From assembly GCF_002162135.1 (NCBI RefSeq), contig NZ_CP021382.1, forward strand, positions 868,001 to 932,000: a stretch of 64,000 nt of DNA, in the 5' to 3' direction. The notes below the pieces were generated by a model. The model did not search any database. It was not told the DNA's origin and was given only the letters and a program-made list of their open reading frames with translations. Numbering within the stretch: position 1 is the stretch's first letter; every line of letters begins with the position of its first letter. The translations under genes were made by a program, and so were the position numbers. Positions 1-64,000 of this stretch are shown here, piece after piece. The DNA comes from Cellvibrio sp. PSBB006. GTDB lineage: Bacteria; Pseudomonadota; Gammaproteobacteria; Pseudomonadales; Cellvibrionaceae.

Positions 1-874
1 AAAAAGGCGAGTCGGGTAAATCCCAGGTGGACAATGGCGCACCGGGATCATCGTCGAGACTACGTGTTATCAATACTTGTTTTTCGGTAATCTGATTTAG
101 CAGCAATAAATACAGATGCTGTTCATCGGCACACACACCGATGATCGTCAAATCATCTGGCAAATTTTGTTGCCAATGAAGTTTTAACGGGTGCGGATTT
201 TCCTGCAAGGGTTCAAAGCGATCTACACGTTTTTGGTAAGCTTGCGGCAAAGGTTCCCCGCTGCACAAACCCAGGCTGTTATTACCAATAACCCATATCC
301 GATTAAGGTAATCCACCCACACGCGTTGCGCGTCAAGGTTCAAACCCTGATCCAGGTCCAGGCCCAGATCCAGACGCAATTGCCAACGCCGTGCCAGATG
401 CACCAGCAGTAATCCCCGGTTTGTGTCACCACGATAGATCAACGCAACGCGACCATCGCCCCCCAGGTGTAGATCAATAAAGCGGGTATTGGTCGGCGCA
501 TCAACCGGATCGAGACTGATAGCAGCGGCAGTGTCACCGGTTGTGGATTGGCTAGTGGCCAGCACTGGCCCAGCCGTTGCAGTTGCATCACCCGCATCAA
601 ATTTTTGTTTGTGTTGCCAGTTAAGTGCGTACCACAGTTGTTGGCGGTCTTCGCTTAAAAAACCCAATTGACCAAACGCGTCTTCAACCAAGGGCTGCGC
701 TTCCTGCCATTGTAAAAATGCGCCGGCACGATTGATAACCGACACCCGGGGCGTCTGTTGAACCGCCAGGCGAAACAGCGCTACGGATTCATCCCACACA
801 CAATTATCAAAGCCGCCGGTGCGAAAATCACCGGCACTGCTGAGTAATTGAAATTGTGTTCCGTAACTATCCAT
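1..874 (-). CDS. eCIS tail-associated large protein, N-terminal part (runs off window)
   Basis: Open from an ATG at 874 to the window edge without a stop, giving the first 291 residues of a larger protein. A GAGAGAAAG-like ribosome site precedes the ATG, and the gene starts 46 bases after the baseplate gene stops, so it belongs to the same operon. The N-terminus starts MDSYGTQFQLLSSAGDFRTG. The visible part has recurring short strands with tryptophans and GNN/GGD turns (for example VWVDYLNRIWVIGNNSLGLC), which suggests a beta-propeller or NHL-like fold. In related contractile systems a large propeller-like or fibre protein often follows the gpJ baseplate gene and may take part in surface binding. 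That role is inference from position; I do not recognise the family with certainty. Confidence 0.6.
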   Translation of the reverse strand, partial: MDSYGTQFQLLSSAGDFRTGGFDNCVWDESVALFRLAVQQTPRVSVINRAGAFLQWQEAQPLVEDAFGQLGFLSEDRQQLWYALNWQHKQKFDAGDATATAGPVLATSQSTTGDTAAAISLDPVDAPTNTRFIDLHLGGDGRVALIYRGDTNRGLLLVHLARRWQLRLDLGLDLDQGLNLDAQRVWVDYLNRIWVIGNNSLGLCSGEPLPQAYQKRVDRFEPLQENPHPLKLHWQQNLPDDLTIIGVCADEQHLYLLLLNQITEKQVLITRSLDDDPGAPLSTWDLPDSPF

Positions 875-920
875 TGCTTTCTCTCTTTAGCTATTCTCGC
901 TAATAGCGCATCACGTACTG

Positions 921-3086
921 TTAGCACAACTCAGGAATAATCGGGACGGCAATCGCATCGTCATCATCGCCGCCGTCCACACCCTCGATAATCGCCGGCG
1001 CTGGTGGCGGATCTTCACCTTCATGCGTTTCTACCACCATGACTTCCGGCAATTGATATTTCTGCAATGCCAGCTTGTCCGTTTCAATCCACTCACCACT
1101 GTCAACCTGATAAAACAGACGCACATGGTTAACCGCCAACACGCCTTTAACGCGTGCCGCAACGGTTATTAATTCATTGATTTCCAGCGCGCGCCCCATC
1201 GGCCAGCCTTGCGCTAAATGGCCACCGGGAGCCAAGGCCCACAGATACAACAACACGGCCTGATTCACCGTGTTCAAGGTTTCCGTTAATACAGCAGGAT
1301 CAATGACTTCGACGCTTAACGAAATCGCGACGGGAATAAATTCCGGGCTGAGCACATACAATTCCGTACCGAGTAATTTGCGCTCATCCATGTAGGTATA
1401 CACATCGCGCAGCAAACCCGCTGTTGGTTTCGGAGCGGCAGCAAAGGCGGGGATGGCCGGCGGCATCACAAATAAACTGACAACACCGGGGACATGTAAA
1501 CGAACACTTGCCAGACTATTCCCCGGCAACAAACCGGCAATCATTTCTGCCCGGCCGACCGGTGCAATGGGATTGTCCCGCGCCAGTTGAATAAAATCGT
1601 TCTGGGTTACGGCGCGGTTGCGGTGATTTAAATGTGCGGGAATGCGCTGCTCTGCGTCAGCGACGGTTTCAGCATCAAGGCCGTAAGCCGTGCGCCATTC
1701 ATGGCGCAGCAAAAATGCTGTGCTCGCCGGGGTAATCAATTGTTTGATATTGTCTGCGGGTAAATTGCCTTGCTTGCCGCCGCCATAACGATAATAGGCT
1801 GCGCGAATACGTGCGTTCGGTGCTGGCCGACTGCCGCGAATACCATCGCCGAATTGCACGGTACCGGTTGCGCTGTCAAAGCGATACACACGATCATCCG
1901 GTCGGCTCGCCGCAAAATGGGGTACGGGTTGCCAGGGTACATAGGTGCCGTGTTCACTGACTTCAATTTGCACGCTGGATGCATCCACATCGGAGCGATT
2001 CAGCAAAGCAACCTGCCCTACCCGACCATCGCCAATCCCAATTACCTGGTCGCGCACAATACCCTGGGCAATCACATCTACCGCATTGATACCGAGATAA
2101 CCCAGCTTGAGATCCGTCTCACCCGGTGCACTTAAACTTAACCAGCACACAACCTGCTCCGGTGGAATATCGGCGGGCTGCTCCGGTGGTGTATTACCAA
2201 AACCGGCGTATTGGGGATCATTGGCAAATTGCGATTTCAACACCCCGACACTTTTAGGTAAACGCAGACGCACCACACCGGTTTGTCGCCCACCTTTTGA
2301 TGTATCGTGAATCACTTCCAGCGGGAGATACATCGCTTTGCGATCAGCCGCATTTTTTTGCCAGATGATATGCCACTGCAATTTTCGCGGCGCGAGGGAT
2401 TCAGCAATCTCTGCCGGTTGATCATCCATCGGTGCAATGCCCACATTGATGATTTGCCCCGCCAGATTCTCACGCAAGGTGGCCAGTGTCGCCGGTGCTG
2501 CCAGCTTTTTATCCGGCAAATGCAGCAACAAATAAAAGCGTTTGTCCTGACTGTGTGCCAAATCGAGCACATCCTTGCCAGCACTGAAACTGCGCGGGCG
2601 AAATGCTTTGGTCTTCACGCCATAAATTTCCTGCAAGCTGTGGCGCGGTATACCCAAGGCGTCCAGGTCGTTGTCGGATACGGACTCTTTCGTCATCACC
2701 GCCAATGCCAGGGGTGTTGATTGCAACTCACCGAGTGTGCTGAAGATAACTTCGCCAGCGGCGAGTGTACTTTCACTGCGCAGTAACGGCGGCAACGCAG
2801 GCCCTTTGGGTTTGGTATCGATAGAAACAATACCCCGCGCAGGCTGGGCTGGCCGCATAGGCAAATGCAATAAATTCAGGAAAGCTTGTCGTTGTCGCTC
2901 GGGAATCAGGTTCGCGCGATAGATTACCGATTCCGTCATCCATGCGAAGACATCGACCAAAGCCAACATGGGGTCGCCTTCGACGAGCGGTTGCATCTCT
3001 GGCAAGTGCGCTTGCAGGCGCTGCCTGGCTTCGGCAACCAGATCGTCAAAACTTCTGTTATCGAGTGATGTAATGGGTATTGGCAT
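921..3086 (-). CDS. baseplate J-like protein (gpJ/Afp11 type)
   Basis: The 721-residue product has the length and character of the putative baseplate assembly proteins of phage-tail-like injection systems. The N-terminus (SFDDLVAEARQRLQAHLPEM) is followed by a segment on tail-fibre-like framework (MLALVDVFAWMTESVIYRAN), both typical of gpJ/gp6-like wedge proteins. A central beta region carries GDGRVGQ and the conserved-looking VQFGDGIRGSRP stretch. It would form the wedges of the baseplate that triggers sheath contraction. The C-terminus ends with an acidic run (GGDDDD). Its start lies 4 bases after the stop of the gp25 gene, and it is followed by the propeller-like gene, so it is clearly within the operon. 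Confidence 0.9.
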   Translation of the reverse strand: MPIPITSLDNRSFDDLVAEARQRLQAHLPEMQPLVEGDPMLALVDVFAWMTESVIYRANLIPERQRQAFLNLLHLPMRPAQPARGIVSIDTKPKGPALPPLLRSESTLAAGEVIFSTLGELQSTPLALAVMTKESVSDNDLDALGIPRHSLQEIYGVKTKAFRPRSFSAGKDVLDLAHSQDKRFYLLLHLPDKKLAAPATLATLRENLAGQIINVGIAPMDDQPAEIAESLAPRKLQWHIIWQKNAADRKAMYLPLEVIHDTSKGGRQTGVVRLRLPKSVGVLKSQFANDPQYAGFGNTPPEQPADIPPEQVVCWLSLSAPGETDLKLGYLGINAVDVIAQGIVRDQVIGIGDGRVGQVALLNRSDVDASSVQIEVSEHGTYVPWQPVPHFAASRPDDRVYRFDSATGTVQFGDGIRGSRPAPNARIRAAYYRYGGGKQGNLPADNIKQLITPASTAFLLRHEWRTAYGLDAETVADAEQRIPAHLNHRNRAVTQNDFIQLARDNPIAPVGRAEMIAGLLPGNSLASVRLHVPGVVSLFVMPPAIPAFAAAPKPTAGLLRDVYTYMDERKLLGTELYVLSPEFIPVAISLSVEVIDPAVLTETLNTVNQAVLLYLWALAPGGHLAQGWPMGRALEINELITVAARVKGVLAVNHVRLFYQVDSGEWIETDKLALQKYQLPEVMVVETHEGEDPPPAPAIIEGVDGGDDDDAIAVPIIPELC

Positions 3087-3090
3087 CGTC

Positions 3091-3462
3091 TTAACTCAAT
3101 TGCAGTCCCAGTTCCAGGTTGTCTTCCTCGGCGGTCATCCTGATTCGGTAACGCAAACTCAAAATAACCTTGTTCAATTGCGCCGGTTCGGTGCTAACCG
3201 TTAATTCCAGAATATCAATGCGTGGTTCCCACCGTTGAACCGCCTTAAGTGCGATATCCGCCATCAAACGCCGTGTCGTTTCATTGTTGGGTTTGTGGAT
3301 AAATTGTTTTAACCCGGCACCGAATTCCGGACGCATCAATCGCTCGCCGGGCTGGGTCAACAAAATATTCCAGATCACTTCACGCACACTCTGATTGCCT
3401 GTCGACCAGGGCAAACGCTTGCTGTCAAAACCGCTCAACGGAAAACTGATAACCGATGGCAT
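3091..3462 (-). CDS. gp25-like baseplate wedge protein
   Basis: The 123-residue protein fits the GPW/gp25 family of T4-like baseplate proteins, which nucleate sheath assembly on the baseplate. Visible hallmarks are the region VREVIWNILLTQPGERLMRP followed by EFGAGLKQFI, the standard core of this family, and the closing beta strands around VILSLRYRIR. I chose the ATG at 3462 because AAGGA sits 8 bases upstream; an upstream GTG in frame would overlap the previous gene but lacks such a site. It lies between the unknown membrane-segment gene and gpJ, the same neighbourhood as in other contractile injection operons. Confidence 0.92.
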   Translation of the reverse strand: MPSVISFPLSGFDSKRLPWSTGNQSVREVIWNILLTQPGERLMRPEFGAGLKQFIHKPNNETTRRLMADIALKAVQRWEPRIDILELTVSTEPAQLNKVILSLRYRIRMTAEEDNLELGLQLS

Positions 3463-3473
3463 AGTCGAGATCC

Positions 3474-5150
3474 TTACTTGCGACACAAGCGTGGCAGTTG
3501 CAAAAACGCCCAGGGCAGCCAGAAAAAAATCAGGTTCAATAAGTTCAGAATAATCATCAATAAAATCATGGCGCAGATGGTAATGATCGGAATACTGAAG
3601 CTGATACTGAAACCGAGGCAGGCATCCAGGCGATGCTTTTTGTTTTGCTTTTTGAATTCCATATCCGGCACCACACTGTTGAGCGCTTCTGCCATGGACT
3701 TGGGTGTCAAAAAGGTTACGCCTTTGGCGAAGCCGCGTTTAAGGTCCTGAAATTCAGGCAGCTGGATAACCACTGGGCGCGCCGCTTCCGCATCCAGCGG
3801 ACTGGCTACGCGAAAGGATTGGCTGGGGCTACCCCAGGCGACCTCTTCATCACCGCAGTCGTTGCGATAGCGCACAAACGGCACCACAAAGTAATAATCG
3901 TCTTTTCCCTGGGTATAGCGTGGCAGCGGCAGGGATTTTTCAATTAACTGTTCGGCTTGTTCTGCGCGCAGCACCAATTGCTCGCGCAAATTGGCGGCCT
4001 GGGTTTCACGTATGTATAAATCCTTATTGATGCCCGGCAACACAGAAAGCGTAGGTGGAGCCAGATTTTCTTTCGCATGCAGAATGTCTTGTCGATCCAG
4101 TTCCGCCAGCCACATAAACAGGTCATCGCGATGTGTCTGCAGGTAATGCAACAGCGTCTCCACTACCGGACGACCTAGTGTCGACGCATCGCCAGCCACA
4201 CCCACATTCACCACAATGCCGTCGTAAAAATAAATCTGGGATAAGAGATAACGCAGGGCTTCGTTGTCTTCAATGGAGGCATCAAACACTTGATAGCGTT
4301 GCATCAGCGTGCGTAGCAGTCCGACAAATGCGCGGGTCGGTATGCCGTTGTCCACCTGCAATCCGGTTTCCTGGTGCCAATGGAAATGTTGTGCGATTTC
4401 ATCAACCACTTCTGACAATTGGCCGCTGCAATCGCAGACGGGTTTATCGTTGTTAACATCCCAACTGCCGAAGGGCCATTCGTGCTCTGCCAGTTGTCCG
4501 GTTGCGGACACTTGTGAAGCGCCTGCCGGTGATGTTGTGTTGTCCTCCACATCGCTAGCCAGACTCGCTTCAACAGAACCACTTAAGGGTAAATAACCAA
4601 ACAGCAAGGTGTGATTGCGACTGTGCTGCTCTGTTTGTTGAGCAACAAGTTGCGTATGCAGCGGGTGAGTTTGTTCACCACTGTAAGGTGGTGTTTTCGA
4701 TTTACTTTTTATAAACCCGCGTTTCAGCAAACGACGATAATGATCCGGTTCCTGCCCCGGATCAATGGCATTGGCGGGGCGCCAACCAATGGCAACACCA
4801 TCGCGCACTTGCCAGGTTTGGTAATTCTGTGGTGTGCCTTTGCGTACGACCAAACCGGCAGACACTATGCGCGCCGGGTCCAACGCGGGCTGGCCCTGAC
4901 GGTCACAACTGACTTCACAAGACACCACATAAAATGTGCGATGAATCGGCAAACGCAACACAACGCGATCCTTGCCGAAGCGATCATCCGTCAACCAGCG
5001 TTGCGCACTGCGCCCGGTCAGTTTTCCGGTGCTGGCTTCACGCTGGAACCGATCAATGAATTGATCGTCCAGGTAGCGATGCAACATAGTGCCGTCATTA
5101 CTGGCGGCGTAATAAGGCGCCGTTACATGAATGCCGTGATGCTTTACCAT
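3474..5150 (-). CDS. unknown eCIS component with hydrophobic C-terminal segment
   Basis: The 558-residue protein has no family I can name. The start is the ATG at 5150, which overlaps the stop of the spike gene (ATGGTAA), so translation is probably coupled. The first 480 residues look soluble, with several Cys and His (for example CDCSG and HFHWH) and a beta-rich stretch near FVVPFVRYRN. After a basic KKQNKKHRLD stretch the last 50 residues are almost purely hydrophobic (SFSIPIITICAMILLMIILN, then LLNLIFFWLPWAFLQLP) and end in a short basic tail, RLCRK. This looks like one or two membrane segments or a membrane-inserting hairpin. It sits between spike and gp25, so a baseplate or anchoring role, or a cargo role, is possible. 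Confidence 0.75.
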   Translation of the reverse strand: MVKHHGIHVTAPYYAASNDGTMLHRYLDDQFIDRFQREASTGKLTGRSAQRWLTDDRFGKDRVVLRLPIHRTFYVVSCEVSCDRQGQPALDPARIVSAGLVVRKGTPQNYQTWQVRDGVAIGWRPANAIDPGQEPDHYRRLLKRGFIKSKSKTPPYSGEQTHPLHTQLVAQQTEQHSRNHTLLFGYLPLSGSVEASLASDVEDNTTSPAGASQVSATGQLAEHEWPFGSWDVNNDKPVCDCSGQLSEVVDEIAQHFHWHQETGLQVDNGIPTRAFVGLLRTLMQRYQVFDASIEDNEALRYLLSQIYFYDGIVVNVGVAGDASTLGRPVVETLLHYLQTHRDDLFMWLAELDRQDILHAKENLAPPTLSVLPGINKDLYIRETQAANLREQLVLRAEQAEQLIEKSLPLPRYTQGKDDYYFVVPFVRYRNDCGDEEVAWGSPSQSFRVASPLDAEAARPVVIQLPEFQDLKRGFAKGVTFLTPKSMAEALNSVVPDMEFKKQNKKHRLDACLGFSISFSIPIITICAMILLMIILNLLNLIFFWLPWAFLQLPRLCRK

Positions 5151-5782
5151 ATGTTTCCTGCTCCCGGTGTATAACTGGTGCCAACCACGGAGGTGGCGAT
5201 CAAGGTATCGCACTTCACCACGCCCGAAAATTGGCTCATCGCTGCGTCCACTTTTACCATTCCCGCACTGACATTCACCTGCGAAGCCTGCACGTCAACC
5301 GTTGATGCGCTGACAATACTGATGCCCGATGTGGACAGGGTTACCGACTCACTGCCCTTCTCTATCTTGATTTCCCCACCACTTGCTTCCGTAATGGTCA
5401 GGTGATAGCCGCTGCTGGTCTGGATATTGACTTTCGGTCCATCACTATCATCGAGAATCACGCGCGTGCCCTGCGGTGAAATCAAACTGTATTTATCTTC
5501 CACCGCTTGCGCATCGCCGGGATGACTGCTGCCACCGCTCCAGACTGCGCCTAACACCACCGGCAATTCCGGGCTTAAAAATGCCAGCACCACAATTTCA
5601 TCAACTTTCGGTAAGCAACTTATTCCGTAGCCTTGGCCCGCGCTGCTGGTCATACAGGTTGCCCACAGCTGCATACCGGTATTCAGTATCTCCACCTGCA
5701 ATCGCCCGCGGGTTTCCGGATCACTGTTATCCAGTACCCGCCCGAGGTGTAACGCCTGTAATACACCGGCTTGATGATTCAT
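5144..5782 (-). CDS. gpV-like baseplate spike protein
   Basis: The 212-residue protein matches phage baseplate assembly protein V / gp5-VgrG spike proteins. The OB-fold part shows GRVLDNSDPETRGRLQVEI, then YGISCLPKVDEIVVLAFL and PVVLGAVWSG, all typical of this fold. The second half is a repetitive beta-helix (GEIKIEKGSESVTLSTSGIS and VDVQASQVNVSAGMVKVDAA), which would form the trimeric needle at the tip of the inner tube. Unlike Afp8 or VgrG, it is not fused to the gpD-like hub, which is encoded by the preceding separate gene. The C-terminus (PGAGNIW) is short, so any PAAR tip must be another protein not visible here. Confidence 0.9.
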   Translation of the reverse strand: MNHQAGVLQALHLGRVLDNSDPETRGRLQVEILNTGMQLWATCMTSSAGQGYGISCLPKVDEIVVLAFLSPELPVVLGAVWSGGSSHPGDAQAVEDKYSLISPQGTRVILDDSDGPKVNIQTSSGYHLTITEASGGEIKIEKGSESVTLSTSGISIVSASTVDVQASQVNVSAGMVKVDAAMSQFSGVVKCDTLIATSVVGTSYTPGAGNIW

Positions 5783-5791
5783 AACAATTAA

Positions 5792-6841
5792 TCAACCACT
5801 CCAACCGCCACGTTGCACTTTCAGGTGCGTGATATAACCGCGCTGCGCATCAAAACAATGCTGGCAATCCACCACTTGATATTTACCTTGCAACCGTTGA
5901 CTCACGCCCTGCAATTCCACTTCACGACCGACACGCATACCGGCAATGCCGCTGCATAAAATATCGCCGTACAGAAAGCGTTTGGCTTTTTGGTGAAAGC
6001 GTCCTTTAGCCCAATCCTGCGCTTCCATTTGTGTGCGCGCGAAAGGTTGCGGAAAAATTTCCGTCTGCCCCCAGGATAAATCCTGCAACATGTCAGTCGC
6101 TTTGGTGTCACTCGCGCCGGGAAAATCGTCGTTCTCACTGTCGGAGTCGGCGTCGGTTCCCAGATCAAAACCTTTCACCTGCGCCCGTGTCGGCTGATGA
6201 TTCAAATCTGCGGCAATGCGCAGGTGCTGAATATTATTCTGCGCATGAAGCGGCTCTGGTTGTGCATCCGGCTCTTCTGCTTTTGCACGCAACCTGCCGT
6301 TATCGATCCGCAGACTCACATCGTAGGGCGCGAGTAAACGCGCAATAAACGCCAGATTACTTTCGTTCATCTGGTGCCAGGTACTTTGCAATTGACTGAC
6401 CTGAATATCGTTTTCCAATCCCAGATCACGTACCAGTGAGGTGATAACATCATCAAGACTCATGTCTTCAAAGACGCGGTTGTGCCGAATGCGCGCAAGG
6501 TGATGTAAAAGATCTTCTGCCAATAACACCAATTGCGGCGCGCCCTCACCGTAGCGCTCTTCGATGGCGGTAATCTCGCCGCTGAATAAAGGGTCAGCAT
6601 CACTGTCACCCGCCAGAATTTCCAGGCGGTTGCCATGCTCAATGGTTTGAAAAGCAAAGTCAGCGTCGCCATCTGCGCTGTTACTGCGCCAATTAACAAA
6701 GCGCACCTCCGCATTGGCCATACCACTCAGCGGCAAATTAATGCGCATATCCAGGAGCGAAGAATTTAATTCGGGGCGCAATTCGTTTTGCAGACGAATA
6801 CGCGGACGCGCGTTAACGGTGGCGATATTTTCTTCAGTCAA
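5792..6841 (-). CDS. gpD-like hub protein of the injection system
   Basis: The 349-residue protein resembles phage late control gene D / gp27-like hub proteins, which connect the spike to the tube. Typical features are the ADPLFSGEITAIEERY and QLVLLAEDLLHHLARIRHNR region, then DVITSLVRDLGL and the SNLAFIARLLAPYDVSLRI stretch, and a C-terminal half with a beta barrel (GDILCSGIAGMRVGREVELQ). The start is a TTG at 6841 that overlaps the end of the DUF5908 gene by 8 bases (TTGACTGA), with GAGGAG about 10 bases upstream, suggesting coupled translation. An aspartate-serine-rich insertion (DLGTDADSDSENDDFPG) is an unusual acidic loop. Confidence 0.88.
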   Translation of the reverse strand: MTEENIATVNARPRIRLQNELRPELNSSLLDMRINLPLSGMANAEVRFVNWRSNSADGDADFAFQTIEHGNRLEILAGDSDADPLFSGEITAIEERYGEGAPQLVLLAEDLLHHLARIRHNRVFEDMSLDDVITSLVRDLGLENDIQVSQLQSTWHQMNESNLAFIARLLAPYDVSLRIDNGRLRAKAEEPDAQPEPLHAQNNIQHLRIAADLNHQPTRAQVKGFDLGTDADSDSENDDFPGASDTKATDMLQDLSWGQTEIFPQPFARTQMEAQDWAKGRFHQKAKRFLYGDILCSGIAGMRVGREVELQGVSQRLQGKYQVVDCQHCFDAQRGYITHLKVQRGGWSG

Positions 6842-6992
6842 TTTTCAGCCGCTCCTCACGTTCCATGCTGAGCGCCAGCGCTTCCATCACCTGTTGCTCT
6901 GCGTCATCCGAACCGGTAGCGGTTGCCGGCTGTGTGGCATGATCCGCCGGGGATTCAATATGGGTGAGCAGTTCATTGATAATTAGCGGCAT
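6834..6992 (-). CDS. small eCIS protein, DUF5908-like
   Basis: This 52-residue protein starts MPLIINELLTHIESPADHAT and ends EREERLKID. Tiny proteins that begin MPxxIxEL and sit directly before the gpD gene are a known feature of contractile injection loci (DUF5908). The start is at 6992, only 3 bases after the LysM/CIS-tube adaptor gene stops, and the stop overlaps the TTG start of the hub gene. The function is not established; by position it may assist assembly of the hub or adaptor. The middle is low-complexity (Ala/Thr) and the C-terminal half is predicted amphipathic helix (DAEQQVMEALALSMEREER). Confidence 0.75.
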   Translation of the reverse strand: MPLIINELLTHIESPADHATQPATATGSDDAEQQVMEALALSMEREERLKID

Positions 6993-6995
6993 GAT

Positions 6996-7916
6996 CTACC
7001 CCTCCAACTCTGTATGCGCATCAAGCCGCAGCGTTACGCTGCCCTTGATGGTTTTTTCTGTTTTAAGCGAAAAAGCACCGGGAATATTTGTGCCCAGTGC
7101 AGCAGAATTACCGACGCGAAAACCCAACCCCGCGTTGGCGGAGATGCCAACACTCGCACCGAGGCTCACACCGGGAATCGACAAGCCGGACTGTGCACTG
7201 AGGCGCGGATTTTCCATGCCGTTAAACAGCGCCAACTCACGCCATTGTTGAGGCTTTTTATTCGCTGCGCGGGTTGCACTGGCGGCACTGACATCTTCAC
7301 CACCGGGCGCAAATGTGGGTTGATTACGCTCACTGATGGTTGTGTTGGGATCAGTCTCAAACTGATAACGATCTTCTTTAAGTGTTAATGCCAGGCTTGC
7401 CCGCAAGGGCACACCTTCCGGCGAAAAATAATCCAGGGTTTCGTTGTAGCTGCTGACCATACCCACAAACACAAAAGCGCCCCATTGAAAGCGGCAACGT
7501 TTCGGTGCGCTGGGCCGTTCGGCTTCGGGATTCTGCGGTTGCATAAAGACATCGGCGATGGCTTTGGTTAACAGGCGCACATCGGTATTGGCTTCATGAT
7601 CTGCCTGGGACGCGCGCGATTGGGTTTGCGTTCTTTGCGTATCATTTGATGGCGTACCGGTCGAGCCACTCACCGCACCTGGCACCGTGGTATCGAAAAG
7701 CAACTGCACCGCCAGGGTCGATTCGCTCTTATCAATGTATTGCGCCGCGTTGGACGTTTCGCCACCGGCATTTTCCGCTTTGAGCGTGTTCGATAAGGTC
7801 ACGCGCAAACTCGTGGGATTAAACTGCACGATGATATGTTGTGTTTCATCGGTTTCCGGTTGATCGCCATTCATGGGAATCAACACAGCTTTGGTCAGCG
7901 GTGGGCTGCTACTCAT
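6996..7916 (-). CDS. CIS-tube adaptor protein with LysM-like C-terminus
   Basis: The 306-residue protein begins MSSSPPLTKAVLIPMNGDQP and continues HIIVQFNPTSLRVTLSNTLK, which is characteristic of the Afp7/gp53-like CIS tube adaptors that join the inner tube to the hub. Further typical features are SESTLAVQLLFDTTVPG and FQWGAFVFVGMVSSYNETLD. The C-terminus has a LysM-like stretch (WRELALFNGMENPRL) that is followed by a glycine-rich tail rather than a full LysM domain. The start at 7916 has GGAGG upstream and overlaps the stop of tube 2 (ATGAGTAG). It is encoded between tube 2 and the hub, as expected for an adaptor. Confidence 0.85.
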   Translation of the reverse strand: MSSSPPLTKAVLIPMNGDQPETDETQHIIVQFNPTSLRVTLSNTLKAENAGGETSNAAQYIDKSESTLAVQLLFDTTVPGAVSGSTGTPSNDTQRTQTQSRASQADHEANTDVRLLTKAIADVFMQPQNPEAERPSAPKRCRFQWGAFVFVGMVSSYNETLDYFSPEGVPLRASLALTLKEDRYQFETDPNTTISERNQPTFAPGGEDVSAASATRAANKKPQQWRELALFNGMENPRLSAQSGLSIPGVSLGASVGISANAGLGFRVGNSAALGTNIPGAFSLKTEKTIKGSVTLRLDAHTELEG

Positions 7917-8391
7917 TTTGTTGATCCTCCAGTTGCAGCGATAAACCTTCGTGAACCAAATGCAGTTCCTCAATAGCAACCTGACTGCTAGTGGCCGATA
8001 AATCCGGGCCTTTAAATTTGGTCGCCATGGCGCGCTCCAGTTTCCAGCTCAGTATCGGTTTTATCTCCTGATTGAAGCGGTTGTTGTCATACACTTCAAT
8101 GATGCCGGTCATGCGGTAAGCGTAATTCGCCTGACGGGTTGTGACATCAAACCAGGCATATAAATCGCGAATTTTGGTTACTCCCCGTTTCAGCACGATG
8201 GCTGGAAAGGTGGTGTTGCCAGCCAATTGAATTTCGCCCCAGTTACGTCCACCTTCTTTCATCGTCTTGGGTGTCATGGTGGATTCAAAACCGGACACTT
8301 CACTGAATGCGCCCTGGCAGATGGGCGAATTTTTATCGCCATCAATAGCGTACAAGCTGACAACAAAACGAAACGGGACAAATTCAGCCAC
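7909..8391 (-). CDS. inner tube protein 2 (gp19 family)
   Basis: The 160-residue protein belongs to the T4 gp19-like tail tube family. It shows RFVVSLYAIDG at the N-terminus, CQGAFSEVSGFESTMTPKTM, and FPAIVLKRGVTKIRDLYAWF, which is the typical tube-core pattern. Contractile injection systems usually carry more than one tube paralogue; this one is adjacent to the adaptor and is probably the baseplate-proximal initiator ring. It starts with GTG at 8391, overlapping the stop of the second sheath-like gene by 8 bases, with GGAG 7 bases upstream. Confidence 0.92.
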   Translation of the reverse strand: MAEFVPFRFVVSLYAIDGDKNSPICQGAFSEVSGFESTMTPKTMKEGGRNWGEIQLAGNTTFPAIVLKRGVTKIRDLYAWFDVTTRQANYAYRMTGIIEVYDNNRFNQEIKPILSWKLERAMATKFKGPDLSATSSQVAIEELHLVHEGLSLQLEDQQNE

Positions 8392-9865
8392 GGCTTAGCT
8401 CCAGTCGATCCTGTTGCAACCGCAAACGAATCGTGTCGATGGGAAATGCCGGTGCAATATCAATGATGAAGATCAGGATAGACGGATCGTTTTCACTCAG
8501 CAGCCGCTGGATGCTGAATGCCTGTTCCGCCGTTTTGCCGCGCAACGCACCCAGTTGATGCAAACGATTAAAAAAATCCTGTAAAACAATGAGTGGTTTC
8601 GGATCGGCCGGGTCCACATTAAACAAGAGTTGGTGCCCCATGTGTTCCAGTTCGCGGTAGAGCCAACCAAGAAAGCGGGAAATCTCGCCGCTGCGGGCAT
8701 GCTCAGTTTGATCACCGAATACGCCGCCGGAAAGACGCTCATCATCCAGCTCCGTTTTTTGTAAGCGTGAGCGCAATACACCAATCGATTTGTCATTGCG
8801 CAGCACTTCAATGTGTTGCTGTGACAGTCGTGGAAAAGGTTCATAGCTGCCGGCCAGGGGCGTGCCGGCCACAGAGCGCCAGGCACCTTTACTGGCCACG
8901 GTTTCTGCCATCTTGCCCGCCAGCAATCCCGATGCGCTCATCAATCGATAGCGGTGATCGCGCACGTAGGGATAAATAATCTGGACGCGGTGCAATGATT
9001 CGGCAAATTGGCTTTTCTGTAAGGTGTTGATGTCAGCCAATGCACTGCGCGATTCCTGGGGTAATTCACCGAGCAATTCGCGATCCAGCGGCAGGCTGAT
9101 CAACATACGCAGGTCTGGCCGGAAGCGGGAAATCGCGGCGAGCATTTGCCGCATCAGTTCACCGAAATTGCGCGGTGCAGGCGGCTGCTGCATTTCTTCG
9201 CTGTTACGTCGTTCGCGCACACCGTCTTCGAGATTCGCGCTGCAGGGCAAAAACTGCGGCACCGGATTGGCAATACGCAGGTGCGGCACACCTTCAATAT
9301 GTGCAGGGATTTGCAAACGCTCCAGATCCGGCATAACCATCAAGCCCACCCGTGGCAAGCCCAACGCGCGAATAAAAGCATTGTCTGGACGAAGGTCCAT
9401 CGTGGTGTTCTGCTCATCAGGCAGAAAGGCTTGTTGTGCCAGGGCCTGATCAACATTGATCACCCACAATTTTTTAAACACATGACTACCGCTATAGCGA
9501 AAAAAATCCTCCACGGCGGCTGGCAACCATAATTGGCTTCCGGCAAGGCGGCTGCGGTACAGGGTCGCCGGGTTTTCTTGTGCGGCCGATTTTTCTTGCG
9601 AAAACAATTGAAGGAATTCCGCCAGGGAATAAATCGGAATCGGCAGGTTGTATAACGGGTCTGACTTCTCGCTGCTTTTTTTCAGGGCATCCAATTGCTC
9701 GGCGTAGCCCATTGCAGCCATTTCCCTGGTCATGGATTGATGGTTGAAGAGAACGTCTTTACTCGCCGCACCGGGGCAATGCCCGATCATCACCACCTCA
9801 AAGGCAGCTTGACGGTCAACCACCGGTTCCGGATCGAGGTATATGCGCTTGCCATCAAAATTCAT
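8384..9865 (-). CDS. second, divergent sheath-like protein
   Basis: The 493-residue protein has no clear sheath N-terminus, but its C-terminal third looks like the sheath fold: EISRFLGWLYRELEHMGHQL and DFFNRLHQLGALRGKTAEQA, then SILIFIIDIAPAFPIDTIRL, in the same order as sheath C-terminal domains. The middle (GLMVMPDLERLQIP and RVQIIYPYVRDHRYRLMSAS) resembles the region in which sheath subunits bind and position. The start at 9865 is favoured over an ATG 9 bases upstream because AGGGA has better spacing. It lies between the two tube genes and could cap the sheath or form its first ring. The family assignment is by pattern only. Confidence 0.65.
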   Translation of the reverse strand: MNFDGKRIYLDPEPVVDRQAAFEVVMIGHCPGAASKDVLFNHQSMTREMAAMGYAEQLDALKKSSEKSDPLYNLPIPIYSLAEFLQLFSQEKSAAQENPATLYRSRLAGSQLWLPAAVEDFFRYSGSHVFKKLWVINVDQALAQQAFLPDEQNTTMDLRPDNAFIRALGLPRVGLMVMPDLERLQIPAHIEGVPHLRIANPVPQFLPCSANLEDGVRERRNSEEMQQPPAPRNFGELMRQMLAAISRFRPDLRMLISLPLDRELLGELPQESRSALADINTLQKSQFAESLHRVQIIYPYVRDHRYRLMSASGLLAGKMAETVASKGAWRSVAGTPLAGSYEPFPRLSQQHIEVLRNDKSIGVLRSRLQKTELDDERLSGGVFGDQTEHARSGEISRFLGWLYRELEHMGHQLLFNVDPADPKPLIVLQDFFNRLHQLGALRGKTAEQAFSIQRLLSENDPSILIFIIDIAPAFPIDTIRLRLQQDRLELSRG

Positions 9866-9947
9866 TGCACCCATTCCCTGCCCGTCGGCGCGACAATGTC
9901 GCGCATGGTTTATGTTTATTGAATTACGCTAATCCCAAAAGAATTCA

Positions 9948-10406
9948 TCAGGACTCTTCAATCATTTCAACCGACAGCACCAGTTCTTCCATGGCGACAT
10001 CGCCACCGCCCTTGGCGGTCAAGGTAGGTCCGGTCCATTTGATCGGGGTAACGCCGTGCAGTGTCCAGGTCACCACCGTTTGCTGGCGGTTTTCGCTGAG
10101 TAATTTAATGGTGATGCCATCGCGCTTGGCAGTGATCTCGCCGTCCCGTGCCTGGTTCAACCATTCCCAGATATTTTCCGCACCAATCACGCCGCGCTTG
10201 AGTGTCACATCACCACTTTTGTGAATACCCAATATTTTGCTGACGTAATTAACCTTGGCATTGCCCGCGCGATATTCCGCAACGGTCACTTCTGCATTTA
10301 ACCCTGAGACTTCGGAGAATCCGCCGATGACTTCTTCTTCGCCGCCAAAACCGGTATTCACCAAAAAATTAAACGCTGAATAAGGTGTTTCTCGTGAAAT
10401 AGGCAT
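9948..10406 (-). CDS. inner tube protein 1 (gp19 family)
   Basis: The 152-residue protein is a second tail tube paralogue: MPISRETPYSAFNFLVNTGF, then VIGGFSEVSGLNAEVTVAEY, GDVTLKRGVIGAENIWEWLN and VAMEELVLSVEMIEES. It directly follows the main sheath gene, the usual position of the major tube protein. The ATG at 10406 has AAGGA 7 bases upstream; an upstream in-frame TTG is not needed. Many copies would stack to form the inner tube that is driven through the target envelope. It shares only the family pattern with the other tube protein, so the two probably have distinct places along the tube. Confidence 0.93.
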   Translation of the reverse strand: MPISRETPYSAFNFLVNTGFGGEEEVIGGFSEVSGLNAEVTVAEYRAGNAKVNYVSKILGIHKSGDVTLKRGVIGAENIWEWLNQARDGEITAKRDGITIKLLSENRQQTVVTWTLHGVTPIKWTGPTLTAKGGGDVAMEELVLSVEMIEES

Positions 10407-10435
10407 AATCAATTCCTTTCTATTGGCTGAAGAAA

Positions 10436-12664
10436 TTAAGCATCAGCCGTTTTCTGGCCGATTCGGAAAACGACAAATTCAGCGGGACGCAAGGGCGCCA
10501 CGCCCACTTCGCAAATCAGCCTGCCGTTATCAATATCGTTTTGCGTCATGGTGCTGCGATCGCAGCGCACAAAATACGCGGACGCTGGTTTACTGCCGAG
10601 CAGGCGGCCGTTTTTCCACTCATTGAATAAAAAGCTTTCCACCGTGGTAACCACATTGGCCCACAGCTTTTCCCCATTGGGTTCAAACACGGCCCACTGT
10701 GTGCCTTTATCAATGGAGCGTTCGAGATAAAGAAAGTAACGCCGCACATTCACGTACTTCCACTCAGGGTCACTGGATAAGGTGCGCCCGCCCCAGACAC
10801 GATGACCGCGACCGGCAAACGAACGCAGACAATTAATACCGTTGGGGTTGAGTAATTCCTGCTGGAATTTATTGATGTCCTGTTCAAACCGAAGCGCGCC
10901 CAATACCGGTGTATTGGCTGGTGCCTTGTGCACCCCGAAGTCAACATCAGTTCGCGCATAAATGCCGGCCATAAAACCGGAGGGCGGTAAATTAATGGTT
11001 TGCGATTGGCCGGTGGGATCAGACGTAACAACCCAGGGCGTGTAGAGTGCGAGGCGGGAATCATCAAAGTTATCGCGGAAAGCGCGCACTTCCGACAGGC
11101 TCATATTTTCACGGCTGTCGACCAATCCGATGCGGTAACGCATCTTTATGCAATGTTTAAGTAACTCTGCGACAACGGCTTGATGATTATCCGGATCATT
11201 CGCTGCCGCCGGTGTCATCACGATAGAAATATCATCAATTTCTTCCAACGCGGCCAAACCGGTGGAACCCTGTTGCTCATCCGTTTCGCCGGCGTAATCG
11301 ATTGCAATCGGCAAGTTTCCATCGGTGCCGCCCGCCAGCGTAATGATGTAACGGGGATCATCAAAGGAGTCTTCGTCAGGGTTTACTAAATCAGTATTGA
11401 ATAACGCAAAAAGCGCAGTATGTAATTGTTCAATACTTCCTTCTGCTGTTACTGCAATGGGTTGGGTTAAACCATCCAGTTTCTTTTCCGGGTCGTGTCG
11501 CAAGGCGCGGGAAACGAAATTTCTCCGGGTGCTATCCAGAGAGAGCCCGGCTGCGCGATATGCCACCTCTCCCCTACCGGGTGTTCCTTCATCCTCAACG
11601 CCGACTTTCCGCCGAATCACGTCCAGGGAAAATTCACGTTGTATATAAACGCCTTTTACCTCGTTGGGATAAAGGGCCAGGTGTTCCAGATCTAATGCTA
11701 TGGGCTCACCGGGTTCATCACCTTCTTCTGCTGGAGGTAAGGGATCAAGCGTGAGCGTATCGCCCGTCTGATTAATCGTGCCACGAAATATCAAACGATC
11801 ATCCAGCTCAAGCTCGATATGGCCATTTTCTGCCAAGGGTGCATTGAGCCTTATTTCGACCGGCGTATCACCAACCAAGGGACCGCTTGGTGGTGCAGAC
11901 AATGACGCATGGCGGAAGCTTGATGGCAGCTCATCAAATACTTCATTACTGATACCCTCACCTAACGCAGCAACATCAACTTCGACAGAACTGCTCGCAG
12001 GGGGCGTATCTTCAGGCGGCGTGTTTCTTACTTGCGCTGTTGAGCCAGCCAGAAAAGCAAATCCGGTTTCCGTTTTGGTTGCTACAACTTGTAACGACAG
12101 CAGAGGAAAATTTTCCTGTGGATGCGAAGGCGTTTCATCGAATTGATCCCTGGCGATGCCCGTCAGTGAAAGCAATCCCACAGCGCCAACAGGAATGTCA
12201 TCTGCCAGGGAATAGCTGCGGGTTTTGAGTAAGCTTTGCGTATCTTCCCAAAGCACTTCGACATCAAAATTGCCACCGGAACCGGGAAAGCGCGCTTCTA
12301 TACTTAAACCTTGCGCCGCCGCGCCAGCAGTTCCCGCCGTACTGCCGGCACCGCTGGTATCCGTATCGTTACCGCCGTTTACGACGCGCGCGACAAATAA
12401 TTGCTTGCCGCCATTCTCAAAGAATGCGCGTGCGGCTAGCGCGGTGTAATTAATATGGATTTCATCGCCGAATGTCAGGGAACCGGGGTCGCCATAAATC
12501 CGCTCATATTCGTTATAGCTGGTGATGACTTCCGGTGCGCCGCGCACGGGACCATAACGGGTCGGCCCCGCGATGGCGGCCACACTGGTGCCTACACCTT
12601 CGATAGATTTTGAGCGGAAACTGACTTCTTCGACAAACACTCCAGGAGCAAGATATTCCGGCAT
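10436..12664 (-). CDS. main contractile sheath protein
   Basis: The 742-residue protein starts MPEYLAPGVFVEEVSFRSKS and continues IEGVGTSVAAIAGPTRYGPV, the standard opening of phage tail sheath proteins. The C-terminal half shows the sheath core (VHKAPANTPVLGALRFEQDI, then GINCLRSFAGRGHRVWGGRT and YVNVRRYFLYLERSIDKGTQ). Its length is well above the roughly 350 to 500 residues of minimal sheaths. A large insertion between about residues 200 and 480, rich in Pro and acidic residues, probably makes a surface-exposed domain. AAGGA precedes the ATG. It would form the outer contractile layer. Confidence 0.95.
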   Translation of the reverse strand: MPEYLAPGVFVEEVSFRSKSIEGVGTSVAAIAGPTRYGPVRGAPEVITSYNEYERIYGDPGSLTFGDEIHINYTALAARAFFENGGKQLFVARVVNGGNDTDTSGAGSTAGTAGAAAQGLSIEARFPGSGGNFDVEVLWEDTQSLLKTRSYSLADDIPVGAVGLLSLTGIARDQFDETPSHPQENFPLLSLQVVATKTETGFAFLAGSTAQVRNTPPEDTPPASSSVEVDVAALGEGISNEVFDELPSSFRHASLSAPPSGPLVGDTPVEIRLNAPLAENGHIELELDDRLIFRGTINQTGDTLTLDPLPPAEEGDEPGEPIALDLEHLALYPNEVKGVYIQREFSLDVIRRKVGVEDEGTPGRGEVAYRAAGLSLDSTRRNFVSRALRHDPEKKLDGLTQPIAVTAEGSIEQLHTALFALFNTDLVNPDEDSFDDPRYIITLAGGTDGNLPIAIDYAGETDEQQGSTGLAALEEIDDISIVMTPAAANDPDNHQAVVAELLKHCIKMRYRIGLVDSRENMSLSEVRAFRDNFDDSRLALYTPWVVTSDPTGQSQTINLPPSGFMAGIYARTDVDFGVHKAPANTPVLGALRFEQDINKFQQELLNPNGINCLRSFAGRGHRVWGGRTLSSDPEWKYVNVRRYFLYLERSIDKGTQWAVFEPNGEKLWANVVTTVESFLFNEWKNGRLLGSKPASAYFVRCDRSTMTQNDIDNGRLICEVGVAPLRPAEFVVFRIGQKTADA

Positions 12665-12722
12665 GACCAGATTCCTTTTGCGTAGGTTAATGGGGCCGTA
12701 ACGGCATGTTCATAAAAACGGT

Positions 12723-13586
12723 TTAACGCTGTCTTAGCACAATAAAATTTTTGTCCTGACTGGTGATGCGCATTGCATTACCCGGCGTTACTGCTAACTC
12801 GATTGCAGGCAAGAAATCATCTGCCTCGGTAAAGCTCTCAATATCTGCATCGACTAATTGATCCGGATTGATCACATTGTCTTCGTCCAGATTCGTGTTT
12901 TCTTCCTCGTTATCCGTTTCCTCATCAATCGCAGCCATTTGAACTGTTAACACAGCGGCGTAAGTGGACGAAGGGGCATCCTTCGCCAGTGCCGGCATAC
13001 GATTTAATGGCAAAATAAAATCGCCGTGCGCGTCCGCTTGTGCGATAAAACGCAAGGGGTCACCCACCGTTGGCGTTACTACCGCCGTCACTAGAGCCCA
13101 GGCGGCAGGCTTCCAGGATTGATCTTGCGGGGGTTGATCATCCTCCGCGTCATACATCACCGTACCGATCAATGCTCCGGCTGAGGGAATCACTGTGCCT
13201 GACGGCGAGCGATACAACGCAAGCCAGTGCCCCGTTCCCTGGCCTGCATCAATGGAAAACAATCGTGGGTTGAAATAGCGCCTGGCGGGCGAGATGCGAC
13301 CATGCAATGGATAGCTACCCGCAAGCGGACGGGAAAAATCTGTTTCATCGGGCAATACAATGCGTTGCATCGCTTCCGGTAGTTTGCGAAAAAATTGCAC
13401 TTGATGCGCTTTGCTGAGCACACGTAAATCGCGCGGCGGCTGATGCAAGGTCAAACTCCATGCATCGCGCACCATGGGGCGATGGTCCGGCGCTGAATAA
13501 CCGGTGGCGTCATAGCAGTGAAGGTAATCACTGCCGTGGCGCAACGGAATTTCAAGCAATTGCGACGTCAACATAACAGCGTCCAC
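12723..13586 (-). CDS. unknown eCIS-operon protein with acidic tract
   Basis: The 287-residue protein is not one I recognise. It has no signal peptide or membrane segment. The middle (GALIGTVMYDAEDDQPP, then AWALVTAVVTPTVGDPLRFI and AQADAHGDFILPLNRMPAL) looks like a small beta-sandwich of the kind seen in carboxypeptidase-regulatory-like domains. It is followed by a strongly acidic tract (DEETDNEEENTNLDEDN) near residue 225. The start shown is a GTG at 13586; an in-frame ATG four codons later has GTGGA 7 bases upstream and is about as likely. Lying between the tube-terminator and sheath genes, it may be a structural or assembly component. Confidence 0.7.
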   Translation of the reverse strand: MDAVMLTSQLLEIPLRHGSDYLHCYDATGYSAPDHRPMVRDAWSLTLHQPPRDLRVLSKAHQVQFFRKLPEAMQRIVLPDETDFSRPLAGSYPLHGRISPARRYFNPRLFSIDAGQGTGHWLALYRSPSGTVIPSAGALIGTVMYDAEDDQPPQDQSWKPAAWALVTAVVTPTVGDPLRFIAQADAHGDFILPLNRMPALAKDAPSSTYAAVLTVQMAAIDEETDNEEENTNLDEDNVINPDQLVDADIESFTEADDFLPAIELAVTPGNAMRITSQDKNFIVLRQR

Positions 13587-13623
13587 TTAATCATTTTCCA
13601 TAAGCCTCTTTTCTGCATCCCGG

Positions 13624-14217
13624 TCAGGCGCCTTTTATCACGTTCATCGGCGTAACAAGCGTTTGCACCAGCGGTCCATTGACCCTTTCCGGTACCGGTA
13701 GCAAGCGCACCGTTTTAACCAGAAAAGGTACTGATAATTTGTAACTGCGCGGCAGGCCATCCCAGATACGCAACAAATCTTCCGTACTCATGTCTTCCGG
13801 AATAATTTGCACACTTTCGTTATCCCGCCAGAACGCATCTGCACCACCGATGTGGGAAATATCCAGATCCAGCGATGCCCCCAGATGTTGTAATCCCCAA
13901 CTGATCAACGCACTTTCGTTTTCACCGGTATCCGTCCAGGCAACCAATAGAAAATGCAAATTTATCGGCAACTCCGGTTGCATGGGTTTGGTTGTGCTGG
14001 TGGGATTCAGATATCGGTTTCTGCCAAACGGATCTACCGAAACACGGTGTAGATAAATGCCAAGGTTATTGCCTGTCGGCTCCGCGTCCAGCTCTTTGGT
14101 GCCCAGAATCAAAACGCCGGGCGAGGTAATAAAACTGGCGAGATCTGCTTCGGCACGCAGCTCCAGAAAATTCCTTAATGCTTCCAATATCGCTGGAACT
14201 GCCCTGAACGATGCCAC
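13624..14217 (-). CDS. DUF4255/Pvc16-type tube terminator
   Basis: The 197-residue protein fits DUF4255 (Pvc16 N-terminal domain, Afp16 group). It shows AVPAILEALRNFLELRAEAD, NNLGIYLHRVSVDPFGRNRY and LPINLHFLLVAWTDTGENES, all regular landmarks of the family, and SYKLSVPFLVKTVRLL near the end. Afp16-type proteins end the growing tube and set particle length. The start is GTG at 14217 with a strong GGAGGT 8 bases upstream. It is the first gene of the eCIS operon, so the promoter must lie in the 14218-14654 intergenic region. The C-terminus is short, so it is the N-domain-only form. Confidence 0.9.
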   Translation of the reverse strand: MASFRAVPAILEALRNFLELRAEADLASFITSPGVLILGTKELDAEPTGNNLGIYLHRVSVDPFGRNRYLNPTSTTKPMQPELPINLHFLLVAWTDTGENESALISWGLQHLGASLDLDISHIGGADAFWRDNESVQIIPEDMSTEDLLRIWDGLPRSYKLSVPFLVKTVRLLPVPERVNGPLVQTLVTPMNVIKGA

Positions 14218-14281
14218 TCAGCTACACCTCCATTTCCGTTTATGGGCTTTTAATTATGGAGAGCAAGCTCTATGCCAGATG

Positions 14282-14311
14282 AATATTTTCAAATAACCTA
14301 TTGAAAATATT
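14282..14311. promoter_or_regulatory. perfect 11-bp inverted repeat upstream of the eCIS operon
   Basis: AATATTTTCAA and TTGAAAATATT are perfect complements separated by 8 bases. The site is 65 bases upstream of the eCIS start codon, in the intergenic region shared with the ECF sigma gene. It may be an operator for a dimeric regulator or a hairpin in a transcript. Its AT-only stem and position favour an operator, but there is no proof. Confidence 0.45.
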
Positions 14312-14429
14312 ACGAATTAATAATTTTTTATCCGGACGGCGGGTTAAAAAAAACGCACCCTTGTTATCTATACATACTTGGTAAACCCACTTGTTATCGA
14401 CTCTGTAAGGGCACGAAGCGATGGTTTAC

Positions 14430-14449
14430 TTTTACCCGCTCGGGTAAAA
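14430..14449. promoter_or_regulatory. 20-bp palindrome between eCIS and ECF genes
   Basis: TTTTACCCG-CT-CGGGTAAAA is a perfect 9-bp inverted repeat with a 2-base centre. A half site, ATTACCC, follows at 14451-14457. It could be an operator for a dimeric regulator acting on either divergent gene. A terminator is less likely because there is no transcription unit to end here. The whole 14218-14654 stretch holds no gene that I can support. Confidence 0.4.
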
Positions 14450-14571
14450 AATTACCCACCCTTTTCTAACATCCACATGCGTTACCACGCCATGCGTGAT
14501 AGAAAAGACCTGCCCCAATACAACCTGAAAAAAATGAGCGTGAATATTGTGGAAAATTTAGCGATACATTT

Positions 14572-14600
14572 TGCATCCAAATTTACGCCCTGCGCGTATT
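14572..14600 (+). promoter_or_regulatory. probable ECF promoter of the sigma factor gene
   Basis: TGCATCCAAAT at 14572-14582 and CGTATT at 14595-14600 are spaced exactly like the motif pair upstream of the DUF4331 gene (16122-16150). The 11-base upstream element is identical in both, and the downstream element keeps CGT. The ECF start codon is 54 bases after the downstream element. Two identical elements at the two ends of one gene cluster is the expected pattern of sigma autoregulation plus target activation. The element resembles the TGATCC-CGTA type promoters of some ECF groups. Confidence 0.7.
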
Positions 14601-14654
14601 AGCTGCGTTAACCCCTATTTCTATACTCACACAATAAATAGAGACACTAATCTT

Positions 14655-15203
14655 ATGGATGACTCGCACCAGCATTACCTGCGCTTGTTAAGCGCCACCG
14701 CGCAAGGTGACCGAACGGCATTTTCAGAGCTTTACCATGACACGGCGGGAAAACTCTACGCCATTAGTTTGCAGATGCTGCACCGACGCGATTGGGCCGA
14801 GGATGCGGTACAAGAGGCCTATGTGCGCATCTGGCACAACGCGGGGGAGTATCAACAGGAAAAAGGTACCGTTCTCACCTGGATGATCAGCATCGTGCGT
14901 TATCGTGCCCTGGATATGCTTCGCGCCAGCAAAAGTCGACGTGAAAACAGCGGCGATGAACACCTTAATGAAGCTGAGGATGATCGCTCCCCGGAGCTTG
15001 ATTTATATGAAAAACGCGAGCGTGTACGCATTGATAAGTGCATGGATCATCTTGAGGGGCCACAGCGCCAGGCTATTCATCTGGCGTACTTTAAAGGGCT
15101 GACACACATCGAGGTGTGTGACCATCTGGAATCGCCCCTTGGTTCTGTTAAAAGCTGGATTCGTCGCGGACTGGAACGCTTAAAAAGGTGTCTTGAATCA
15201 TGA
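14655..15203 (+). CDS. ECF RNA polymerase sigma factor
   Basis: The 182-residue protein has the two sigma-70 regions of ECF factors. Region 2 shows DRTAFSELYHDTAGKLYAIS, then DWAEDAVQEAYVRIWHNAGE and TWMISIVRYRALDMLR. Region 4 shows LEGPQRQAIHLAYFKGLTHI and LGSVKSWIRRGLERLK, a helix-turn-helix. The ATG at 14655 is favoured over an upstream in-frame ATG at 14571, because that one overlaps the promoter motif. It overlaps the anti-sigma gene by 4 bases (ATGA), so the pair is coupled. It probably directs transcription of itself and of the DUF4331 operon. Confidence 0.93.
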   Translation: MDDSHQHYLRLLSATAQGDRTAFSELYHDTAGKLYAISLQMLHRRDWAEDAVQEAYVRIWHNAGEYQQEKGTVLTWMISIVRYRALDMLRASKSRRENSGDEHLNEAEDDRSPELDLYEKRERVRIDKCMDHLEGPQRQAIHLAYFKGLTHIEVCDHLESPLGSVKSWIRRGLERLKRCLES

Positions 15204-15910
15204 ATTATCTTATCGAAGAACGTCAAAATGCCTTAGCGTCAGAGTATGTTCTCGGCACACTCCACGGACCCGCTCGTGTGCGCTATCAGCGTCTCCTGAT
15301 GCAGTATCCATCCATGCGCCAGAGTCTTTGGTATTGGGAAAGATACCTTAACGCGATGGGCGGTGCCCTGCCCTCTGTAGCACCGCGTCCACAGGTATGG
15401 GAGAACATTCAAGCCCGGCTCGGCTTTGACGAAACATCTCAAGCACCGGTTAACAATGTCGTGCGCTTGCCCATCCAGCGCACACCACACCGGTGGCAAT
15501 GGCTCGCGGGACTATCAACAGCGGCGGCAATTTTGTTCGCGGTAATGTTGATGTGGCCGCAGCCTGCTTCAGTGCCGCCAGCACCAGCACAAGTCGCTAT
15601 TGTGCAAGGTGACAAAGCTCAGGCCCTGTGGCTAATAGAGTTGGGGGCTGACACACTTGAAGTTCAGGCAACGGATAAATTGCAAGCTCAAACCGACAAG
15701 GATTATGAGTTGTGGCTGGTGGCCGCTGATGGACGCGCGCCAATCTCTCTCGGTGTATTACCAAAACAAGGCAAGCTGGTGCTGCCACGCATAGCGTTGA
15801 TGGATCAGGTGGAGATTGCGGCCTTGGCCGTTAGCCTGGAACCATTAGGCGGATCGCCGACGGGCCAACCCACCACCGTGTTATACACCGCTGAATTAGT
15901 CACGCTGTAA
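15200..15910 (+). CDS. RskA-type anti-sigma factor
   Basis: The 236-residue protein is an anti-sigma-K type regulator. The N-terminal cytoplasmic part (LASEYVLGTLHGPARVRYQR, then MRQSLWYWERYLNAM) is the anti-sigma domain. One transmembrane helix follows (WLAGLSTAAAILFAVMLMW, about residues 99-117). The periplasmic C-terminal domain shows ALWLIELGADTLEVQATDKL, DKDYELWLVAADGRAPISLG and LEPLGGSPTGQPTTVLYTAE, the RskA signature. It would hold the sigma factor at the membrane until an envelope signal releases it. A terminator follows, so the target operon is transcribed separately. Confidence 0.92.
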   Translation: MNYLIEERQNALASEYVLGTLHGPARVRYQRLLMQYPSMRQSLWYWERYLNAMGGALPSVAPRPQVWENIQARLGFDETSQAPVNNVVRLPIQRTPHRWQWLAGLSTAAAILFAVMLMWPQPASVPPAPAQVAIVQGDKAQALWLIELGADTLEVQATDKLQAQTDKDYELWLVAADGRAPISLGVLPKQGKLVLPRIALMDQVEIAALAVSLEPLGGSPTGQPTTVLYTAELVTL

Positions 15911-15967
15911 CGAGTATGCGACCAACATAGAACACAGTTGCAATAAAAATAAAGCAGCGAACAATAG

Positions 15968-15995
15968 AAGGCCCTTCGTGGGCCTTTTTATTTTG
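15968..15995 (+). terminator. rho-independent terminator after the sigma/anti-sigma pair
   Basis: AAGGCCC and GGGCCTT pair across the loop TTCGT and are followed by TTTATTTT. It lies 58 bases after the anti-sigma stop and 127 bases before the second copy of the ECF promoter motif, so it separates the regulator pair from the operon it controls. Confidence 0.85.
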
Positions 15996-16121
15996 CTGTT
16001 TCCCGCCATTCGCTTATCGCTATCTCCCCATCGACATCACGCCTATTCGTCGACGTCTTATCCATAGATGTTCACATAAATCCTCGCGCCCCCAGAGAAT
16101 CAAAAAAAATTTGAAAAATAC

Positions 16122-16150
16122 TGCATCCAAATAACCACTTGAGCCGTTTG
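16122..16150 (+). promoter_or_regulatory. probable ECF promoter of the DUF4331 operon
   Basis: TGCATCCAAAT at 16122-16132 and CGTTTG at 16145-16150 repeat the element upstream of the sigma gene with the same 12-base gap between the two parts. The DUF4331 start codon is 36 bases after the downstream element. An AT-rich tract lies just upstream (16100-16120). Confidence 0.7.
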
Positions 16151-16186
16151 GAGTATGCAACCCACATCTTACGAGAAGGAAATATC

Positions 16187-17776
16187 ATGAAGACTACCTA
16201 TCTATCGGCAGTTATCGGCGCACTGTGTGCCGGTCTGATTTCTGTCAACAGCCTGGCGTCCAGCCACCGCGAAGCACCTAATATCACCCGTATGCCAACA
16301 CTCGACTCGACTGACTTTTATGCGTTTAACAGCTATGAAAGCGGGCGTGGTGATTATGTCACCCTGATTGCCAACTACATTCCACTGCAAGATGCCTACG
16401 GCGGCCCAAATTATTTTGCGATGGACCCGGCGGGTGTTTATAGCATTCACATTGACAATAATGGCGATGCCGTTGAAGACCTGACGTATGAGTTTCGTTT
16501 CACCCAGGCATTGGCCGATGGTGAAGGTGTGAAGCTGACGGTAGGCCCGGAGGGCAATACGCGATCCGTTGCCGTGCCTTTGAAAAATGTCGGTGGTGTA
16601 TCGGCTGGGGATATGTCCGCAGTAAATTTTAGCGAGAGCTACAGCGTCAAGCTGATTACCGGCAATCGCCGCACCGGCACCTCTGCCGATGTGATGAATG
16701 CAACCACGCCCGGTACCAGTTTTAATAAACCGTTGGATTTTATCGGCACCAAGAGCTTCAGTTCGATCGAAGCCTATGCCACTTATGCAGACAGTTTTAT
16801 CTACGACATTACTATTCCCAATTGCAGCATGGCCGGTCGCGTCTTCGTCGGTCAACGCAAAGATCCCTTCGTCGTAAATCTGGGTAAGACCTTTGATCTG
16901 GTGAATTACGTTCCGGTCGAAGGTGACAGTGCGCCTGGTGCTGGCGACGGTGAAGGCTTCCCGGGCGGGATTACACAAGCCGCCGGCAATGATGATCTGC
17001 AATTCAAAAATGTCACGGCGATTGCGCTTGAAATTCCCAAGGCGTGCCTGACCGGTGGCGGCAATGGGAGCATTGGTACCTGGACTACCGCCAGTCTGCC
17101 CCAGGCACGAATCCTCAACCCGCAAGCCGCATTCAATAACACCGAAGTCAATGGCGGAGCATTAACCCAGGTGTCGCGTTTGGGTAATCCACTGGTGAAT
17201 GAGCTGGTTATCGGCTTGAAAGATAAAGATCGCTTTTCCAGCGCAGAGCCCAAAGATGACGGTCAGTTTGCCGACTATGTTACCCATCCATCCTTACCGG
17301 AATTGTTGAATATCCTCTTCAAGGACGCCGTTAATACCACCCTCGGTGCCAGCCTGCCGACTTTGGCACCCACCAACATTCCACGCACAGATCTGGTAAC
17401 AGCGTTCCTCACCGGCTTCCCCGGCGTTAACCAATTAGCAACGGTCACGCCCTCGGAAATGCTGCGCCTGAACACAGGCATCGGCGCTACCCCGGCCGCA
17501 GAGCAATCGCCATTCGGTGTAGCTGGCAATGATCTGGCGGGTTTCCCCAATGGTCGCCGTCCCGGTGATGATGTGGTTGATATTGCGTTGCGTGTGGTGA
17601 TGGGACGCCTGTGTTATCCGATACCGGTTAATGGTGTTGATACCGACCTCGGCTTGTGTGATCCGGCTGACGCCAATGTCGGCAACGTGGCCTTTACCGA
17701 TGGCGCGCCGCTTGATGCATCAATGATGAAGGCGACCTTCCCCTATCTGGCCGATCCACTGCCAGGCTCACAATAA
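16187..17776 (+). CDS. secreted DUF4331-family protein
   Basis: The 529-residue protein matches DUF4331: after a signal peptide (AVIGALCAGLISVNSLAS) the mature protein opens SSHREAPNITRMPTLDSTDF and YAFNSYESGRGDYVTLIANY, the family hallmark. Later landmarks are YSIHIDNNGDAVEDLTYEFR, RVFVGQRKDPFVVNLGKTFD, and PDDGQFADYVTHPSLPELLN. The SHREAP segment and the many Asp residues are often suspected of metal or cofactor binding, but the role of the family is unknown. The ATG at 16187 has AGAAGGA upstream. It is the first and, to judge from the strong site, the most expressed gene of the five-gene operon. Confidence 0.88.
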   Translation: MKTTYLSAVIGALCAGLISVNSLASSHREAPNITRMPTLDSTDFYAFNSYESGRGDYVTLIANYIPLQDAYGGPNYFAMDPAGVYSIHIDNNGDAVEDLTYEFRFTQALADGEGVKLTVGPEGNTRSVAVPLKNVGGVSAGDMSAVNFSESYSVKLITGNRRTGTSADVMNATTPGTSFNKPLDFIGTKSFSSIEAYATYADSFIYDITIPNCSMAGRVFVGQRKDPFVVNLGKTFDLVNYVPVEGDSAPGAGDGEGFPGGITQAAGNDDLQFKNVTAIALEIPKACLTGGGNGSIGTWTTASLPQARILNPQAAFNNTEVNGGALTQVSRLGNPLVNELVIGLKDKDRFSSAEPKDDGQFADYVTHPSLPELLNILFKDAVNTTLGASLPTLAPTNIPRTDLVTAFLTGFPGVNQLATVTPSEMLRLNTGIGATPAAEQSPFGVAGNDLAGFPNGRRPGDDVVDIALRVVMGRLCYPIPVNGVDTDLGLCDPADANVGNVAFTDGAPLDASMMKATFPYLADPLPGSQ

Positions 17777-17786
17777 GGAGCACATC

Positions 17787-18284
17787 ATGAACAACCATCA
17801 TGTGTTATTGCCGCTGCTACTTGCCACTGCATTGATCGGGTGTGGTGGAAGCGACGGCAAACCGAAACCACCGAAGATGAATACTGCCCCGGTTGCAACG
17901 GCCGCCAGTTTTACAACCCAGGCGGATACCGAACTCAGCGACATGCTTGAAGGGATGGACGCTGATCGGGACTCCCTGACTTTTGCCGCTGTGGAGCAGC
18001 CCTCTCAAGGCACATTAACGCTTACTGCCACTGGCAGCTTTACTTATTTGCCCAACGCGACAGTGACAGGTATGGATCAATTTACCTTCACGGTTTCGGA
18101 TGGCAAAGCTACTTCCATGACCGCAACGGTGAATATCACCATCGAAGCACTGCAAGTGTCCTTCAACGATTACAGCCGTGCAGCGTTTGAACAATCAGCC
18201 ACCGATGAACCGTTACCGGTTAATGGCCGTGAGTTTGAACAGGATGTGACCGACCCGATGGCTTACGACGATCTGTTGGAATAA
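17787..18284 (+). CDS. lipoprotein with one cadherin-like/Ig-like domain
   Basis: The 165-residue protein has a lipoprotein signal (LLLATALIGCGGSDG), with the Cys at residue 19. The next 100 residues form one bacterial Ig-like/VCBS-type repeat: APVATAASFTTQADTELSDM, then ADRDSLTFAAVEQPSQGTLT and ATGSFTYLPNATVTGMDQFT. The last 45 residues (ALQVSFNDYSRAAFEQSATD) are not similar to anything I know. It starts 10 bases after the DUF4331 stop with AAGGAG upstream, so it is expressed with it. It may act as an accessory or adaptor for the DUF4331 protein at the membrane; that is inference. Confidence 0.8.
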   Translation: MNNHHVLLPLLLATALIGCGGSDGKPKPPKMNTAPVATAASFTTQADTELSDMLEGMDADRDSLTFAAVEQPSQGTLTLTATGSFTYLPNATVTGMDQFTFTVSDGKATSMTATVNITIEALQVSFNDYSRAAFEQSATDEPLPVNGREFEQDVTDPMAYDDLLE

Positions 18285-18361
18285 ATCAGGGCTGAACATA
18301 AAAACACACATCGCCAGGGATGGCGTTATCGATTCGATGCGTATTCATCAGGAATTTGCTT

Positions 18362-19447
18362 ATGAAAAAATGGCTTGTTTTTATCGTCTTAACCATCGCA
18401 ACACAAACAACATTTGCCGCGAAGACAATTCCCGCATCAGCGGATACGGTGATTGCTACCTGGCCCGTATCACGTTCAACGCCAGTACAGGAAGCACAGC
18501 TAGCGACACGTATGCGCCCCGCTGACTCCCATGCCGTAGCACAACTCGCCAACGCCTATTTACGCGAGGCTGCCCTGCCCGGCCACTCGCGCTTCTACGG
18601 TTTGGCCCAGGCCGCGCTTCAACCCTTGATCAACCAGGGTACTGGCAATGCGGATATTTGGCTCGCCTGGGCTCAGGTACAACAGCACCAACACGCCTTC
18701 AAGGATGCCCTCGCCGCATTGGAAAAAGTCAAGCAGCAGCAACCGGACAACATCAACGCCCATTTGCTGGCGGCACGTATTTTTTTAATCCAGGACAACG
18801 CCGATGCAGCACGCCAGTCCTGCCTGATATTACTTGGCAACGCCGACCTTCTTACGGCCAGCGGCTGTGCGCTAGAGGTAACCAGTTTCCAGAGTGATCT
18901 CGCACAAAGTTATCAGCAACTGGCATCACTGGTTGAACGCGAACAACTGCCACAAGATGAACGTGGTCCCTGGCTGGCGCAGATACTGGCAGATATGGCG
19001 CTACGTCTGAAAAATCCGCTTGCAGCTGAAAAATGGCTCGACACCCAGCGCAAAGAAAACGCCAGTGTCAACCTTCTGAGTCAATGGGCAGATGTACAAC
19101 TCGCGCTCGATCAACCGAAAAAATTAGTACAGACATTACAGCCGATCGTTCAAGGCGCTACCGATGTTGACGATGCACTTTTATTACGTTTGGCCTTGGC
19201 GGAGAAAAAAATGGGCGGTGAGCAATGGCGAACAGAATTACGCGAACGTATCACGCTACGCGAACAACGCATGGACAATCAACATGCCAACGAGATTGCA
19301 CGTTATTACCTGGATATTGACCCTCAGCCGCAGCAAGCGCTTTATTGGGCACAAATAAACTGGCAAAACGCGCGCGAATACAGCGACCGTGAATTACTCG
19401 AACGCGCAAGAGCAAGTGCAGCACAGCAACAGAAGGATAATAACTAA
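18362..19447 (+). CDS. periplasmic TPR-repeat protein
   Basis: The 361-residue protein has a signal peptide (WLVFIVLTIATQTTFAA). The rest is mostly helical hairpins of TPR type: AQLANAYLREAALPGHSRFY, then ADIWLAWAQVQQHQHAFKDA, DNINAHLLAARIFLIQDNAD, and LADMALRLKNPLAAEKWLDT. Such solenoids usually hold partner proteins. Its stop overlaps the start of the HupE-like gene by one base (TAATG). The ATG at 18362 is preferred to an upstream in-frame TTG because the signal peptide follows at once. The function is unknown. Confidence 0.85.
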   Translation: MKKWLVFIVLTIATQTTFAAKTIPASADTVIATWPVSRSTPVQEAQLATRMRPADSHAVAQLANAYLREAALPGHSRFYGLAQAALQPLINQGTGNADIWLAWAQVQQHQHAFKDALAALEKVKQQQPDNINAHLLAARIFLIQDNADAARQSCLILLGNADLLTASGCALEVTSFQSDLAQSYQQLASLVEREQLPQDERGPWLAQILADMALRLKNPLAAEKWLDTQRKENASVNLLSQWADVQLALDQPKKLVQTLQPIVQGATDVDDALLLRLALAEKKMGGEQWRTELRERITLREQRMDNQHANEIARYYLDIDPQPQQALYWAQINWQNAREYSDRELLERARASAAQQQKDNN

Positions 19448-20571
19448 TGCGATCACGGTTCATTTTTCTCATTGCATCTCTATGGTTGTTGAGCCAAGCA
19501 ACTTTCGCTCATCAGTTGAGTACAGCCTATCTCAACGGGACGCTTGGCGAGACCGGAATACTTGAAGGCGAATGGCAAATTCGGCTTTACGATCTTGAAC
19601 AGGCCATTGGTGTCGACAGCAATCAGGATGGCGAATTGTTGTGGGGCGAGCTGCAAACGCGCGCGCAAGAAGCCCATGAATACCTTTCCCACCATTTGCG
19701 GTTCGAGCGCGGTGAATTGCCGTGCTCCCTGTTGATTGAATCAGCGTGGCAGATCACCGAGCATTTCAACGAGGGCTATCTCGTATTACCGGTTCGCGCG
19801 CAATGTCCAATAACCGGCGATTTGCACATTCACTACAGCGCGTTCTTCAAGGAAGACAGTGAGCATAAATTATTGGTTTCTGTTGCGACCGAATCAATAA
19901 CGGAAACTGACAATCACATCAGCAGCCGCGTGATATCCAACGTACAGCGCAACGTCACACTCAGTCACAATAACGGCAGTACCTGGCTTACTTTTCAAGA
20001 ATTCGTCATCCAAGGGGTAATCCACATCTGGAAAGGACTCGACCACATTTTATTCCTGCTATCGCTGTTATTGACCTGTGTACTGACCCGCAAAAAGCAT
20101 CACTGGGTTGGCAAAAGCAGCGTGCGCGATATCGTGATAGATACCACCTGGATTGTCACTGCCTTTACCCTCGCCCATTCCATCACACTTACCGCTACGG
20201 CCTTGGGTTGGATTAATTTTCCCAGCCGCTGGGTGGAAGTAGGCATCGCCGCATCGGTTGCGATTGCAGCGCTCAATAATATTTTTCCGGTCGTTATACG
20301 CCTGGGCTGGCTGACCTTTGCGTTTGGGTTGCTGCATGGAATGGGTTTTGCTGGTGTGCTCGGTGAACTCGGCCTGCCGGCGGATCAAAAAGTGTTAACG
20401 GTACTGGCATTTAATATTGGTGTGGAGATAGGACAAATGGTGATTGTGATCGCAGTATTACCGCTGCTTATCTTTGTGCGCAACAGCATCTGGTACTCGC
20501 GCTACAGCTTGACTGCGGCATCGGTCGTGATCTCTCTGGTTGCACTGCAATGGGTATTCGAACGTTTTTGA
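19447..20571 (+). CDS. HupE/UreJ-type membrane protein with periplasmic EF-hand-like loop
   Basis: The 374-residue protein has a signal peptide, a periplasmic domain of about 170 residues, and a C-terminal membrane domain with about six helices. The HupE/UreJ_2 hallmarks are HIWKGLDHILFLLSLL, FTLAHSITLTATALGW, FGLLHGMGFAGVLGELGLP and NIGVEIGQMVIVI. The histidines and aspartate in these motifs would line a metal path as in nickel or cobalt permeases. The periplasmic part carries DSNQDGELLWGE, which fits the 12-residue EF-hand loop. This suggests a cation transporter or sensor, but the substrate is unknown. Confidence 0.88.
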   Translation: MRSRFIFLIASLWLLSQATFAHQLSTAYLNGTLGETGILEGEWQIRLYDLEQAIGVDSNQDGELLWGELQTRAQEAHEYLSHHLRFERGELPCSLLIESAWQITEHFNEGYLVLPVRAQCPITGDLHIHYSAFFKEDSEHKLLVSVATESITETDNHISSRVISNVQRNVTLSHNNGSTWLTFQEFVIQGVIHIWKGLDHILFLLSLLLTCVLTRKKHHWVGKSSVRDIVIDTTWIVTAFTLAHSITLTATALGWINFPSRWVEVGIAASVAIAALNNIFPVVIRLGWLTFAFGLLHGMGFAGVLGELGLPADQKVLTVLAFNIGVEIGQMVIVIAVLPLLIFVRNSIWYSRYSLTAASVVISLVALQWVFERF

Positions 20572-20599
20572 AATGTTTACATTATTTGATGGAGACAAG

Positions 20600-22669
20600 A
20601 TGAATAAGCATGCACGCAGGATTGCCTGGCTGACTGGAATAACGACACTATCCACACTCTCGGCTTACACGACTGCCGATAAAATCGGTATTGAAGAAAT
20701 CAGGGTCCTGGGCCGCAATGCACACGTTATCGGTCAGCGTATATCCGCATCCGAAGGCAGTATTTCACAAGAGGATCTCGCGATACGGCCACTGCTCAGG
20801 GTCGGCGAAATACTTGAAGCAGTACCCGGGCTCGTCGCCACACAACACAGTGGCAGCGGCAAGGCGAACCAGTTTTTCTTGCGCGGTTTCAATCTTGATC
20901 ACGGAACGGATTTCGCAACCAGTGTTGATGGTATGCCCGTCAATATGCGCACTCATGGCCACGGCCAAGGCTACACCGATATCAACTTTATTATTCCGGA
21001 ATTGGTCGGTGGTATTCATTACAAAAAAGGCCCTTATTACGCAGATGTCGGTGATTTTTCTGGTGCAGGTTCTGCCGATATTCTCACTGCCCACACCACC
21101 GAAGATCGCTTTCTGATTGGAGTGGGTGAACACGATTTTTACCGCGCCCTGTTCATGGGTGAAGCTGACGCCGCTGCGGGTAAATTAGTTTATGGTATTG
21201 AATATCAAACTTATCAAGGCCCGTGGGACGACATCAATGAAGACGTGGGCAAGACCAATGTCTGGCTGAAGCAGCAATGGACGCAAGGAAATTCTTCATT
21301 TCATTTGCTGGCCATGGCCTACGATAACCAATGGAATTCTGCGGACCAGATACCCCAACGCGCCGTGCAACAAGGGTTAATAAGCGACCTCGGTTCAATT
21401 GACACCAGTGTCGGCGGCGAATCCAGCCGCTACAGTTTATCGGGTACATTTCGCCATCAATATACCGATGAAAATGTGTTACAGGCGCACCTGTACGTCA
21501 TTGATTATGATATGACGTTATGGTCCAACTTCAGCTATTTTACCGACCCAGATGGCGACCAATTTCAACAGATTGATGACCGAAAAATTTATGGCGGTGA
21601 CCTTAGCTGGACGTTCAGCCGTGAACTCCTGGGAAAGCCCTCTCAATACACCTTCGGGTTGCAAACCCGGACAGATGACATTAATGAGGTCGGTTTGAAT
21701 CGCACCCATGCGCGGCAATTCATCAGTACTATCCGCACCGATGCCGTGGAAGAAACCAGCCACAGCCTTTATTGGCAACACAAATGGGCTCTCACACCGT
21801 CACTGCGTAGCGTGCTGGGTCTGCGTTACGATTATTTTTCTTTTGATGTTTCACCGCTGTCTGCTGCAAATCCGGATTCTTTGATACTCAATCGTGGCGA
21901 AAAACATGATGACATTGCCACCAGCTCGCTCTCCTTGATATATGCGCTTGATGATCAGCAGGAAATCTATTCCAGTGTGGGCCAGGGCTTTCACAGTAAC
22001 GATGCCCGTGGCGTGACCTTGCGTGTTGATCCCGTTACTGCCGAAGCGCTCGACCCGGCAGACCCGTTAGTCGATACGCTCGGCTATGAAATCGGATGGC
22101 GAGGTAATTTTGAAAAACTCAACACGTCCGTTGCATTATGGCAACTGGACATTGACTCCGAATTGTTATTCGTCGGTGATGAAGGCGTTACAGAAGATAC
22201 CGGTGTCGGCAGTACCCGTCATGGTCTCGAACTGACCGCTTATTACCGCCTCAACCACCACTGGATGTTTGATGTGGAATATTCCTTTAGCGATGCAGAG
22301 TTTGATCAAGCGCTTGATGGTTCGACTCGCATTCCCGGGGCGCTGGAACATGTATTAACCACTGGCGTTAACTGGCAATTTAGTGACCATCTCTTTACAC
22401 ACCTGCGCCTGCGCCACATCGCCGAATACCCTCTTGATGGTGGAGCCACTGCTGATGCCAGCACATTAGTGAACTGGCGTATGGGGTATCAGGTTAAAGA
22501 TCAGGTGAGAGTGACCCTTGATATACTCAATCTGTTCGACTCCAATGATCATGACATTGAATATTTTTATGCGTCGCAACTATCGGGGGAAGCCGAGCCC
22601 ACGGACGATCATCATTATCATGTCTTTGAACCTCGCACAGCGCGGCTGGCGATTGAATGGTACTTTTAA
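20600..22669 (+). CDS. TonB-dependent outer membrane receptor
   Basis: The 689-residue protein is a TonB-dependent receptor. After a signal peptide comes a TonB-box-like EIRVLG segment and the plug domain (PLLRVGEILEAVPGLVATQH, then GKANQFFLRGFNLDHGTDFA and GFNLDHGTDFATSVDGMPVN). The barrel follows and ends with a C-terminal aromatic residue (RLAIEWYF). It would bring a substrate too large for porins into the periplasm using TonB energy. A GGAG precedes the ATG at 20600, and the start lies 28 bases after the HupE-like stop, so it closes the operon. Together with DUF4331 and HupE it suggests uptake of a metal or metal complex; the substrate is not shown. Confidence 0.93.
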   Translation: MNKHARRIAWLTGITTLSTLSAYTTADKIGIEEIRVLGRNAHVIGQRISASEGSISQEDLAIRPLLRVGEILEAVPGLVATQHSGSGKANQFFLRGFNLDHGTDFATSVDGMPVNMRTHGHGQGYTDINFIIPELVGGIHYKKGPYYADVGDFSGAGSADILTAHTTEDRFLIGVGEHDFYRALFMGEADAAAGKLVYGIEYQTYQGPWDDINEDVGKTNVWLKQQWTQGNSSFHLLAMAYDNQWNSADQIPQRAVQQGLISDLGSIDTSVGGESSRYSLSGTFRHQYTDENVLQAHLYVIDYDMTLWSNFSYFTDPDGDQFQQIDDRKIYGGDLSWTFSRELLGKPSQYTFGLQTRTDDINEVGLNRTHARQFISTIRTDAVEETSHSLYWQHKWALTPSLRSVLGLRYDYFSFDVSPLSAANPDSLILNRGEKHDDIATSSLSLIYALDDQQEIYSSVGQGFHSNDARGVTLRVDPVTAEALDPADPLVDTLGYEIGWRGNFEKLNTSVALWQLDIDSELLFVGDEGVTEDTGVGSTRHGLELTAYYRLNHHWMFDVEYSFSDAEFDQALDGSTRIPGALEHVLTTGVNWQFSDHLFTHLRLRHIAEYPLDGGATADASTLVNWRMGYQVKDQVRVTLDILNLFDSNDHDIEYFYASQLSGEAEPTDDHHYHVFEPRTARLAIEWYF

Positions 22670-22811
22670 AAGGAAGCGCGACCATTGATGCAACTCCACA
22701 CGACATAAAAAACTTTTTTCCTTCCAAAAGATCAGTTACATTGGCGTGACAGTATTCCGGTAGCCTCACTCGCCTCACGCGTTAATTGTTTATGACTGAG
22801 AGGAGTTTGTT

Positions 22812-23972
22812 ATGCCCCATGACCTGCCTTCCCTTCATAGTGAGTATTTCTCTCCCGAGCAGTCCAGCCTCCACCAACTGATTTCCGAGCTTCTGGAACA
22901 AGCCGACATTACCATTAACGGCACCCGCCCCTGGGATATTCAACTGCTCGCACCCGGTGTTATTGAACGCGCATTTGCACAGGGTAATCTGGGACTGGGT
23001 GAAGCTTATATGGATGGCGAATGGGACGTTGAACAACTGGATGAGTTTTTTTATCGGTTGCTGCGCGGGCGAGTCGCACAACATGCCAAGCCACACACAC
23101 TTATTTTTCATGCACTGCGTTCACGCTTGCTGAATCGCCAGAATGCTAAACGCGCCTGGCAAGTAGGCGAAGTGCATTATGATTTGGGTAACGATTTTTA
23201 TGCGGCAATGCTTGACCCGCGCATGACTTACACCTGTGGTTATTGGAAAAACGCGAATAATCTCGTTCAGGCACAAGAGGCGAAGCTGGATCTCATTTGC
23301 CGAAAATTACAGTTGCAACCGGGCATGCGAGTATTGGATATCGGTTGCGGCTGGGGCAGTTTCATGGGGTACGCGGCGGAGCATTATCACGTGAACTGTG
23401 TCGGCGTGACGATCTCCAAAGAGCAAGCGAAATGGGCGCAGGAACGTTATCGCGGTTTGCCGCTGGAATTTCGTTTGCAGGACTACCGCGATCTGAACGA
23501 AAAATTTGATCGCATCGTCAGCGTCGGGATGTTTGAACATGTGGGCCAGAAAAACTATCGCACTTACATGAAAGTTGCTCACCGCTGTTTACACAATGAT
23601 GGATTGTTTTTACTGCACACCATCGGCAAAAATCGTCGCCGCACCACACCGGACCCCTGGCTTGACCGCTATATTTTTCCTAACGGGGAACTACCCGCAA
23701 TCAGTCAGATTGACGAAGCGCTGGAGGATTATTTCATTGTGGAAGATGTGCATAATTTCGGCGCAGATTACGATAAAACGCTCATGGCCTGGTACGACAA
23801 TGTGATGAACGCCTGGCCAGATTTTTCTGATCGACTCGGTGAGCGATTCTTACGCATGTGGCGATATTATTTATTGTCATGCGCCGGGGCGTTTCGCGCG
23901 CGCAATATTCAGCTGTGGCAATGGGTTTTAAGCAAGCACGGCATTCCCGGCGGTTATCGTCGGCCGGAATGA
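22812..23972 (+). CDS. cfa: cyclopropane-fatty-acyl-phospholipid synthase
   Basis: The 386-residue protein matches Cfa in length and motifs. The N-terminal domain shows GNLGLGEAYMDGEWDVEQLD, and the SAM-binding region shows VLDIGCGWGSFMGYAAEHY followed by VTISKEQAKWAQERY. The active-site region carries SVGMFEHVGQKNYRTYM and FLLHTIGKNR. It methylenates unsaturated acyl chains of membrane phospholipids using S-adenosylmethionine. It lies 142 bases after the TonB receptor gene in the same direction, with GAGAGGAG upstream. In some bacteria cfa belongs to ECF stress regulons, so joint control with the upstream operon is possible, but I see no copy of the ECF motif in the gap. Confidence 0.96.
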   Translation: MPHDLPSLHSEYFSPEQSSLHQLISELLEQADITINGTRPWDIQLLAPGVIERAFAQGNLGLGEAYMDGEWDVEQLDEFFYRLLRGRVAQHAKPHTLIFHALRSRLLNRQNAKRAWQVGEVHYDLGNDFYAAMLDPRMTYTCGYWKNANNLVQAQEAKLDLICRKLQLQPGMRVLDIGCGWGSFMGYAAEHYHVNCVGVTISKEQAKWAQERYRGLPLEFRLQDYRDLNEKFDRIVSVGMFEHVGQKNYRTYMKVAHRCLHNDGLFLLHTIGKNRRRTTPDPWLDRYIFPNGELPAISQIDEALEDYFIVEDVHNFGADYDKTLMAWYDNVMNAWPDFSDRLGERFLRMWRYYLLSCAGAFRARNIQLWQWVLSKHGIPGGYRRPE

Positions 23973-24068
23973 CAGCGACATGGCAGCTACAACTTTCAGT
24001 TATCACAGTGTCATGATGCGCACATTGCTTATTTTTTTAGCAAATGATGATGGTATGAATCTATTTAT

Positions 24069-24114
24069 TGTGATATTTTTCACACGAAATAAACATTGGC
24101 ACATAAAATAATAT
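24069..24114 (+). promoter_or_regulatory. perfect CRP box with matching -10 element
   Basis: TGTGA-TATTTT-TCACA at 24069-24084 is a perfect CRP/Vfr-type palindrome. A TAATAT element at 24109-24114 lies at the distance expected of a class II CRP promoter (box centre near -41 to -44). The box is about 670 bases upstream of the cellulase start codon. Catabolite control of cellulase genes is well known; the assignment to this gene is inference. Confidence 0.6.
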
Positions 24115-24119
24115 AAAGC

Positions 24120-24751
24120 GGAACTCGATACCGAAAATAATCGCCAAGCTGAAGTAGTATTCGCAATACACGTTGCAGCATCAATCGTAACGCAATGATT
24201 TTTTGCTATGTATCACGGGGCTTTCTTTTAATAACGTTTCTTTTAATTGGATTTCTTTTTTAATAGCTATTAAAAGTTAATTGATACATGACGAAATGAA
24301 GTAAGAAGTAGATAAGCAGTTAAAAATTTTATATATAAAAAAATCAATAATAAACGCAAGCTCTTAGTGCGTTCCACACAGTTCACATCGACGTAAACCA
24401 CGGCCACTATTCGACATTTTCGAATAGCTGCGGTGAGTTTTGCTTTTTTCTTTGCTGCCCGTCAGTCAGGTAAACACCTAGCTACAGTCATCCGTTGACT
24501 GCCTGGCTTGTGCTCTATCGCTGATGCGCAAACAAGAATTTCAATATCCGAACAGATTCGAACTTCACCCTGATCATTCAGGATGAATTTCGTCTGCCAT
24601 GGAACGACAAGCCAGGCAATTTTGCCTTGTTACGCACAACAGGGAAGACACAAGCACGCGGTGAAGTCTGCAGCTCTAGGGTATCGCGTGTGACACACAA
24701 CAGAGCAAGAGCCATAACTTCTTAAATCATAAATAAGATAGGAGCTAACAA
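24120..24751 (+). other. long intergenic/leader region of the cellulase gene with several hairpins
   Basis: No gene is supported here. If transcription starts near 24120 the leader is about 630 bases. It contains CTATTCGA/TCGAATAG at 24407-24427, CAGTCA/TGACTG near 24486-24500, and a 12-bp inverted repeat TGCCTGGCTTGT (24500-24511) with ACAAGCCAGGCA (24607-24618). The final GATAGGAG before ATG 24752 is a good ribosome site. I saw no known riboswitch consensus. A promoter closer to the gene would shorten the leader. Confidence 0.4.
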
Positions 24752-26911
24752 ATGTTAACGGCAAATCCAAAGGGCTTAAGCCTGGCAGTCGCCGCCCTCA
24801 GCGTTGGTATCGCTGCTGCGGGTTACGGCAATTCTGCCGAGGCCGCCGTGTGTAGCCACGTCATTAGTAACGAATGGAACAGTGGTTACACTGCCGCCAT
24901 TCGCATTACCAATGATGGCAACACCGCGATCAACGGCTGGAATGTGAGCTGGCAATATAATGCCAACCGCGTGACCAGTTCGTGGAACGCCAACCTCAGC
25001 GGTAGCAATCCATACTCAGCAACCAACCTCGGATGGAACGGCTCAATTCAGCCCGGCCAGACCGTCGAGTTCGGTTTCCAGGTCAACAAAAACGGCGGCA
25101 GCGCTGAGAACCCTACCGTCAACGGTGCGGTTTGTGGCAGCAATGGCAACCAATCATCCGCCGCGAGCAGTACCGTTAGCTCCGTGGCTTCTTCAGTCGC
25201 ATCCAGTTCCAGCCCCAACAACAATACGGGCGGACAATGTAACTGGTACGGCACTTTGTACCCCTTGTGTACCAGCACCCAGAGTGGCTGGGGTTGGGAA
25301 CAAAACCGCAGCTGTATCTCCCTCAGCACCTGTAGCAGCCAGCCGGCGCCTTACGGTCCGGTGGGTAACAGTTCCAGTGCACCTTCAAGCGTAGCCTCCA
25401 GCGCACCTTCAAGCGTTGCATCAAGCGCACCATCGAGTGTTGCCTCTAGTGCACCGTCCAGTGTTGCATCCAGTGCGCCCTCTAGCGTTGCATCAAGCGT
25501 CGCTTCAAGCGTTGCCTCCAGCGTGGCCAGTTCAGTCTCTTCCAGTACCCCAACTAGCGGTCGCTGGCGTGTAGATTCAACCGGTAAGATCACCAAGAAC
25601 GGCAGCATTTTCCCCGTTCAGTGTGGCGCCTGGTTCGGTCTTGAAGGTCAACATGAGCCAACCGATGCTGAAAACAATCCTGGCGGTGCGCCGATGGAAT
25701 TGTACGTAGGCAACATGTGGTGGGCGGATACCGGTCGTGACATGCAACAAACCATGACCGAAATCAAAAACGTGGGTATCAACGTACTGCGTATACCTAT
25801 CGCACCACAAACCCTTGATCCAACTGATCCGCAAGGTATCGGCGACATTCGTTCCGGTGGCGTGCTGAAAAACCATGAATCTGTGCGTCAAACAAACGCG
25901 CGTCAGGCTCTGGAAGATTTCATCAAGCTGGCTGACCAGAACGATCTTGAAGTCATCATCGACATCCATTCCTGCTCCAACTACGTAGGCTGGCGTGCCG
26001 GCCGTCTGGATGCAAATCCACCTTACGCGGACGCGACTCGCGAAGGGTATGACTTCACCCGTGAAGAATACTCCTGTGGCGGTGGTGCGCCGAATGATGA
26101 TCCGTACAATGAGCAACTGTGGCTGGAAGACCTGCGTACCATTGCAGGGTTTGAGCAGTCTCTCGGTGTGGACAACATCCTCGGTATCGATATCTTCAAC
26201 GAACCATGGGATTACACCTGGGACGAGTGGGCTACCCTCGCTGAAAGCGCTTACCAGGCCATCAACGAAGTTAACCAGAATGTGCTGATCGTGGTGGAAG
26301 GTGTAGGTTCTGCGAAGTCTGACGGCACTGATGTTGCCCACGGCAGCATGGACTACAACCCGAACTGGGGTGAGAACTTCTTCGGCTTCGCTGAGCGTCC
26401 GCTGAACATTCCGAAAGAGCGTCTGGTGCTGTCTCCGCACACCTACGGTCCTTCCGTGTTCGTTCAACGTCACTTCATGACTGGCGAATGTGCTGAGCTG
26501 GAAGGCGATGAAGCTGGCAATGCTGACTGCCAGATCACCATCGACCCAGCCAAACTTGAGCCGGGCTGGCAAGAACACTTTGGTTACCTGCGTGACCAAG
26601 GCTATGCCATGATCATCGGTGAGTTCGGCGGCAACATGGACTGGCCACAAAACACTCGTGCAGCCGAGCAGGAAATGTGGGGCCATATCACCACCAATGT
26701 GGATCAACAATGGCAAAACGCGTTTGTTGATTACATGATCGAAAAAGATATCGAGGCCTGTTACTGGTCCATCAACCCGGAATCTGCCGACACCGGCGGT
26801 TTGTATGAGCACTCATACGTCCCCGATGTTAACGAATCCGGTTGGGGCACCTGGCTGAACTTCGATAGTAGAAAAACCAGCCTGCTGCAACGTTTGTGGA
26901 ACGGTAACTAA
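24752..26911 (+). CDS. modular cellulase CBM2-CBM10-GH5
   Basis: The 719-residue secreted endoglucanase has these parts: a signal peptide to about residue 32; a CBM2 cellulose-binding domain to about 130 (EWNSGYTAAIRITNDGNTAI, GWNVSWQYNANRVTSSWNAN); a serine linker; a CBM10 near 165-205 (QCNWYGTLYPLCTSTQSGWG, WEQNRSCISLSTCS); a PSSVASSA repeat linker; and a GH5 catalytic domain from about 268. The GH5 part shows GINVLRIPIAPQ, DIFNEPWDYT (acid/base Glu) and IGEFGGNM (nucleophile Glu). This architecture is typical of Cellvibrio cellulases. It would cut internal beta-1,4 bonds of cellulose outside the cell. Confidence 0.95.
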   Translation: MLTANPKGLSLAVAALSVGIAAAGYGNSAEAAVCSHVISNEWNSGYTAAIRITNDGNTAINGWNVSWQYNANRVTSSWNANLSGSNPYSATNLGWNGSIQPGQTVEFGFQVNKNGGSAENPTVNGAVCGSNGNQSSAASSTVSSVASSVASSSSPNNNTGGQCNWYGTLYPLCTSTQSGWGWEQNRSCISLSTCSSQPAPYGPVGNSSSAPSSVASSAPSSVASSAPSSVASSAPSSVASSAPSSVASSVASSVASSVASSVSSSTPTSGRWRVDSTGKITKNGSIFPVQCGAWFGLEGQHEPTDAENNPGGAPMELYVGNMWWADTGRDMQQTMTEIKNVGINVLRIPIAPQTLDPTDPQGIGDIRSGGVLKNHESVRQTNARQALEDFIKLADQNDLEVIIDIHSCSNYVGWRAGRLDANPPYADATREGYDFTREEYSCGGGAPNDDPYNEQLWLEDLRTIAGFEQSLGVDNILGIDIFNEPWDYTWDEWATLAESAYQAINEVNQNVLIVVEGVGSAKSDGTDVAHGSMDYNPNWGENFFGFAERPLNIPKERLVLSPHTYGPSVFVQRHFMTGECAELEGDEAGNADCQITIDPAKLEPGWQEHFGYLRDQGYAMIIGEFGGNMDWPQNTRAAEQEMWGHITTNVDQQWQNAFVDYMIEKDIEACYWSINPESADTGGLYEHSYVPDVNESGWGTWLNFDSRKTSLLQRLWNGN
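25374..25545 (+). repeat. 24-bp tandem repeats coding the PSSVASSA linker
   Basis: About five copies of a 24-base unit encode the eight-residue repeat APSSVASS, followed by shorter SVAS units. The codons vary between copies while the peptide stays the same, so selection acts on the linker protein sequence. The repeats are a flexible, possibly glycosylated spacer between CBM10 and GH5. Confidence 0.9.
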
Positions 26912-26968
26912 TCGTTCGGTGGGATCGGTTAACGCTGATCCCGCTTCACAAAAAACAGGTTGAAAATG

Positions 26969-26998
26969 AAGCCAGATCTTTCGGGATCTGGCTTTTTT
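26969..26998 (+). terminator. rho-independent terminator of the cellulase gene
   Basis: AAGCCAGATC and GATCTGGCTT form a perfect 10-bp stem with a 6-base loop, and a T-run follows. It lies 57 bases after the cellulase stop. Confidence 0.92.
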
Positions 26999-27037
26999 AT
27001 TGGCATCGTTAAACAAACAGAACGGTCCGGGTAAATA

Positions 27038-27053
27038 TTACAAACGTTTGTAA
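27038..27053. promoter_or_regulatory. 16-bp LacI-family-like operator palindrome
   Basis: TTACAAACGTTTGTAA is a perfect palindrome with a central CG, the pattern of LacI/PurR-type operators. It lies between the cellulase terminator and the epimerase-like gene (start 27301). The rest of 26912-27300 holds no supported gene. It probably controls the downstream sugar cluster; no matching LacI gene is seen in the window. Confidence 0.5.
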
Positions 27054-27300
27054 AATTATTGCTGTTTATGTTGTTATTGATGCTATATCCTCGCGAACTT
27101 TGCCGACAATTTCCGCACTTTAAGCGCCTGATTCTGCGTCCGTGACGAATTAAATGCCGTTTCACCAACTTGGCATAAATATGGCTCTGACATATCAGCG
27201 TCATTGAGTATCTATCGGCGAGCCAGTGTGTGGTGAGCATTTCAGGATACCCGTCAGACGCGTCATTACGCAGAATTAATATTGACGGTGAATGTAATTT

Positions 27301-28299
27301 ATGAAAAAGCGCGCTCTTGTTGCAGGTGGAGGCAGATTTCCAGGATTTCAGTTGTGCAAGCAGCTGCTGGACAAAGGTTACCAGGTCGTGTGCCTGGATG
27401 ATTTCCAAAGTATGGAACCTGGTATCGAAGCCGATGTTATCGAGCATTTATCCGCCTATAAGCACTGCATTTTACTTGAGCAGAAAATGACTGACCCTAT
27501 CAAGGCTCATGTAGATCAAATTTATAACCTCACCGATACTGCAACCCCCACGCATTACCAGGCAAATCCCCTTGAAACCATGCGGCAGAGCATGGAGGTT
27601 ACCAACAACCTGCTTAAACTCGCTGTTGCGCAAAACGCGCGTGTACTGCATGCATCCGTGAGCAACATTTATAGCGAATTCCAACAACTGGATAGCAGTC
27701 ATCAATTGGACCCGATTCATCCACTCATCTGCCAGAAAGAAGCGCAGCGCAGCTCTGAAGCCTTGTGCTCGGATTATCGCCGCTTGCATAACCTGGACAT
27801 CAGAGTTATGCGAATCACCAATGCTTTTGGCCCTCACTTACCGCTGGATAAAGGTTTGTTGCTTCCCGATATCATCGTAAAAGCATTGATGAACCAGCCA
27901 ATTAATCTCTGTAACAATGCGGGAAAACCCTGTTCATTTTCGTATGTGGATGACCTGGTGAGCGCGCTACAACGAACACTGAACTCGTCATTACCCAGTG
28001 AGTGGGTTAAGTGCGGCAAGACATTCGAATTGTCTATTATCGAGCTCGCCCACAAGGTTGTTGAACTGACCCAATCTTCATCTCCTATCAATTTTGCAGT
28101 ACATCACAACAACACAACGTCAAGAGAGAGGGCACTGAATATCCAACGGAGTTGGCCACAAAAAATGCAGTTGGAGCAAGGACTGATGAAAACGATTGAC
28201 TATGTAGAACAGCAATTGCATAGCAACACGTTACTTGAGAACGCTATCAGTTTTGCGCACACCAAACGTTATCCCTTTGCCGTTCATGGCGGGTACTGA
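27301..28299 (+). CDS. UDP-glucuronate-decarboxylase-like protein with missing catalytic residues
   Basis: The 332-residue protein follows the NAD-dependent epimerase/dehydratase fold, most like UDP-glucuronate decarboxylases: NLTDTATPTHYQANPLETM and VLHASVSNIYS, then SEALCSDYRRLHNLDIRVMR and ITNAFGPHL. The active-site YxxxK reads QKEAQ (Tyr to Gln, Lys to Gln) in the ICQKEAQRSSEALC stretch. The nucleotide-binding motif, normally GGxGFxG, reads GGGRFPG. So it probably has no normal redox activity, although the protein is full length and the frame is intact. It may bind a sugar nucleotide as a regulator or partner. It is followed by two co-directional sugar genes. Confidence 0.82.
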   Translation: MKKRALVAGGGRFPGFQLCKQLLDKGYQVVCLDDFQSMEPGIEADVIEHLSAYKHCILLEQKMTDPIKAHVDQIYNLTDTATPTHYQANPLETMRQSMEVTNNLLKLAVAQNARVLHASVSNIYSEFQQLDSSHQLDPIHPLICQKEAQRSSEALCSDYRRLHNLDIRVMRITNAFGPHLPLDKGLLLPDIIVKALMNQPINLCNNAGKPCSFSYVDDLVSALQRTLNSSLPSEWVKCGKTFELSIIELAHKVVELTQSSSPINFAVHHNNTTSRERALNIQRSWPQKMQLEQGLMKTIDYVEQQLHSNTLLENAISFAHTKRYPFAVHGGY

Positions 28300-28368
28300 T
28301 ACACCTTAATGAACAGTCGTGCATGAGGATAAAGCCAACACCCTGACAGATTTACAGTTGGAGTACAC

Positions 28369-29394
28369 ATGAACACTGCCACCGCACACCTTCTTGATGC
28401 GTTTATCGCACCAATAAAACCGAAATTAGGTTTCATCGGTATTGGACATATCGGCACGACACAAATGCAGATGCTGATGGAAGAACATATTGCCGATTGC
28501 TGCACACTCTATGATCCTTCGCTAGATGCGGCGAGCATGGCTGCTGCCATGCAATCCGGTATTACTGTCAGTAACAGCCTGGCCGATATCCTTTCGCAAG
28601 ACCTTGATGGCGTTGTTGTCGCCAGCCCTACTGCCATGCACGGCGACCACTGCATTGCCGCATTAAAAACCAGTAAAGCCGTATTCTGCCAACAACCGCT
28701 TGCACCAACCGTCGCGGAAACCCAACAAATATTTGAGGCAGCTCGCGCCACCAATAAACTGTTGAGCGTGGATTTTCCCTATCGTTATTTACCCGGTGTA
28801 GAAACGTTGAAGCAAAAAGTCGCTATGGGTGAATTTGGTGAAATCTATGCTGCCGATCTGGTCTTCCACAGCGCTTACGGCCCGGATAAAACCTGGAACT
28901 ACAACGTGAGCACGTCAGGTGGCGGCTGTGTGATGGATCTTGGGGCTCACCTTATTGATCTGGCTATTTTTATCCTGGGAAACCGCGATATAAAGCAAGT
29001 CTCCAGCAATTTAATGCAACGCGGCAAAGCCCTGCTCCCACCCTATGAAGCCACCGAAGATTATGCAACAGCCGAATTCCTGCATGGCAGGACACGCACC
29101 CGGCTTACCTGCTCCTGGGGGATGCATGCGGGTCGCGATGCCATTATTGAATTACGTTTTTATGGCACGCTGGGCGGAGCCTCCATCACCAATGTAAATG
29201 GATCTTTCAATGATTTTGAGGTGCATCAGTTTGCTGGAAATCGGCGTGAAAAAATTGCGCGGGCGACCGGTGAACATGGCGGTCGCGCGCTAATCGACTG
29301 GGCAAAAACCCTGTGCAGCACCAATCGCTTTGATCCTGATATAGAACAGATTATTCAGGTCGCCGATGTCGTTGACCGAATTTATTGCCGCTAA
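28369..29394 (+). CDS. Gfo/Idh/MocA-family oxidoreductase with altered EKP motif
   Basis: The 341-residue protein shows the family layout: Rossmann motif LGFIGIGHIGTTQMQML near residue 25, then VVASPTAMHGDHCIAALKTS, and the C-terminal part GGGCVMDLGAHLIDLAIFIL. The conserved EKP motif, whose Lys is catalytic, reads QQP here (AVFCQQPLAPTVAE). This makes dehydrogenase activity doubtful. GGAG precedes the ATG. It lies between the decarboxylase-like gene and the glycosyltransferase gene, 69 and 48 bases away, in an apparent operon. Its reading frame is clean, which argues against simple decay. Confidence 0.85.
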   Translation: MNTATAHLLDAFIAPIKPKLGFIGIGHIGTTQMQMLMEEHIADCCTLYDPSLDAASMAAAMQSGITVSNSLADILSQDLDGVVVASPTAMHGDHCIAALKTSKAVFCQQPLAPTVAETQQIFEAARATNKLLSVDFPYRYLPGVETLKQKVAMGEFGEIYAADLVFHSAYGPDKTWNYNVSTSGGGCVMDLGAHLIDLAIFILGNRDIKQVSSNLMQRGKALLPPYEATEDYATAEFLHGRTRTRLTCSWGMHAGRDAIIELRFYGTLGGASITNVNGSFNDFEVHQFAGNRREKIARATGEHGGRALIDWAKTLCSTNRFDPDIEQIIQVADVVDRIYCR

Positions 29395-29442
29395 ATTTGC
29401 GGCAGCGACTGCCGTAATTAATATCATCACAGGATATGGATC

Positions 29443-30537
29443 ATGAAGCCACTGAACATTGTTGTATTTGGTTTATCGATCACCTCAGCATGGAACAACA
29501 GCCACGCAACGACTTACCGTAGCCTGATAAAAGCCTTAGCCAAACGAGGCCACAGGATCACCTTCTTTGAAAAAAATACGCCTTCCCATCAACAATACCG
29601 GGATCTCCCCAGCCCCTCGTTTTGTGAAACCATTTTGTATCACTCTGTTGCTGAGATAGACGATTACCGTTTAACACTGGCAAAGGCTGATCTGGTTATC
29701 CTTGGCTCGCGCGTTACCGATGCCGAACTCCTGTCGAAAAAAATCACGCTATTCTCACCCCCGTGTTTTGCTTTCTATGATCTCGATACACCGATGACAT
29801 TGGAGAAATTGCAGCATGGCGATTATGAATACCTGACACCCAACATGATTACCCGCTTTGACCTATATCTATCGTGCAGTGCGGGGCCAGTGCTTGACCT
29901 GTTGGAGCAAAAATGGGGGGCATTGCGCGCGCGGTCTTTGCTATTTGCCATTGATCCTGATTGGTACCACCCGGTCAAGGATGATCAACATACTCCGGCG
30001 TACAGCCTTGGTTATTTGGGAACTTACACAGAAGATCGCCAACCCATGCTGAACAAACTTTTGCTGGAACCCGCCATAACCGATCGGGATGCAAAATTTT
30101 GTGTTTCCGGCGGAAAATATCCGCCGACGATTTATTGGCCAGACAACGTCGATTATGTGCAGCACATAGCACCCTATCAACATTGTGCTTTTTATCACGG
30201 GCAGAAATTTACCTTGAATATAGCCCGCAAGGTCATGATGAACGTTGGTTACACCCCTAGCCTGCGCCTTTTTGAAGCCGCAGCTTGCGGAACCCCGATT
30301 ATCACAAACCCATGGCCGGGGCTGGAGCAATTTTTTACACCCGGCAATGAAATTTTGGTCGCGCAACGCTCGCAAGACGTATTGGAATATCTGCAAATGC
30401 CAGACATCGAACGTACTGCCATTGCCCGCCGTGCACAACAGAAAATATTACACGAGCACACCTCAGCACATCGCGCACTGGAATTGGAGCACTACTGGGA
30501 AGATGTCTGTACCCCTGTTCTGGCGCAAGCATTATGA
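29443..30537 (+). CDS. CgeB-like glycosyltransferase
   Basis: The 364-residue protein resembles the CgeB/glycosyltransferase group-1 family: it opens NIVVFGLSITSAWNNSHATT, then YRSLIKALAKRGHRITFFEK. The C-terminal half carries TPSLRLFEAAACGTPIITNP and WPGLEQFFTPGNEILVAQRS, with the Glu of the nucleotide-sugar site in the LFEAAACG motif. It would transfer a sugar from a nucleotide donor. Together with the two preceding enzymes it likely belongs to decoration of a glycan or glycoprotein; the acceptor is not known. AGGA precedes the ATG. No signal peptide is present, so it acts in the cytoplasm. Confidence 0.83.
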   Translation: MKPLNIVVFGLSITSAWNNSHATTYRSLIKALAKRGHRITFFEKNTPSHQQYRDLPSPSFCETILYHSVAEIDDYRLTLAKADLVILGSRVTDAELLSKKITLFSPPCFAFYDLDTPMTLEKLQHGDYEYLTPNMITRFDLYLSCSAGPVLDLLEQKWGALRARSLLFAIDPDWYHPVKDDQHTPAYSLGYLGTYTEDRQPMLNKLLLEPAITDRDAKFCVSGGKYPPTIYWPDNVDYVQHIAPYQHCAFYHGQKFTLNIARKVMMNVGYTPSLRLFEAAACGTPIITNPWPGLEQFFTPGNEILVAQRSQDVLEYLQMPDIERTAIARRAQQKILHEHTSAHRALELEHYWEDVCTPVLAQAL

Positions 30538-30568
30538 CGCACACTCGATCACTTAACGGAGTCTCCGT

Positions 30569-31450
30569 ATGAACAGTGTCTTTATAGATCCAAGAACCAA
30601 ATACCCTACCCCCACCTTCCCCGCGGACATGCAAAGCATTCCGGGCACGGAAGGTGAAATGAATCCACAAGCAGACCATGGTGAACAAAGCTACCACGGC
30701 AATAAAAAACTCAATGGTGCTGTCGCTATTATTACCGGCGGCGACAGCGGCATAGGCCGCGCTATCGCCGTGGCCTATGCGCGCGAAGGTGCACATGTGG
30801 TGTTTACTTATCTTGAAGAAGAAAAAGATGCGCGCGAAACTGAACAGCTTGTTCGGCAATGTGGTGTAGAGGTCATGTCAATCAAGATGAACCAGGCGGA
30901 TCGCGCTGCTTGCGAACGCGTGATAGACGATTGCCTTGAACGCTTTGGTCGGCTGGATATCCTGATCAACAACGCGGCTTTTCAAAAAACCTATTCCTCT
31001 ATTGAAGACATCCCCGACGAAGAAATTGATTATACGTTTCGCACAAATATCGAATCCTTCTTTTTCTTTTCGCGTTACGCCTTGAAGTTTATGTCTATTG
31101 GTGGTTCGATCATCAACACAACTTCGATCCAGGCGTTTTCACCCAGCGCGAACCTCGCACCCTATGCAGCGACCAAAGCAGCGATTGCCAACTTCACACT
31201 GTCGCTGGCCGAAGAAGCCATCAAGAAGGGTATTCGCGTGAATGCGGTTGCACCAGGACCTGTGTGGACGCCGCTCATTCCTTCCACCATGCCGGAAGAA
31301 AAAGTAAAAAGCTTTGGTTCCAACACGCTATTCGAACGCCCGGCCCAGCCGGCAGAATTGGCTCCGATCTATGTATTCCTGGCTTCGGAAGATGCCAGCT
31401 ATATTAGCGGTGAAATTTACGGTGTTACCGGTGGGCGGCGGCAACTTTGA
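30569..31450 (+). CDS. short-chain dehydrogenase/reductase (YghA/glucose-DH-like)
   Basis: The 293-residue SDR has a longer N-terminus than usual (the first 45 residues) followed by AIITGGDSGIGRAIAVAYAR (TGxxxGIG), LDILINNAAF, the catalytic Ser in INTTSIQAFSP, and the active YAATK motif. The later part shows IRVNAVAPGPVWTPLIPSTM and ASYISGEIYGVTGG. This is the pattern of general-stress SDRs such as YghA or YhdF. It starts 31 bases after the glycosyltransferase stop with GGAG upstream. The substrate cannot be read from the sequence. Confidence 0.9.
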   Translation: MNSVFIDPRTKYPTPTFPADMQSIPGTEGEMNPQADHGEQSYHGNKKLNGAVAIITGGDSGIGRAIAVAYAREGAHVVFTYLEEEKDARETEQLVRQCGVEVMSIKMNQADRAACERVIDDCLERFGRLDILINNAAFQKTYSSIEDIPDEEIDYTFRTNIESFFFFSRYALKFMSIGGSIINTTSIQAFSPSANLAPYAATKAAIANFTLSLAEEAIKKGIRVNAVAPGPVWTPLIPSTMPEEKVKSFGSNTLFERPAQPAELAPIYVFLASEDASYISGEIYGVTGGRRQL

Positions 31451-31503
31451 TTGCTACCCACCTCGCTATGATCCACATGATAAAAACTCAGGAGATTGTG
31501 TAA

Positions 31504-31749
31504 ATGGCTGTTCATCATCAAAACCATCTTGACGATGGCGACAACTATAAAGCCCAACGCATGCAACGGATGTATCGCAAAAAGTTTTCCGTCAAAGCGG
31601 ACCCGACGTCTACCCGCCACCACAGTAAATATTCCCGCTATGAAAAATGGTCGCGTTACGACCTGGATCAGAAAGCCGCGGAGTTCGGAATTGAACATGC
31701 CGGGAAGATGAGTAAGCAGGATCTGATTGATTTATTGTCAGAGTATTGA
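31504..31749 (+). CDS. small basic protein with Rho-N/SAP-like domain
   Basis: The 81-residue protein has a basic N-terminal half rich in His, Lys and Arg (YKAQRMQRMYRKKFSVKA) and a C-terminal half, WSRYDLDQKAAEFGIEHAGK then MSKQDLIDLLSEY. The latter fits the helix-extended-helix Rho-N/SAP motif that often binds nucleic acid. CAGGAG precedes the ATG. It follows the SDR gene by 53 bases and ends at a hairpin terminator. SDR and Rho-N small genes often occur together in stress-response regions. Confidence 0.75.
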   Translation: MAVHHQNHLDDGDNYKAQRMQRMYRKKFSVKADPTSTRHHSKYSRYEKWSRYDLDQKAAEFGIEHAGKMSKQDLIDLLSEY

Positions 31750-31763
31750 TCAGGCAGGCAGAC

Positions 31764-31804
31764 AAAGTGCATTTACAGATTGCGCTGTCGATGCACTTTT
31801 TAGC
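31764..31804. terminator. terminator between the convergent small gene and GH43 gene
   Basis: AAAGTGCAT (31764-31772) pairs with ATGCACTTT (31791-31799), and ACAG/CTGT pair inside the loop. TTTTT follows on the plus strand. The GH43 gene ends 28 bases further, on the opposite strand. Confidence 0.7.
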
Positions 31805-31831
31805 GAACACGCGTAAGAAAGCTATCAAGGT

Positions 31832-33472
31832 TTAGCTAAACTTTTTACCCTCGTCCAGCGCACGATATTGAAAATCGCGCAGCTGCACTTTGCCACTGCC
31901 AGCACAATAGATACCGGCTTTAAGGCTTAAAAACCCACCAAACACGTTGTGATTCAAGCCGGATACTTCCATACGGGTTGGATGGCGCGTCCAGTTTCGG
32001 CCTGCATCCTGCGAGTATTCGTAGGTGATAACGTGATGATCATTGGTAATACGCATGCGTAAACTGCGGGTTTTTAGCGGCATGCGCGCCCAGGATTGCT
32101 CTTCTGCATATTGAAAACTTTTGAGCACATCTGCGGTAAAACCCAGTCCCACAAAGGCGTTATGGTTGTAAAAAAGCAGCAAGCCCGCCTCGGCGCTTCC
32201 CGTTAACGTCAGGCTCACTTCAACCTGATAGGCACGATCGACAACCCCACAAGTCAATGGCGCACTGTCGGCGGGCGAGCGACCTTTTGCATTAAGCTCC
32301 AACGCGTTTTCGCGATAAGTGACGCGCGCCATTTCATTCTCAGCGGGATGATGGAAACACCATTGCGTACCGAATTTATTGGTGGAGAAATCATCAGACA
32401 ACGCAGCGCCATGTGGCCCTGCTTTACCCTGTACAGGTTTGCGCATCGGTTGTGAAAGATCACCGCCTTGTGCACGAAACCAGCCATCCTCAGTCCACTC
32501 AACAGGTTCGAGCAAGGCTTGCCGTCCAAGAGTTCTGAAGCCATTTTCGTAACCGTGATACACCATCCACCAATCACCCGCCGGACCTTCGATCAGCGTG
32601 GCATGACCTTTTGACCACCAGGGTTCTTCATCAGACAAGGTGCGTACCAATGGATTGTACGGACAATGTTCCCAGGGGCCGTGAACCGAGCGGGAGCGCG
32701 CTGCAATGACCATGTGGCCCGTCACCGGGCCGGCAGTGCCGCCAACAGCCGTTACCAGATAAAACCACTCTCCCCTGCGCAAGAGTTTAGGGCCTTCAGG
32801 TGCGAAATTTTCTACGATCCAGTGATCGGGATAACGCCAGGGATCATAGGCAGGTTGTAGTTCGCCATCGGTGGCCAGTCCGTCGTCGGTCAAACGAATT
32901 TTGCGAATACCATTCACAAACAAATAGCGTTTTCCGTCTTCGCCCCGGATGTGTCCCGGGTCAATGCAGCCAGTAATCTTCAGATCAACCGGATCACTCC
33001 AGGGGCCGTTGATATCATCCGCCCAAATGACATAAATCGACCAGGGTTTGCCTTCGCTGAGCGCTGGAATATATATGAAATAACGGTCGCCGAATTTACA
33101 AAGATCCAGCGCCCACACGGTGCCAATGTTGCGTGTTAACGCGGCGCCAAGGGGAGCCCAATTCACCAGATCTGTTGAGTGCCATATCACAATGCCCGGG
33201 TAGGAATTAAATGACGAGAATGTCATGTAATAATCGCTGCCGTCTTTCAGGATAGTAGGATCGGGGCGATCACCGGCAATAATGGGATTAAGATAAGTAC
33301 CGTTTTCCAAATCCGCTTTACGTTGTCCCTCTATTCCGGTTTTCCATTGCGGCGCTGCTCGCGTGCATGGGGCTGTGGGTTTCGGCTGCGGATTGGCGAG
33401 AAGTGCCAACGGAGATGCCGCCGCTCCCGCCAGACAGGCTTTAAACAGTGTTCTACGCGTTACTTCTGGCAT
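31832..33472 (-). CDS. secreted GH43-family glycosidase
   Basis: The 546-residue enzyme starts with a twin-arginine-like signal (TRRTLFKACLAGAAASPLA). The five-blade propeller shows NPIIAGDRPDPTILKDGSDY (catalytic Asp in RPDP), CIDPGHIRGEDGKRYLFVNG (pKa-modulating Asp), and FAPEGPKLLRRGEWFYLV (general-acid Glu). The C-terminal 190 residues form a beta-sandwich (EVSLTLTGSAEAGLLLFYNH). GH43 enzymes cut xylose or arabinose side chains or xylan/arabinan. The start at 33472 is preferred over an ATG 18 bases upstream because of the RR motif spacing. It lies in a minus-strand CAZyme cluster with the GH5 lipoprotein. Confidence 0.9.
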   Translation of the reverse strand: MPEVTRRTLFKACLAGAAASPLALLANPQPKPTAPCTRAAPQWKTGIEGQRKADLENGTYLNPIIAGDRPDPTILKDGSDYYMTFSSFNSYPGIVIWHSTDLVNWAPLGAALTRNIGTVWALDLCKFGDRYFIYIPALSEGKPWSIYVIWADDINGPWSDPVDLKITGCIDPGHIRGEDGKRYLFVNGIRKIRLTDDGLATDGELQPAYDPWRYPDHWIVENFAPEGPKLLRRGEWFYLVTAVGGTAGPVTGHMVIAARSRSVHGPWEHCPYNPLVRTLSDEEPWWSKGHATLIEGPAGDWWMVYHGYENGFRTLGRQALLEPVEWTEDGWFRAQGGDLSQPMRKPVQGKAGPHGAALSDDFSTNKFGTQWCFHHPAENEMARVTYRENALELNAKGRSPADSAPLTCGVVDRAYQVEVSLTLTGSAEAGLLLFYNHNAFVGLGFTADVLKSFQYAEEQSWARMPLKTRSLRMRITNDHHVITYEYSQDAGRNWTRHPTRMEVSGLNHNVFGGFLSLKAGIYCAGSGKVQLRDFQYRALDEGKKFS

Positions 33473-33519
33473 AAAAAAACATCCAAACATTGTGTAGCCA
33501 TATCAGAAAGCTCGACATA

Positions 33520-33918
33520 TCAAGCCGGATCTATGGGTGTGGTTTTAGATAAAGTCCCCTGGGATTCCGCCACCAGAATTTTCCGGCGCCCTCTCATACT
33601 GTAAATCTCCGAGCAGTAAATCGCGTGCAGCGTATGCGCAGAGGCAATGCGGGCTTTCACAATCAACTCGGGAGATGAGGGTGAGGAATGCACAGTCATC
33701 TCACATTCAGACAAAACACATTGGCCGATACTTGCATACCCGGCCGAGCGCGCCGCGCAGTCAAACACACAACCATACATGCCTTGCAGCTCTTTGTTGA
33801 AAAGGCTTGCCTGTGGCGTCAAACCAAAGGCGACTTTTTTAGCGCTGCACTCTAATAAGTCCACCATGAAAAATGATTTAAGCAGATGGTTATTGACAAT
33901 TTCTGTAACGGTTTGCAT
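33520..33918 (-). CDS. PaaI-like hotdog thioesterase
   Basis: The 132-residue protein looks like a single hotdog domain. ASLFNKELQGMYGCVFDCAA resembles the GG..aalaD active helix region, and LIVKARIASAHTLHAIYCSE with KILVAESQGTLS matches the final strands of PaaI-type thioesterases. The catalytic Asp could be the D in VFDCAAR. The ATG at 33918 has GATGGA 6 bases upstream and gives the usual length. An earlier in-frame ATG would overlap the GH5 gene. It lies between the GH5 and GH43 genes with a hairpin before it, and its link to polysaccharide use is unclear. Confidence 0.65.
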   Translation of the reverse strand: MQTVTEIVNNHLLKSFFMVDLLECSAKKVAFGLTPQASLFNKELQGMYGCVFDCAARSAGYASIGQCVLSECEMTVHSSPSSPELIVKARIASAHTLHAIYCSEIYSMRGRRKILVAESQGTLSKTTPIDPA

Positions 33919-33941
33919 ATATGTTCCATCGGTTAGTGTAG

Positions 33942-33956
33942 CCAGGGACACCCTGG
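33942..33956 (-). other. hairpin after the GH5 lipoprotein gene
   Basis: CCAGGG and CCCTGG form a perfect 6-bp stem with the 3-base loop TGT, 6 bases after the GH5 stop codon. No T-run follows, so it may stabilise the upstream mRNA rather than end it. Confidence 0.45.
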
Positions 33957-33961
33957 AAACC

Positions 33962-35275
33962 TTATTGTTTTCCTGCACCTTGCAATAATCCATCAAGTGC
34001 TTGCTGATCAAAAACGGTATTGTCCTGGCGATTAAAAATTCCCGACCCAAGATTATTTAATGCGCCGCTATCCCAATAGAACGGGATCAGCCCCTTATCC
34101 AGGGCTTCCTGCGTAACGTATTTGAGGTAGTGCGCACGTGACGCCAGGTGCAATTCAAGTGCTTCACCGGTAAGGTTATCGCGACGCATAGCGGCAAATT
34201 CACCCAGAATCACCGGAATACCCTGCGCAATAAACTGTTGCTGCATAAGCTCAAACAACTCGGTAACAAAGGGCTCTTCGCCCCAGGTGGGATTGTGTTC
34301 AGTATCGGTTAACGAATGGAAACCTTCACCCCAGTAATAGAACTGGTTCCCCCAACTCTCGTCCTCTCGCATTAAGGTGAAATTATAGGGAGTATAAAAA
34401 TGGACTTCGGCCATTAACCGATCAGCGACGGTGTCATCAGGCATGTCCGACCACAGCTCGTGAGTTTTTTCAATGTCGGTTGCAGGCCCTTGTACGATCA
34501 AAACCCGATAGGCGTTCCGGCCACCTGTCGCGCGTACCGCATCAACAAAGGTTTGATGATACGCAAGCAATACGTCCATTTGTTCTGCGGTATCCACATT
34601 GGGCTCGTTGGCACCGGCAAACATCACGCGCTCATCAAACTCGCGCAGATGCGTCGCAATCTGCTCCCAAAATGCTTTTTGTTTGGCGACATTGGCGGCC
34701 TGCTTATTCGGCGTGACATTGTTTTCCAGCCATCCTCCATCCCAATGGATGTTGACGATCACGTAAATATCATTGTCGACGCAGAGCTGCACAACATCCT
34801 TCACCCTGTCGAGCCAGGCCGAATTTATCTCTGCCGTTTCCTGGTTAGCGTATTGATCCCAGGACACCGGTATCCGGACTGCCTCAAACCCATTGCTTTT
34901 CACCAGTTGAATCAATTCATTCGTCACCATCGGGTTGCCCCAGGCCGTTTCACCACCGATTGCTTCCAGCGTATTGCCGATGTTCCAGCCCAGACTGATC
35001 TTGCTGGCGATGTCCACCGCGTTGCTTGACATTCCTGTGCTATCCGCAGGAAGCGGATTCGTGTTGTAGCTTGGGTAAAGCTCCTCCACAGCCGCAGTAC
35101 TGGAAGAGGATGCCGCCGAACTGGAGGACGGCGGTGCAACGGATGAGCTGGAGGAGGATACGGATGATGGGGTTGCTGAACTGGATTGTGCGGTAGCGCT
35201 GTCACTTCCGCCGCCCCCGCAATTAATAAGTGATACCAGACAACAGGACAGTAACAATCTATTTATTATTTTCAT
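33962..35275 (-). CDS. GH5 (subfamily-4-like) endoglucanase lipoprotein
   Basis: The 437-residue protein has a lipobox (LLLSCCLVSLINCGGGG), a serine-rich linker to about residue 62, and a GH5 domain. Visible catalytic landmarks are LGWNIGNTLEAIGGETAWGN, FEAVRIPVSWDQY, VIVNIHWDGGWL, FAGANEPNVDTAEQM (acid/base Glu) and IPVILGEFAAMR (nucleophile Glu). This pattern fits GH5_4-type enzymes, which attack beta-1,4-glucans such as xyloglucan or cellulose. As a lipoprotein it probably sits on the outer membrane. It is next to the membrane-tethered AraC regulator, which may control it. Confidence 0.92.
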   Translation of the reverse strand: MKIINRLLLSCCLVSLINCGGGGSDSATAQSSSATPSSVSSSSSSVAPPSSSSAASSSSTAAVEELYPSYNTNPLPADSTGMSSNAVDIASKISLGWNIGNTLEAIGGETAWGNPMVTNELIQLVKSNGFEAVRIPVSWDQYANQETAEINSAWLDRVKDVVQLCVDNDIYVIVNIHWDGGWLENNVTPNKQAANVAKQKAFWEQIATHLREFDERVMFAGANEPNVDTAEQMDVLLAYHQTFVDAVRATGGRNAYRVLIVQGPATDIEKTHELWSDMPDDTVADRLMAEVHFYTPYNFTLMREDESWGNQFYYWGEGFHSLTDTEHNPTWGEEPFVTELFELMQQQFIAQGIPVILGEFAAMRRDNLTGEALELHLASRAHYLKYVTQEALDKGLIPFYWDSGALNNLGSGIFNRQDNTVFDQQALDGLLQGAGKQ

Positions 35276-35459
35276 GATCAGTCTCTGAATTCGTAGCAAA
35301 AAGCAGCTGCGCATGACAGCCTGGCGGCCCATCTTGTCATGGCCGCACCTTCACGCAGAGTTTGCTCGGAAAACAGCATGAACCATTAGCTTTTGCACTA
35401 AAAAATGTATCAATTTGCAAATAATTGAAGTTTTTTTCAGTAAATTTGAAGTGGCTGGG

Positions 35460-36629
35460 TCACGAATTGGGATGTGAAGTCTTCTCGTACAGTATTTTGA
35501 ATGCCTTGGGCGGGCAACCGTATTCCTCTTTAAATAACTTATTGAAATAGGAAACGTTTTTGTAGCCGACCGAATAAGCAATCTCGGCGATGTTGGCATC
35601 CTCACTTTGTTTCAACAGGCGTGCGGCCTCAGTCAGGCGCAGCTTGTTCAGGTAACCGGTAAAGGTAAAACCCAGTTCCGATTTAAGAATGTCGTTGATC
35701 TTGGTGCGGCTGACACCGATAGCGGAGGTCATGGTATCCAGGCTCAGATCGGCGTTAGCGTACTGCGTCGCCATAAAATGCAGGATCGCGCTCCGGTCCT
35801 TGTCTTTATGCGTCTCCACAGAAAGCTGCTGGTAAGCCACCAAAGGTCGATCACGCTGAAACTTGTTGCGCAAATCGTCTACCAAAGCCTGCGTGTGCTG
35901 ATTGAAGAACCAGAAAGCATAACCACCCCAGGTCAGTAGCAAGAACCCGCCCAACACGTACATGTAAAACCAATTGCGCCCCACCAGGGTTATCTCACTC
36001 AGTTGGACATTAGACTCCACATCAAAAGGACTCTGGGAGCTGCTGCCAAAGCTTATTTTTGATACCTTATCGAGTTTGTACGCCTTGCGTGAGAGCTCGA
36101 CATCAAACATCGTAAACCACCACTGGGGTGTTTCGAGTCTGGTCAGATCAAGCTCGACATATTCCCAATCTTCACTGCAGGAGAAAAATGTCGACGGCGC
36201 GCGGTAGCTCAAAAAGTCGTTAACACTGGATACTTTTTCATCAAAAGTCAGCATAGAAAAACTGAGCGTATTCGCCACAGAGCATTTGACGCTGAAAGAC
36301 ATGCTGTTGAACCGGGATAAGTCGACAAGGTTGGGGTTATTCTGATCCTCGCCAAAAACCAGGGTAAACGCCGCATAAGGGTATTGAGCCTTGCGTGATA
36401 GCGTAATGTTATAGTTCAGGCTGAATCTGTCATCTACGATTGTCAGCGTTGACAGCCCACCTTGGGAAGTATCCGTATTCTTCTCCGTGCGCCATGCAAG
36501 ATCACTCTTGGTGACAGGCAACAGCGATACCCTCAGAAAGGTGTTATCCACACACAGATAGCCAGCAAGGCAGCTCACCAGAACCAGGCATATGAAACTT
36601 ATCAGCGCTTTATTATAAAAATCCTGCAT
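35460..36629 (-). CDS. membrane-tethered AraC-family regulator with periplasmic sensor
   Basis: The 389-residue protein has a transmembrane helix near the N-terminus (ALISFICLVLVSCLAGYLCV), about 190 residues of beta-rich periplasmic domain with jelly-roll-like strands (YPYAAFTLVFGEDQNNPNLV, NTLSFSMLTFDEK), a second helix (WFYMYVLGGFLLLTWGGYAF), and a cytoplasmic AraC DNA-binding domain (LDTMTSAIGVSRTKINDILK, NIAEIAYSVGYKNVSYFNKL, PPKAFK). The sensor may bind a sugar or oligosaccharide, as galactose-binding-like domains do. It lies upstream of the GH5 and GH43 genes and probably controls them. The ATG at 36629 follows AGG. It differs from normal AraC proteins by its membrane anchoring. Confidence 0.85.
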   Translation of the reverse strand: MQDFYNKALISFICLVLVSCLAGYLCVDNTFLRVSLLPVTKSDLAWRTEKNTDTSQGGLSTLTIVDDRFSLNYNITLSRKAQYPYAAFTLVFGEDQNNPNLVDLSRFNSMSFSVKCSVANTLSFSMLTFDEKVSSVNDFLSYRAPSTFFSCSEDWEYVELDLTRLETPQWWFTMFDVELSRKAYKLDKVSKISFGSSSQSPFDVESNVQLSEITLVGRNWFYMYVLGGFLLLTWGGYAFWFFNQHTQALVDDLRNKFQRDRPLVAYQQLSVETHKDKDRSAILHFMATQYANADLSLDTMTSAIGVSRTKINDILKSELGFTFTGYLNKLRLTEAARLLKQSEDANIAEIAYSVGYKNVSYFNKLFKEEYGCPPKAFKILYEKTSHPNS

Positions 36630-36728
36630 GTAATCTATCGCCTGCAATTAGCCGGATGTCGCAGGCGCAATACTATAGGAATTCGGGTGGCTTATCGATG
36701 CGGTCGATGGGGCTCGTGTCGGTGTAGC

Positions 36729-36755
36729 TGAAACCCTTGCAAGACAAGGGTTTCA
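36729..36755. other. 11-bp hairpin between PilZ and AraC genes
   Basis: TGAAACCCTTG and CAAGGGTTTCA pair perfectly across CAAGA. Both neighbours are on the minus strand, so it is after the PilZ stop (36795) and before the AraC start. It has no clean T-run and may be a weak terminator or a small repeat. Confidence 0.5.
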
Positions 36756-36794
36756 CGCTAGGGATGACGGCAGGCGGAAACCCTGCCGGAGTAG

Positions 36795-37202
36795 CTAGTT
36801 GGCTTGCGCCATTTTCTTTGGCAGCTTCGCGGCCACTTGAACCACGTCGGCCAAGGGGCGATCTGCCGGCTTCGGCTGCTGGCGTGCCTGGGGCGAGCGC
36901 AATAAATCATCCAGTGCCTGCGCTGCTTCGGGGCTCATATATTCCAGCTCCAGTCCTAAACCCGTCTCTGCTTTGCGAATAACACGCGAGGTGTATCTGT
37001 AGCGTTCGAGGTTATGCGGGCCCTGTTGAAGCAGCACTTCAATATCCAGCGGTTGCAGGACATTGATATCAGCAAAGTCGGTCTCCACAAAGAAACCTAA
37101 TTTACTGCCGTTTTTTAACCGCCCGATAGCGACCGGCACTCCCATTTTGTATATCAGAACTTTGAAGTCTGTCGTTACGCGTTCGCTGCATCTGTGTTCC
37201 AT
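36795..37202 (-). CDS. PilZ-domain protein (probable c-di-GMP binding)
   Basis: The 135-residue protein has the two PilZ c-di-GMP binding motifs. The first is RCSER near the N-terminus (RxxxR). The second is NGSKLG (N/DxSxxG) within GRLKNGSKLGFFVET, about 27 residues later. Strands continue through VLQPLDIEVLLQQG and RVIRKAETGLGLELEYM. The C-terminal tail is basic and proline-rich. PilZ proteins are c-di-GMP effectors controlling motility or exopolysaccharide. It lies upstream of the AraC gene and downstream of malQ, but probably has its own promoter. It could answer to the diguanylate cyclase encoded near 55400-57091, which is speculation. Confidence 0.88.
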   Translation of the reverse strand: MEHRCSERVTTDFKVLIYKMGVPVAIGRLKNGSKLGFFVETDFADINVLQPLDIEVLLQQGPHNLERYRYTSRVIRKAETGLGLELEYMSPEAAQALDDLLRSPQARQQPKPADRPLADVVQVAAKLPKKMAQAN

Positions 37203-37314
37203 AATGCCGTCCCGTTAGTCAATGAATGTATGTCGCCGGATGTAAGTCTGCCTTCCCATATTGTTCGACATTCCCTCGCACGCCTACCCTTACAACCGAC
37301 ACGAAGTAATCACA

Positions 37315-38829
37315 TTACTTGGCCAAACGACCATACAAAGCCAGGAGTTTATGTACCTTCACTGCGAGATTCTCCGGTACCTGGTCCCAACTAAAACGCC
37401 ATGTCCAATTTTTATCTGTCGTCCCCGGCATGTTCATGCGATGCTCGCTGGATAACTCCAGTAAATCCTGCATAGGCACAATGGCCATCCGCGAAACCGA
37501 AGCAAAAGCCGCCTTGATTAACAGCCAGGGCATGGTGTCCTGCGCGTGAAAAAAATATTCATCGATCTGTTTACGCGATGTTTGACTCAGGGATTGATAC
37601 CAGCCCACGGTTGTATCGTTGTCGTGGGTACCGGTATAAATCACGTCGAGCAAACTGTGGCGATGTGGTAAATGTGGATTCTCGGCATTCCCGTCAAATC
37701 CAAACTGCAGTACCAACATCCCCGGCAGTGAAAAATCCTGGCGCAATGCTTCTACTTCATCAGTAATAACGCCGAGATTTTCCGCTACCAACGGCAAGCT
37801 GTGATATTCCTTGAAACACGCTGCCAATAACGCTTTCCCTGGTGCCTTAACCCACCGTCCCTGACGTGCATCCTTCACCTTACCCGGAATCTCCCAAAAG
37901 GCTTCAAAGCCACGGAAATGATCCACGCGGATCAAATCAAATAAATTCAGCTGCGAACGCAAACGCGCCAGCCACCACTGGAAACCATCGGCCTCCATGC
38001 GTTCCCAATCGTAATGTGGATTACCCCAATGCTGGCCGAACTCGGAAAAGTAATCCGGTGGCACGCCAGCTACCGTCAATGGATTACCTTGATCATCCAG
38101 GCGAAAACTCTGTTGCTCTGCCCAGACATCTGCACTGTCATGGGCCACGAAGATCGGCATATCGCCAAAAAAATAAATGCCTTTTTTGCGCGCATAGCTA
38201 CGCAAATCCTGCCACTGCTGAAAAAACACAAATTGTTCAAAACAATAAAATTGAATCTGCTCAGCGAATTGTTCACGCGCCTCGTTTAAGGAGGTGGTAT
38301 CACGTTGCACAAACTCCAGTGGCCATTCATTCCAGGGTTTGCGATGAAAGTGTTCGCGCAAGGAAAGGAACAACGCGAAATCATTTAACCAGGTGGCGTT
38401 GGCCTGACAGAATTCCTGATACTGCTGATGCAGTTGTGAATCATGTTGCGTTGAAGCAAAAAAACGTTTCTCTGCGCGCTGGCGTGCTGCCTGCCGCTCG
38501 CTGCGTTCCTTGCTGTGCAGACCTGGATCATCCGCTGCAATCCATCCGCGCTCCACCAGTGCATCCAGGCTGATCAGATCCGGGTTACCGGCATGGGCCG
38601 ACAGCGACTGGTAAGGTGATAAATCACCATGGGTCGGGCCAGTCGGCAACATTTGCCAAATCGTAAAACCGGCATCGGCCAAAAAATTAACAAAGTGGTA
38701 AGCTTCTTTTCCCAAATCACCGGACGAGAAACCGGCACTGGAAGGTAAAGATGTTGGGTGTAGCAATACCCCGGCACAACGATTAGCGAACAATGGAGAA
38801 CCTGTGAAAGCCTTTCCGTTTTCTGTCAC
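37315..38829 (-). CDS. malQ: 4-alpha-glucanotransferase
   Basis: The 504-residue protein is MalQ/amylomaltase (GH77). Landmarks are GVLLHPTSLPSSAGFSSGDL, WQMLPTGPTHGDLSPYQS, IRVDHFRGFEAFWEIP (nucleophile Asp), LVAENLGVITDEVEALR (acid/base Glu) and VIYTGTHDNDTTVGWY (Asp). It moves segments of alpha-1,4-glucan from donor to acceptor, balancing maltooligosaccharide lengths. The start is a GTG at 38829 with AAGGG 7 bases upstream, 10 bases after the GH57 stop. It is the last gene of the minus-strand glycogen operon glgC-GH57-malQ. Confidence 0.95.
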   Translation of the reverse strand: MTENGKAFTGSPLFANRCAGVLLHPTSLPSSAGFSSGDLGKEAYHFVNFLADAGFTIWQMLPTGPTHGDLSPYQSLSAHAGNPDLISLDALVERGWIAADDPGLHSKERSERQAARQRAEKRFFASTQHDSQLHQQYQEFCQANATWLNDFALFLSLREHFHRKPWNEWPLEFVQRDTTSLNEAREQFAEQIQFYCFEQFVFFQQWQDLRSYARKKGIYFFGDMPIFVAHDSADVWAEQQSFRLDDQGNPLTVAGVPPDYFSEFGQHWGNPHYDWERMEADGFQWWLARLRSQLNLFDLIRVDHFRGFEAFWEIPGKVKDARQGRWVKAPGKALLAACFKEYHSLPLVAENLGVITDEVEALRQDFSLPGMLVLQFGFDGNAENPHLPHRHSLLDVIYTGTHDNDTTVGWYQSLSQTSRKQIDEYFFHAQDTMPWLLIKAAFASVSRMAIVPMQDLLELSSEHRMNMPGTTDKNWTWRFSWDQVPENLAVKVHKLLALYGRLAK

Positions 38830-38839
38830 TCTTTTACCC

Positions 38840-40588
38840 TTACGCCTCAGCGTGTCCTTGACGCATCACCCCACCCGCCGCCGGCGAACCACTGCCCTTA
38901 CTGATACTTTGGCAGAGGTAATCCGGTGCTGGCTGATCGATCAATGCGTATAAATTCATTAAATGACGACGATACAAATATTCAAAATCACTGACACTTT
39001 CGGCGGGGTTGTAATCACCGAACCACCAAAACCAATCCGAGCCTTCACATAACGCCAATTGTTTTTCTACTTGCACAACCTGTTCCGGTGACAAAACATC
39101 TTTAGCGAGTACCTTGTCCACTTGCAGCTTGGCTTCGCACAACATATCCCAACCGCGATTTTTGTCCCGATCACCAATCCAGGTTGAAAAAGTGCCATAA
39201 ACCCAACTGCCGGCTACCAAATGCTCCAGTGCAACCGGGGCAGGTTTTTGCTCGTCAAGCACACGGCTGTATGTTGAGAGTTCCAGCGTAGGATGTTTGC
39301 TCAGGCGTGCGTAAAGTGCATCGAGAAAGTAATAGGCATTTTCGGGAAAATATTCCCAGGCATTTTCACCATCCATAATGATGGAGATCACTGCGTCGCT
39401 GGAAAATTCACTGCTCTCGGCAATTTTTTCCATATGCTTGATCAGATCATCCACCGCGTGGTCAGCATGCCAGGTCGCGTATTTAAAACCGATCAAATCG
39501 GAGAGTCCGTCGTCGCGAAAAAAACAACAGGCAGACGCTTTATTGAATTGATATACCCGATGAACCGCGCCGCCATTGCGTTCGTGCAACGCCTGTACAG
39601 CCTGGTGATTTGTTTTATGCCCCAGGCTGTTGTGCAGTACCGAATCACCGGTGGCTGCCCAATCAAAATTGAAATCGTCAAGCAGATGCAAGGTGGCATC
39701 GCTTAATGAACCTTCGGAAGCCCAACAACCGCGTGGGCGAAAACCGAAAAAGCGTTCAAAGGTGTGCAAGCCATGCGTCATATGCCAGCGCGCGCGCTCA
39801 TCGCCGCCGGGATATTTTTCAGCGTGTGGCAAGGCTACATCCGGCATGGCCTGCCGGGCACTTTTCAGATCCAGCAATAACGGCACAATGGGATGCGCAT
39901 AAGGGCTCATGGAAATTTCAATTTGGCCCCGTTGCGCCAACTGGCGATAACGCGGACCCAGTGAACTCAATTGTTCGCCAATAATACGCAACAATTCCCG
40001 ACGATCATCCTGGGTGTAACTGCCCTCTTTCTCTTGTAGCCGTTTCACGCGGGAATCTGTGCGGCGCACGGTTTCCCCCATCCAACCCAGGTGATACCAC
40101 ACCAGCAAATCAATCAGAAACTGCTCGTTAACGTAACGCAGGTTGCCCGGCTTTTCTTCGAACATCGCCACGGCATCGGCCAATTCGGCGTAAGCCGGAA
40201 AACGGTTAATAATCCGTTCACGATTAGAACGCAGACATTTATGCGTTAGCTCGGCAAAACCCGGTGTGCCCGCCGCCGGTAATTTTTCTGCGACCAGTGC
40301 ATTTAACAATGTATCTTTGATGGGTTTGCCGCGCGTCAGGCACGCGTCGATCTGATGTGCATAATCTTCCAATTGCTCCAACAAAATTGGCGCAAAATTG
40401 AAGACGGCATGGGCCTCGGGATAACGCTCCAGATGCGCCACCATATCAACATAATCTTTAATCGCATGTAGATAGGTCCAGGGAAAATAATATTCACCGG
40501 TCATCAGATCGCGGTAATCAGGCTGGTGCATGTGCCAGCAAAAGACAACTTTCATTTTGCGTGCGGTTGCATCACCTTTAGCTGACAT
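38840..40588 (-). CDS. GH57-family glucan hydrolase/transferase
   Basis: The 582-residue protein fits GH57 amylase-like enzymes: [16 protein letters not shown] at the N-terminus, then [20 protein letters not shown] (nucleophile Glu region) and [20 protein letters not shown] (acid/base Asp region). Further along, [20 protein letters not shown] and WFWWFGDYN are family landmarks. Members are alpha-amylases, branching enzymes or amylopullulanases acting on glycogen; which one cannot be read here. The ATG at 40588 has AGGA 8 bases upstream and overlaps the glgC stop by 11 bases, which suggests coupling. It lies between glgC and malQ. Confidence 0.92.
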
Positions 40589-41849
40589 GGGGGAAATCCT
40601 CATCAAGCATTTCCGGTGTTACCAGGACGACACCTTTGGGTGAAACGTGGAAGCGTCTACGATCGTCCTCCTCGTTGTAACCAATCACAGTACCCTCAGG
40701 AATCTTGCAATAACGGTCAATCAGGGCTTTGCGAATCTTGCAGTTGCGTCCGACTTCTACATTCGGAAATAAAACCGAGTCGGTAATTTCGCAGTAGGAA
40801 TGCACACGCACGCGCGGGAATAATTGTGAATGGCGAACTGTAGAACCGGACACGATACAACCGCCGGCAATCATCGAGTCTACGGCGAAGCCGCGCCGGC
40901 CATCATCATCAAAAACAAATTTGGCGGGCGGCACCTGCTCCTGATACGTCCAGATCGGCCATTCTTCATCGTATAAATCCAGTTCCGGGCTGACGCTGGT
41001 TAATTCCAGGTTAGCTTCCCAGAGCGCATCGACTGTTCCCACATCGCGCCAGTAGGCTTCGCCACCACTGACCGGATCGCGGAACGGAAATGCCATCACG
41101 CTGTGACTGTGAATCAGCGATGGAATAATGTCTTTCCCAAAATCGTGCGATGAACCTGGTAGGTTCTGATCGCGCAACAATTCGCGGAACAACACTTTGG
41201 TACTGAACACATAAATACCCATGGACGCCAGCGCGTGATTCGGGCGGCCGGGAATGGGTTCGGGTTTGGGAGGCTTTTCGGTAAAGCGGGTAATCTTGAG
41301 ATCAGCATCGACATCCATCACACCGAACGCAGTGGCCATCTCCAGCGGTACTTCGATACAACCCACGGTTATATCAGCACCACGTTCAACATGGGCTGCG
41401 AGCATAGTACCGTAGTCCATCTTGTAAACATGGTCACCTGCGAGGATCAACACATATTCAGGATTATGACGGCGAATGATATCGAGATTCTGTAACACGG
41501 CATCGGCTGTGCCAGCATACCAGGAGGTTTCCAAACGTTGTTGCGCCGGCAGCAGCTCAACGAACTCGCCCAGCTCGCCGCCGAGGAAGCCCCAACCGCG
41601 CTGTATATGACGATCCAGGGAGTGGGATTTATATTGCGTTAATACGCTGATGCGCCGGATACCGGAATTAACACAATTGGATAAGGGGAAATCAATGATA
41701 CGAAACTTGCCACCAAAATGTACCGCCGGTTTAGCACGCCAGTTGGTGAGTTGGTGTAACCGCGATCCGCGCCCGCCAGCGAGGATGATTGCGAGGGTTT
41801 CGCGTGTGAGGCGACTTACAAAACGGCCAGAGGTCTGGTGAATACTCAT
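40578..41849 (-). CDS. glgC: glucose-1-phosphate adenylyltransferase
   Basis: The 423-residue protein is Glg[21 protein letters not shown] (nucleotide site), [60 protein letters not shown], and a left-handed beta-helix C-terminus ([20 protein letters not shown]). It makes ADP-glucose, the first committed step of glycogen synthesis, and is normally controlled by sugar phosphates or AMP. It is the first gene of the minus-strand glycogen operon and is divergent from glgB across a 527-bp intergenic region. Confidence 0.97.
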
Positions 41850-42376
41850 TAAAACTCCCTTACTGTTGAATCGAAAAATTTTCTTTTAAAAGATTCCAAC
41901 TGACCAATAGAACCCATGTCGTAAACCGGGCCATAAATCAGGCCATAAACCAGAAAGATTCTGAAATGCTGCAAGACTTCGTCACAGTATGCGGAGCAAT
42001 ATCAATGCCAAGGCTGGAATTCAATTTTAAGCCTGCTATCAAACGAACCGATTGATTTACATCAACCGGATTTTTAAACGCGTTATACGTTAGATCCCGA
42101 ACTGTCGATTAACTAGTGTAGCTACAAGAATGGCACCGAACCTGCTATAGCCAAGTTGTGATGAAAATATTGGCGCACTAATCGATGTAACGAAACTGAT
42201 AGCCACGTTATGTAGTTTTTTCATGGGTGCTCATTCGCGTGTTTCATCAAGGTGTTTATCAGCTTGTCGCAGGGATGCTGGCGCGTGCCTCGATTTTTTA
42301 TCATCCGACGGGGAAAAATGCGTTCAGCAAAAACCACACAATTCCGTTACAGTAACGCTCAATAAGTGATTTTTTT
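41850..42376. other. 527-bp divergent promoter region between glgC and glgB
   Basis: No gene is supported here. It contains a perfect FNR-type box (separate entry), a doubled GGCCATAAA with 4 bases between copies near 41930-41950, and AT-rich tracts beside both genes. It must hold the promoters of both glycogen operons. Confidence 0.6.
42052..42065. promoter_or_regulatory. perfect FNR/Anr-type box
   Basis: TTGAT-TTAC-ATCAA matches the FNR consensus without mismatch. A -10-like TTATAC lies at 42083-42088 on the plus strand, and the spacing suits a class II FNR promoter. It would link glycogen genes to low oxygen. Direction and target (glgC or glgB) are not certain. Confidence 0.6.
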
Positions 42377-44626
42377 ATGACAACAGGAATACCCTCAATG
42401 GTGAATTTGCAACAAGGACAACCTATTAATGACGCGATGTTACGCATCATCAACGCCAGTCACCACGATCCATTTGAAGTTCTTGGCAAACACAAGGCGA
42501 CCAGCCCTACCCGTTTGGTAACCGATAATCCTGCGACACTCGATACCTGCGTGCGCTGCTTTTTACCCGGTGCGCGGTCCGCAAGTTTGCTGCTCCAGAA
42601 TAAACCGGTAGCCATGAGCCGTGTTGAGGGTACTGATTTTTTTGAATGGTACGGTGCGGAAGCCAACATAGCTCCTCACTACCAGGTTGAATGGCGCGAC
42701 AGATACGATCAACTGCGCCGGGAGTACGACCCCTACTGCTTTGCACCACAAGTGAGCGATTTCGATCTACACCTGTTCGGAGAGGGTCAAAATTGGAGCA
42801 TCTACAATAAGCTCGGCGCACACCTGCACCAGGTTGATGGTGTCAGCGGTGTTTTGTTTGCAACCTGGGCACCAAACGCCGAGCGCGTCAGCGTGGTGGG
42901 TGATTTCAATGCATGGGACGGCCGCCAGCATCCCATGCGAGTGCGCGGTGGCAGTGGTATCTGGGAATTATTTATTCCCGGGTTGAGCGGTGGCGATCTC
43001 TACAAATTCGAGATACGCAATCGGGCGACCAGCAAAGTCTTTCTAAAAACCGATCCCTATGGGCAAATGTTTGAACATCGCCCGAAAACCTCTTCTATTG
43101 TTGTACCGCCCTCACAATATCAATGGCAGGACAACCAGTGGCTGGAGCAGCGCGCGCAATGGAACTGGCAACACGCACCGCTCTCGGTATACGAAGTTCA
43201 CCTCGGCTCATGGCGGCGCGGCGCCAATGGCGAATTCCTTAACTATCGCGACCTGGCCCATCAACTGGTGGATTACGTTAAACCGCTGGGCTTCACCCAT
43301 ATTGAAGTCCTGCCGCTGACTGAACACCCGCTCGACGATTCCTGGGGTTACCAGACCACCGGCTACTACGCGCCCACCAGCCGTTTCGGCACACCGGATG
43401 ACTTCCGTTATTTTGTCGATCATTTGCACCGCCATGGCCTGGGCCTGATCCTCGACTGGGTACCAGCGCACTTTCCCAAAGATGGTCACGCCCTCGCCCA
43501 ATTCGACGGTACAGCATTGTATGAACACGCCGACCCGCGCATGGGAGAACACCCGGACTGGGGCACGCTGATTTACAACTTCAGCCGCAACGAAGTGCGC
43601 AACTTCCTGCTCGCCAATGCGCTGTATTGGCTGAAAGAATTCCACATTGATGGCCTGCGTGTCGATGCCGTCGCGGCTATGTTGCATCTGGATTACTCGC
43701 GCAAAGACGGCGAATGGATTCCCAACAAATACGGTGGTAACGAAAATCTGGAAGCCATGAGTTTTTTAAGCGAACTCAATGTGTTGTGTCACGGCCAGCA
43801 TCCCGGTGCGATCGTGATCGCTGAAGAATCCACGGCCTGGCCGCAAGTCACGCGGCCCACCTGGGTCGGTGGCCTCGGCTTCTCCATGAAATGGAATATG
43901 GGCTGGATGCACGATACGCTGGAATATATGACCAAGGACCCGATCTTCCGCAAGTATCATCACGATCAATTAACCTTTGGCATGATGTACGCCTTTACCG
44001 AAAACTTTTTGCTGCCGTTTTCTCACGATGAAGTCGTTCACGGTAAAGGCAGCATGATTAACAAAATGCCCGGTGATGATTGGCAAAAGTTCGCTAACCT
44101 GCGCTTGCTCTACACCTATTTATATACCTACCCCGGCAGCAAATTATTGTTTATGGGTTGCGAGTTCGGGCAATGGAGTGAGTGGGCGCACTGGAAACAA
44201 TTGGATTGGTATTTAACCGGTGAGCATTTTCATCAGGGATTACAAAATCTGGTGAAGGATCTGAATCACCTTTACACGGGTTCTCCCTCGCTCTATGAGC
44301 GCAGTTTTCAGCACGATGGTTTTGAGTGGATTGATTGCCATGACAGCGAACAATCGGTCATCAGTTATATTCGTAAGGGTGGCGATGAGATGACGGTGGT
44401 GGTGCTTAATTTTACACCGTCACCGCGCGACAATTATCGTATTGGTGTGCCGGTGGCGGGTGGTTATCGTGAGTTGGTGAATTCGGATTCGGCGTTTTAT
44501 GCGGGTAGTAATGTGGGGAATGGGAGTCCGGTTTATACGTCGCCTATTCCCTGGATGGGGCAGCAGCAGTCGATAGAGATTAAGTTGCCGCCGTTGGGGG
44601 CTTTGGTGTTGCGGGTGGAGTCATAG
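42377..44626 (+). CDS. glgB: 1,4-alpha-glucan branching enzyme
   Basis: The 749-residue protein is GlgB: the long N-terminal region with [19 protein letters not shown], then the CBM48 part ([34 protein letters not shown]), and the GH13 catalytic domain. Catalytic landmarks are [20 protein letters not shown] (nucleophile Asp), [18 protein letters not shown] (acid/base Glu) and [16 protein letters not shown] (Asp). It makes alpha-1,6 branches in glycogen. The start may be the ATG at 42377 or the one at 42398. The length and presence of the N1 domain match the long, typical form. It is transcribed with or just before glgA. Confidence 0.97.
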
Positions 44627-44660
44627 AATTAAGTATAGATGGGTTGGGGCTTCGGAATCC

Positions 44661-44766
44661 GTTTGTCATTAGGCCTTGGGTTTCGAAAACGCATGCATAC
44701 ATCCCTGTAGCTCCCTCAATTCATCCTTGAATTGAGGGTTTCGAAACCCAAGGCCTAACGCCAAAC
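44661..44766. repeat. nested inverted repeat between glgB and glgA
   Basis: A perfect 20-bp arm TTAGGCCTTGGGTTTCGAAA (44669-44688) pairs with 44739-44758; with two mismatches the arms extend to 28 bases (44661 and 44766). Inside is a perfect 11-bp hairpin CCCTCAATTCA/TGAATTGAGGG (44713-44738, loop TCCT) and a short hairpin TACA/TGTA (44698-44709). No protein is encoded. It may be a MITE/REP-like element. Its outer ends, ATTAGGC and GCCTAAC, also resemble integron attC core sites. Confidence 0.75.
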
Positions 44767-44826
44767 TCGCATCGTATTAATGTCAATTTTTATTAAGTTG
44801 TATCTTCTTGGGAACATATCTAAACG

Positions 44827-46263
44827 ATGAGCAATATTTTATTTGCCACCAGCGAGGTCTTTCCATTAATTAAAACCGGTGGCCTGGCCGATGTAGCGGC
44901 GAGTTTGCCGCGTGCGTTGATCAAGCTGAAACATAACGTGCGGATTGTGTTGCCGGGTTATGCGTCGGTTATGAAAGCGGCGGCTGGTGATGTGAAAAAA
45001 GTGACGGTGTTTGATGTTGATGGAGAGCCTGTAACGCTGTGGAAAACGTTGTTGCCCGGTACGCGGGTGTTGGTGTGGTTGGTTGATGCGCCGGCGTTTT
45101 CTGAGCGGGATGGGAATCCTTATTGCGGTCCGGATGGTTTTGATTGGCCGGATAATGCGCAGCGTTTTTTGTTGTTTGCCAAGGTAGCGCGGTTGATTGC
45201 TTTGAATCAGGCCGGTCTGGATTGGCCGGTGGATGTTGTGCATTGTAATGATTGGCAAACTGGCATGGTCCCGGCGCTTCTGGCGCAGGATAATCCGCGC
45301 CCTGCTACTGTTTTTACCATCCATAACCTTGCCTATCGCGGTTTATTTTCCTGGGATACTTTTGTCAGTCTGGGTTTACCCCATGAGTTGTGGCATATGG
45401 ACCGGCTGGAATTCTATGGCCAGTTTTCGTTTATGAAAGGCGGCCTGGTGTATGCTGATCGTGTTACGACGGTGAGCCCAACTTATGCGGAGGAAATACA
45501 AACGCCCGATGCGGGCAACGGTCTGGATGGTTTGCTCAGACATCGGCAAGCGGTGTTATCGGGTATTTTAAATGGTATTGATGCCGACGAATGGAATCCC
45601 GGCACTGACAAACATATCGCACAAACCTACAACCGTCGCACGCTCACCAATAAAGAAAAAAATAAAGTGGCGTTGCAGGAGCGTAGCGGCTTGGAGGTAT
45701 CAGAAAAACCCTTGCTCGGTTTTATCGGACGATTGGTCGATCAAAAAGGTGTGGATCTGATACTCAGTAATCTGCCACAACTGCTAAGTGAAGGCTGTCA
45801 ATGCGTCATCCTCGGTAGCGGGATGAAAGATTACGAAGAAAGGCTCGCCCAACTCGCGCAGGAATTTTCAGAACAGTTGTCTGTAACCATCGGCTACAGC
45901 GAAACCCTCGCCCATCAGATCGAAGCCGGTGCCGATATTTTTCTGATGCCGTCCGCCTATGAACCCTGCGGACTCAACCAACTCTACAGCCTGCGCTACG
46001 GCACCCTGCCCATCGTCCACGCCGTCGGCGGCCTGCGCGATAGCGTCATCGACTTCGCCGAACCAACCCAAACCGACGCCACCGGCTTTATGTTTTATCA
46101 ATACACAGCCCACGGCCTTTACAACGCAATCCAGCGTGCGCTAGCTGCGTTTCAGGATAAGAAAATCTGGCGGATGTTACAGAACAACGGCATGAGCAAA
46201 GACCTGAGCTGGCAGCGGAGTGCGGAGGAGTATGGGAGGCTTTATGGGGAGTTGTTGGAATAA
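44827..46263 (+). CDS. glgA: glycogen synthase
   Basis: The 478-residue protein is GlgA (GT5): MSNILFATSEVFPLIKTGG with the KTGGLADV motif for ADP-glucose, VVHCNDWQTGMVPALL, TIHNLAYRGLFSWDTF, and the C-terminal catalytic motif MPSAYEPCGLNQLYSLRYGT. It extends the glucan chain using ADP-glucose. The gene begins 200 bases after glgB, beyond the nested inverted repeat. The ATG at 44827 follows a weak ribosome site (GGGAAC), so translation is perhaps low. A hairpin follows the stop. Confidence 0.97.
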   Translation: MSNILFATSEVFPLIKTGGLADVAASLPRALIKLKHNVRIVLPGYASVMKAAAGDVKKVTVFDVDGEPVTLWKTLLPGTRVLVWLVDAPAFSERDGNPYCGPDGFDWPDNAQRFLLFAKVARLIALNQAGLDWPVDVVHCNDWQTGMVPALLAQDNPRPATVFTIHNLAYRGLFSWDTFVSLGLPHELWHMDRLEFYGQFSFMKGGLVYADRVTTVSPTYAEEIQTPDAGNGLDGLLRHRQAVLSGILNGIDADEWNPGTDKHIAQTYNRRTLTNKEKNKVALQERSGLEVSEKPLLGFIGRLVDQKGVDLILSNLPQLLSEGCQCVILGSGMKDYEERLAQLAQEFSEQLSVTIGYSETLAHQIEAGADIFLMPSAYEPCGLNQLYSLRYGTLPIVHAVGGLRDSVIDFAEPTQTDATGFMFYQYTAHGLYNAIQRALAAFQDKKIWRMLQNNGMSKDLSWQRSAEEYGRLYGELLE

Positions 46264-46290
46264 AGATTAATAGAGATATTATAGAAGTTC

Positions 46291-46325
46291 GCGAGCTACT
46301 CGTTCTCGGCAGCTCGCTGTTGTTT
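46291..46325 (+). terminator. possible terminator between glgA and the LprI-like gene
   Basis: GCGAGCT (46291-46297) pairs with AGCTCGC (46311-46317) across a 13-base loop, followed by TGTTGTTT. Only a weak candidate for ending the glgA message. Confidence 0.4.
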
Positions 46326-46333
46326 ACCTAAAT

Positions 46334-47107
46334 TTAAATTTTATTTGCCAAGGGCGCCAACTGTTGAAGGCAGCTTGACTGCTCTAACCAACGTTTTTCA
46401 AGCGGTATCTTCTGAATGCATTTGATTGATGAATTAATCCTACGCAATCGTTCTTCCATCAAATTAAATTTGCAGCGCGTCGCGTAAGTTGAAGGCCAGG
46501 AACCACCAGCTCCCGTCAGTGATCCGATTAATTCGCATTCATCAGTTGCGTATTGATCCCATGCGGGCTGCTGCTTTTTTAATGCAGAGATAGTTCGTGA
46601 ATCAGGGTAAATATCGCCGTTATTATCTGGCGAGGAAGCCAGAAGAGCGATAAGGTCAGCGAGTTTGACTTCCAATTGGCTCGATACCTTCCGTCTTTTT
46701 TCTGCTATTACAAGACCAGTATGCATAGCGCTCCCTTCCGGCCAACATTCCGGTCGATCTGTACACTGAACTTCGCCGCCTGGCTTTGGCAAGGTTTTCT
46801 CTTCATAATCCAACCAACCACCAATGAACTCGATTCGGCTTTTATACTCCTCCAGAACACAGGCTTCAGATTTGCAGGAATTTCGTTGCGACAACCACTC
46901 CAATTGATTGTTGGTAAGCAAATCCGGACGCTTGGCCTTACCCTTCACCTCACTATACCGCTTTGCCAAAGCTTCATCAGCAGACGAAATCTCGGCATTG
47001 TTACAGATCATCTTTTCGATACCTGAACTAGCCTTATCGCAATTAAAACTTGCGGCATATAGCGGTAAAGACATTATACAACTCAGCAATACAACTACTC
47101 TTAACAT
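46334..47107 (-). CDS. secreted LprI/DUF1311-like protein
   Basis: The 257-residue protein has a signal peptide (VVVLLSCIMSLPLYAA), then FNCDKASSGIEKMICNNAEI and SADEALAKRYSEVKGKAKRP, the LprI N-terminal/DUF1311 pattern with paired Cys. WLSQRNSCKSEACVLEEYKS continues the motif. LprI-like proteins are periplasmic or surface proteins, some of which inhibit lysozyme. The second half has several further Cys, suggesting disulfides. The function here is unknown. It lies alone on the minus strand between glgA and the GFA-like gene, and both flanking intergenic regions are AT-rich. Confidence 0.8.
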   Translation of the reverse strand: MLRVVVLLSCIMSLPLYAASFNCDKASSGIEKMICNNAEISSADEALAKRYSEVKGKAKRPDLLTNNQLEWLSQRNSCKSEACVLEEYKSRIEFIGGWLDYEEKTLPKPGGEVQCTDRPECWPEGSAMHTGLVIAEKRRKVSSQLEVKLADLIALLASSPDNNGDIYPDSRTISALKKQQPAWDQYATDECELIGSLTGAGGSWPSTYATRCKFNLMEERLRRINSSIKCIQKIPLEKRWLEQSSCLQQLAPLANKI

Positions 47108-47310
47108 TGGTCATCCTTATTTAAATTAGAACTTCTTTTTAAAGATTCCAGTCAGGACCATGGAATCCATCATCTAAAGTCGCGGCAGACAGTATTAGAC
47201 ATTTTTATTTTCATGAATCATATCAATAGCGTGTTGCAAAAAATATATTGATTGTTACTCAAATATCGGCTGTTTAAATAGAATCCATTTTTTACGCAAC
47301 ATCAAGTTTA

Positions 47311-47664
47311 TTACAGGACGATTCTATTTTCACAATGTATGTGTTTAACTGCAAAGCTGGATAAATCAGTATCAAGACATGCAGGTCTTAACCGTATTAG
47401 CGAAGGCTCTGTAACCCTATAGGCATAAAGGTGTGAACCACAATTCTTACAGAACACCCGGAATTTTCCAGGAGAAGACTCAAACTCTTTTAATGATTCA
47501 GCACCACCTATGAGGCTAAAACTGCTTTTGGCGATAGTCACTCCCATCGCAAAAGCCGACGCATGCGCCTTACGGCAGGTAAGGCAATGGCAACATTCGA
47601 TCTGCGTGATATTCTCATCAACTTTATATTGCACATCGCCACACAAACAAGAGCCTTGGTACAT
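47311..47664 (-). CDS. GFA-family (CENP-V/GFA) protein, short at C-terminus
   Basis: The 117-residue protein shows the zinc-binding pattern of the GFA family: GSCLCGDVQYKVDENI, ECCHCLTCRKAHASAF and RVFCKNCGSHLYAYRVT. The start at 47664 follows an upstream in-frame Met that has no good ribosome site. The C-terminus ends HIHCENRIVL, about 15-20 residues short of the usual family length, just where the last strand and a conserved Trp/Phe region should be. It may be a truncated form. The family includes glutathione-dependent formaldehyde-activating enzymes, but most members are uncharacterised. Confidence 0.75.
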   Translation of the reverse strand: MYQGSCLCGDVQYKVDENITQIECCHCLTCRKAHASAFAMGVTIAKSSFSLIGGAESLKEFESSPGKFRVFCKNCGSHLYAYRVTEPSLIRLRPACLDTDLSSFAVKHIHCENRIVL

Positions 47665-47700
47665 TTGCCATTCCTTACGTCTTTGCAAGTATGAAAATAT

Positions 47701-47781
47701 TCACATCCAGGTAGCACCCTCTATATCGGGCGCAGCCTGAATATATTCTTCAATTGTCCTGGATTTGATTCTCTCAGTCAT
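47701..47781 (-). pseudogene. short remnant resembling a DUF1801 protein
   Basis: A 26-codon frame reads MTERIKSRTIEEYIQAAPD and stops soon after. The TIEEYIQAAP pattern is like the start of DUF1801-type proteins, but there is nothing after it. It sits directly upstream of the GFA-like gene in the same direction. It is probably a gene remnant, or a chance small ORF. Confidence 0.35.
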
Positions 47782-47825
47782 AGCGTGTCACCGCAGAAAA
47801 AGTTTCAAGTAATAATTCCGGACGG

Positions 47826-47853
47826 TAAAAACATAAAGCCCCCGAAGGGGCGT
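47826..47853 (-). terminator. terminator of the VOC gene
   Basis: On the minus strand GCCCCTTCGGGGGC forms a tight hairpin followed by TTTATGTTTTTA. It lies 29 bases after the VOC stop. Confidence 0.85.
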
Positions 47854-47881
47854 TTGGCCAAAGTCGCTGTGCCAGGGTTGC

Positions 47882-48301
47882 TTAACTCGCCTGCTCGGTA
47901 CCCGGAAATGCAGCCATATCCATCCAGAAAGCTTCCCAAACGTGACCATCAAGATCAGCCAGATTCCGGTTGTACATAAAACCGAGATCCTGAACCGGGT
48001 TGATATCTGCTGTACCGCCATGTTCTGCGGCTGTTTTGTTCATGGCATCCACCGCTTCACGGCTGTCGAGGGCCAGTGCGATCATCACTTCGCTGGAGGT
48101 CTTGGGTGGAATCGGGCGCTGGGTAAAGGTGCGCCACTTGTCATGGGTCAGTAACATCACATGAATCGCTTCACTCCAGACCATGCAGGCGGCGGTATCG
48201 TCGGTGAACTGCGGGTTATTCTCGAAACCAAGCGCTGCATAAAAAGCCATTGAGGCTTTAAGGTCGGTAACGGGCAGGTTGATAAAGATCATTCGGGACA
48301 T
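47882..48301 (-). CDS. VOC-superfamily (glyoxalase-fold) protein
   Basis: The 139-residue protein fits the vicinal oxygen chelate fold: IFINLPVTDLKASMAFYAAL, GFENNPQFTDDTAACMVWSE, then SEVMIALALDSREAVDAMN and the closing YNRNLADLDGHVWEAFWMDM, with His and Glu in DLDGHVWE able to bind a metal. Many members are lactoylglutathione-lyase-like or resistance proteins, but the substrate cannot be read here. It is a single gene with its own terminator. Confidence 0.85.
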   Translation of the reverse strand: MSRMIFINLPVTDLKASMAFYAALGFENNPQFTDDTAACMVWSEAIHVMLLTHDKWRTFTQRPIPPKTSSEVMIALALDSREAVDAMNKTAAEHGGTADINPVQDLGFMYNRNLADLDGHVWEAFWMDMAAFPGTEQAS

Positions 48302-48461
48302 GACTCATTTTCTCCAGATTGTTGGTTAATAAACAGCCTCATGCGCTGTACTTTATAGTCGAATAGCGCGAATGGATTTCGACAACGGTCGGGAAAAAAA
48401 TTCTGCCCCTGCATTTTAACTGTCTTGGACCCGTGTCCGTCCACGCGCAATCGGCCCAGTC

Positions 48462-48758
48462 TTACGCCTGAATACCCTGACCACCAACGGGCTGCGTCTC
48501 AATATGCTCATCAAAACCTGCGATCAGCGGGCGCGCCTTCGTGATCGCTTCTCTGACAGAATCCAACGACAGTGAAGCTTTATGGCTGGATTGATTGTCC
48601 CAGACCTCCGTGATCCAGATCGAATCATCATCCTTTGGATCTTTCGCAACAATATAACTCAGGCAGCCTGGCATATTTGAAATGCCGTCAAGCAAAATGG
48701 CAATAAGTGCATCGCGCTGCCCTGATACTGCTTTCATTTTTCCGATTAAACCGTACAT
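48462..48758 (-). CDS. antibiotic biosynthesis monooxygenase (ABM/YgiN-like)
   Basis: The 98-residue protein has the ferredoxin-like ABM pattern: MYGLIGKMKAVSGQRDALIA, MPGCLSYIVAKDPKDDDSIW, then ITEVWDNQSSHKASLSLDSV. The ATG at 48758 has CAGGA 7 bases upstream; an upstream in-frame Met is less likely. Such small proteins are quinol or polyketide monooxygenases, or related proteins of unknown role. It has no obvious operon partner. Confidence 0.82.
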   Translation of the reverse strand: MYGLIGKMKAVSGQRDALIAILLDGISNMPGCLSYIVAKDPKDDDSIWITEVWDNQSSHKASLSLDSVREAITKARPLIAGFDEHIETQPVGGQGIQA

Positions 48759-48825
48759 TGAGTCTTCCTGAAATTGATCATTTTGGATATTTGAAGTGAA
48801 TCTTAGCAATTCACACGTTGTGTCA

Positions 48826-49404
48826 TTAGTAAATGCAACCCGCTATATCGGTTAATTCGACAGCTCGAATATTGGACAAAATAATTTCCGGAATAGCATG
48901 TGGCCAATGCTCATATACACCGCCACCTGACATCACTGGACAACTACTCGTTTGGTGTGCGTTCCCTTTAAAGTCAATCATATCCACATGAAACTTCATG
49001 GCTTTTTGGAAGGGGTTTTTAACATTCAGCATCATATCGACCTTCCCCTCCATCTGCTGAAAATCGAAGACGATGGTTTTCTCGTCGTTAACAATTTCTT
49101 CAACCTGCTTAAAATTGGAAAACATGCCATCGACTATTTCCGCTTCGACGTAAATCTTATCTCCAGGTAAAAGAGATATCTTATCACCTTGAACAATCGG
49201 CCAATATAATTCAAGCAACTCATCAACTGGCTCACCGTCTGTCATAAATGTAACTCGGCGGTTCTTGCGGCAATGGTTTTCTGCGCAGAAGTTCTCTAAT
49301 GATGAAGCCTCAGAACCTTGAGTGGTCTGAGCATCTACTTTTTTAGTTGCAGAATTACAGGCAGACAAAAAGCATAAAATTAAAATAAGAATGGCACTTT
49401 TCAT
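48826..49404 (-). CDS. lipoprotein of unknown function
   Basis: The 192-residue protein has a lipoprotein signal (ILILILCFLSACNSATKK). The mature part is predicted mixed alpha-beta with four or five Cys (ENFCAENHCRKNRRVTF, SSCPVMSGG, DIAGCIY). I do not recognise the family. The end of the protein is soluble, and it probably sits in the periplasm or on the inner face of the outer membrane. It ends 68 bases before the ABM gene, and nothing in its neighbourhood reveals the role. Confidence 0.7.
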   Translation of the reverse strand: MKSAILILILCFLSACNSATKKVDAQTTQGSEASSLENFCAENHCRKNRRVTFMTDGEPVDELLELYWPIVQGDKISLLPGDKIYVEAEIVDGMFSNFKQVEEIVNDEKTIVFDFQQMEGKVDMMLNVKNPFQKAMKFHVDMIDFKGNAHQTSSCPVMSGGGVYEHWPHAIPEIILSNIRAVELTDIAGCIY

Positions 49405-49612
49405 TTTTTATTTCCTTTTACAGATGATACGTTTCAATGACCCCGTTCGCGTTTAATGTGCCATGGCTATGCGTTTGCTAGGCCACATTCGCGATGATGA
49501 CGTGGAACCAGACAGCCGTGAGAACGTCACATGCCCGTAAAAGCGGCTAGCAATGGTTAACTCGGTGGCTCGCATTGGAGCCTTATTCATTGCACTAACG
49601 AGGAGAAATGTT

Positions 49613-50041
49613 GTGACAGTCAACGACGGTCGAGCACTTCATAGAAGACTTCATCCGCTTCATGGCGTTGTGCTCGCAGGTACTATCCCCTTATTTCTGG
49701 GGAGTTTATTAAGCGACCTGGCCTACACATCAACTTACCATATTCAGTGGAGCAATTTCGCGTCCTGGTTCATTACCGGGGGCCTTGTATTTGGCGGCTT
49801 CGCATTGTTGGCCGCCGTTATTTATCTGGTGCGCGCGGCGCATCGTCACCACCACGCCTTTCTCTATATTTTTTTCCTGCTGGCGACCTGGATACTTGGA
49901 TTCTTTAATGCCCTCATCCACGCCAAAGACGCTTGGGCTACGATGCCGACCGGCTTGATTCTGTCGATTATCGTGATGTTACTCGCCTGTGCGTCCACCT
50001 GGATCGGCTTCGCCAGATTTGGTGTAGGAGGTGCAAGATGA
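49613..50041 (+). CDS. DUF2231-type membrane protein
   Basis: The 142-residue protein begins with a GTG at 49613 that has GAGGAG upstream; the first residues are MTVNDGRALHRRLHPLHGVV. Three to four membrane helices follow (GTIPLFLGSLLSDLAYT, NFASWFITGGLVFGGFALLA, FLYIFFLLATWILGFFNALI, LILSIIVMLLACASTWIGFA). The HPLHG opening and the layout fit DUF2231. It overlaps the sorbosone-dehydrogenase-like gene by 4 bases. Such DUF2231 genes often go with secreted PQQ-type or heme dehydrogenases and may pass electrons into the membrane. Confidence 0.8.
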   Translation: MTVNDGRALHRRLHPLHGVVLAGTIPLFLGSLLSDLAYTSTYHIQWSNFASWFITGGLVFGGFALLAAVIYLVRAAHRHHHAFLYIFFLLATWILGFFNALIHAKDAWATMPTGLILSIIVMLLACASTWIGFARFGVGGAR

Positions 50042-51354
50042 ACTTTTTTACGTCGAATAAGCGGCTGTTTATTCCTGTGATCGTGGCTGGTCTGCTCAGC
50101 GCTTGTGATGGCAATGATCCTGAGTCTGCGCAGCACGGAACCAATCCTGAGCTTCCGCCGCCAGAACGCGGACTGTTGCCAGCGATGACGATTGCCCAGC
50201 CTGCCCCTTGGGGCGATCAACAACCAACTGTACCGCAAGGTTACACCGTGTCTGCCATTGCTACCGACCTCAAAGTCCCACGGCAGATGCTGGTCCTGCC
50301 CAATGGTGACATCCTGGTTGCGGAAGGCAAAGGCGGAAATGCTCCCGCACTTAAACCGAAAGATATTATCGCCGGGTATATAAAATCCAAAGGGACTACC
50401 TCGGTGAAGAGCGGTAATCGGTTGACGTTGTTGCGAGACGCCGATGGCGACGGCACTTATGAATTGCGCACTGTGTTCGCCGACAACCTGAATGCGCCCT
50501 ACGGCCTGGCGCTGGTTGATAATAACCTTTACGTCGCCAACCAGGATGCACTGGTCCGCTTCGATTATAGCGAAGGGCAAACCGAGGCGAGCGGTCCGCC
50601 CACCAAGGTTACTGATCTGCCGTCGCGCATTAATCACCACTGGACCAAAGCCTTAACCGCCAGCGCTGATGGACAATTCCTCTACGTCGGCATCGGTTCC
50701 AACAGCAATATTACTGAGCGCGGCATGATTGCCGAAGTCGACCGCGCCATGATCTGGGAAGTGAATGCAGAAACCGGCGCGCATCGACCTTATGCGACGG
50801 GTTTACGAAATCCTACCGCGCTGACGATTCAACCTGGTACCGATCAGTTGTGGGCAGTGGTGAATGAACGCGATGAAATAGGACCGAACCTGGTGCCTGA
50901 TTACCTGACCTCGGTTCAGGAGGGCGGATTTTACGGTTGGCCTTACAGTTATTGGGGCCAACATGTGGATGACCGGGTTCGCCCACAAGACCCACAAAAG
51001 GTCGCGTCCGCCATCACGCCTGATTATGCGTTGGGATCGCATGTTGCGGCACTCGGGCTCGACTTTTCAGAAGCCAGCATGGGCGCGAAGTTCGCCGATG
51101 GCGTGTTCGTCGGTATGCACGGTAGTTGGAATCGTGAAAATCCGGTGGGATATAAAGTGGTGTTCGTCCCCTTCCGCAACGGCCGTCCCGACGGCCAACC
51201 GGTGGATTTCGTTACCGGTTTTCGCGGCGACGACGGCAAAACCCGCGGCCGCCCCGTTGGAGTGACGGTAGATCCAGAAGGCGCGCTGATTATCGCAGAC
51301 GATCTTTCCAATACGATTTGGCGGGTGACGCCGGTGGAAAAAGCCCGCGAATAG
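50038..51354 (+). CDS. PQQ-type sorbosone/glucose-dehydrogenase-like lipoprotein
   Basis: The 438-residue protein has a lipobox (LFIPVIVAGLLSACDGND) and a six-blade beta-propeller: YTVSAIATDLKVPRQMLVLP, GDILVAEGKGG, NAPYGLALVDNNLYVANQDA, TGLRNPTALTIQPGTDQLWA, then PDYALGSHVAALGLDFSEAS and FVGMHGSWNRENPVGYKVVF. This is typical of L-sorbosone or glucose dehydrogenase (GSDH) proteins that oxidise sugars using PQQ. It is translationally coupled to the DUF2231 gene (ATGA), so the membrane protein is probably its electron partner or anchor. The substrate is unknown. Confidence 0.88.
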   Translation: MNFFTSNKRLFIPVIVAGLLSACDGNDPESAQHGTNPELPPPERGLLPAMTIAQPAPWGDQQPTVPQGYTVSAIATDLKVPRQMLVLPNGDILVAEGKGGNAPALKPKDIIAGYIKSKGTTSVKSGNRLTLLRDADGDGTYELRTVFADNLNAPYGLALVDNNLYVANQDALVRFDYSEGQTEASGPPTKVTDLPSRINHHWTKALTASADGQFLYVGIGSNSNITERGMIAEVDRAMIWEVNAETGAHRPYATGLRNPTALTIQPGTDQLWAVVNERDEIGPNLVPDYLTSVQEGGFYGWPYSYWGQHVDDRVRPQDPQKVASAITPDYALGSHVAALGLDFSEASMGAKFADGVFVGMHGSWNRENPVGYKVVFVPFRNGRPDGQPVDFVTGFRGDDGKTRGRPVGVTVDPEGALIIADDLSNTIWRVTPVEKARE

Positions 51355-51365
51355 CGGGCTTTCTA
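51340..51365. terminator. bidirectional terminator
   Basis: AAAGCCCGC and GCGGGCTTT pair across GAATA, with a T-run on the plus side and a T-run on the complementary strand. It overlaps the end of the dehydrogenase gene (stop at 51354) and serves the convergent PstS-like gene too. Confidence 0.85.
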
Positions 51366-51379
51366 CATCACAGAGAAAA

Positions 51380-51790
51380 TTAGGGCGTTAGCAATACCTT
51401 CACGCTGTTATCCACTTCGCTGGCCGAGATATATCCCACAGCACCAGGTGTGGCAGAAACCGTGGCTTTCATCGCCGCAGTCGAGTCGAGGGTTCGCGGG
51501 GGATGGCCTTTGCCCGTGAAAACCTGCTGCGACCAAAAGGCGTTCAATTGCGCCTGACTGCGACCGGTAACCTTGGTGTGAAATTCTTCGCGCAAAGGAT
51601 TGCCCGCTTCCAGGTCGAGCGGTACTGCGGCTTGCCCATTCGGAAGTTGATTACTTCGGCCGATAAACAAATCGCGTATTTGATTGGCGTCTAGCGAATC
51701 CGGGCCCGCCGGGTGGCCGATAACTACAACATCGGCAAAAGCGAAAGGCGATGCAAGCAGCATAAGTAATATCCAGTAGTTGATTTTCAT
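51380..51790 (-). CDS. small PstS-like substrate-binding protein
   Basis: The 136-residue protein has a signal peptide (YWILLMLLASPFAFA) and resembles a small, single-lobe phosphate-binding-like protein: VVVIGHPAGPDSLDANQIRD, LFIGRSNQLPNGQAAVPLDL, then FWSQQVFTGKGHPPRTLD and TPGAVGYISASEVDN. It is much shorter than a true PstS (about 300 residues). It starts 10 bases after the porin stop, so it is the second gene of a two-gene unit. A role in binding phosphate or another anion and passing it on is inference. Confidence 0.8.
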   Translation of the reverse strand: MKINYWILLMLLASPFAFADVVVIGHPAGPDSLDANQIRDLFIGRSNQLPNGQAAVPLDLEAGNPLREEFHTKVTGRSQAQLNAFWSQQVFTGKGHPPRTLDSTAAMKATVSATPGAVGYISASEVDNSVKVLLTP

Positions 51791-51800
51791 TGTGGCCTCC

Positions 51801-53009
51801 TTAGAAAACAGCATCGAGTTTGATGGTGTAAAGCGTGGCATCACTGTATTGCCGCGCCGGCGCGGTGAGATTGCCCGGCAACCCACCTCCCGTATCGCCA
51901 AAACTACTGGTACGTGTCACATCAAATTTAATCGCAACATTGGTTAGTGCGTCCCACCGCAAGCCAACACCGGTTGCTGTACGTTCAATATTATTCAGGT
52001 CACTAGCAGTAAAAATATTGGGATCATTATAGAAAGGACTGCCGGGCGTGGTGAACAACGCAAACGCTTGCGCTGCTGACAATGACCGCTCCCCATCATC
52101 TGTGGATTCGATCATCGCGACGGTGACGTAAGGTGTAAGCGACCCAAATCGTCTTGCCGCCGTGATGTAAGCGGAACGCGAATCGGTTGTCGGACCGTCC
52201 AGCTCAATGTTGGTAAACTCACCAAGAACATGCCAGTTGCCGTTGTTATAGGCCGCACCAAAACCGTAGAAACTTGCATCCAGCGCCTCCGATCCCAGAA
52301 CCACCTCTGCGGCACTGTATACACCACGGAACGTCCAGACAAAATCGGTCCAGGTAAGTGACCCGCCGGTGATGTCCCTTACATCAATCTCAGTACCTTC
52401 AATATTTACATTCGTTTGACCGAAGAATGGTTGCGCCGACAGCGTGGAATTATCGAAATTCCAGTCGTAAATGCCATCCACTCCGGTGTAGGTGCTAAAG
52501 GGTAGTTGGCCATATACTTCTATGGGTGGTCGCGCCCAAGGTTGCGCGTAACCTACTTCCAGAGAATCGGAATACATAAATAAAGGTTGCCGCATTTTCC
52601 CCGCGCGTGCTTTAAAATTATTGTTGAACTTATGCGAGATATACGCCCACTCCATATCAGGGTCCCATTCGTCGATACCACGAGCAACGAGTTGCATAAC
52701 GACTTCGGTAGAAGCGCTGATATTAAAAGTGCCCTGAAGGCCCAACCGGCTTTCATCTTCAAGGCTGTAATCTTCCAGGTAGCCGCCGTAACCGGCGTCA
52801 TTACTCGCACGCCCATAAGCCACGCTGAGGAAACCATTAAAGCGTACCCGCTCTGCAGTCGGCATTGCCTGCTTCTGTTGCAAAGTCGCAACTTGCCGCT
52901 CCAGCTGCTCGATACGTTGGGTATCCGATGTTTGCGCTTGTGCACCAGTTACCGCTAATAAAGCTACTACTGCCATCCCATGTTTTTCAAACGGCGCTAA
53001 GTTTTTCAT
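51801..53009 (-). CDS. outer-membrane porin-like protein
   Basis: The 402-residue protein has a signal peptide (GMAVVALLAVTGAQA), a short coiled coil (QRIEQLERQVATLQQKQ), and a beta barrel with alternating hydrophobic strands that ends in a C-terminal Phe (YTIKLDAVF). The pattern of an N-terminal coiled coil followed by a barrel is like the anion-selective OprP/OprO or DcaP porins. Its partner gene is the PstS-like protein, which supports anion uptake. The start has GGAGG 7 bases upstream. Confidence 0.82.
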   Translation of the reverse strand: MKNLAPFEKHGMAVVALLAVTGAQAQTSDTQRIEQLERQVATLQQKQAMPTAERVRFNGFLSVAYGRASNDAGYGGYLEDYSLEDESRLGLQGTFNISASTEVVMQLVARGIDEWDPDMEWAYISHKFNNNFKARAGKMRQPLFMYSDSLEVGYAQPWARPPIEVYGQLPFSTYTGVDGIYDWNFDNSTLSAQPFFGQTNVNIEGTEIDVRDITGGSLTWTDFVWTFRGVYSAAEVVLGSEALDASFYGFGAAYNNGNWHVLGEFTNIELDGPTTDSRSAYITAARRFGSLTPYVTVAMIESTDDGERSLSAAQAFALFTTPGSPFYNDPNIFTASDLNNIERTATGVGLRWDALTNVAIKFDVTRTSSFGDTGGGLPGNLTAPARQYSDATLYTIKLDAVF

Positions 53010-53091
53010 TGAAACCTCCAGATTGTTTTATAGTTAACAATAAAGCAGCTGTTAAGAATCTATTTAATTTTTCTTATAGGGAAAGTGCTAA

Positions 53092-54702
53092 TTAAACGCG
53101 GAATTGACCAGCGATAGTTCGCAATGCCTGACTAATGCGATCGATGTCGTGGCTGATGGTGTCCAGCTCGTTGGTTCGTTCAGTGACGCCTTCGGCGTTA
53201 TGATAAATTTCTGTAACGTGGTGCAGTACCGAGGAAAATGTTTGGCTTTGTTGGTTGGTTGCTGATGCAATTTTTTCGTTTATCTGACTGATATTCTGTA
53301 CATTATTTAAAATGGAATTTAATACTTCACCTGACGCATTGGTTGCGTCCAGACCGCGATTTGCACGCTCTACACTGCCCTGCATGGCCGTCACGGCACT
53401 GGCCGATACCTGTCTCAGCTCATTAATGACTTTATGAATTTCCTCGGTAGCCTGGCGCGTACGCACCGCAAGCCCCCTCACCTCATCCGCCACAACGGCA
53501 AAGCCACGACCATGCTCACCCGCGCGCGCTGCTTCAATAGCTGCGTTAAGCGCAAGCAAGTTCGTTTGTTCCGCTACCGTTTGAATTGTGTTTAATAACT
53601 GTCCTACATCCGTCGAGAAGCTTTCAAAACGATTAACAACATCAGCAGACTGCTTCACTTCCACCGCGAGAGTACGAATGGTGTCTACGTTAGTGGTTAA
53701 GGTGGTTTTTCCCAAGGCGGCGGCTTGACTGGCATCCCCCGCTTGCACCGAGGCATTTTCTGCAAACGCAGCAACTTCAGTTACGCTGTTCATAAGTTCT
53801 TCGATGGCAGTGCGTACCGACGAAATAGCTTGTGATTGCGCGTTAATTTGCTTTAAGTTGGTGCTACTGGAATCCATCAAGCGCGACGCTACCTGACTCA
53901 GCCCGCCGACATCGTGGCTCACATTGGCGAATGAACTGTGTAGCTTGCTGATAAACTCATTAAAATGATTCACTAGGTCGCGCACTTCATCACGCCCGTG
54001 ATATTCAATGCGAGTGGTCAAATCGCCCTCACCTTTCGACATCTCATGCAATGAATTGGAAACTTGAAATATACTTGCCCTGATCGAACGGCCGATAATT
54101 AAACTCACCATCGCTAAAACGACGATTGCAAGAATGGCAATAATGAGCACAATAAAACTGGCGTTATGTGATCGCTCGATCGTGACACGAATACTGTTTG
54201 TGAATGCGAGTTCTGTTTGTTGCTTCATGGCCTCCAGGTCTTCGCGCAGATTGGTCAATCGTTCGGCATTGGCGTTCGCTTCGGCCGCCACCTTGGTGAA
54301 ATCGACAGTGCCTGAGATAAAACTCTGCGCGATACGGGTTGCCGTTTCGTACCAGATTTGCAGTTCGCTGTCGATGGCACCCACCTGGCCGGACAGTTCA
54401 GAGCTCAGGGTCGCAAGGCGCGCGAGATTTTCACGAATTTCGCGATAATAATTTTCGGCCAACTGTAGGGCTTCTTCATCACCCGTAGTAACAGAGTTAT
54501 TAATTTGCTGCTCCATGAGCAACAAAGATCCGAGATTAATAGTCGTGAGTTCCAAAGTGGGGTAAAGGCGCTGATCGACATCCTGTAACCGGAATGCGTT
54601 TTCACGCTCTACATGGTACGAATACCCTTGGGTAAATAAAAATGCCAACAAGGCAATGCTGACCAATAGCATGAGCTTTTGGGAAATGGTAAAGCGAAAC
54701 AT
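53092..54702 (-). CDS. methyl-accepting chemotaxis protein
   Basis: The 536-residue protein has two membrane helices ([20 protein letters not shown] and [20 protein letters not shown]), a periplasmic helical sensor between them, a HAMP segment, and a signalling domain with the hairpin tip [20 protein letters not shown] then [20 protein letters not shown]. It would report chemical cues to CheA/CheW. The periplasmic region of about 150 residues looks like a four-helix bundle. The ligand is unknown. It is the next gene downstream of the KaiC operon but is separated from it by a hairpin, and it precedes the porin unit. Confidence 0.95.
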
Positions 54703-54836
54703 CAGTGTGCCCTCAAGGCGGAAAATGGCGACTCGATTTTGAGGTTATTAGCCGCGGCAAAAATATATACCATTGGTATAGCAGGCAGAGGTGGGAGACG
54801 CAAACGGACAAGCGAATATAGGCCGTAATTGAAGTA

Positions 54837-54871
54837 TCTAGCGTCACAAAAGGATTTTTTGTGACGCTAGA
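54837..54871. terminator. 15-bp perfect inverted repeat after the KaiC operon
   Basis: TCTAGCGTCACAAAA pairs perfectly with TTTTGTGACGCTAGA across GGATT. It lies 48 bases after the stop of the NTF2-like gene and upstream of the chemoreceptor gene (start 54702), so it likely ends the operon. T-runs occur on both arms. Confidence 0.65.
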
Positions 54872-54918
54872 AATTTACGGATATCAAGTTACGCTGTATT
54901 TACTTCGTAAAGCCTTGG

Positions 54919-55371
54919 CTAATTCGCGCAGATGACATTCGCATGCCGTGCAGTCAACAACCATTGGCCATCACGTTTCATCCAGATGTTCGTGTAGCGC
55001 CGATGAATCGTGGTCCCTGCACCAATAGATTTCCCGCTGGGTACGATGATCTCGTTTCCCATGACAATGGCGGTAGTATCGTGGATCTGGATCGATTCGA
55101 TATTGCGCGTAAACGAAGCGTATGTAACTGCACCGCTTCTTACCCGGCCACTACTGGCCTTGACGACCTGATTGAAAGGGTTGTTGACGATCATATCCGG
55201 CGCCCAGAGCTTCTCAACAGTATCAAAGTCCGCCGTGAGTACCGCGCTGGCTTCGGCGAGGTCAAGTCTCCTGATTGTCGCTTCGACGCTTTCATCAACA
55301 GTGGGGTCAACTGCAATAGCAAAACCGGGTAACAAAAAAATGAACGTGAGGATGGATGTGATGACGCGCAT
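54919..55371 (-). CDS. secreted NTF2-like (DUF4440) protein
   Basis: The 150-residue protein has a signal peptide (SILTFIFLLPGFAIAV) and an NTF2-like fold: ATIRRLDLAEASAVLTADFD, TVEKLWAPDMIVNNPFNQVV, then RNIESIQIHDTTAIVMGNEI and RRYTNIWMKRDGQWLLTARH. This is the DUF4440/SnoaL-like pattern. It lies 10 bases after the stop of the GGDEF-kinase gene, with AGGAGA before the ATG, so it appears to be the last gene of that operon. NTF2-like proteins may bind a small molecule or act as an enzyme; the role here is unknown. Confidence 0.82.
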   Translation of the reverse strand: MRVITSILTFIFLLPGFAIAVDPTVDESVEATIRRLDLAEASAVLTADFDTVEKLWAPDMIVNNPFNQVVKASSGRVRSGAVTYASFTRNIESIQIHDTTAIVMGNEIIVPSGKSIGAGTTIHRRYTNIWMKRDGQWLLTARHANVICAN

Positions 55372-55381
55372 GGTGGTTCTC

Positions 55382-57091
55382 CTAATGAGTAATCAACCGG
55401 GCAATGGGTAGCGTCACTACAAACTCACTACCGCAATCTGCACCGGCACTTTGCACACTGACTGATCCCTGGTGAGCTTCCACCAAATTACGTACCACTG
55501 CCAGCCCAATACCAAGCCCACCGTTGTGATGCACCAGCCCGTAGGTATCCTGTACAAATAATTCAAAAATATGCGGCAACGCAGCTTCGGTAATACCAAT
55601 GCCATTGTCGGTAACCATAACAACGACTTCCTCACCCTTAGTTTCGACTACGATACTAAGCGCGCCGCCCTCCGGCGTATATTTCGAGGCATTGTCCAAT
55701 AGATTGCTAAAGACTTGAGTAAGACGCATCGGATCGCCCAGGATGTTCACGGAGTCTATTAAGCGTTTAAACGTAAAATGCTGACGTCGGCTGTTAATGG
55801 CTGGACGACAGCAATCAACAGCGGCGTTGAGAACATCAATCAGTTCCAATTTTTGGAGTTGAAGCCGGAGCTTTCCCGTTGTCATGCGCGACCCGTCGAG
55901 AAGGTCATCAACAAGACGTGACATATGAACAACCTGGCGCTCGATAATAGCCTGCAAACGCAAATGCATCGATTCATCATTACGCGCATGATTCAGCAAT
56001 CCAGCAGCGGTCCGAATAGGATTCAAAGGGTTGCGCAGTTCATGGGCAATCATTGCCATGATATTGAGTTGTTGCTCGTGGGCTTTTCTGGCTTTCGTTT
56101 CAAGTTCCTGCGCCGTTAACGCGGCGATAATTAGTTGTGTATTGGCTTCACGTAAATACCCCAGCGGCCCACCATCATTAGCTGTGTTTTTTTCGTAAAC
56201 AAATTTTTTTATTTTATCGGTCAATATGTTGGGTTGGAAATGATCAGTGGTTTCTTCTCGATAGAATTCAAAGCCACTCCGCCCACTACGTTTGGAGGAA
56301 TACATAGCAGCATCCGCTTTTGCAATGAGGGTTTCCGCATCCTCACCGTCTTCAGGATAGATCGCAATGCCGATGCTGGTTGATAAATGCAATACATGAA
56401 TCCCAACGTGACTGGCAGCACTTAGCACATATAACATTTTTGCGGCAATTAATGCAGCATCCGACGCTTGAGCAACTTCCGTCAGTAACACCAGAAACTC
56501 ATCACCGCTGTGACGGCTAACCGTATCGGAATCACGCACCACTGCTTCGAGGCGTCGAGCAACCAATTGCAAAACTTCATCACCGATGCCATGTCCTAGC
56601 GTGTCATTGATTTGTTTGAAGTGATCAAGATCGAGAAACAGCACAGCGATGTGCGTTCCATTACGACGCGCCATAGCAATTGCACTATTCAAACGATCAA
56701 ACATCAGGGTACGGTTGGGTGTATCGGTTAATGCATCGCGCTGACTTGCCTGAGTTACTTCGTTTAAATGACCAATGGCGATTTCAGCCGAGGTTTCAGC
56801 ACGTAGCGTGGCCAGTACCAATTGCTCATTGGCTTCGCGCAACCTTTGTGATTCATTTTGTTGGCTTAGCAGGCCTGACGCGCGCTCTTCAAGCCGCGTT
56901 AATTCCCGCAACGCCGGTGCTAACTCCAGTTGCACAATGACAAGTTCACGTTTGGCACCAGCAAGTTCACGGTGAGCAAGCGTGACATCGCGCCTTAAGC
57001 GTATTAACTCTGTACGCAGCTGGCCTACCTGTCCGGTGAGCACAGCCAGCTCACGGGTTGCGGCAGCAACTTTATAGTCATGCTCACCCAT
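55382..57091 (-). CDS. GGDEF-histidine kinase fusion protein
   Basis: The 569-residue protein opens with a long coiled coil (about residues 1-110), then a GGDEF domain (ALTDTPNRTLMFDRLNSAIA, with the active-site motif SGDEF and an RxxD I-site, RDSD, 5 residues upstream), then a histidine kinase: MIAHELRNPLNPIRTAAGLL (phospho-His), QVFSNLLDNASKYTPEGGAL (N box) and NGGLGIGLAVVRNLVEAHQG (G box). It has no signal peptide or membrane segment. A fusion of a diguanylate cyclase to a kinase in one soluble protein is unusual. The start at 57091 overlaps the KaiC stop, so it is coupled to it. Confidence 0.9.
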   Translation of the reverse strand: MGEHDYKVAAATRELAVLTGQVGQLRTELIRLRRDVTLAHRELAGAKRELVIVQLELAPALRELTRLEERASGLLSQQNESQRLREANEQLVLATLRAETSAEIAIGHLNEVTQASQRDALTDTPNRTLMFDRLNSAIAMARRNGTHIAVLFLDLDHFKQINDTLGHGIGDEVLQLVARRLEAVVRDSDTVSRHSGDEFLVLLTEVAQASDAALIAAKMLYVLSAASHVGIHVLHLSTSIGIAIYPEDGEDAETLIAKADAAMYSSKRSGRSGFEFYREETTDHFQPNILTDKIKKFVYEKNTANDGGPLGYLREANTQLIIAALTAQELETKARKAHEQQLNIMAMIAHELRNPLNPIRTAAGLLNHARNDESMHLRLQAIIERQVVHMSRLVDDLLDGSRMTTGKLRLQLQKLELIDVLNAAVDCCRPAINSRRQHFTFKRLIDSVNILGDPMRLTQVFSNLLDNASKYTPEGGALSIVVETKGEEVVVMVTDNGIGITEAALPHIFELFVQDTYGLVHHNGGLGIGLAVVRNLVEAHQGSVSVQSAGADCGSEFVVTLPIARLITH

Positions 57092-58571
57092 CAACGTAAT
57101 CCATGCTTTGGCGCCGGGTAGGGCTGCCACCCAATAAGCCTTCATGATTAGTCAACATCGTACCAATCTGAATACCCTGCTCATCAATCGTGAACAAACG
57201 TAATTCGTTAGAGTGTGCGCTGCCACGTACTTTTACTACCGCGATCACACGTTCCAAATGACTTTTTACCTCGATGTAACGCTGCACGATAATGGCGTCC
57301 GTAAGAAACGCAGTACCGTATGGACTAAACCGCAAATCGGTGTAACGGTCTTCCAATTCCGATGTCATCAGTACCGTGACACCGGTACTGGTCAGCGCCG
57401 ATACCATCTGCGCCATGGACTCGCGAAAGTCTTCCCGAAATGTCGGTGCCAACGTCAATTCAAAACCCGATAGGGAGTCAATGACAACGCGCGCAGCATT
57501 GAGCCGCTGGATTTCTGCAATCAACAATGCCGAAATTTCATCAACCGACAAAGACGGCACGCGCGTGTCGACAACACCGATCCGGTCACGTGCAATTAAA
57601 TCAGCAATTACCGATCCGCGCGCACGGCTTGCCCGTTGTTCAAATGCCGCAATAACACCGGTTTCACCGTTACGAGCCCCCTCTTCCAGAAAAGCGGCTG
57701 CCAAAATACTTTTACCTGATCCTGATGGTCCAGCAACAAGCAGCGAGTAGCCGCTTGGCAAACCACCACCCATCATCGCGTCCAACGCCGGTATACCCAT
57801 AGGTAAACGTTTTTTAACAGGCCACTCTGTTTTGGTTTGGTCCGCTTCAGAGAGTTGCGGTGGTGCAAAAACCTGAATACCTTCCAGGCTGATTCGAAAA
57901 GTATGCAAGCCCGGCAACGTTGGTTGGCCGCGCATCTTCATGATTTCCAGTTTGCGTACCACCGAATTGCGCTGCACACTCTGGCGCAACCAGATAAGCC
58001 CATCCGCGACAGTAAAAACCGGATTGGGATCGCTCTCGGTAAAATATTCACCGATGAGAAAAGTCGTGGCTTGCCAACTGGTCATCTGGATACCCAGCTG
58101 TTGGATAAACTGTTGCAGTGTTATGAACGAGCTGTGCTCAGGGCGGCTGGCAAGTACAACCGAGCGGAAGGAATCAACAAACACCATCCCCGGCGCATGG
58201 GTTTCTACTTCCATTACAATGCGTTTCAGGACTTTATCGAGATCACCTGTGGCAGTTTCATCCGCAAGATTAATAAAGTGGATCGAATCATTGATTTTTT
58301 CATTATCAAAAAAATTAAACTGTTGCTGATAACGCAACATTTTCAGCGGTGGTTCGCCGAGCACCGTGAAATAAATTGCCGGTCGCTCCGGTGTTGCCAG
58401 GGCAAACATCATTTGATGTGCCAAGGTTGTCTTACCGCACCCAGGTGGTCCAGCCAGAACATTGAACGAATATTCTGGCAAGCCCCCACCTAACACCTCA
58501 TCCAGTCCCGGCACACCTGTCTTAAGCCGATTGATGTTAGCTTTATTCACACTACTACTACCGATGATCAT
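57084..58571 (-). CDS. KaiC-like double RecA-type ATPase
   Basis: The 495-residue protein has two KaiC/RecA domains in tandem. Domain 1 shows TGVPGLDEVLGGGLPEYSFN and Walker A GPPGCGKTT. Domain 2 shows MGIPALDAMMGGGLPSGYSL and Walker A GPSGSGKSI. The pairs of Glu that follow Walker A in cyanobacterial KaiC are changed (second domain reads FEQR), so ATPase or kinase activity may differ. It overlaps the 134-residue upstream gene by 4 bases and the downstream GGDEF-kinase gene. This suggests a two-protein signalling unit, with KaiC as a timer or scaffold. It is not proof of a circadian clock. Confidence 0.92.
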   Translation of the reverse strand: MIIGSSSVNKANINRLKTGVPGLDEVLGGGLPEYSFNVLAGPPGCGKTTLAHQMMFALATPERPAIYFTVLGEPPLKMLRYQQQFNFFDNEKINDSIHFINLADETATGDLDKVLKRIVMEVETHAPGMVFVDSFRSVVLASRPEHSSFITLQQFIQQLGIQMTSWQATTFLIGEYFTESDPNPVFTVADGLIWLRQSVQRNSVVRKLEIMKMRGQPTLPGLHTFRISLEGIQVFAPPQLSEADQTKTEWPVKKRLPMGIPALDAMMGGGLPSGYSLLVAGPSGSGKSILAAAFLEEGARNGETGVIAAFEQRASRARGSVIADLIARDRIGVVDTRVPSLSVDEISALLIAEIQRLNAARVVIDSLSGFELTLAPTFREDFRESMAQMVSALTSTGVTVLMTSELEDRYTDLRFSPYGTAFLTDAIIVQRYIEVKSHLERVIAVVKVRGSAHSNELRLFTIDEQGIQIGTMLTNHEGLLGGSPTRRQSMDYVDG

Positions 58572-58972
58572 GACGGGATGTCCTGTGCGGCATCGCCGCG
58601 CAAAGGGTTATCTACAATGGATATAAGAAGACGATCAGTGAGCGATTCGCCGATCAAGCTGACCAACGTGGAGTGAAAAGATTGAAACAACGATAGGTTC
58701 GCAGCGCTTGCTTCTGCACTGGTCCGTTTGGCCAACGCCATTTTCAGCGAGGCAAAATCACCCAACACAAGCTGCTCATCGTGCGCGGAAATCATCCAGG
58801 GATAGTCATCAAGAATTAAATGAAGCGCCCGCTTGTAAAGCGCAGCTACGCCATGCAGGCCGATGATAGGAGATAAAACAGCATCAATTTCTCGCCATTC
58901 ATTTACGGCGGCCTCAGCGATTTGGTTGGAGCTTGCACCCGCTGCAATCAGGCTTATCAGAGCTGCTTGCAT
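58568..58972 (-). CDS. unknown soluble protein of the KaiC operon
   Basis: The 134-residue protein is predicted almost entirely helical (AEAAVNEWREIDAVLSPIIG, LHGVAALYKRALHLILDDYP, then VLGDFASLKMALAKRTSAEA). I do not recognise the family. There is no signal peptide or membrane segment. It overlaps kaiC by 4 bases (ATGA) and is the first gene of the operon, so it may be a KaiC partner or input protein. A His or Asp phosphorylation site cannot be identified safely. 58973-59230 upstream holds no gene. Confidence 0.7.
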   Translation of the reverse strand: MQAALISLIAAGASSNQIAEAAVNEWREIDAVLSPIIGLHGVAALYKRALHLILDDYPWMISAHDEQLVLGDFASLKMALAKRTSAEASAANLSLFQSFHSTLVSLIGESLTDRLLISIVDNPLRGDAAQDIPS

Positions 58973-59230
58973 AAATTGCGCCTCAGTGCGCAGAACAACA
59001 ACATATGACGCTAGGGGAAATCGAATTTTGTTGCTAATCAGCCGTGTTTAATAATCAAAATGTAGAGAAATGGCGGAACAGGCGAGCTGGGAGTGATGTT
59101 GGGATATGCCTTGCCTGCATGAAGGCCACCCACAATGACACTTGCACGACCTAACAACAAGGCATTAATACAAATAAAAATGACCCCTCTTATATGCAAA
59201 GAAGAGACCGCCATCGAGGTAAGATATTAA

Positions 59231-59382
59231 CCCAGGCACCGCTCCGACTGGTGCTTACAAAGGTGGGGCACAATAGTGGGACACAGGCGCACTGTACTGG
59301 TTGTTATCCCATGCTGATTAAGTCAATGAAGTGGGACGACGAGGCAATCAATCTACAGCAGCATAGGCGCAACCTGAGCCAT
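59231..59382. repeat. imperfect direct repeat, copy A
   Basis: This 152-bp stretch is an imperfect direct copy of 60305-60456. The last 55 bases, from AAGTGGGACGACGAGGCAAT to CCTGAGCCAT, differ at only two or three positions; the first half is less alike with small shifts. Neither copy has a clean shared reading frame. Together they flank the VIT1/CCC1 gene. They may come from a duplicated gene fragment, or be traces of an inserted segment. The wider stretch 58973-59420 holds no other supported gene. Confidence 0.8.
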
Positions 59383-59420
59383 GTTGGAAGGCAATCGCCG
59401 TGGCTACGCCGATACAATCG

Positions 59421-60182
59421 CTATGCCAACGAAATTCCAAATATTTCCCTTAACAAGTAGCCCACCAGAAACGCCAGCGAAGCAGCTGTTCCGCCTGTGA
59501 GAAGAGTAGCTATACCTGATCGAAATACTGGTTTGGAAAATACCTGGCTTTTTATTGCACCGATAGCAAAGAACATGAATGCTGCGAAACACGCACTTAT
59601 CGTGAACTGCACGCGCTGCCCTATTCCAGGTGCCATAAAGGGTATTAACGGCATTGCACCAACCATGATGAATGATCCAAATGTGGCTAAAGCGGCCTTA
59701 ACCGGATCTCGCGTTACTTTTTGCATCCCGTGCTCTTCCGTTAGCATTGTTTCAATCCATAAATGGCGATCTGAACTTATTGTATTCACAATGCTTTCCA
59801 GAACTTCGCCCGTAAATCCTTTATTTCCGAATATTTGACGTAGCTCTTCTCGCTCTCCATCCGGCACGTTATCTATGTGTTCTTCTTCAGTGTCTCGAAT
59901 ACGTTGAATATATTCGCCGCTCGTTTTAATAGATTCATAATTACTGACTGCCATACTGAACCCATCGGCGATGAGATTTGCAAATCCAAGCACTAGAGCT
60001 ACTGACGAAGGAAAACCCGCGCCAACCACACCGGACACCACAGCAAAAGTTGTCACGCACCCATCTATACCACCCAAAACAGCGTCACCCAATACGTTTT
60101 CCTTCGCCGGCTTTTTCAAGCGTTCTTTTATGGCTTCAGGGCTATGGTCCATGGCGAGTTTGCGTTTTTCGTTCGGATTCAT
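59421..60182 (-). CDS. VIT1/CCC1-family metal transporter
   Basis: The 253-residue protein fits the vacuolar iron transporter (VIT1/CCC1) family: [40 protein letters not shown], then a cytoplasmic helix pair ([37 protein letters not shown]) with many Glu that bind metal, followed by three membrane helices ([20 protein letters not shown] and others). It would move iron or manganese out of or across the cytoplasm. The start at 60182 has GGA 7 bases upstream; an in-frame TTG four codons earlier is less likely. It is flanked by direct repeats and may have arrived by transfer. Confidence 0.9.
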
Positions 60183-60304
60183 GTGATGATCCAATTAGAT
60201 ATTCTCTCCTGACACAGACACAAAAAAGTGGGACGTCACCAAAAACATCTCTTTGACATCATCCAGCCAAAGCTACGTCTACGCCTAAAAGAAACAGTCT
60301 CAGT

Positions 60305-60456
60305 ACCCGGACATCGCTCCAGCTGGCGTTTACAAAGGTGGGACACAAGAGTGGGACACGGACGGTCTGCTGCGATTCTTTCCCATGCTGGGCGAGTCGC
60401 TTAAGTGGGACGACGAGGCAATTAATCTACAGCAGCATAGGCGCAACCTGAGCCAT
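60305..60456. repeat. imperfect direct repeat, copy B
   Basis: This is the second copy of the 152-bp repeat, upstream of the GH81 gene. In one frame copy B could encode a short C-terminal tail (IAPAGVYKGGTQEWDTDGLL, then KWDDEAINLQQHRRNL and a stop), but copy A breaks that frame with a stop and an indel. So the coding sense is not maintained. The region 60195-60592 has no other supported gene. Confidence 0.8.
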
Positions 60457-60567
60457 TGATCAATAGGGAAATACGTCAGCCAGGTCATAACACATAACTT
60501 TAATAACGAGTCTTGCGCATTTCTCTATCTGTCGCTTATCCCTTTGCACATCGATAGCCAGAAAACC

Positions 60568-60592
60568 AAGGCACCCTAGAGGGCCTTCTATT
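60568..60592 (+). promoter_or_regulatory. ribosome-binding site within a possible hairpin (GH81)
   Basis: AAGG-CA-CCCT and AGGG-CCTT around 60568-60587 can pair, with the AGAGGG ribosome site inside the stem. The ATG is at 60593. If the hairpin forms in the mRNA it would hide the ribosome site; the very short loop makes this uncertain. Confidence 0.3.
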
Positions 60593-63500
60593 ATGTTCAG
60601 GTTTCATAAAACCTTACTCTGTTTGTCTGCACTTTTTGTATCCCACTCAAGCCTGGCCGATATTACCTCGTACGGCGCGGGCAATATCAGCGACACCATT
60701 AATCCCGCCAGTTACAAATGCGCTATCGATCACGGCACCTGGATTTATAACGCGGGCGTTGTGCAGCCGGGCGTAAGCGGTTGCGACCCTATCGGTGCGC
60801 CAACACCGCTCACCCCAAAACTGGTAGCACCCGCGAGTGAAAAGCCCACCATGACCCATCGCTGGTGGGGATCTGTTTCTTTTTTCGGCGAAATGACTGT
60901 GGGCGATCCGAGTACAGCGGGTTACATCACGCCCGATCCGATCACCGCGCGCATCACCAATCGCGGCACGCGCATACTCGGCATTCCTGCCGGTTTACAG
61001 GCAAGAGATAAAGAGTACATCTACCCTATTCCCGATCCGTTTAGCGAAGTGTTCGACGGTATCGCCGTCGCCAACACCGACTATCCCAATATGAGCGCAT
61101 CCCTCAAGGATTACAGCGATGGCTCGGTCACTGTTCAATGGAACAGCAGCGATACACCGGTGATGGAAGCGACCTTTGTGCATGGCTCGCCTTATATTTT
61201 CTTTACCGCGTTGGAAGGCAATCTTGTTGTGCGCACCAAAGCGCCGGACGGTGGCGAAAAAGGGATTTTTTATCAACAAGGCAACAGCCTCGGCGTGTGG
61301 ACCAGTGTTGCAGGCAATCGCAATCACTTTCTAATTACCGGCCACGACACTACCGAATTCACCAATGTTAATTCTGCTGAAATCGGCGTTAACAATCCCG
61401 TAAAACGCATGACGGTCACCTGGCTGCCACAGTTGGCGAGCAACCCCAGTACGCCAATGATTGAATCATTTGAAGCACATGCCACGACACGCGTAGATGA
61501 AGTCTTTATCGATTACAGCGTTGATCGCAGCAGCAACAGCGTGACGGTTTCCCATGAATACCGCTTTCAGGATGCACCGGTCACCACCATGGCTGGCCTG
61601 TTACCCATGCACTGGAAAAATTCTGACCAGGCATTAAGCGGCTACAAGATCCGCAGCGCACGCGGCGTTACCCAATTCGCTGAAACCAGCAGCTTCAGTT
61701 ACACCATTCCTTTTGTTGGTGTACTGCCCTACTTTCCCGAAGGCATTGGCGAATACGATCCTGTGCAATTGCAGGCATTGATCACGGAATTTATGAACCA
61801 GGGCGCCGCCAACTGGAATACCGCGGAAGACACCTACTGGGCCGGTAAAAACTACGGCAAGATTGCGGAGCTGGCAGCTATCGCACGCTCAAACGACATG
61901 GTTGAAGAAGCCGATACGCTAATCAATTGGTTGAAAGCTGAATTGGAAGATTGGTTCCGCGCCGACACCAACGGCAGCCTGGATACCAATAAATATTTTG
62001 TGTACGACGATCAATGGAACACGCTGCTCGGACTTGAGGAATCCTTCGGTTCTCATCAACAATTGAACGACCACCATTTCCATTACGGTTATTTTGTTCG
62101 TGCCGCCACGGAAGTGTGCCGCGTTGATCCGGACTGGTGTGGCGCTGATGCCTGGGGCCCGATGATTGAATTGTTGATCCGCGATTACGCCGGTGGCCGC
62201 GACGATACGATGTTTCCCTACCTGCGCAACTTTGATCCGGCTTATGGTTTTTCCTGGGCTTCAGGCCACGCGAATTTTGCGCTGGGCAACAACAATGAAT
62301 CCACCTCGGAAGCCGCCAACTCCTACGGTGCCATCGTGCTGTACGGTTTGATTACCGGAAACGATGAACTGGTTGAACGCGGCATGTATTTACATGCATC
62401 CTCAACCTCTGCCTATTGGGAATACTGGAATAATATTGATCGCTTCCGTGGTCTGGATGGCGATTACGATAACTTCCCCGCCGGTTACACGCGCATGACC
62501 ACCTCGATTATCTGGGGCAGCGGCCATGTGTTTTCCACCTGGTTCAGCGGCGCCTTCGCGCATATCCTCGGTATTCAGGGGTTACCCTTAAGCCCGTTGG
62601 TATTGCACATCGGTCAGCACGCCGATTATTTGAAAGACTATGTTGATGTCGGTATGAGCGGCGAATCCAGTAACGGCAAGCCCTCCGGTTTACCGGATGA
62701 TCACTGGCGCGATGTCTGGTGGAATATCTGGTCAATGACCGATGGCACTGCGGCATTGGATGATCTGGAAACATACGGTTTTGATTACGTTCCCGAAGCT
62801 GGCGAAACCAAAGCCCACACCTATCACTGGGTGCACACCTTTGCCAAACTCGGCCACACCCTGACCGGCACCGGCGAGCTGACCGCGGATTTACCCTCGG
62901 CAGTGGCCTTTCATAACAATGGAGTCACCACCTACCTCGCCTACAACTACAGCACTACTGAAACGCCCGTAAACTTTTCAGACGGCGTAACACTCACCGC
63001 AGCACCCGGCAGCTTCAGCATGACTCAACAAGGCGAGCCTAACAGCAGCTCTTCATCAAGCGCTGCCAGCAGCGTATCGTCCAGCACAGCGTCTTCCGTT
63101 GCATCCAGCAGTTCATCGGCCAATACCAATTGCGATGAAATTTGTTTGCAGGAAATCAACACCACCACACTCCGCGCCATAGTCACCGAAGGCGATATTG
63201 TGGATATTCACTACACCCTCAACGGTGGCCCACAACAAAACCTGCGCATGCTACAGGACGGTAGTAATTGGTATTACGACATCACCGGCCTGGTGGCCGG
63301 CGACATGATCAACGTCTCCTTTACGATTATTGCCGGCACCGGCAGAACCACGCCCTGGCAACTGCATGAATTCTCCGGAAACGGCGCATCGAGCAGCTCG
63401 GTTGCCTCATCGAGTTCGGCGCCTACGGCAACAAGCTCGGCGTCTTCTGCAAACTCTGAATCCTCTGCAAGCTCGGCGCCATCAAGTGCTTCATCATCCA

Positions 63501-63739
63501 GCACATCGGCAGTGGTATCTTCCAGCAGCCTTGGCAGTTCATCACAAGCAAACAGCTCGTCTACAGAAAGCGCTGCCAGTTCGCAAGAGTCGTCAGCTAT
63601 TTCCAGCAACAGCTCAGCAGCCAGTAGTAGAGAAAGTCATGGTGGCGGTGGTGGTAGCACCAGTCCGTTTTTGTTGTTACTGATGCTGGCAGTGCTGGGT
63701 AGTGGTGTTGTAACTAAAGCACGTTCAGTGAGGAGATAA
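60593..63739 (+). CDS. secreted GH81 endo-beta-1,3-glucanase with CBM56 and GlyGly-CTERM-like tail
   Basis: The 1048-residue protein has a signal peptide (LLCLSALFVSHSSLA), then a large GH81 domain to about residue 800 (THRWWGSVSFF, LNDHHFHYGYFVRAATEVCR, NESTSEAANSYGAIVLYG with the catalytic Glu pair, GMYLHASSTSAYWEYWNNID). A first serine linker, a CBM56-like domain near 845-925 (CDEICLQEINTTTLRAIVTE, WQLHEFSGNG), a long second serine linker, and a C-terminal GGGGGSTSPFLLLLMLAVLG plus RSVRR tail follow. The tail resembles GlyGly-CTERM, a sorting signal cut by rhombosortase. It would cut laminarin-type beta-1,3-glucan outside the cell. Confidence 0.94.
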   Translation: MFRFHKTLLCLSALFVSHSSLADITSYGAGNISDTINPASYKCAIDHGTWIYNAGVVQPGVSGCDPIGAPTPLTPKLVAPASEKPTMTHRWWGSVSFFGEMTVGDPSTAGYITPDPITARITNRGTRILGIPAGLQARDKEYIYPIPDPFSEVFDGIAVANTDYPNMSASLKDYSDGSVTVQWNSSDTPVMEATFVHGSPYIFFTALEGNLVVRTKAPDGGEKGIFYQQGNSLGVWTSVAGNRNHFLITGHDTTEFTNVNSAEIGVNNPVKRMTVTWLPQLASNPSTPMIESFEAHATTRVDEVFIDYSVDRSSNSVTVSHEYRFQDAPVTTMAGLLPMHWKNSDQALSGYKIRSARGVTQFAETSSFSYTIPFVGVLPYFPEGIGEYDPVQLQALITEFMNQGAANWNTAEDTYWAGKNYGKIAELAAIARSNDMVEEADTLINWLKAELEDWFRADTNGSLDTNKYFVYDDQWNTLLGLEESFGSHQQLNDHHFHYGYFVRAATEVCRVDPDWCGADAWGPMIELLIRDYAGGRDDTMFPYLRNFDPAYGFSWASGHANFALGNNNESTSEAANSYGAIVLYGLITGNDELVERGMYLHASSTSAYWEYWNNIDRFRGLDGDYDNFPAGYTRMTTSIIWGSGHVFSTWFSGAFAHILGIQGLPLSPLVLHIGQHADYLKDYVDVGMSGESSNGKPSGLPDDHWRDVWWNIWSMTDGTAALDDLETYGFDYVPEAGETKAHTYHWVHTFAKLGHTLTGTGELTADLPSAVAFHNNGVTTYLAYNYSTTETPVNFSDGVTLTAAPGSFSMTQQGEPNSSSSSSAASSVSSSTASSVASSSSSANTNCDEICLQEINTTTLRAIVTEGDIVDIHYTLNGGPQQNLRMLQDGSNWYYDITGLVAGDMINVSFTIIAGTGRTTPWQLHEFSGNGASSSSVASSSSAPTATSSASSANSESSASSAPSSASSSSTSAVVSSSSLGSSSQANSSSTESAASSQESSAISSNSSAASSRESHGGGGGSTSPFLLLLMLAVLGSGVVTKARSVRR

Positions 63740-63816
63740 ATCGTTGGTGAGTGACGTCGATGTGATTGGGTGATGCATCGACGCCCTCATTCTCCCACCT
63801 ATATTTTTAGAAGATT

Positions 63817-63850
63817 TTTGATCCCAATACCCCATAGGATCAAATATTTT
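63817..63850 (+). terminator. terminator of the GH81 gene
   Basis: TTTGATCC and GGATCAAA pair across 12 bases and are followed by TATTTTT, about 80 bases after the stop of the GH81 gene. The remaining bases to 64000 hold no supported gene. Confidence 0.55.
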
Positions 63851-64000
63851 TCTGCTCAATCTTGCTCAAAAATTTTGTAATCGCGCTTCACATTTTTTGT
63901 AACTTTTCCCCAATACGAATTTTTAACGCGATTCTGATGGCTATTAAACGCATTTTGATCCAAGAACTCTTCGTACACATTGAACCGATTCTTATCGTTC

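Follow-up and report, generated by a model that had tools for sequence, protein, structure and literature searches.

Several described systems come close to the locus analysed here. In the SigK/RskA systems (ECF18/ECF19; PMC7509140), a sigma factor carrying two cysteines adjoins an anti-sigma factor with an RskA_C domain, and the cassette has a conserved binding site, all of which recur in our locus; the cassette there is mpt83-sigK-rskA, whereas the target here is DUF4331-lipoprotein-TPR-HupE. The anglerase Ang-1-HupE/UreJ-2 (PMC12537917, PDB 9GCE) shares its build with the HupE protein of our locus, namely an exported Ig-like domain with a presumed N-terminal histidine followed by a HupE_UreJ_2 permease. 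In vitro, Cu is favoured over Ni by the anglerase domain, and HupE-family permeases are understood to bring metal into the cytoplasm (PMC12537917).

The locus studied here lies in a 64,000-nt stretch of DNA from Cellvibrio sp. PSBB006 (hereafter the window; NZ_CP021382.1 positions 868,001 to 932,000, forward strand), to which all coordinates refer. Its small set of envelope genes, apparently under a sigma factor of its own, resembles a so far undescribed system that would capture and take up a scarce transition metal, with nickel or copper as the best guesses.

Gene content, regulators and promoters

Open reading frames and domain matches bear out the gene identities given in a preliminary description of this DNA: ECF sigma factor, RskA-type anti-sigma factor, DUF4331 protein, lipoprotein, TPR protein, HupE and TonB receptor (Table 1). 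The terminator that it placed between the regulator pair and the target operon is also supported, as the 46-nt stretch around the stem folds strongly (-22.9 kcal/mol, z -6.1); by pattern scan alone, the region holds 18 terminator-like sites against 9.5 expected. Four proteins of the locus gave no match to anti-phage families.

Table 1. Features of the locus, in window coordinates.
Feature	Coordinates	Strand	Basis or remark
Sigma/anti-sigma operon promoter, TGCATCC-N16-CGTATT	14572..14600	+	TGCATCCAAAT-N12-CGTATT; kept in relatives
ECF sigma factor, SigK type	14655..15203	+	Cys129 and Cys179 match SigK cysteines
Anti-sigma factor with RskA_C domain	15200..15910	+	PF10099, E 2.4e-19
Probable intrinsic terminator between the two operons	15966..15996	+	Stem 15966-15988 and T-rich tail
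Target operon promoter, TGCATCC-N16-CGTTTG	16122..16150	+	TGCATCCAAAT-N12-CGTTTG; kept in relatives
DUF4331 protein, predicted secreted	16187..17776	+	PF14224, E 1.4e-148; signal-peptide-like start (by eye)
Lipoprotein with Big_9 Ig-like domain	17787..18284	+	Domain match; lipobox by eye
TPR protein, exported	18362..19447	+	Domain match
HupE_UreJ_2 permease with N-terminal anglerase-like (Ang-1 fold) domain	19447..20571	+	Presumed mature N-terminus, His22
TonB-dependent receptor, accessory member	20600..22669	+	Plug and barrel

Among solved structures, the best relative of the sigma factor is SigK (4nqw, E 1.5e-28). C129 and C179 align with the SigK cysteines (133 and 183 in M. tuberculosis); both are invariant in 76/76 close sequences and present in 20/20 distant ECF sigma factors scoring above 110 bits, while four weaker ECF matches lack them. 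Against the NCBIfam SigK model NF007228 the protein scored 150 bits, below the cut-off of 226, and is thus a relative of SigK rather than SigK itself. The start of the adjacent RskA_C (PF10099) anti-sigma factor overlaps the sigma stop, and a search of solved structures with its sequence returned a chance-level match only. Judged by these sequence features, the regulator pair is specifically SigK/RskA-like.

Both promoter sites, reported earlier as a motif with the same spacing before the sigma gene and DUF4331, are present exactly as given. They are the only two matches to TGCATCCAAAT-N12-CGT in the whole window, and none of 100 shuffled window sequences contained two (0/100). The short motif TGCATCC-N16-CGT alone is not specific, since a scan of the 5.26-Mb genome yielded 12 matches against 5 for a reversed control, and these counts give no basis for a genome-wide regulon, further targets being conjectural. 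Nine of the ten genome matches besides the two promoters fall inside ORFs of at least 150 residues; the one outside such ORFs (L195) is followed 60 bases downstream by the start of a 263-residue DUF2807 protein.

The 80 named loci used for comparison are the best 80 of 371 relatives, and the sample therefore leans to close ones. Among them, the motif was found in 76/79 DUF4331 upstream regions (L090 left out, its contig start being too close) and in 56/77 sigma gene upstream regions (L090, L101 and L105 left out, with no sigma match), compared with 1.1 and 0.8, respectively, expected from Markov-resampled sequences. TGCATCC is exact in 57 of the 76 DUF4331 motifs and has one mismatch in 19; their spacing is 16 in 73 and 17 in 3, and before the sigma gene it is 16 throughout. 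The distant promoter count was made without L147 and L162 (duplicates of named loci) and L170 (no DUF4331 alignment), and the distant gene-content count without the partial matches L170, L171, L172 and L178. Had the motif been missing ahead of the orthologues of the sigma gene and of DUF4331, this would have spoken against the preliminary description; it is conserved before both. The sequence evidence strongly implies that the cognate sigma factor recognises these promoters.

One residue of sigma region 4, Ser or Thr at position 167, co-varies with one -35 base, TGCATCC or TGAATCC. The six loci concerned are not six events, as five are from Cellvibrio-like or other closely related gammaproteobacteria and one is from Aliidiomarina. 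L043 and L072, with TGAATCC and Ser, are exceptions counted against the co-variation, as is L144, which has a Thr167 sigma factor and no recognisable motif. The site in L118 (TGAATCC-N16-CGG) is post hoc, because it emerged when CGT was relaxed to CGN in three loci without a match to the stricter form (L105, L117 and L118); the same relaxation gave TGCATCC-N16-CGG in L117 and none in L105. The co-variation provides a natural case open to direct test.

Several bacterial phyla have related gene sets. The partner usually present is a HupE permease that carries a metal-binding-type domain, or else NicO. Co-occurrence of the genes with the motif in related genomes, the check first proposed for this locus, revealed a conserved gene set with conserved promoters, the TonB receptor excepted: it is present in 16/80 loci and absent from 64/80 stretches (best 80 of 371 relatives). 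The five-gene target operon described earlier holds for the gene content here, but its receptor falls outside the conserved core. The conserved gene set agrees with the idea of one envelope system served by a dedicated sigma factor.

Candidate metal-handling proteins

The N-terminal domain before PF13795 in the window HupE has the Ang-1 fold by comparison with 9GCE, and the link comes from fold comparison only, the similarity being too low for sequence search (four queries, none of which found 9GCE). His22, with the cleavage site before it placed by eye, is invariant in 60/60 sequences and in 35/35 mostly distant ones, the HupE of the window being included in both sets. Among the best 80 of 371 relatives, HupE is missing in 16/80 loci and reduced to a short N-terminal part in four more.

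Apart from plug and barrel, the TonB receptor matched weak, unrelated families; no STN domain was found on it by domain search, and its sequence retrieved no solved structure at 1e-5. In 13 plasmid loci with receptor relatives (hand-chosen, not random, from 73 records), nikR/HoxN lies within 5 kb in 7/13, 3 are beside cobalamin genes, HupE or DUF4331, and 3 lack any metal gene. The initial guess of a metal is independently supported by these neighbourhoods and by the fold of the HupE domain, transport itself being predicted.

DUF4331 is the best conserved member of the gene set and belongs to a family with at least 7999 scored relatives in one search. Relatives occur in T2SS, T9SS and sortase contexts, and the protein is probably secreted. 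Its AlphaFold2 model was of poor quality (pLDDT 60.6), the underlying alignment consisting of 63 sequences that are rather similar to each other; Foldseek found nothing for this model at E 0.001 or better, and a profile search of solved structures returned complement C3 fragments only, at E 0.66 and worse. With a poor model and no solved-fold match, a metal site in DUF4331 stays conjectural. Shorter lipoproteins of distant loci have a C-terminal segment similar to the one in this lipoprotein.

Within the same order, urease or a strong NiFe match occurs in 18/26 cassette carriers against 73/168 (p 0.012; the genomes are not independent), and 8/26 carriers have neither. Carriers, counted by hand, are the 26 genomes with a full-length DUF4331, G008 and partial matches not being among them; urease matches with E above 1e-10 and NiFe matches with E above 1e-20 were excluded as weak. 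This co-occurrence lends weak support to nickel. Neither urease nor cobN was found in the own genome of the locus, and Ni-SOD gave no match there, nor in the controls. In the large subunit of its hydrogenase, the first cysteine normally present in the L1 motif is missing.

Proposed mechanism and alternatives

We lean towards a self-regulated, sigma-controlled envelope system that acquires a transition metal or metal complex, with DUF4331 as surface collector. Its role in metal handling, the placing of DUF4331 at the surface and each of the handovers are inferred, as follows. At rest, the SigK-type sigma factor would be held by the RskA-type anti-sigma factor; an envelope or redox signal, plausibly tied to metal shortage, would release it to transcribe its own operon and the target operon at the TGCATCC-N16-CGT promoters. 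DUF4331 would then be exported, probably to the cell surface via type II secretion, where it would associate with the small lipoprotein and collect the metal or metal complex. Passage of the cargo through the outer membrane would, in this genome, fall to the TonB receptor; the anglerase domain, with its N-terminal histidine, would take the periplasmic metal and pass it to the HupE permease, and the TPR protein may serve as a periplasmic scaffold. Nickel (or cobalt) would be the likeliest metal and copper the next; the in vitro preference of the anglerase domain is for copper, while the receptor contexts point to nickel.

A possible, though rather unlikely, alternative is a maturation system, in which DUF4331 is a secreted metalloprotein or metalloenzyme that the lipoprotein, the TPR protein and the anglerase domain load with periplasmic metal before it leaves by type II secretion, while the part of HupE and the TonB receptor is only to supply the periplasm. 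The T2SS exports folded proteins, and DUF4331 lies beside T2SS genes in 5/5 Rhodobacterales loci opened; a search of three of these (L180, L181 and L186) for TPR and HupE relatives found none, and in the other two no TPR or HupE is annotated in the stretch shown. The superior conservation of DUF4331 and four loci in which an anglerase-type domain persists although the permease part is missing also favour loading. However, the direction of transport understood for HupE-family permeases (PMC12537917) would put the metal on the wrong side for loading an exported DUF4331, and no enzyme-like fold was recognised for DUF4331 from its model by Foldseek.

The SigK likeness of the sigma factor and its invariant cysteines would also suit a redox or envelope-stress regulon like that of mycobacterial SigK, whose targets repair or guard the envelope and handle metal only secondarily. 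Fasciclin-domain proteins are a class under SigK control in mycobacteria, and a fasciclin-domain gene lies near DUF4331 on a Streptomyces plasmid (the 13 DUF4331 plasmid loci were hand-chosen, not random). We consider such a regulon improbable, as the usual partners of DUF4331 are the metal-type permeases described above and the TonB receptor has its own promoter copy in some lineages. A chance motif among loose gene neighbours with no common function, for which the genome-wide counts of the short motif speak, is extremely improbable, being contradicted by conservation that spans families, by the dependence on a SigK-type gene close by and by the sigma-promoter co-variation.

Comparison with known systems

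Extending the preferred reading, metal acquisition, beyond this genome, we tentatively propose that DUF4331 proteins may be secreted, stay at the surface and capture metal there, as the bait end of a widespread acquisition route built of proteins. The route would comprise surface DUF4331 and lipoprotein, an optional TonB receptor, a TPR scaffold and an anglerase-HupE or NicO permease. Versions of it would exist in Pseudomonadota, Actinomycetota and Bacteroidota, and in many gammaproteobacteria it would be under a SigK-type sigma factor. The locus places DUF4331, a large unstudied family, in a functional frame together with its fixed partners and links the recently named anglerases to genomic partners. 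It also makes two questions testable: the role of DUF4331 and the signal of SigK-type factors in these Gram-negatives.

As in FecI-FecR-FecA, an ECF sigma factor, an anti-sigma factor and a TonB receptor occur at one locus, but the window receptor has no detected STN domain and the anti-sigma factor is of the RskA type, not the FecR type. With the NikR-linked, nickel-type TonB-dependent receptors, represented by the seven plasmid relatives beside nikR/HoxN (~36-41% identical to the window receptor), the window receptor shares an adjoining inner-membrane Ni/Co-type permease, whereas its gene belongs to an operon that contains DUF4331 and has a sigma-factor promoter, and does not lie next to nikR. 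The main text of the anglerase paper (PMC12537917) has no mention of DUF4331, tetratricopeptide, sigma or lipoprotein, and its single mention of TonB concerns DUF4198.

Organization and conservation of the gene set

The window occupies G000:C1:868001-932000 of the Cellvibrio sp. PSBB006 genome, a single contig of 5.26 Mb. Among the best 80 of 371 DUF4331 relatives, the nearest named ones come from Cellvibrio and other gammaproteobacterial MAGs (79-85% identity), and going by these the window genome is probably Cellvibrio-like. The seven plus-strand genes form two units separated by a probable terminator; terminator-like patterns as a class number 18 here, roughly double the 9.5 of shuffled sequence. 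The minus-strand genes adjoining the sigma locus look like contractile injection (eCIS/phage-tail-like) genes.

Coordinates of the features discussed (window positions unless a locus or contig is named)
Feature	Coordinates	Strand	Remark
Unit one: ECF sigma factor	14655-15203	+	
Unit one: anti-sigma factor, RskA_C	15200-15910	+	
Probable terminator after unit one	15966-15988		46-nt stretch, -22.9 kcal/mol, z -6.1
Unit two: DUF4331, Big_9 lipoprotein, TPR protein, HupE_UreJ_2 protein, TonB receptor	16187-22669	+	
Phage sheath protein and Pvc16_N domain protein	10436-14217	-	
Secreted cellulase-like protein	24752-26911		Ser-rich linkers; from ORF list only
Additional TGCATCC-N16-CGT site, own genome (L195)	G000:C1:3775084-3775109	-	outside long ORFs
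NiFe-hydrogenase large-subunit homologue, own genome	L214:8806-10788 (G000:C1 about 2455805-2457787)		
NicO-family protein, Streptomycetaceae	L183:10987-12636		
NicO-family protein, Streptomycetaceae	L189:11937-13817		

Across the 80 loci, ORFs were called for the lipoprotein in 79, the TPR protein in 78, the anti-sigma factor in 77, the sigma factor in 75, HupE in 64 and the TonB receptor in 16. We also counted by hand a set of 36 loci from the order, class and phylum levels (two duplicating named loci), each with a DUF4331 match above 100 bits, and found an adjacent TPR relative in 32 and HupE in 31. Inspection by eye showed that lipoproteins of 76-85 residues in the same place in six distant loci (L143, L145, L151, L154, L174 and L188) end like the window lipoprotein (for example AFDDLF, AYDDLF), and other loci carry a lipoprotein lacking such an ending; in the window protein, an Ig-like domain may have been inserted into a short lipoprotein. 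We opened 13 of the 31 DUF4331-bearing plasmid records, and one more was reached through a receptor search. A TPR-type gene lies downstream of DUF4331 in 8 of the 13 loci, with HupE or NicO in 6 of those 8; in L182 the TPR matches fall below Pfam cut-offs. In two Streptomycetaceae loci the gene order is the same but HupE is replaced by a NicO-family transporter whose N-terminal part is long; in the L183 protein a signal-peptide-like start is followed by a His and, later in the sequence, by an EF-hand-like loop. Elsewhere, the HupE-related ORF of L112, L113, L116 and L064 is an anglerase-type domain alone (about 170 residues), directly followed by a TonB-receptor gene in three of the four. A Hymenobacter plasmid (L211) combines HupE with three DUF3500 genes and a TonB receptor related to that of the window, possibly a second gene set of this sort.

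A conserved promoter motif and its probable sigma factor

The preliminary description placed two TGCATCCAAAT-N12-CGT sites before the units, and both lie exactly where it put them; we rewrote them as TGCATCC, 16 bases and CGT. Allowing at most one mismatch in TGCATCC and spacings of 15-18, the motif was found in the best 80 named loci of 371 upstream of DUF4331 in 76 of 79 readable regions (1.1 predicted from resampled sequences); for the sigma gene the count was 56 of 77 (0.8 predicted). The spacing equals 16 at 73 of the 76 and at all 56 sites, respectively. A stricter pattern gave 130 matches on both strands of 1,499,157 bases and its reverse gave none. Of these, 69 precede DUF4331, 49 the sigma gene and 6 a TonB receptor; among the remaining six, three (L058, L106, L107) occupy the expected DUF4331 or sigma promoter place where ORF calling set the start too far upstream or missed it, two (L044, L064) lie on the reverse strand inside anti-sigma genes, and one (L049) is upstream of an unidentified ORF. 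In the PSBB006 genome an additional site, 60 bases upstream of the gene for a 263-residue DUF2807 protein, may mark a third target.

In a set of 36 more distant loci, the motif, spaced by 16 bases, precedes DUF4331 in 15 of 20 with a related ECF (match to the window sigma factor above 110 bits) versus 2 of 16 without (p 0.0002), indicating that the motif travels with the sigma factor; it also precedes the sigma gene in 10 of the 20. Among 55 loci with both promoters, six have TGAATCC before DUF4331, and five of these also have it before the sigma gene, compared with 0 of the remaining 49. The K[S/T]WIRR segment of sigma region 4 carries Thr in 5 of 75 called sigma ORFs (L039-L042 and L118), in L107 and in one distant locus, L144. 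TGAATCC precedes DUF4331 in L039-L042 and L107; L118, from the separate Aliidiomarina lineage, has TGAATCC then CGG at the same spacing, found by a relaxed pattern only, and no recognisable motif was found in L144. Two of 70 Ser loci (L043, L072) have TGAATCC before DUF4331. This co-variation, representing about two evolutionary events, is good, if not perfect, evidence that this sigma factor would read this promoter.

The nearest solved protein to the window sigma factor is Mycobacterium tuberculosis SigK (4nqw, E 1.5e-28), whose cysteines align with Cys129 and Cys179. All 76 aligned close sequences keep both residues, as do all 20 distant ECFs above 110 bits, and both are absent from four weaker distant ECF matches. 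PMC7509140 reports conservation of the cysteine pair in 94% of ECF18, 56% of ECF19 and <2% of other families, similar behaviour of SigK-RskA from Yersinia, and a SigK site conserved in Gram-negatives. As judged from sequence, the window pair is of the SigK type but is not SigK itself, because the sigma factor scores 150 bits against an NCBIfam SigK cut-off of 226.

DUF4331 and the proposed role of the system

The 48 aligned DUF4331 sequences share an SSHREAP start that hardly varies and a GFPNGRR segment with DD after it; the predicted structure was poor and matched no fold. Five of the 13 plasmid loci, namely all the Rhodobacterales ones opened (L180, L181, L186, L215, L216; eight listed), have DUF4331 by T2SS genes, in four beside prepilin peptidase where that side is in the record, which suggests a T2SS with dedicated cargo. 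An annotated small gene follows DUF4331 in four of the five. Adhaeribacter DUF4331 bears a T9SS sorting tail, and a sortase gene follows DUF4331 in one Streptomycetaceae locus. Given these contexts, the simplest reading is that DUF4331 would be a secreted or surface protein.

In the genome of PSBB006, HypF, HypD and a HypE-like (AIR synthase-family) gene lie beside the NiFe-hydrogenase large-subunit homologue. The first metal-ligand motif of NiFe large subunits is usually CGxC; that of the homologue is SGIC, and the second, DPCMNC, is intact. Neither urease nor CobN was found in this genome. Of the 26 cassette carriers among 194 genomes of the order, 18 have urease or a strong NiFe match, compared with 73 of the 168 others (p 0.012, kinship ignored), a weak hint that the cassette is associated with nickel enzymes. 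We lean somewhat towards envelope metal acquisition as the role of the system; its main rival, metalloprotein maturation, seems rather unlikely.

The literature searched yielded no paper on DUF4331, PF14224 or IPR025566, and our searches returned no description of this combination of parts or its regulation. The parts themselves are of known kinds: a SigK/RskA pair, an anglerase-HupE protein and a putative nickel-type TonB receptor.
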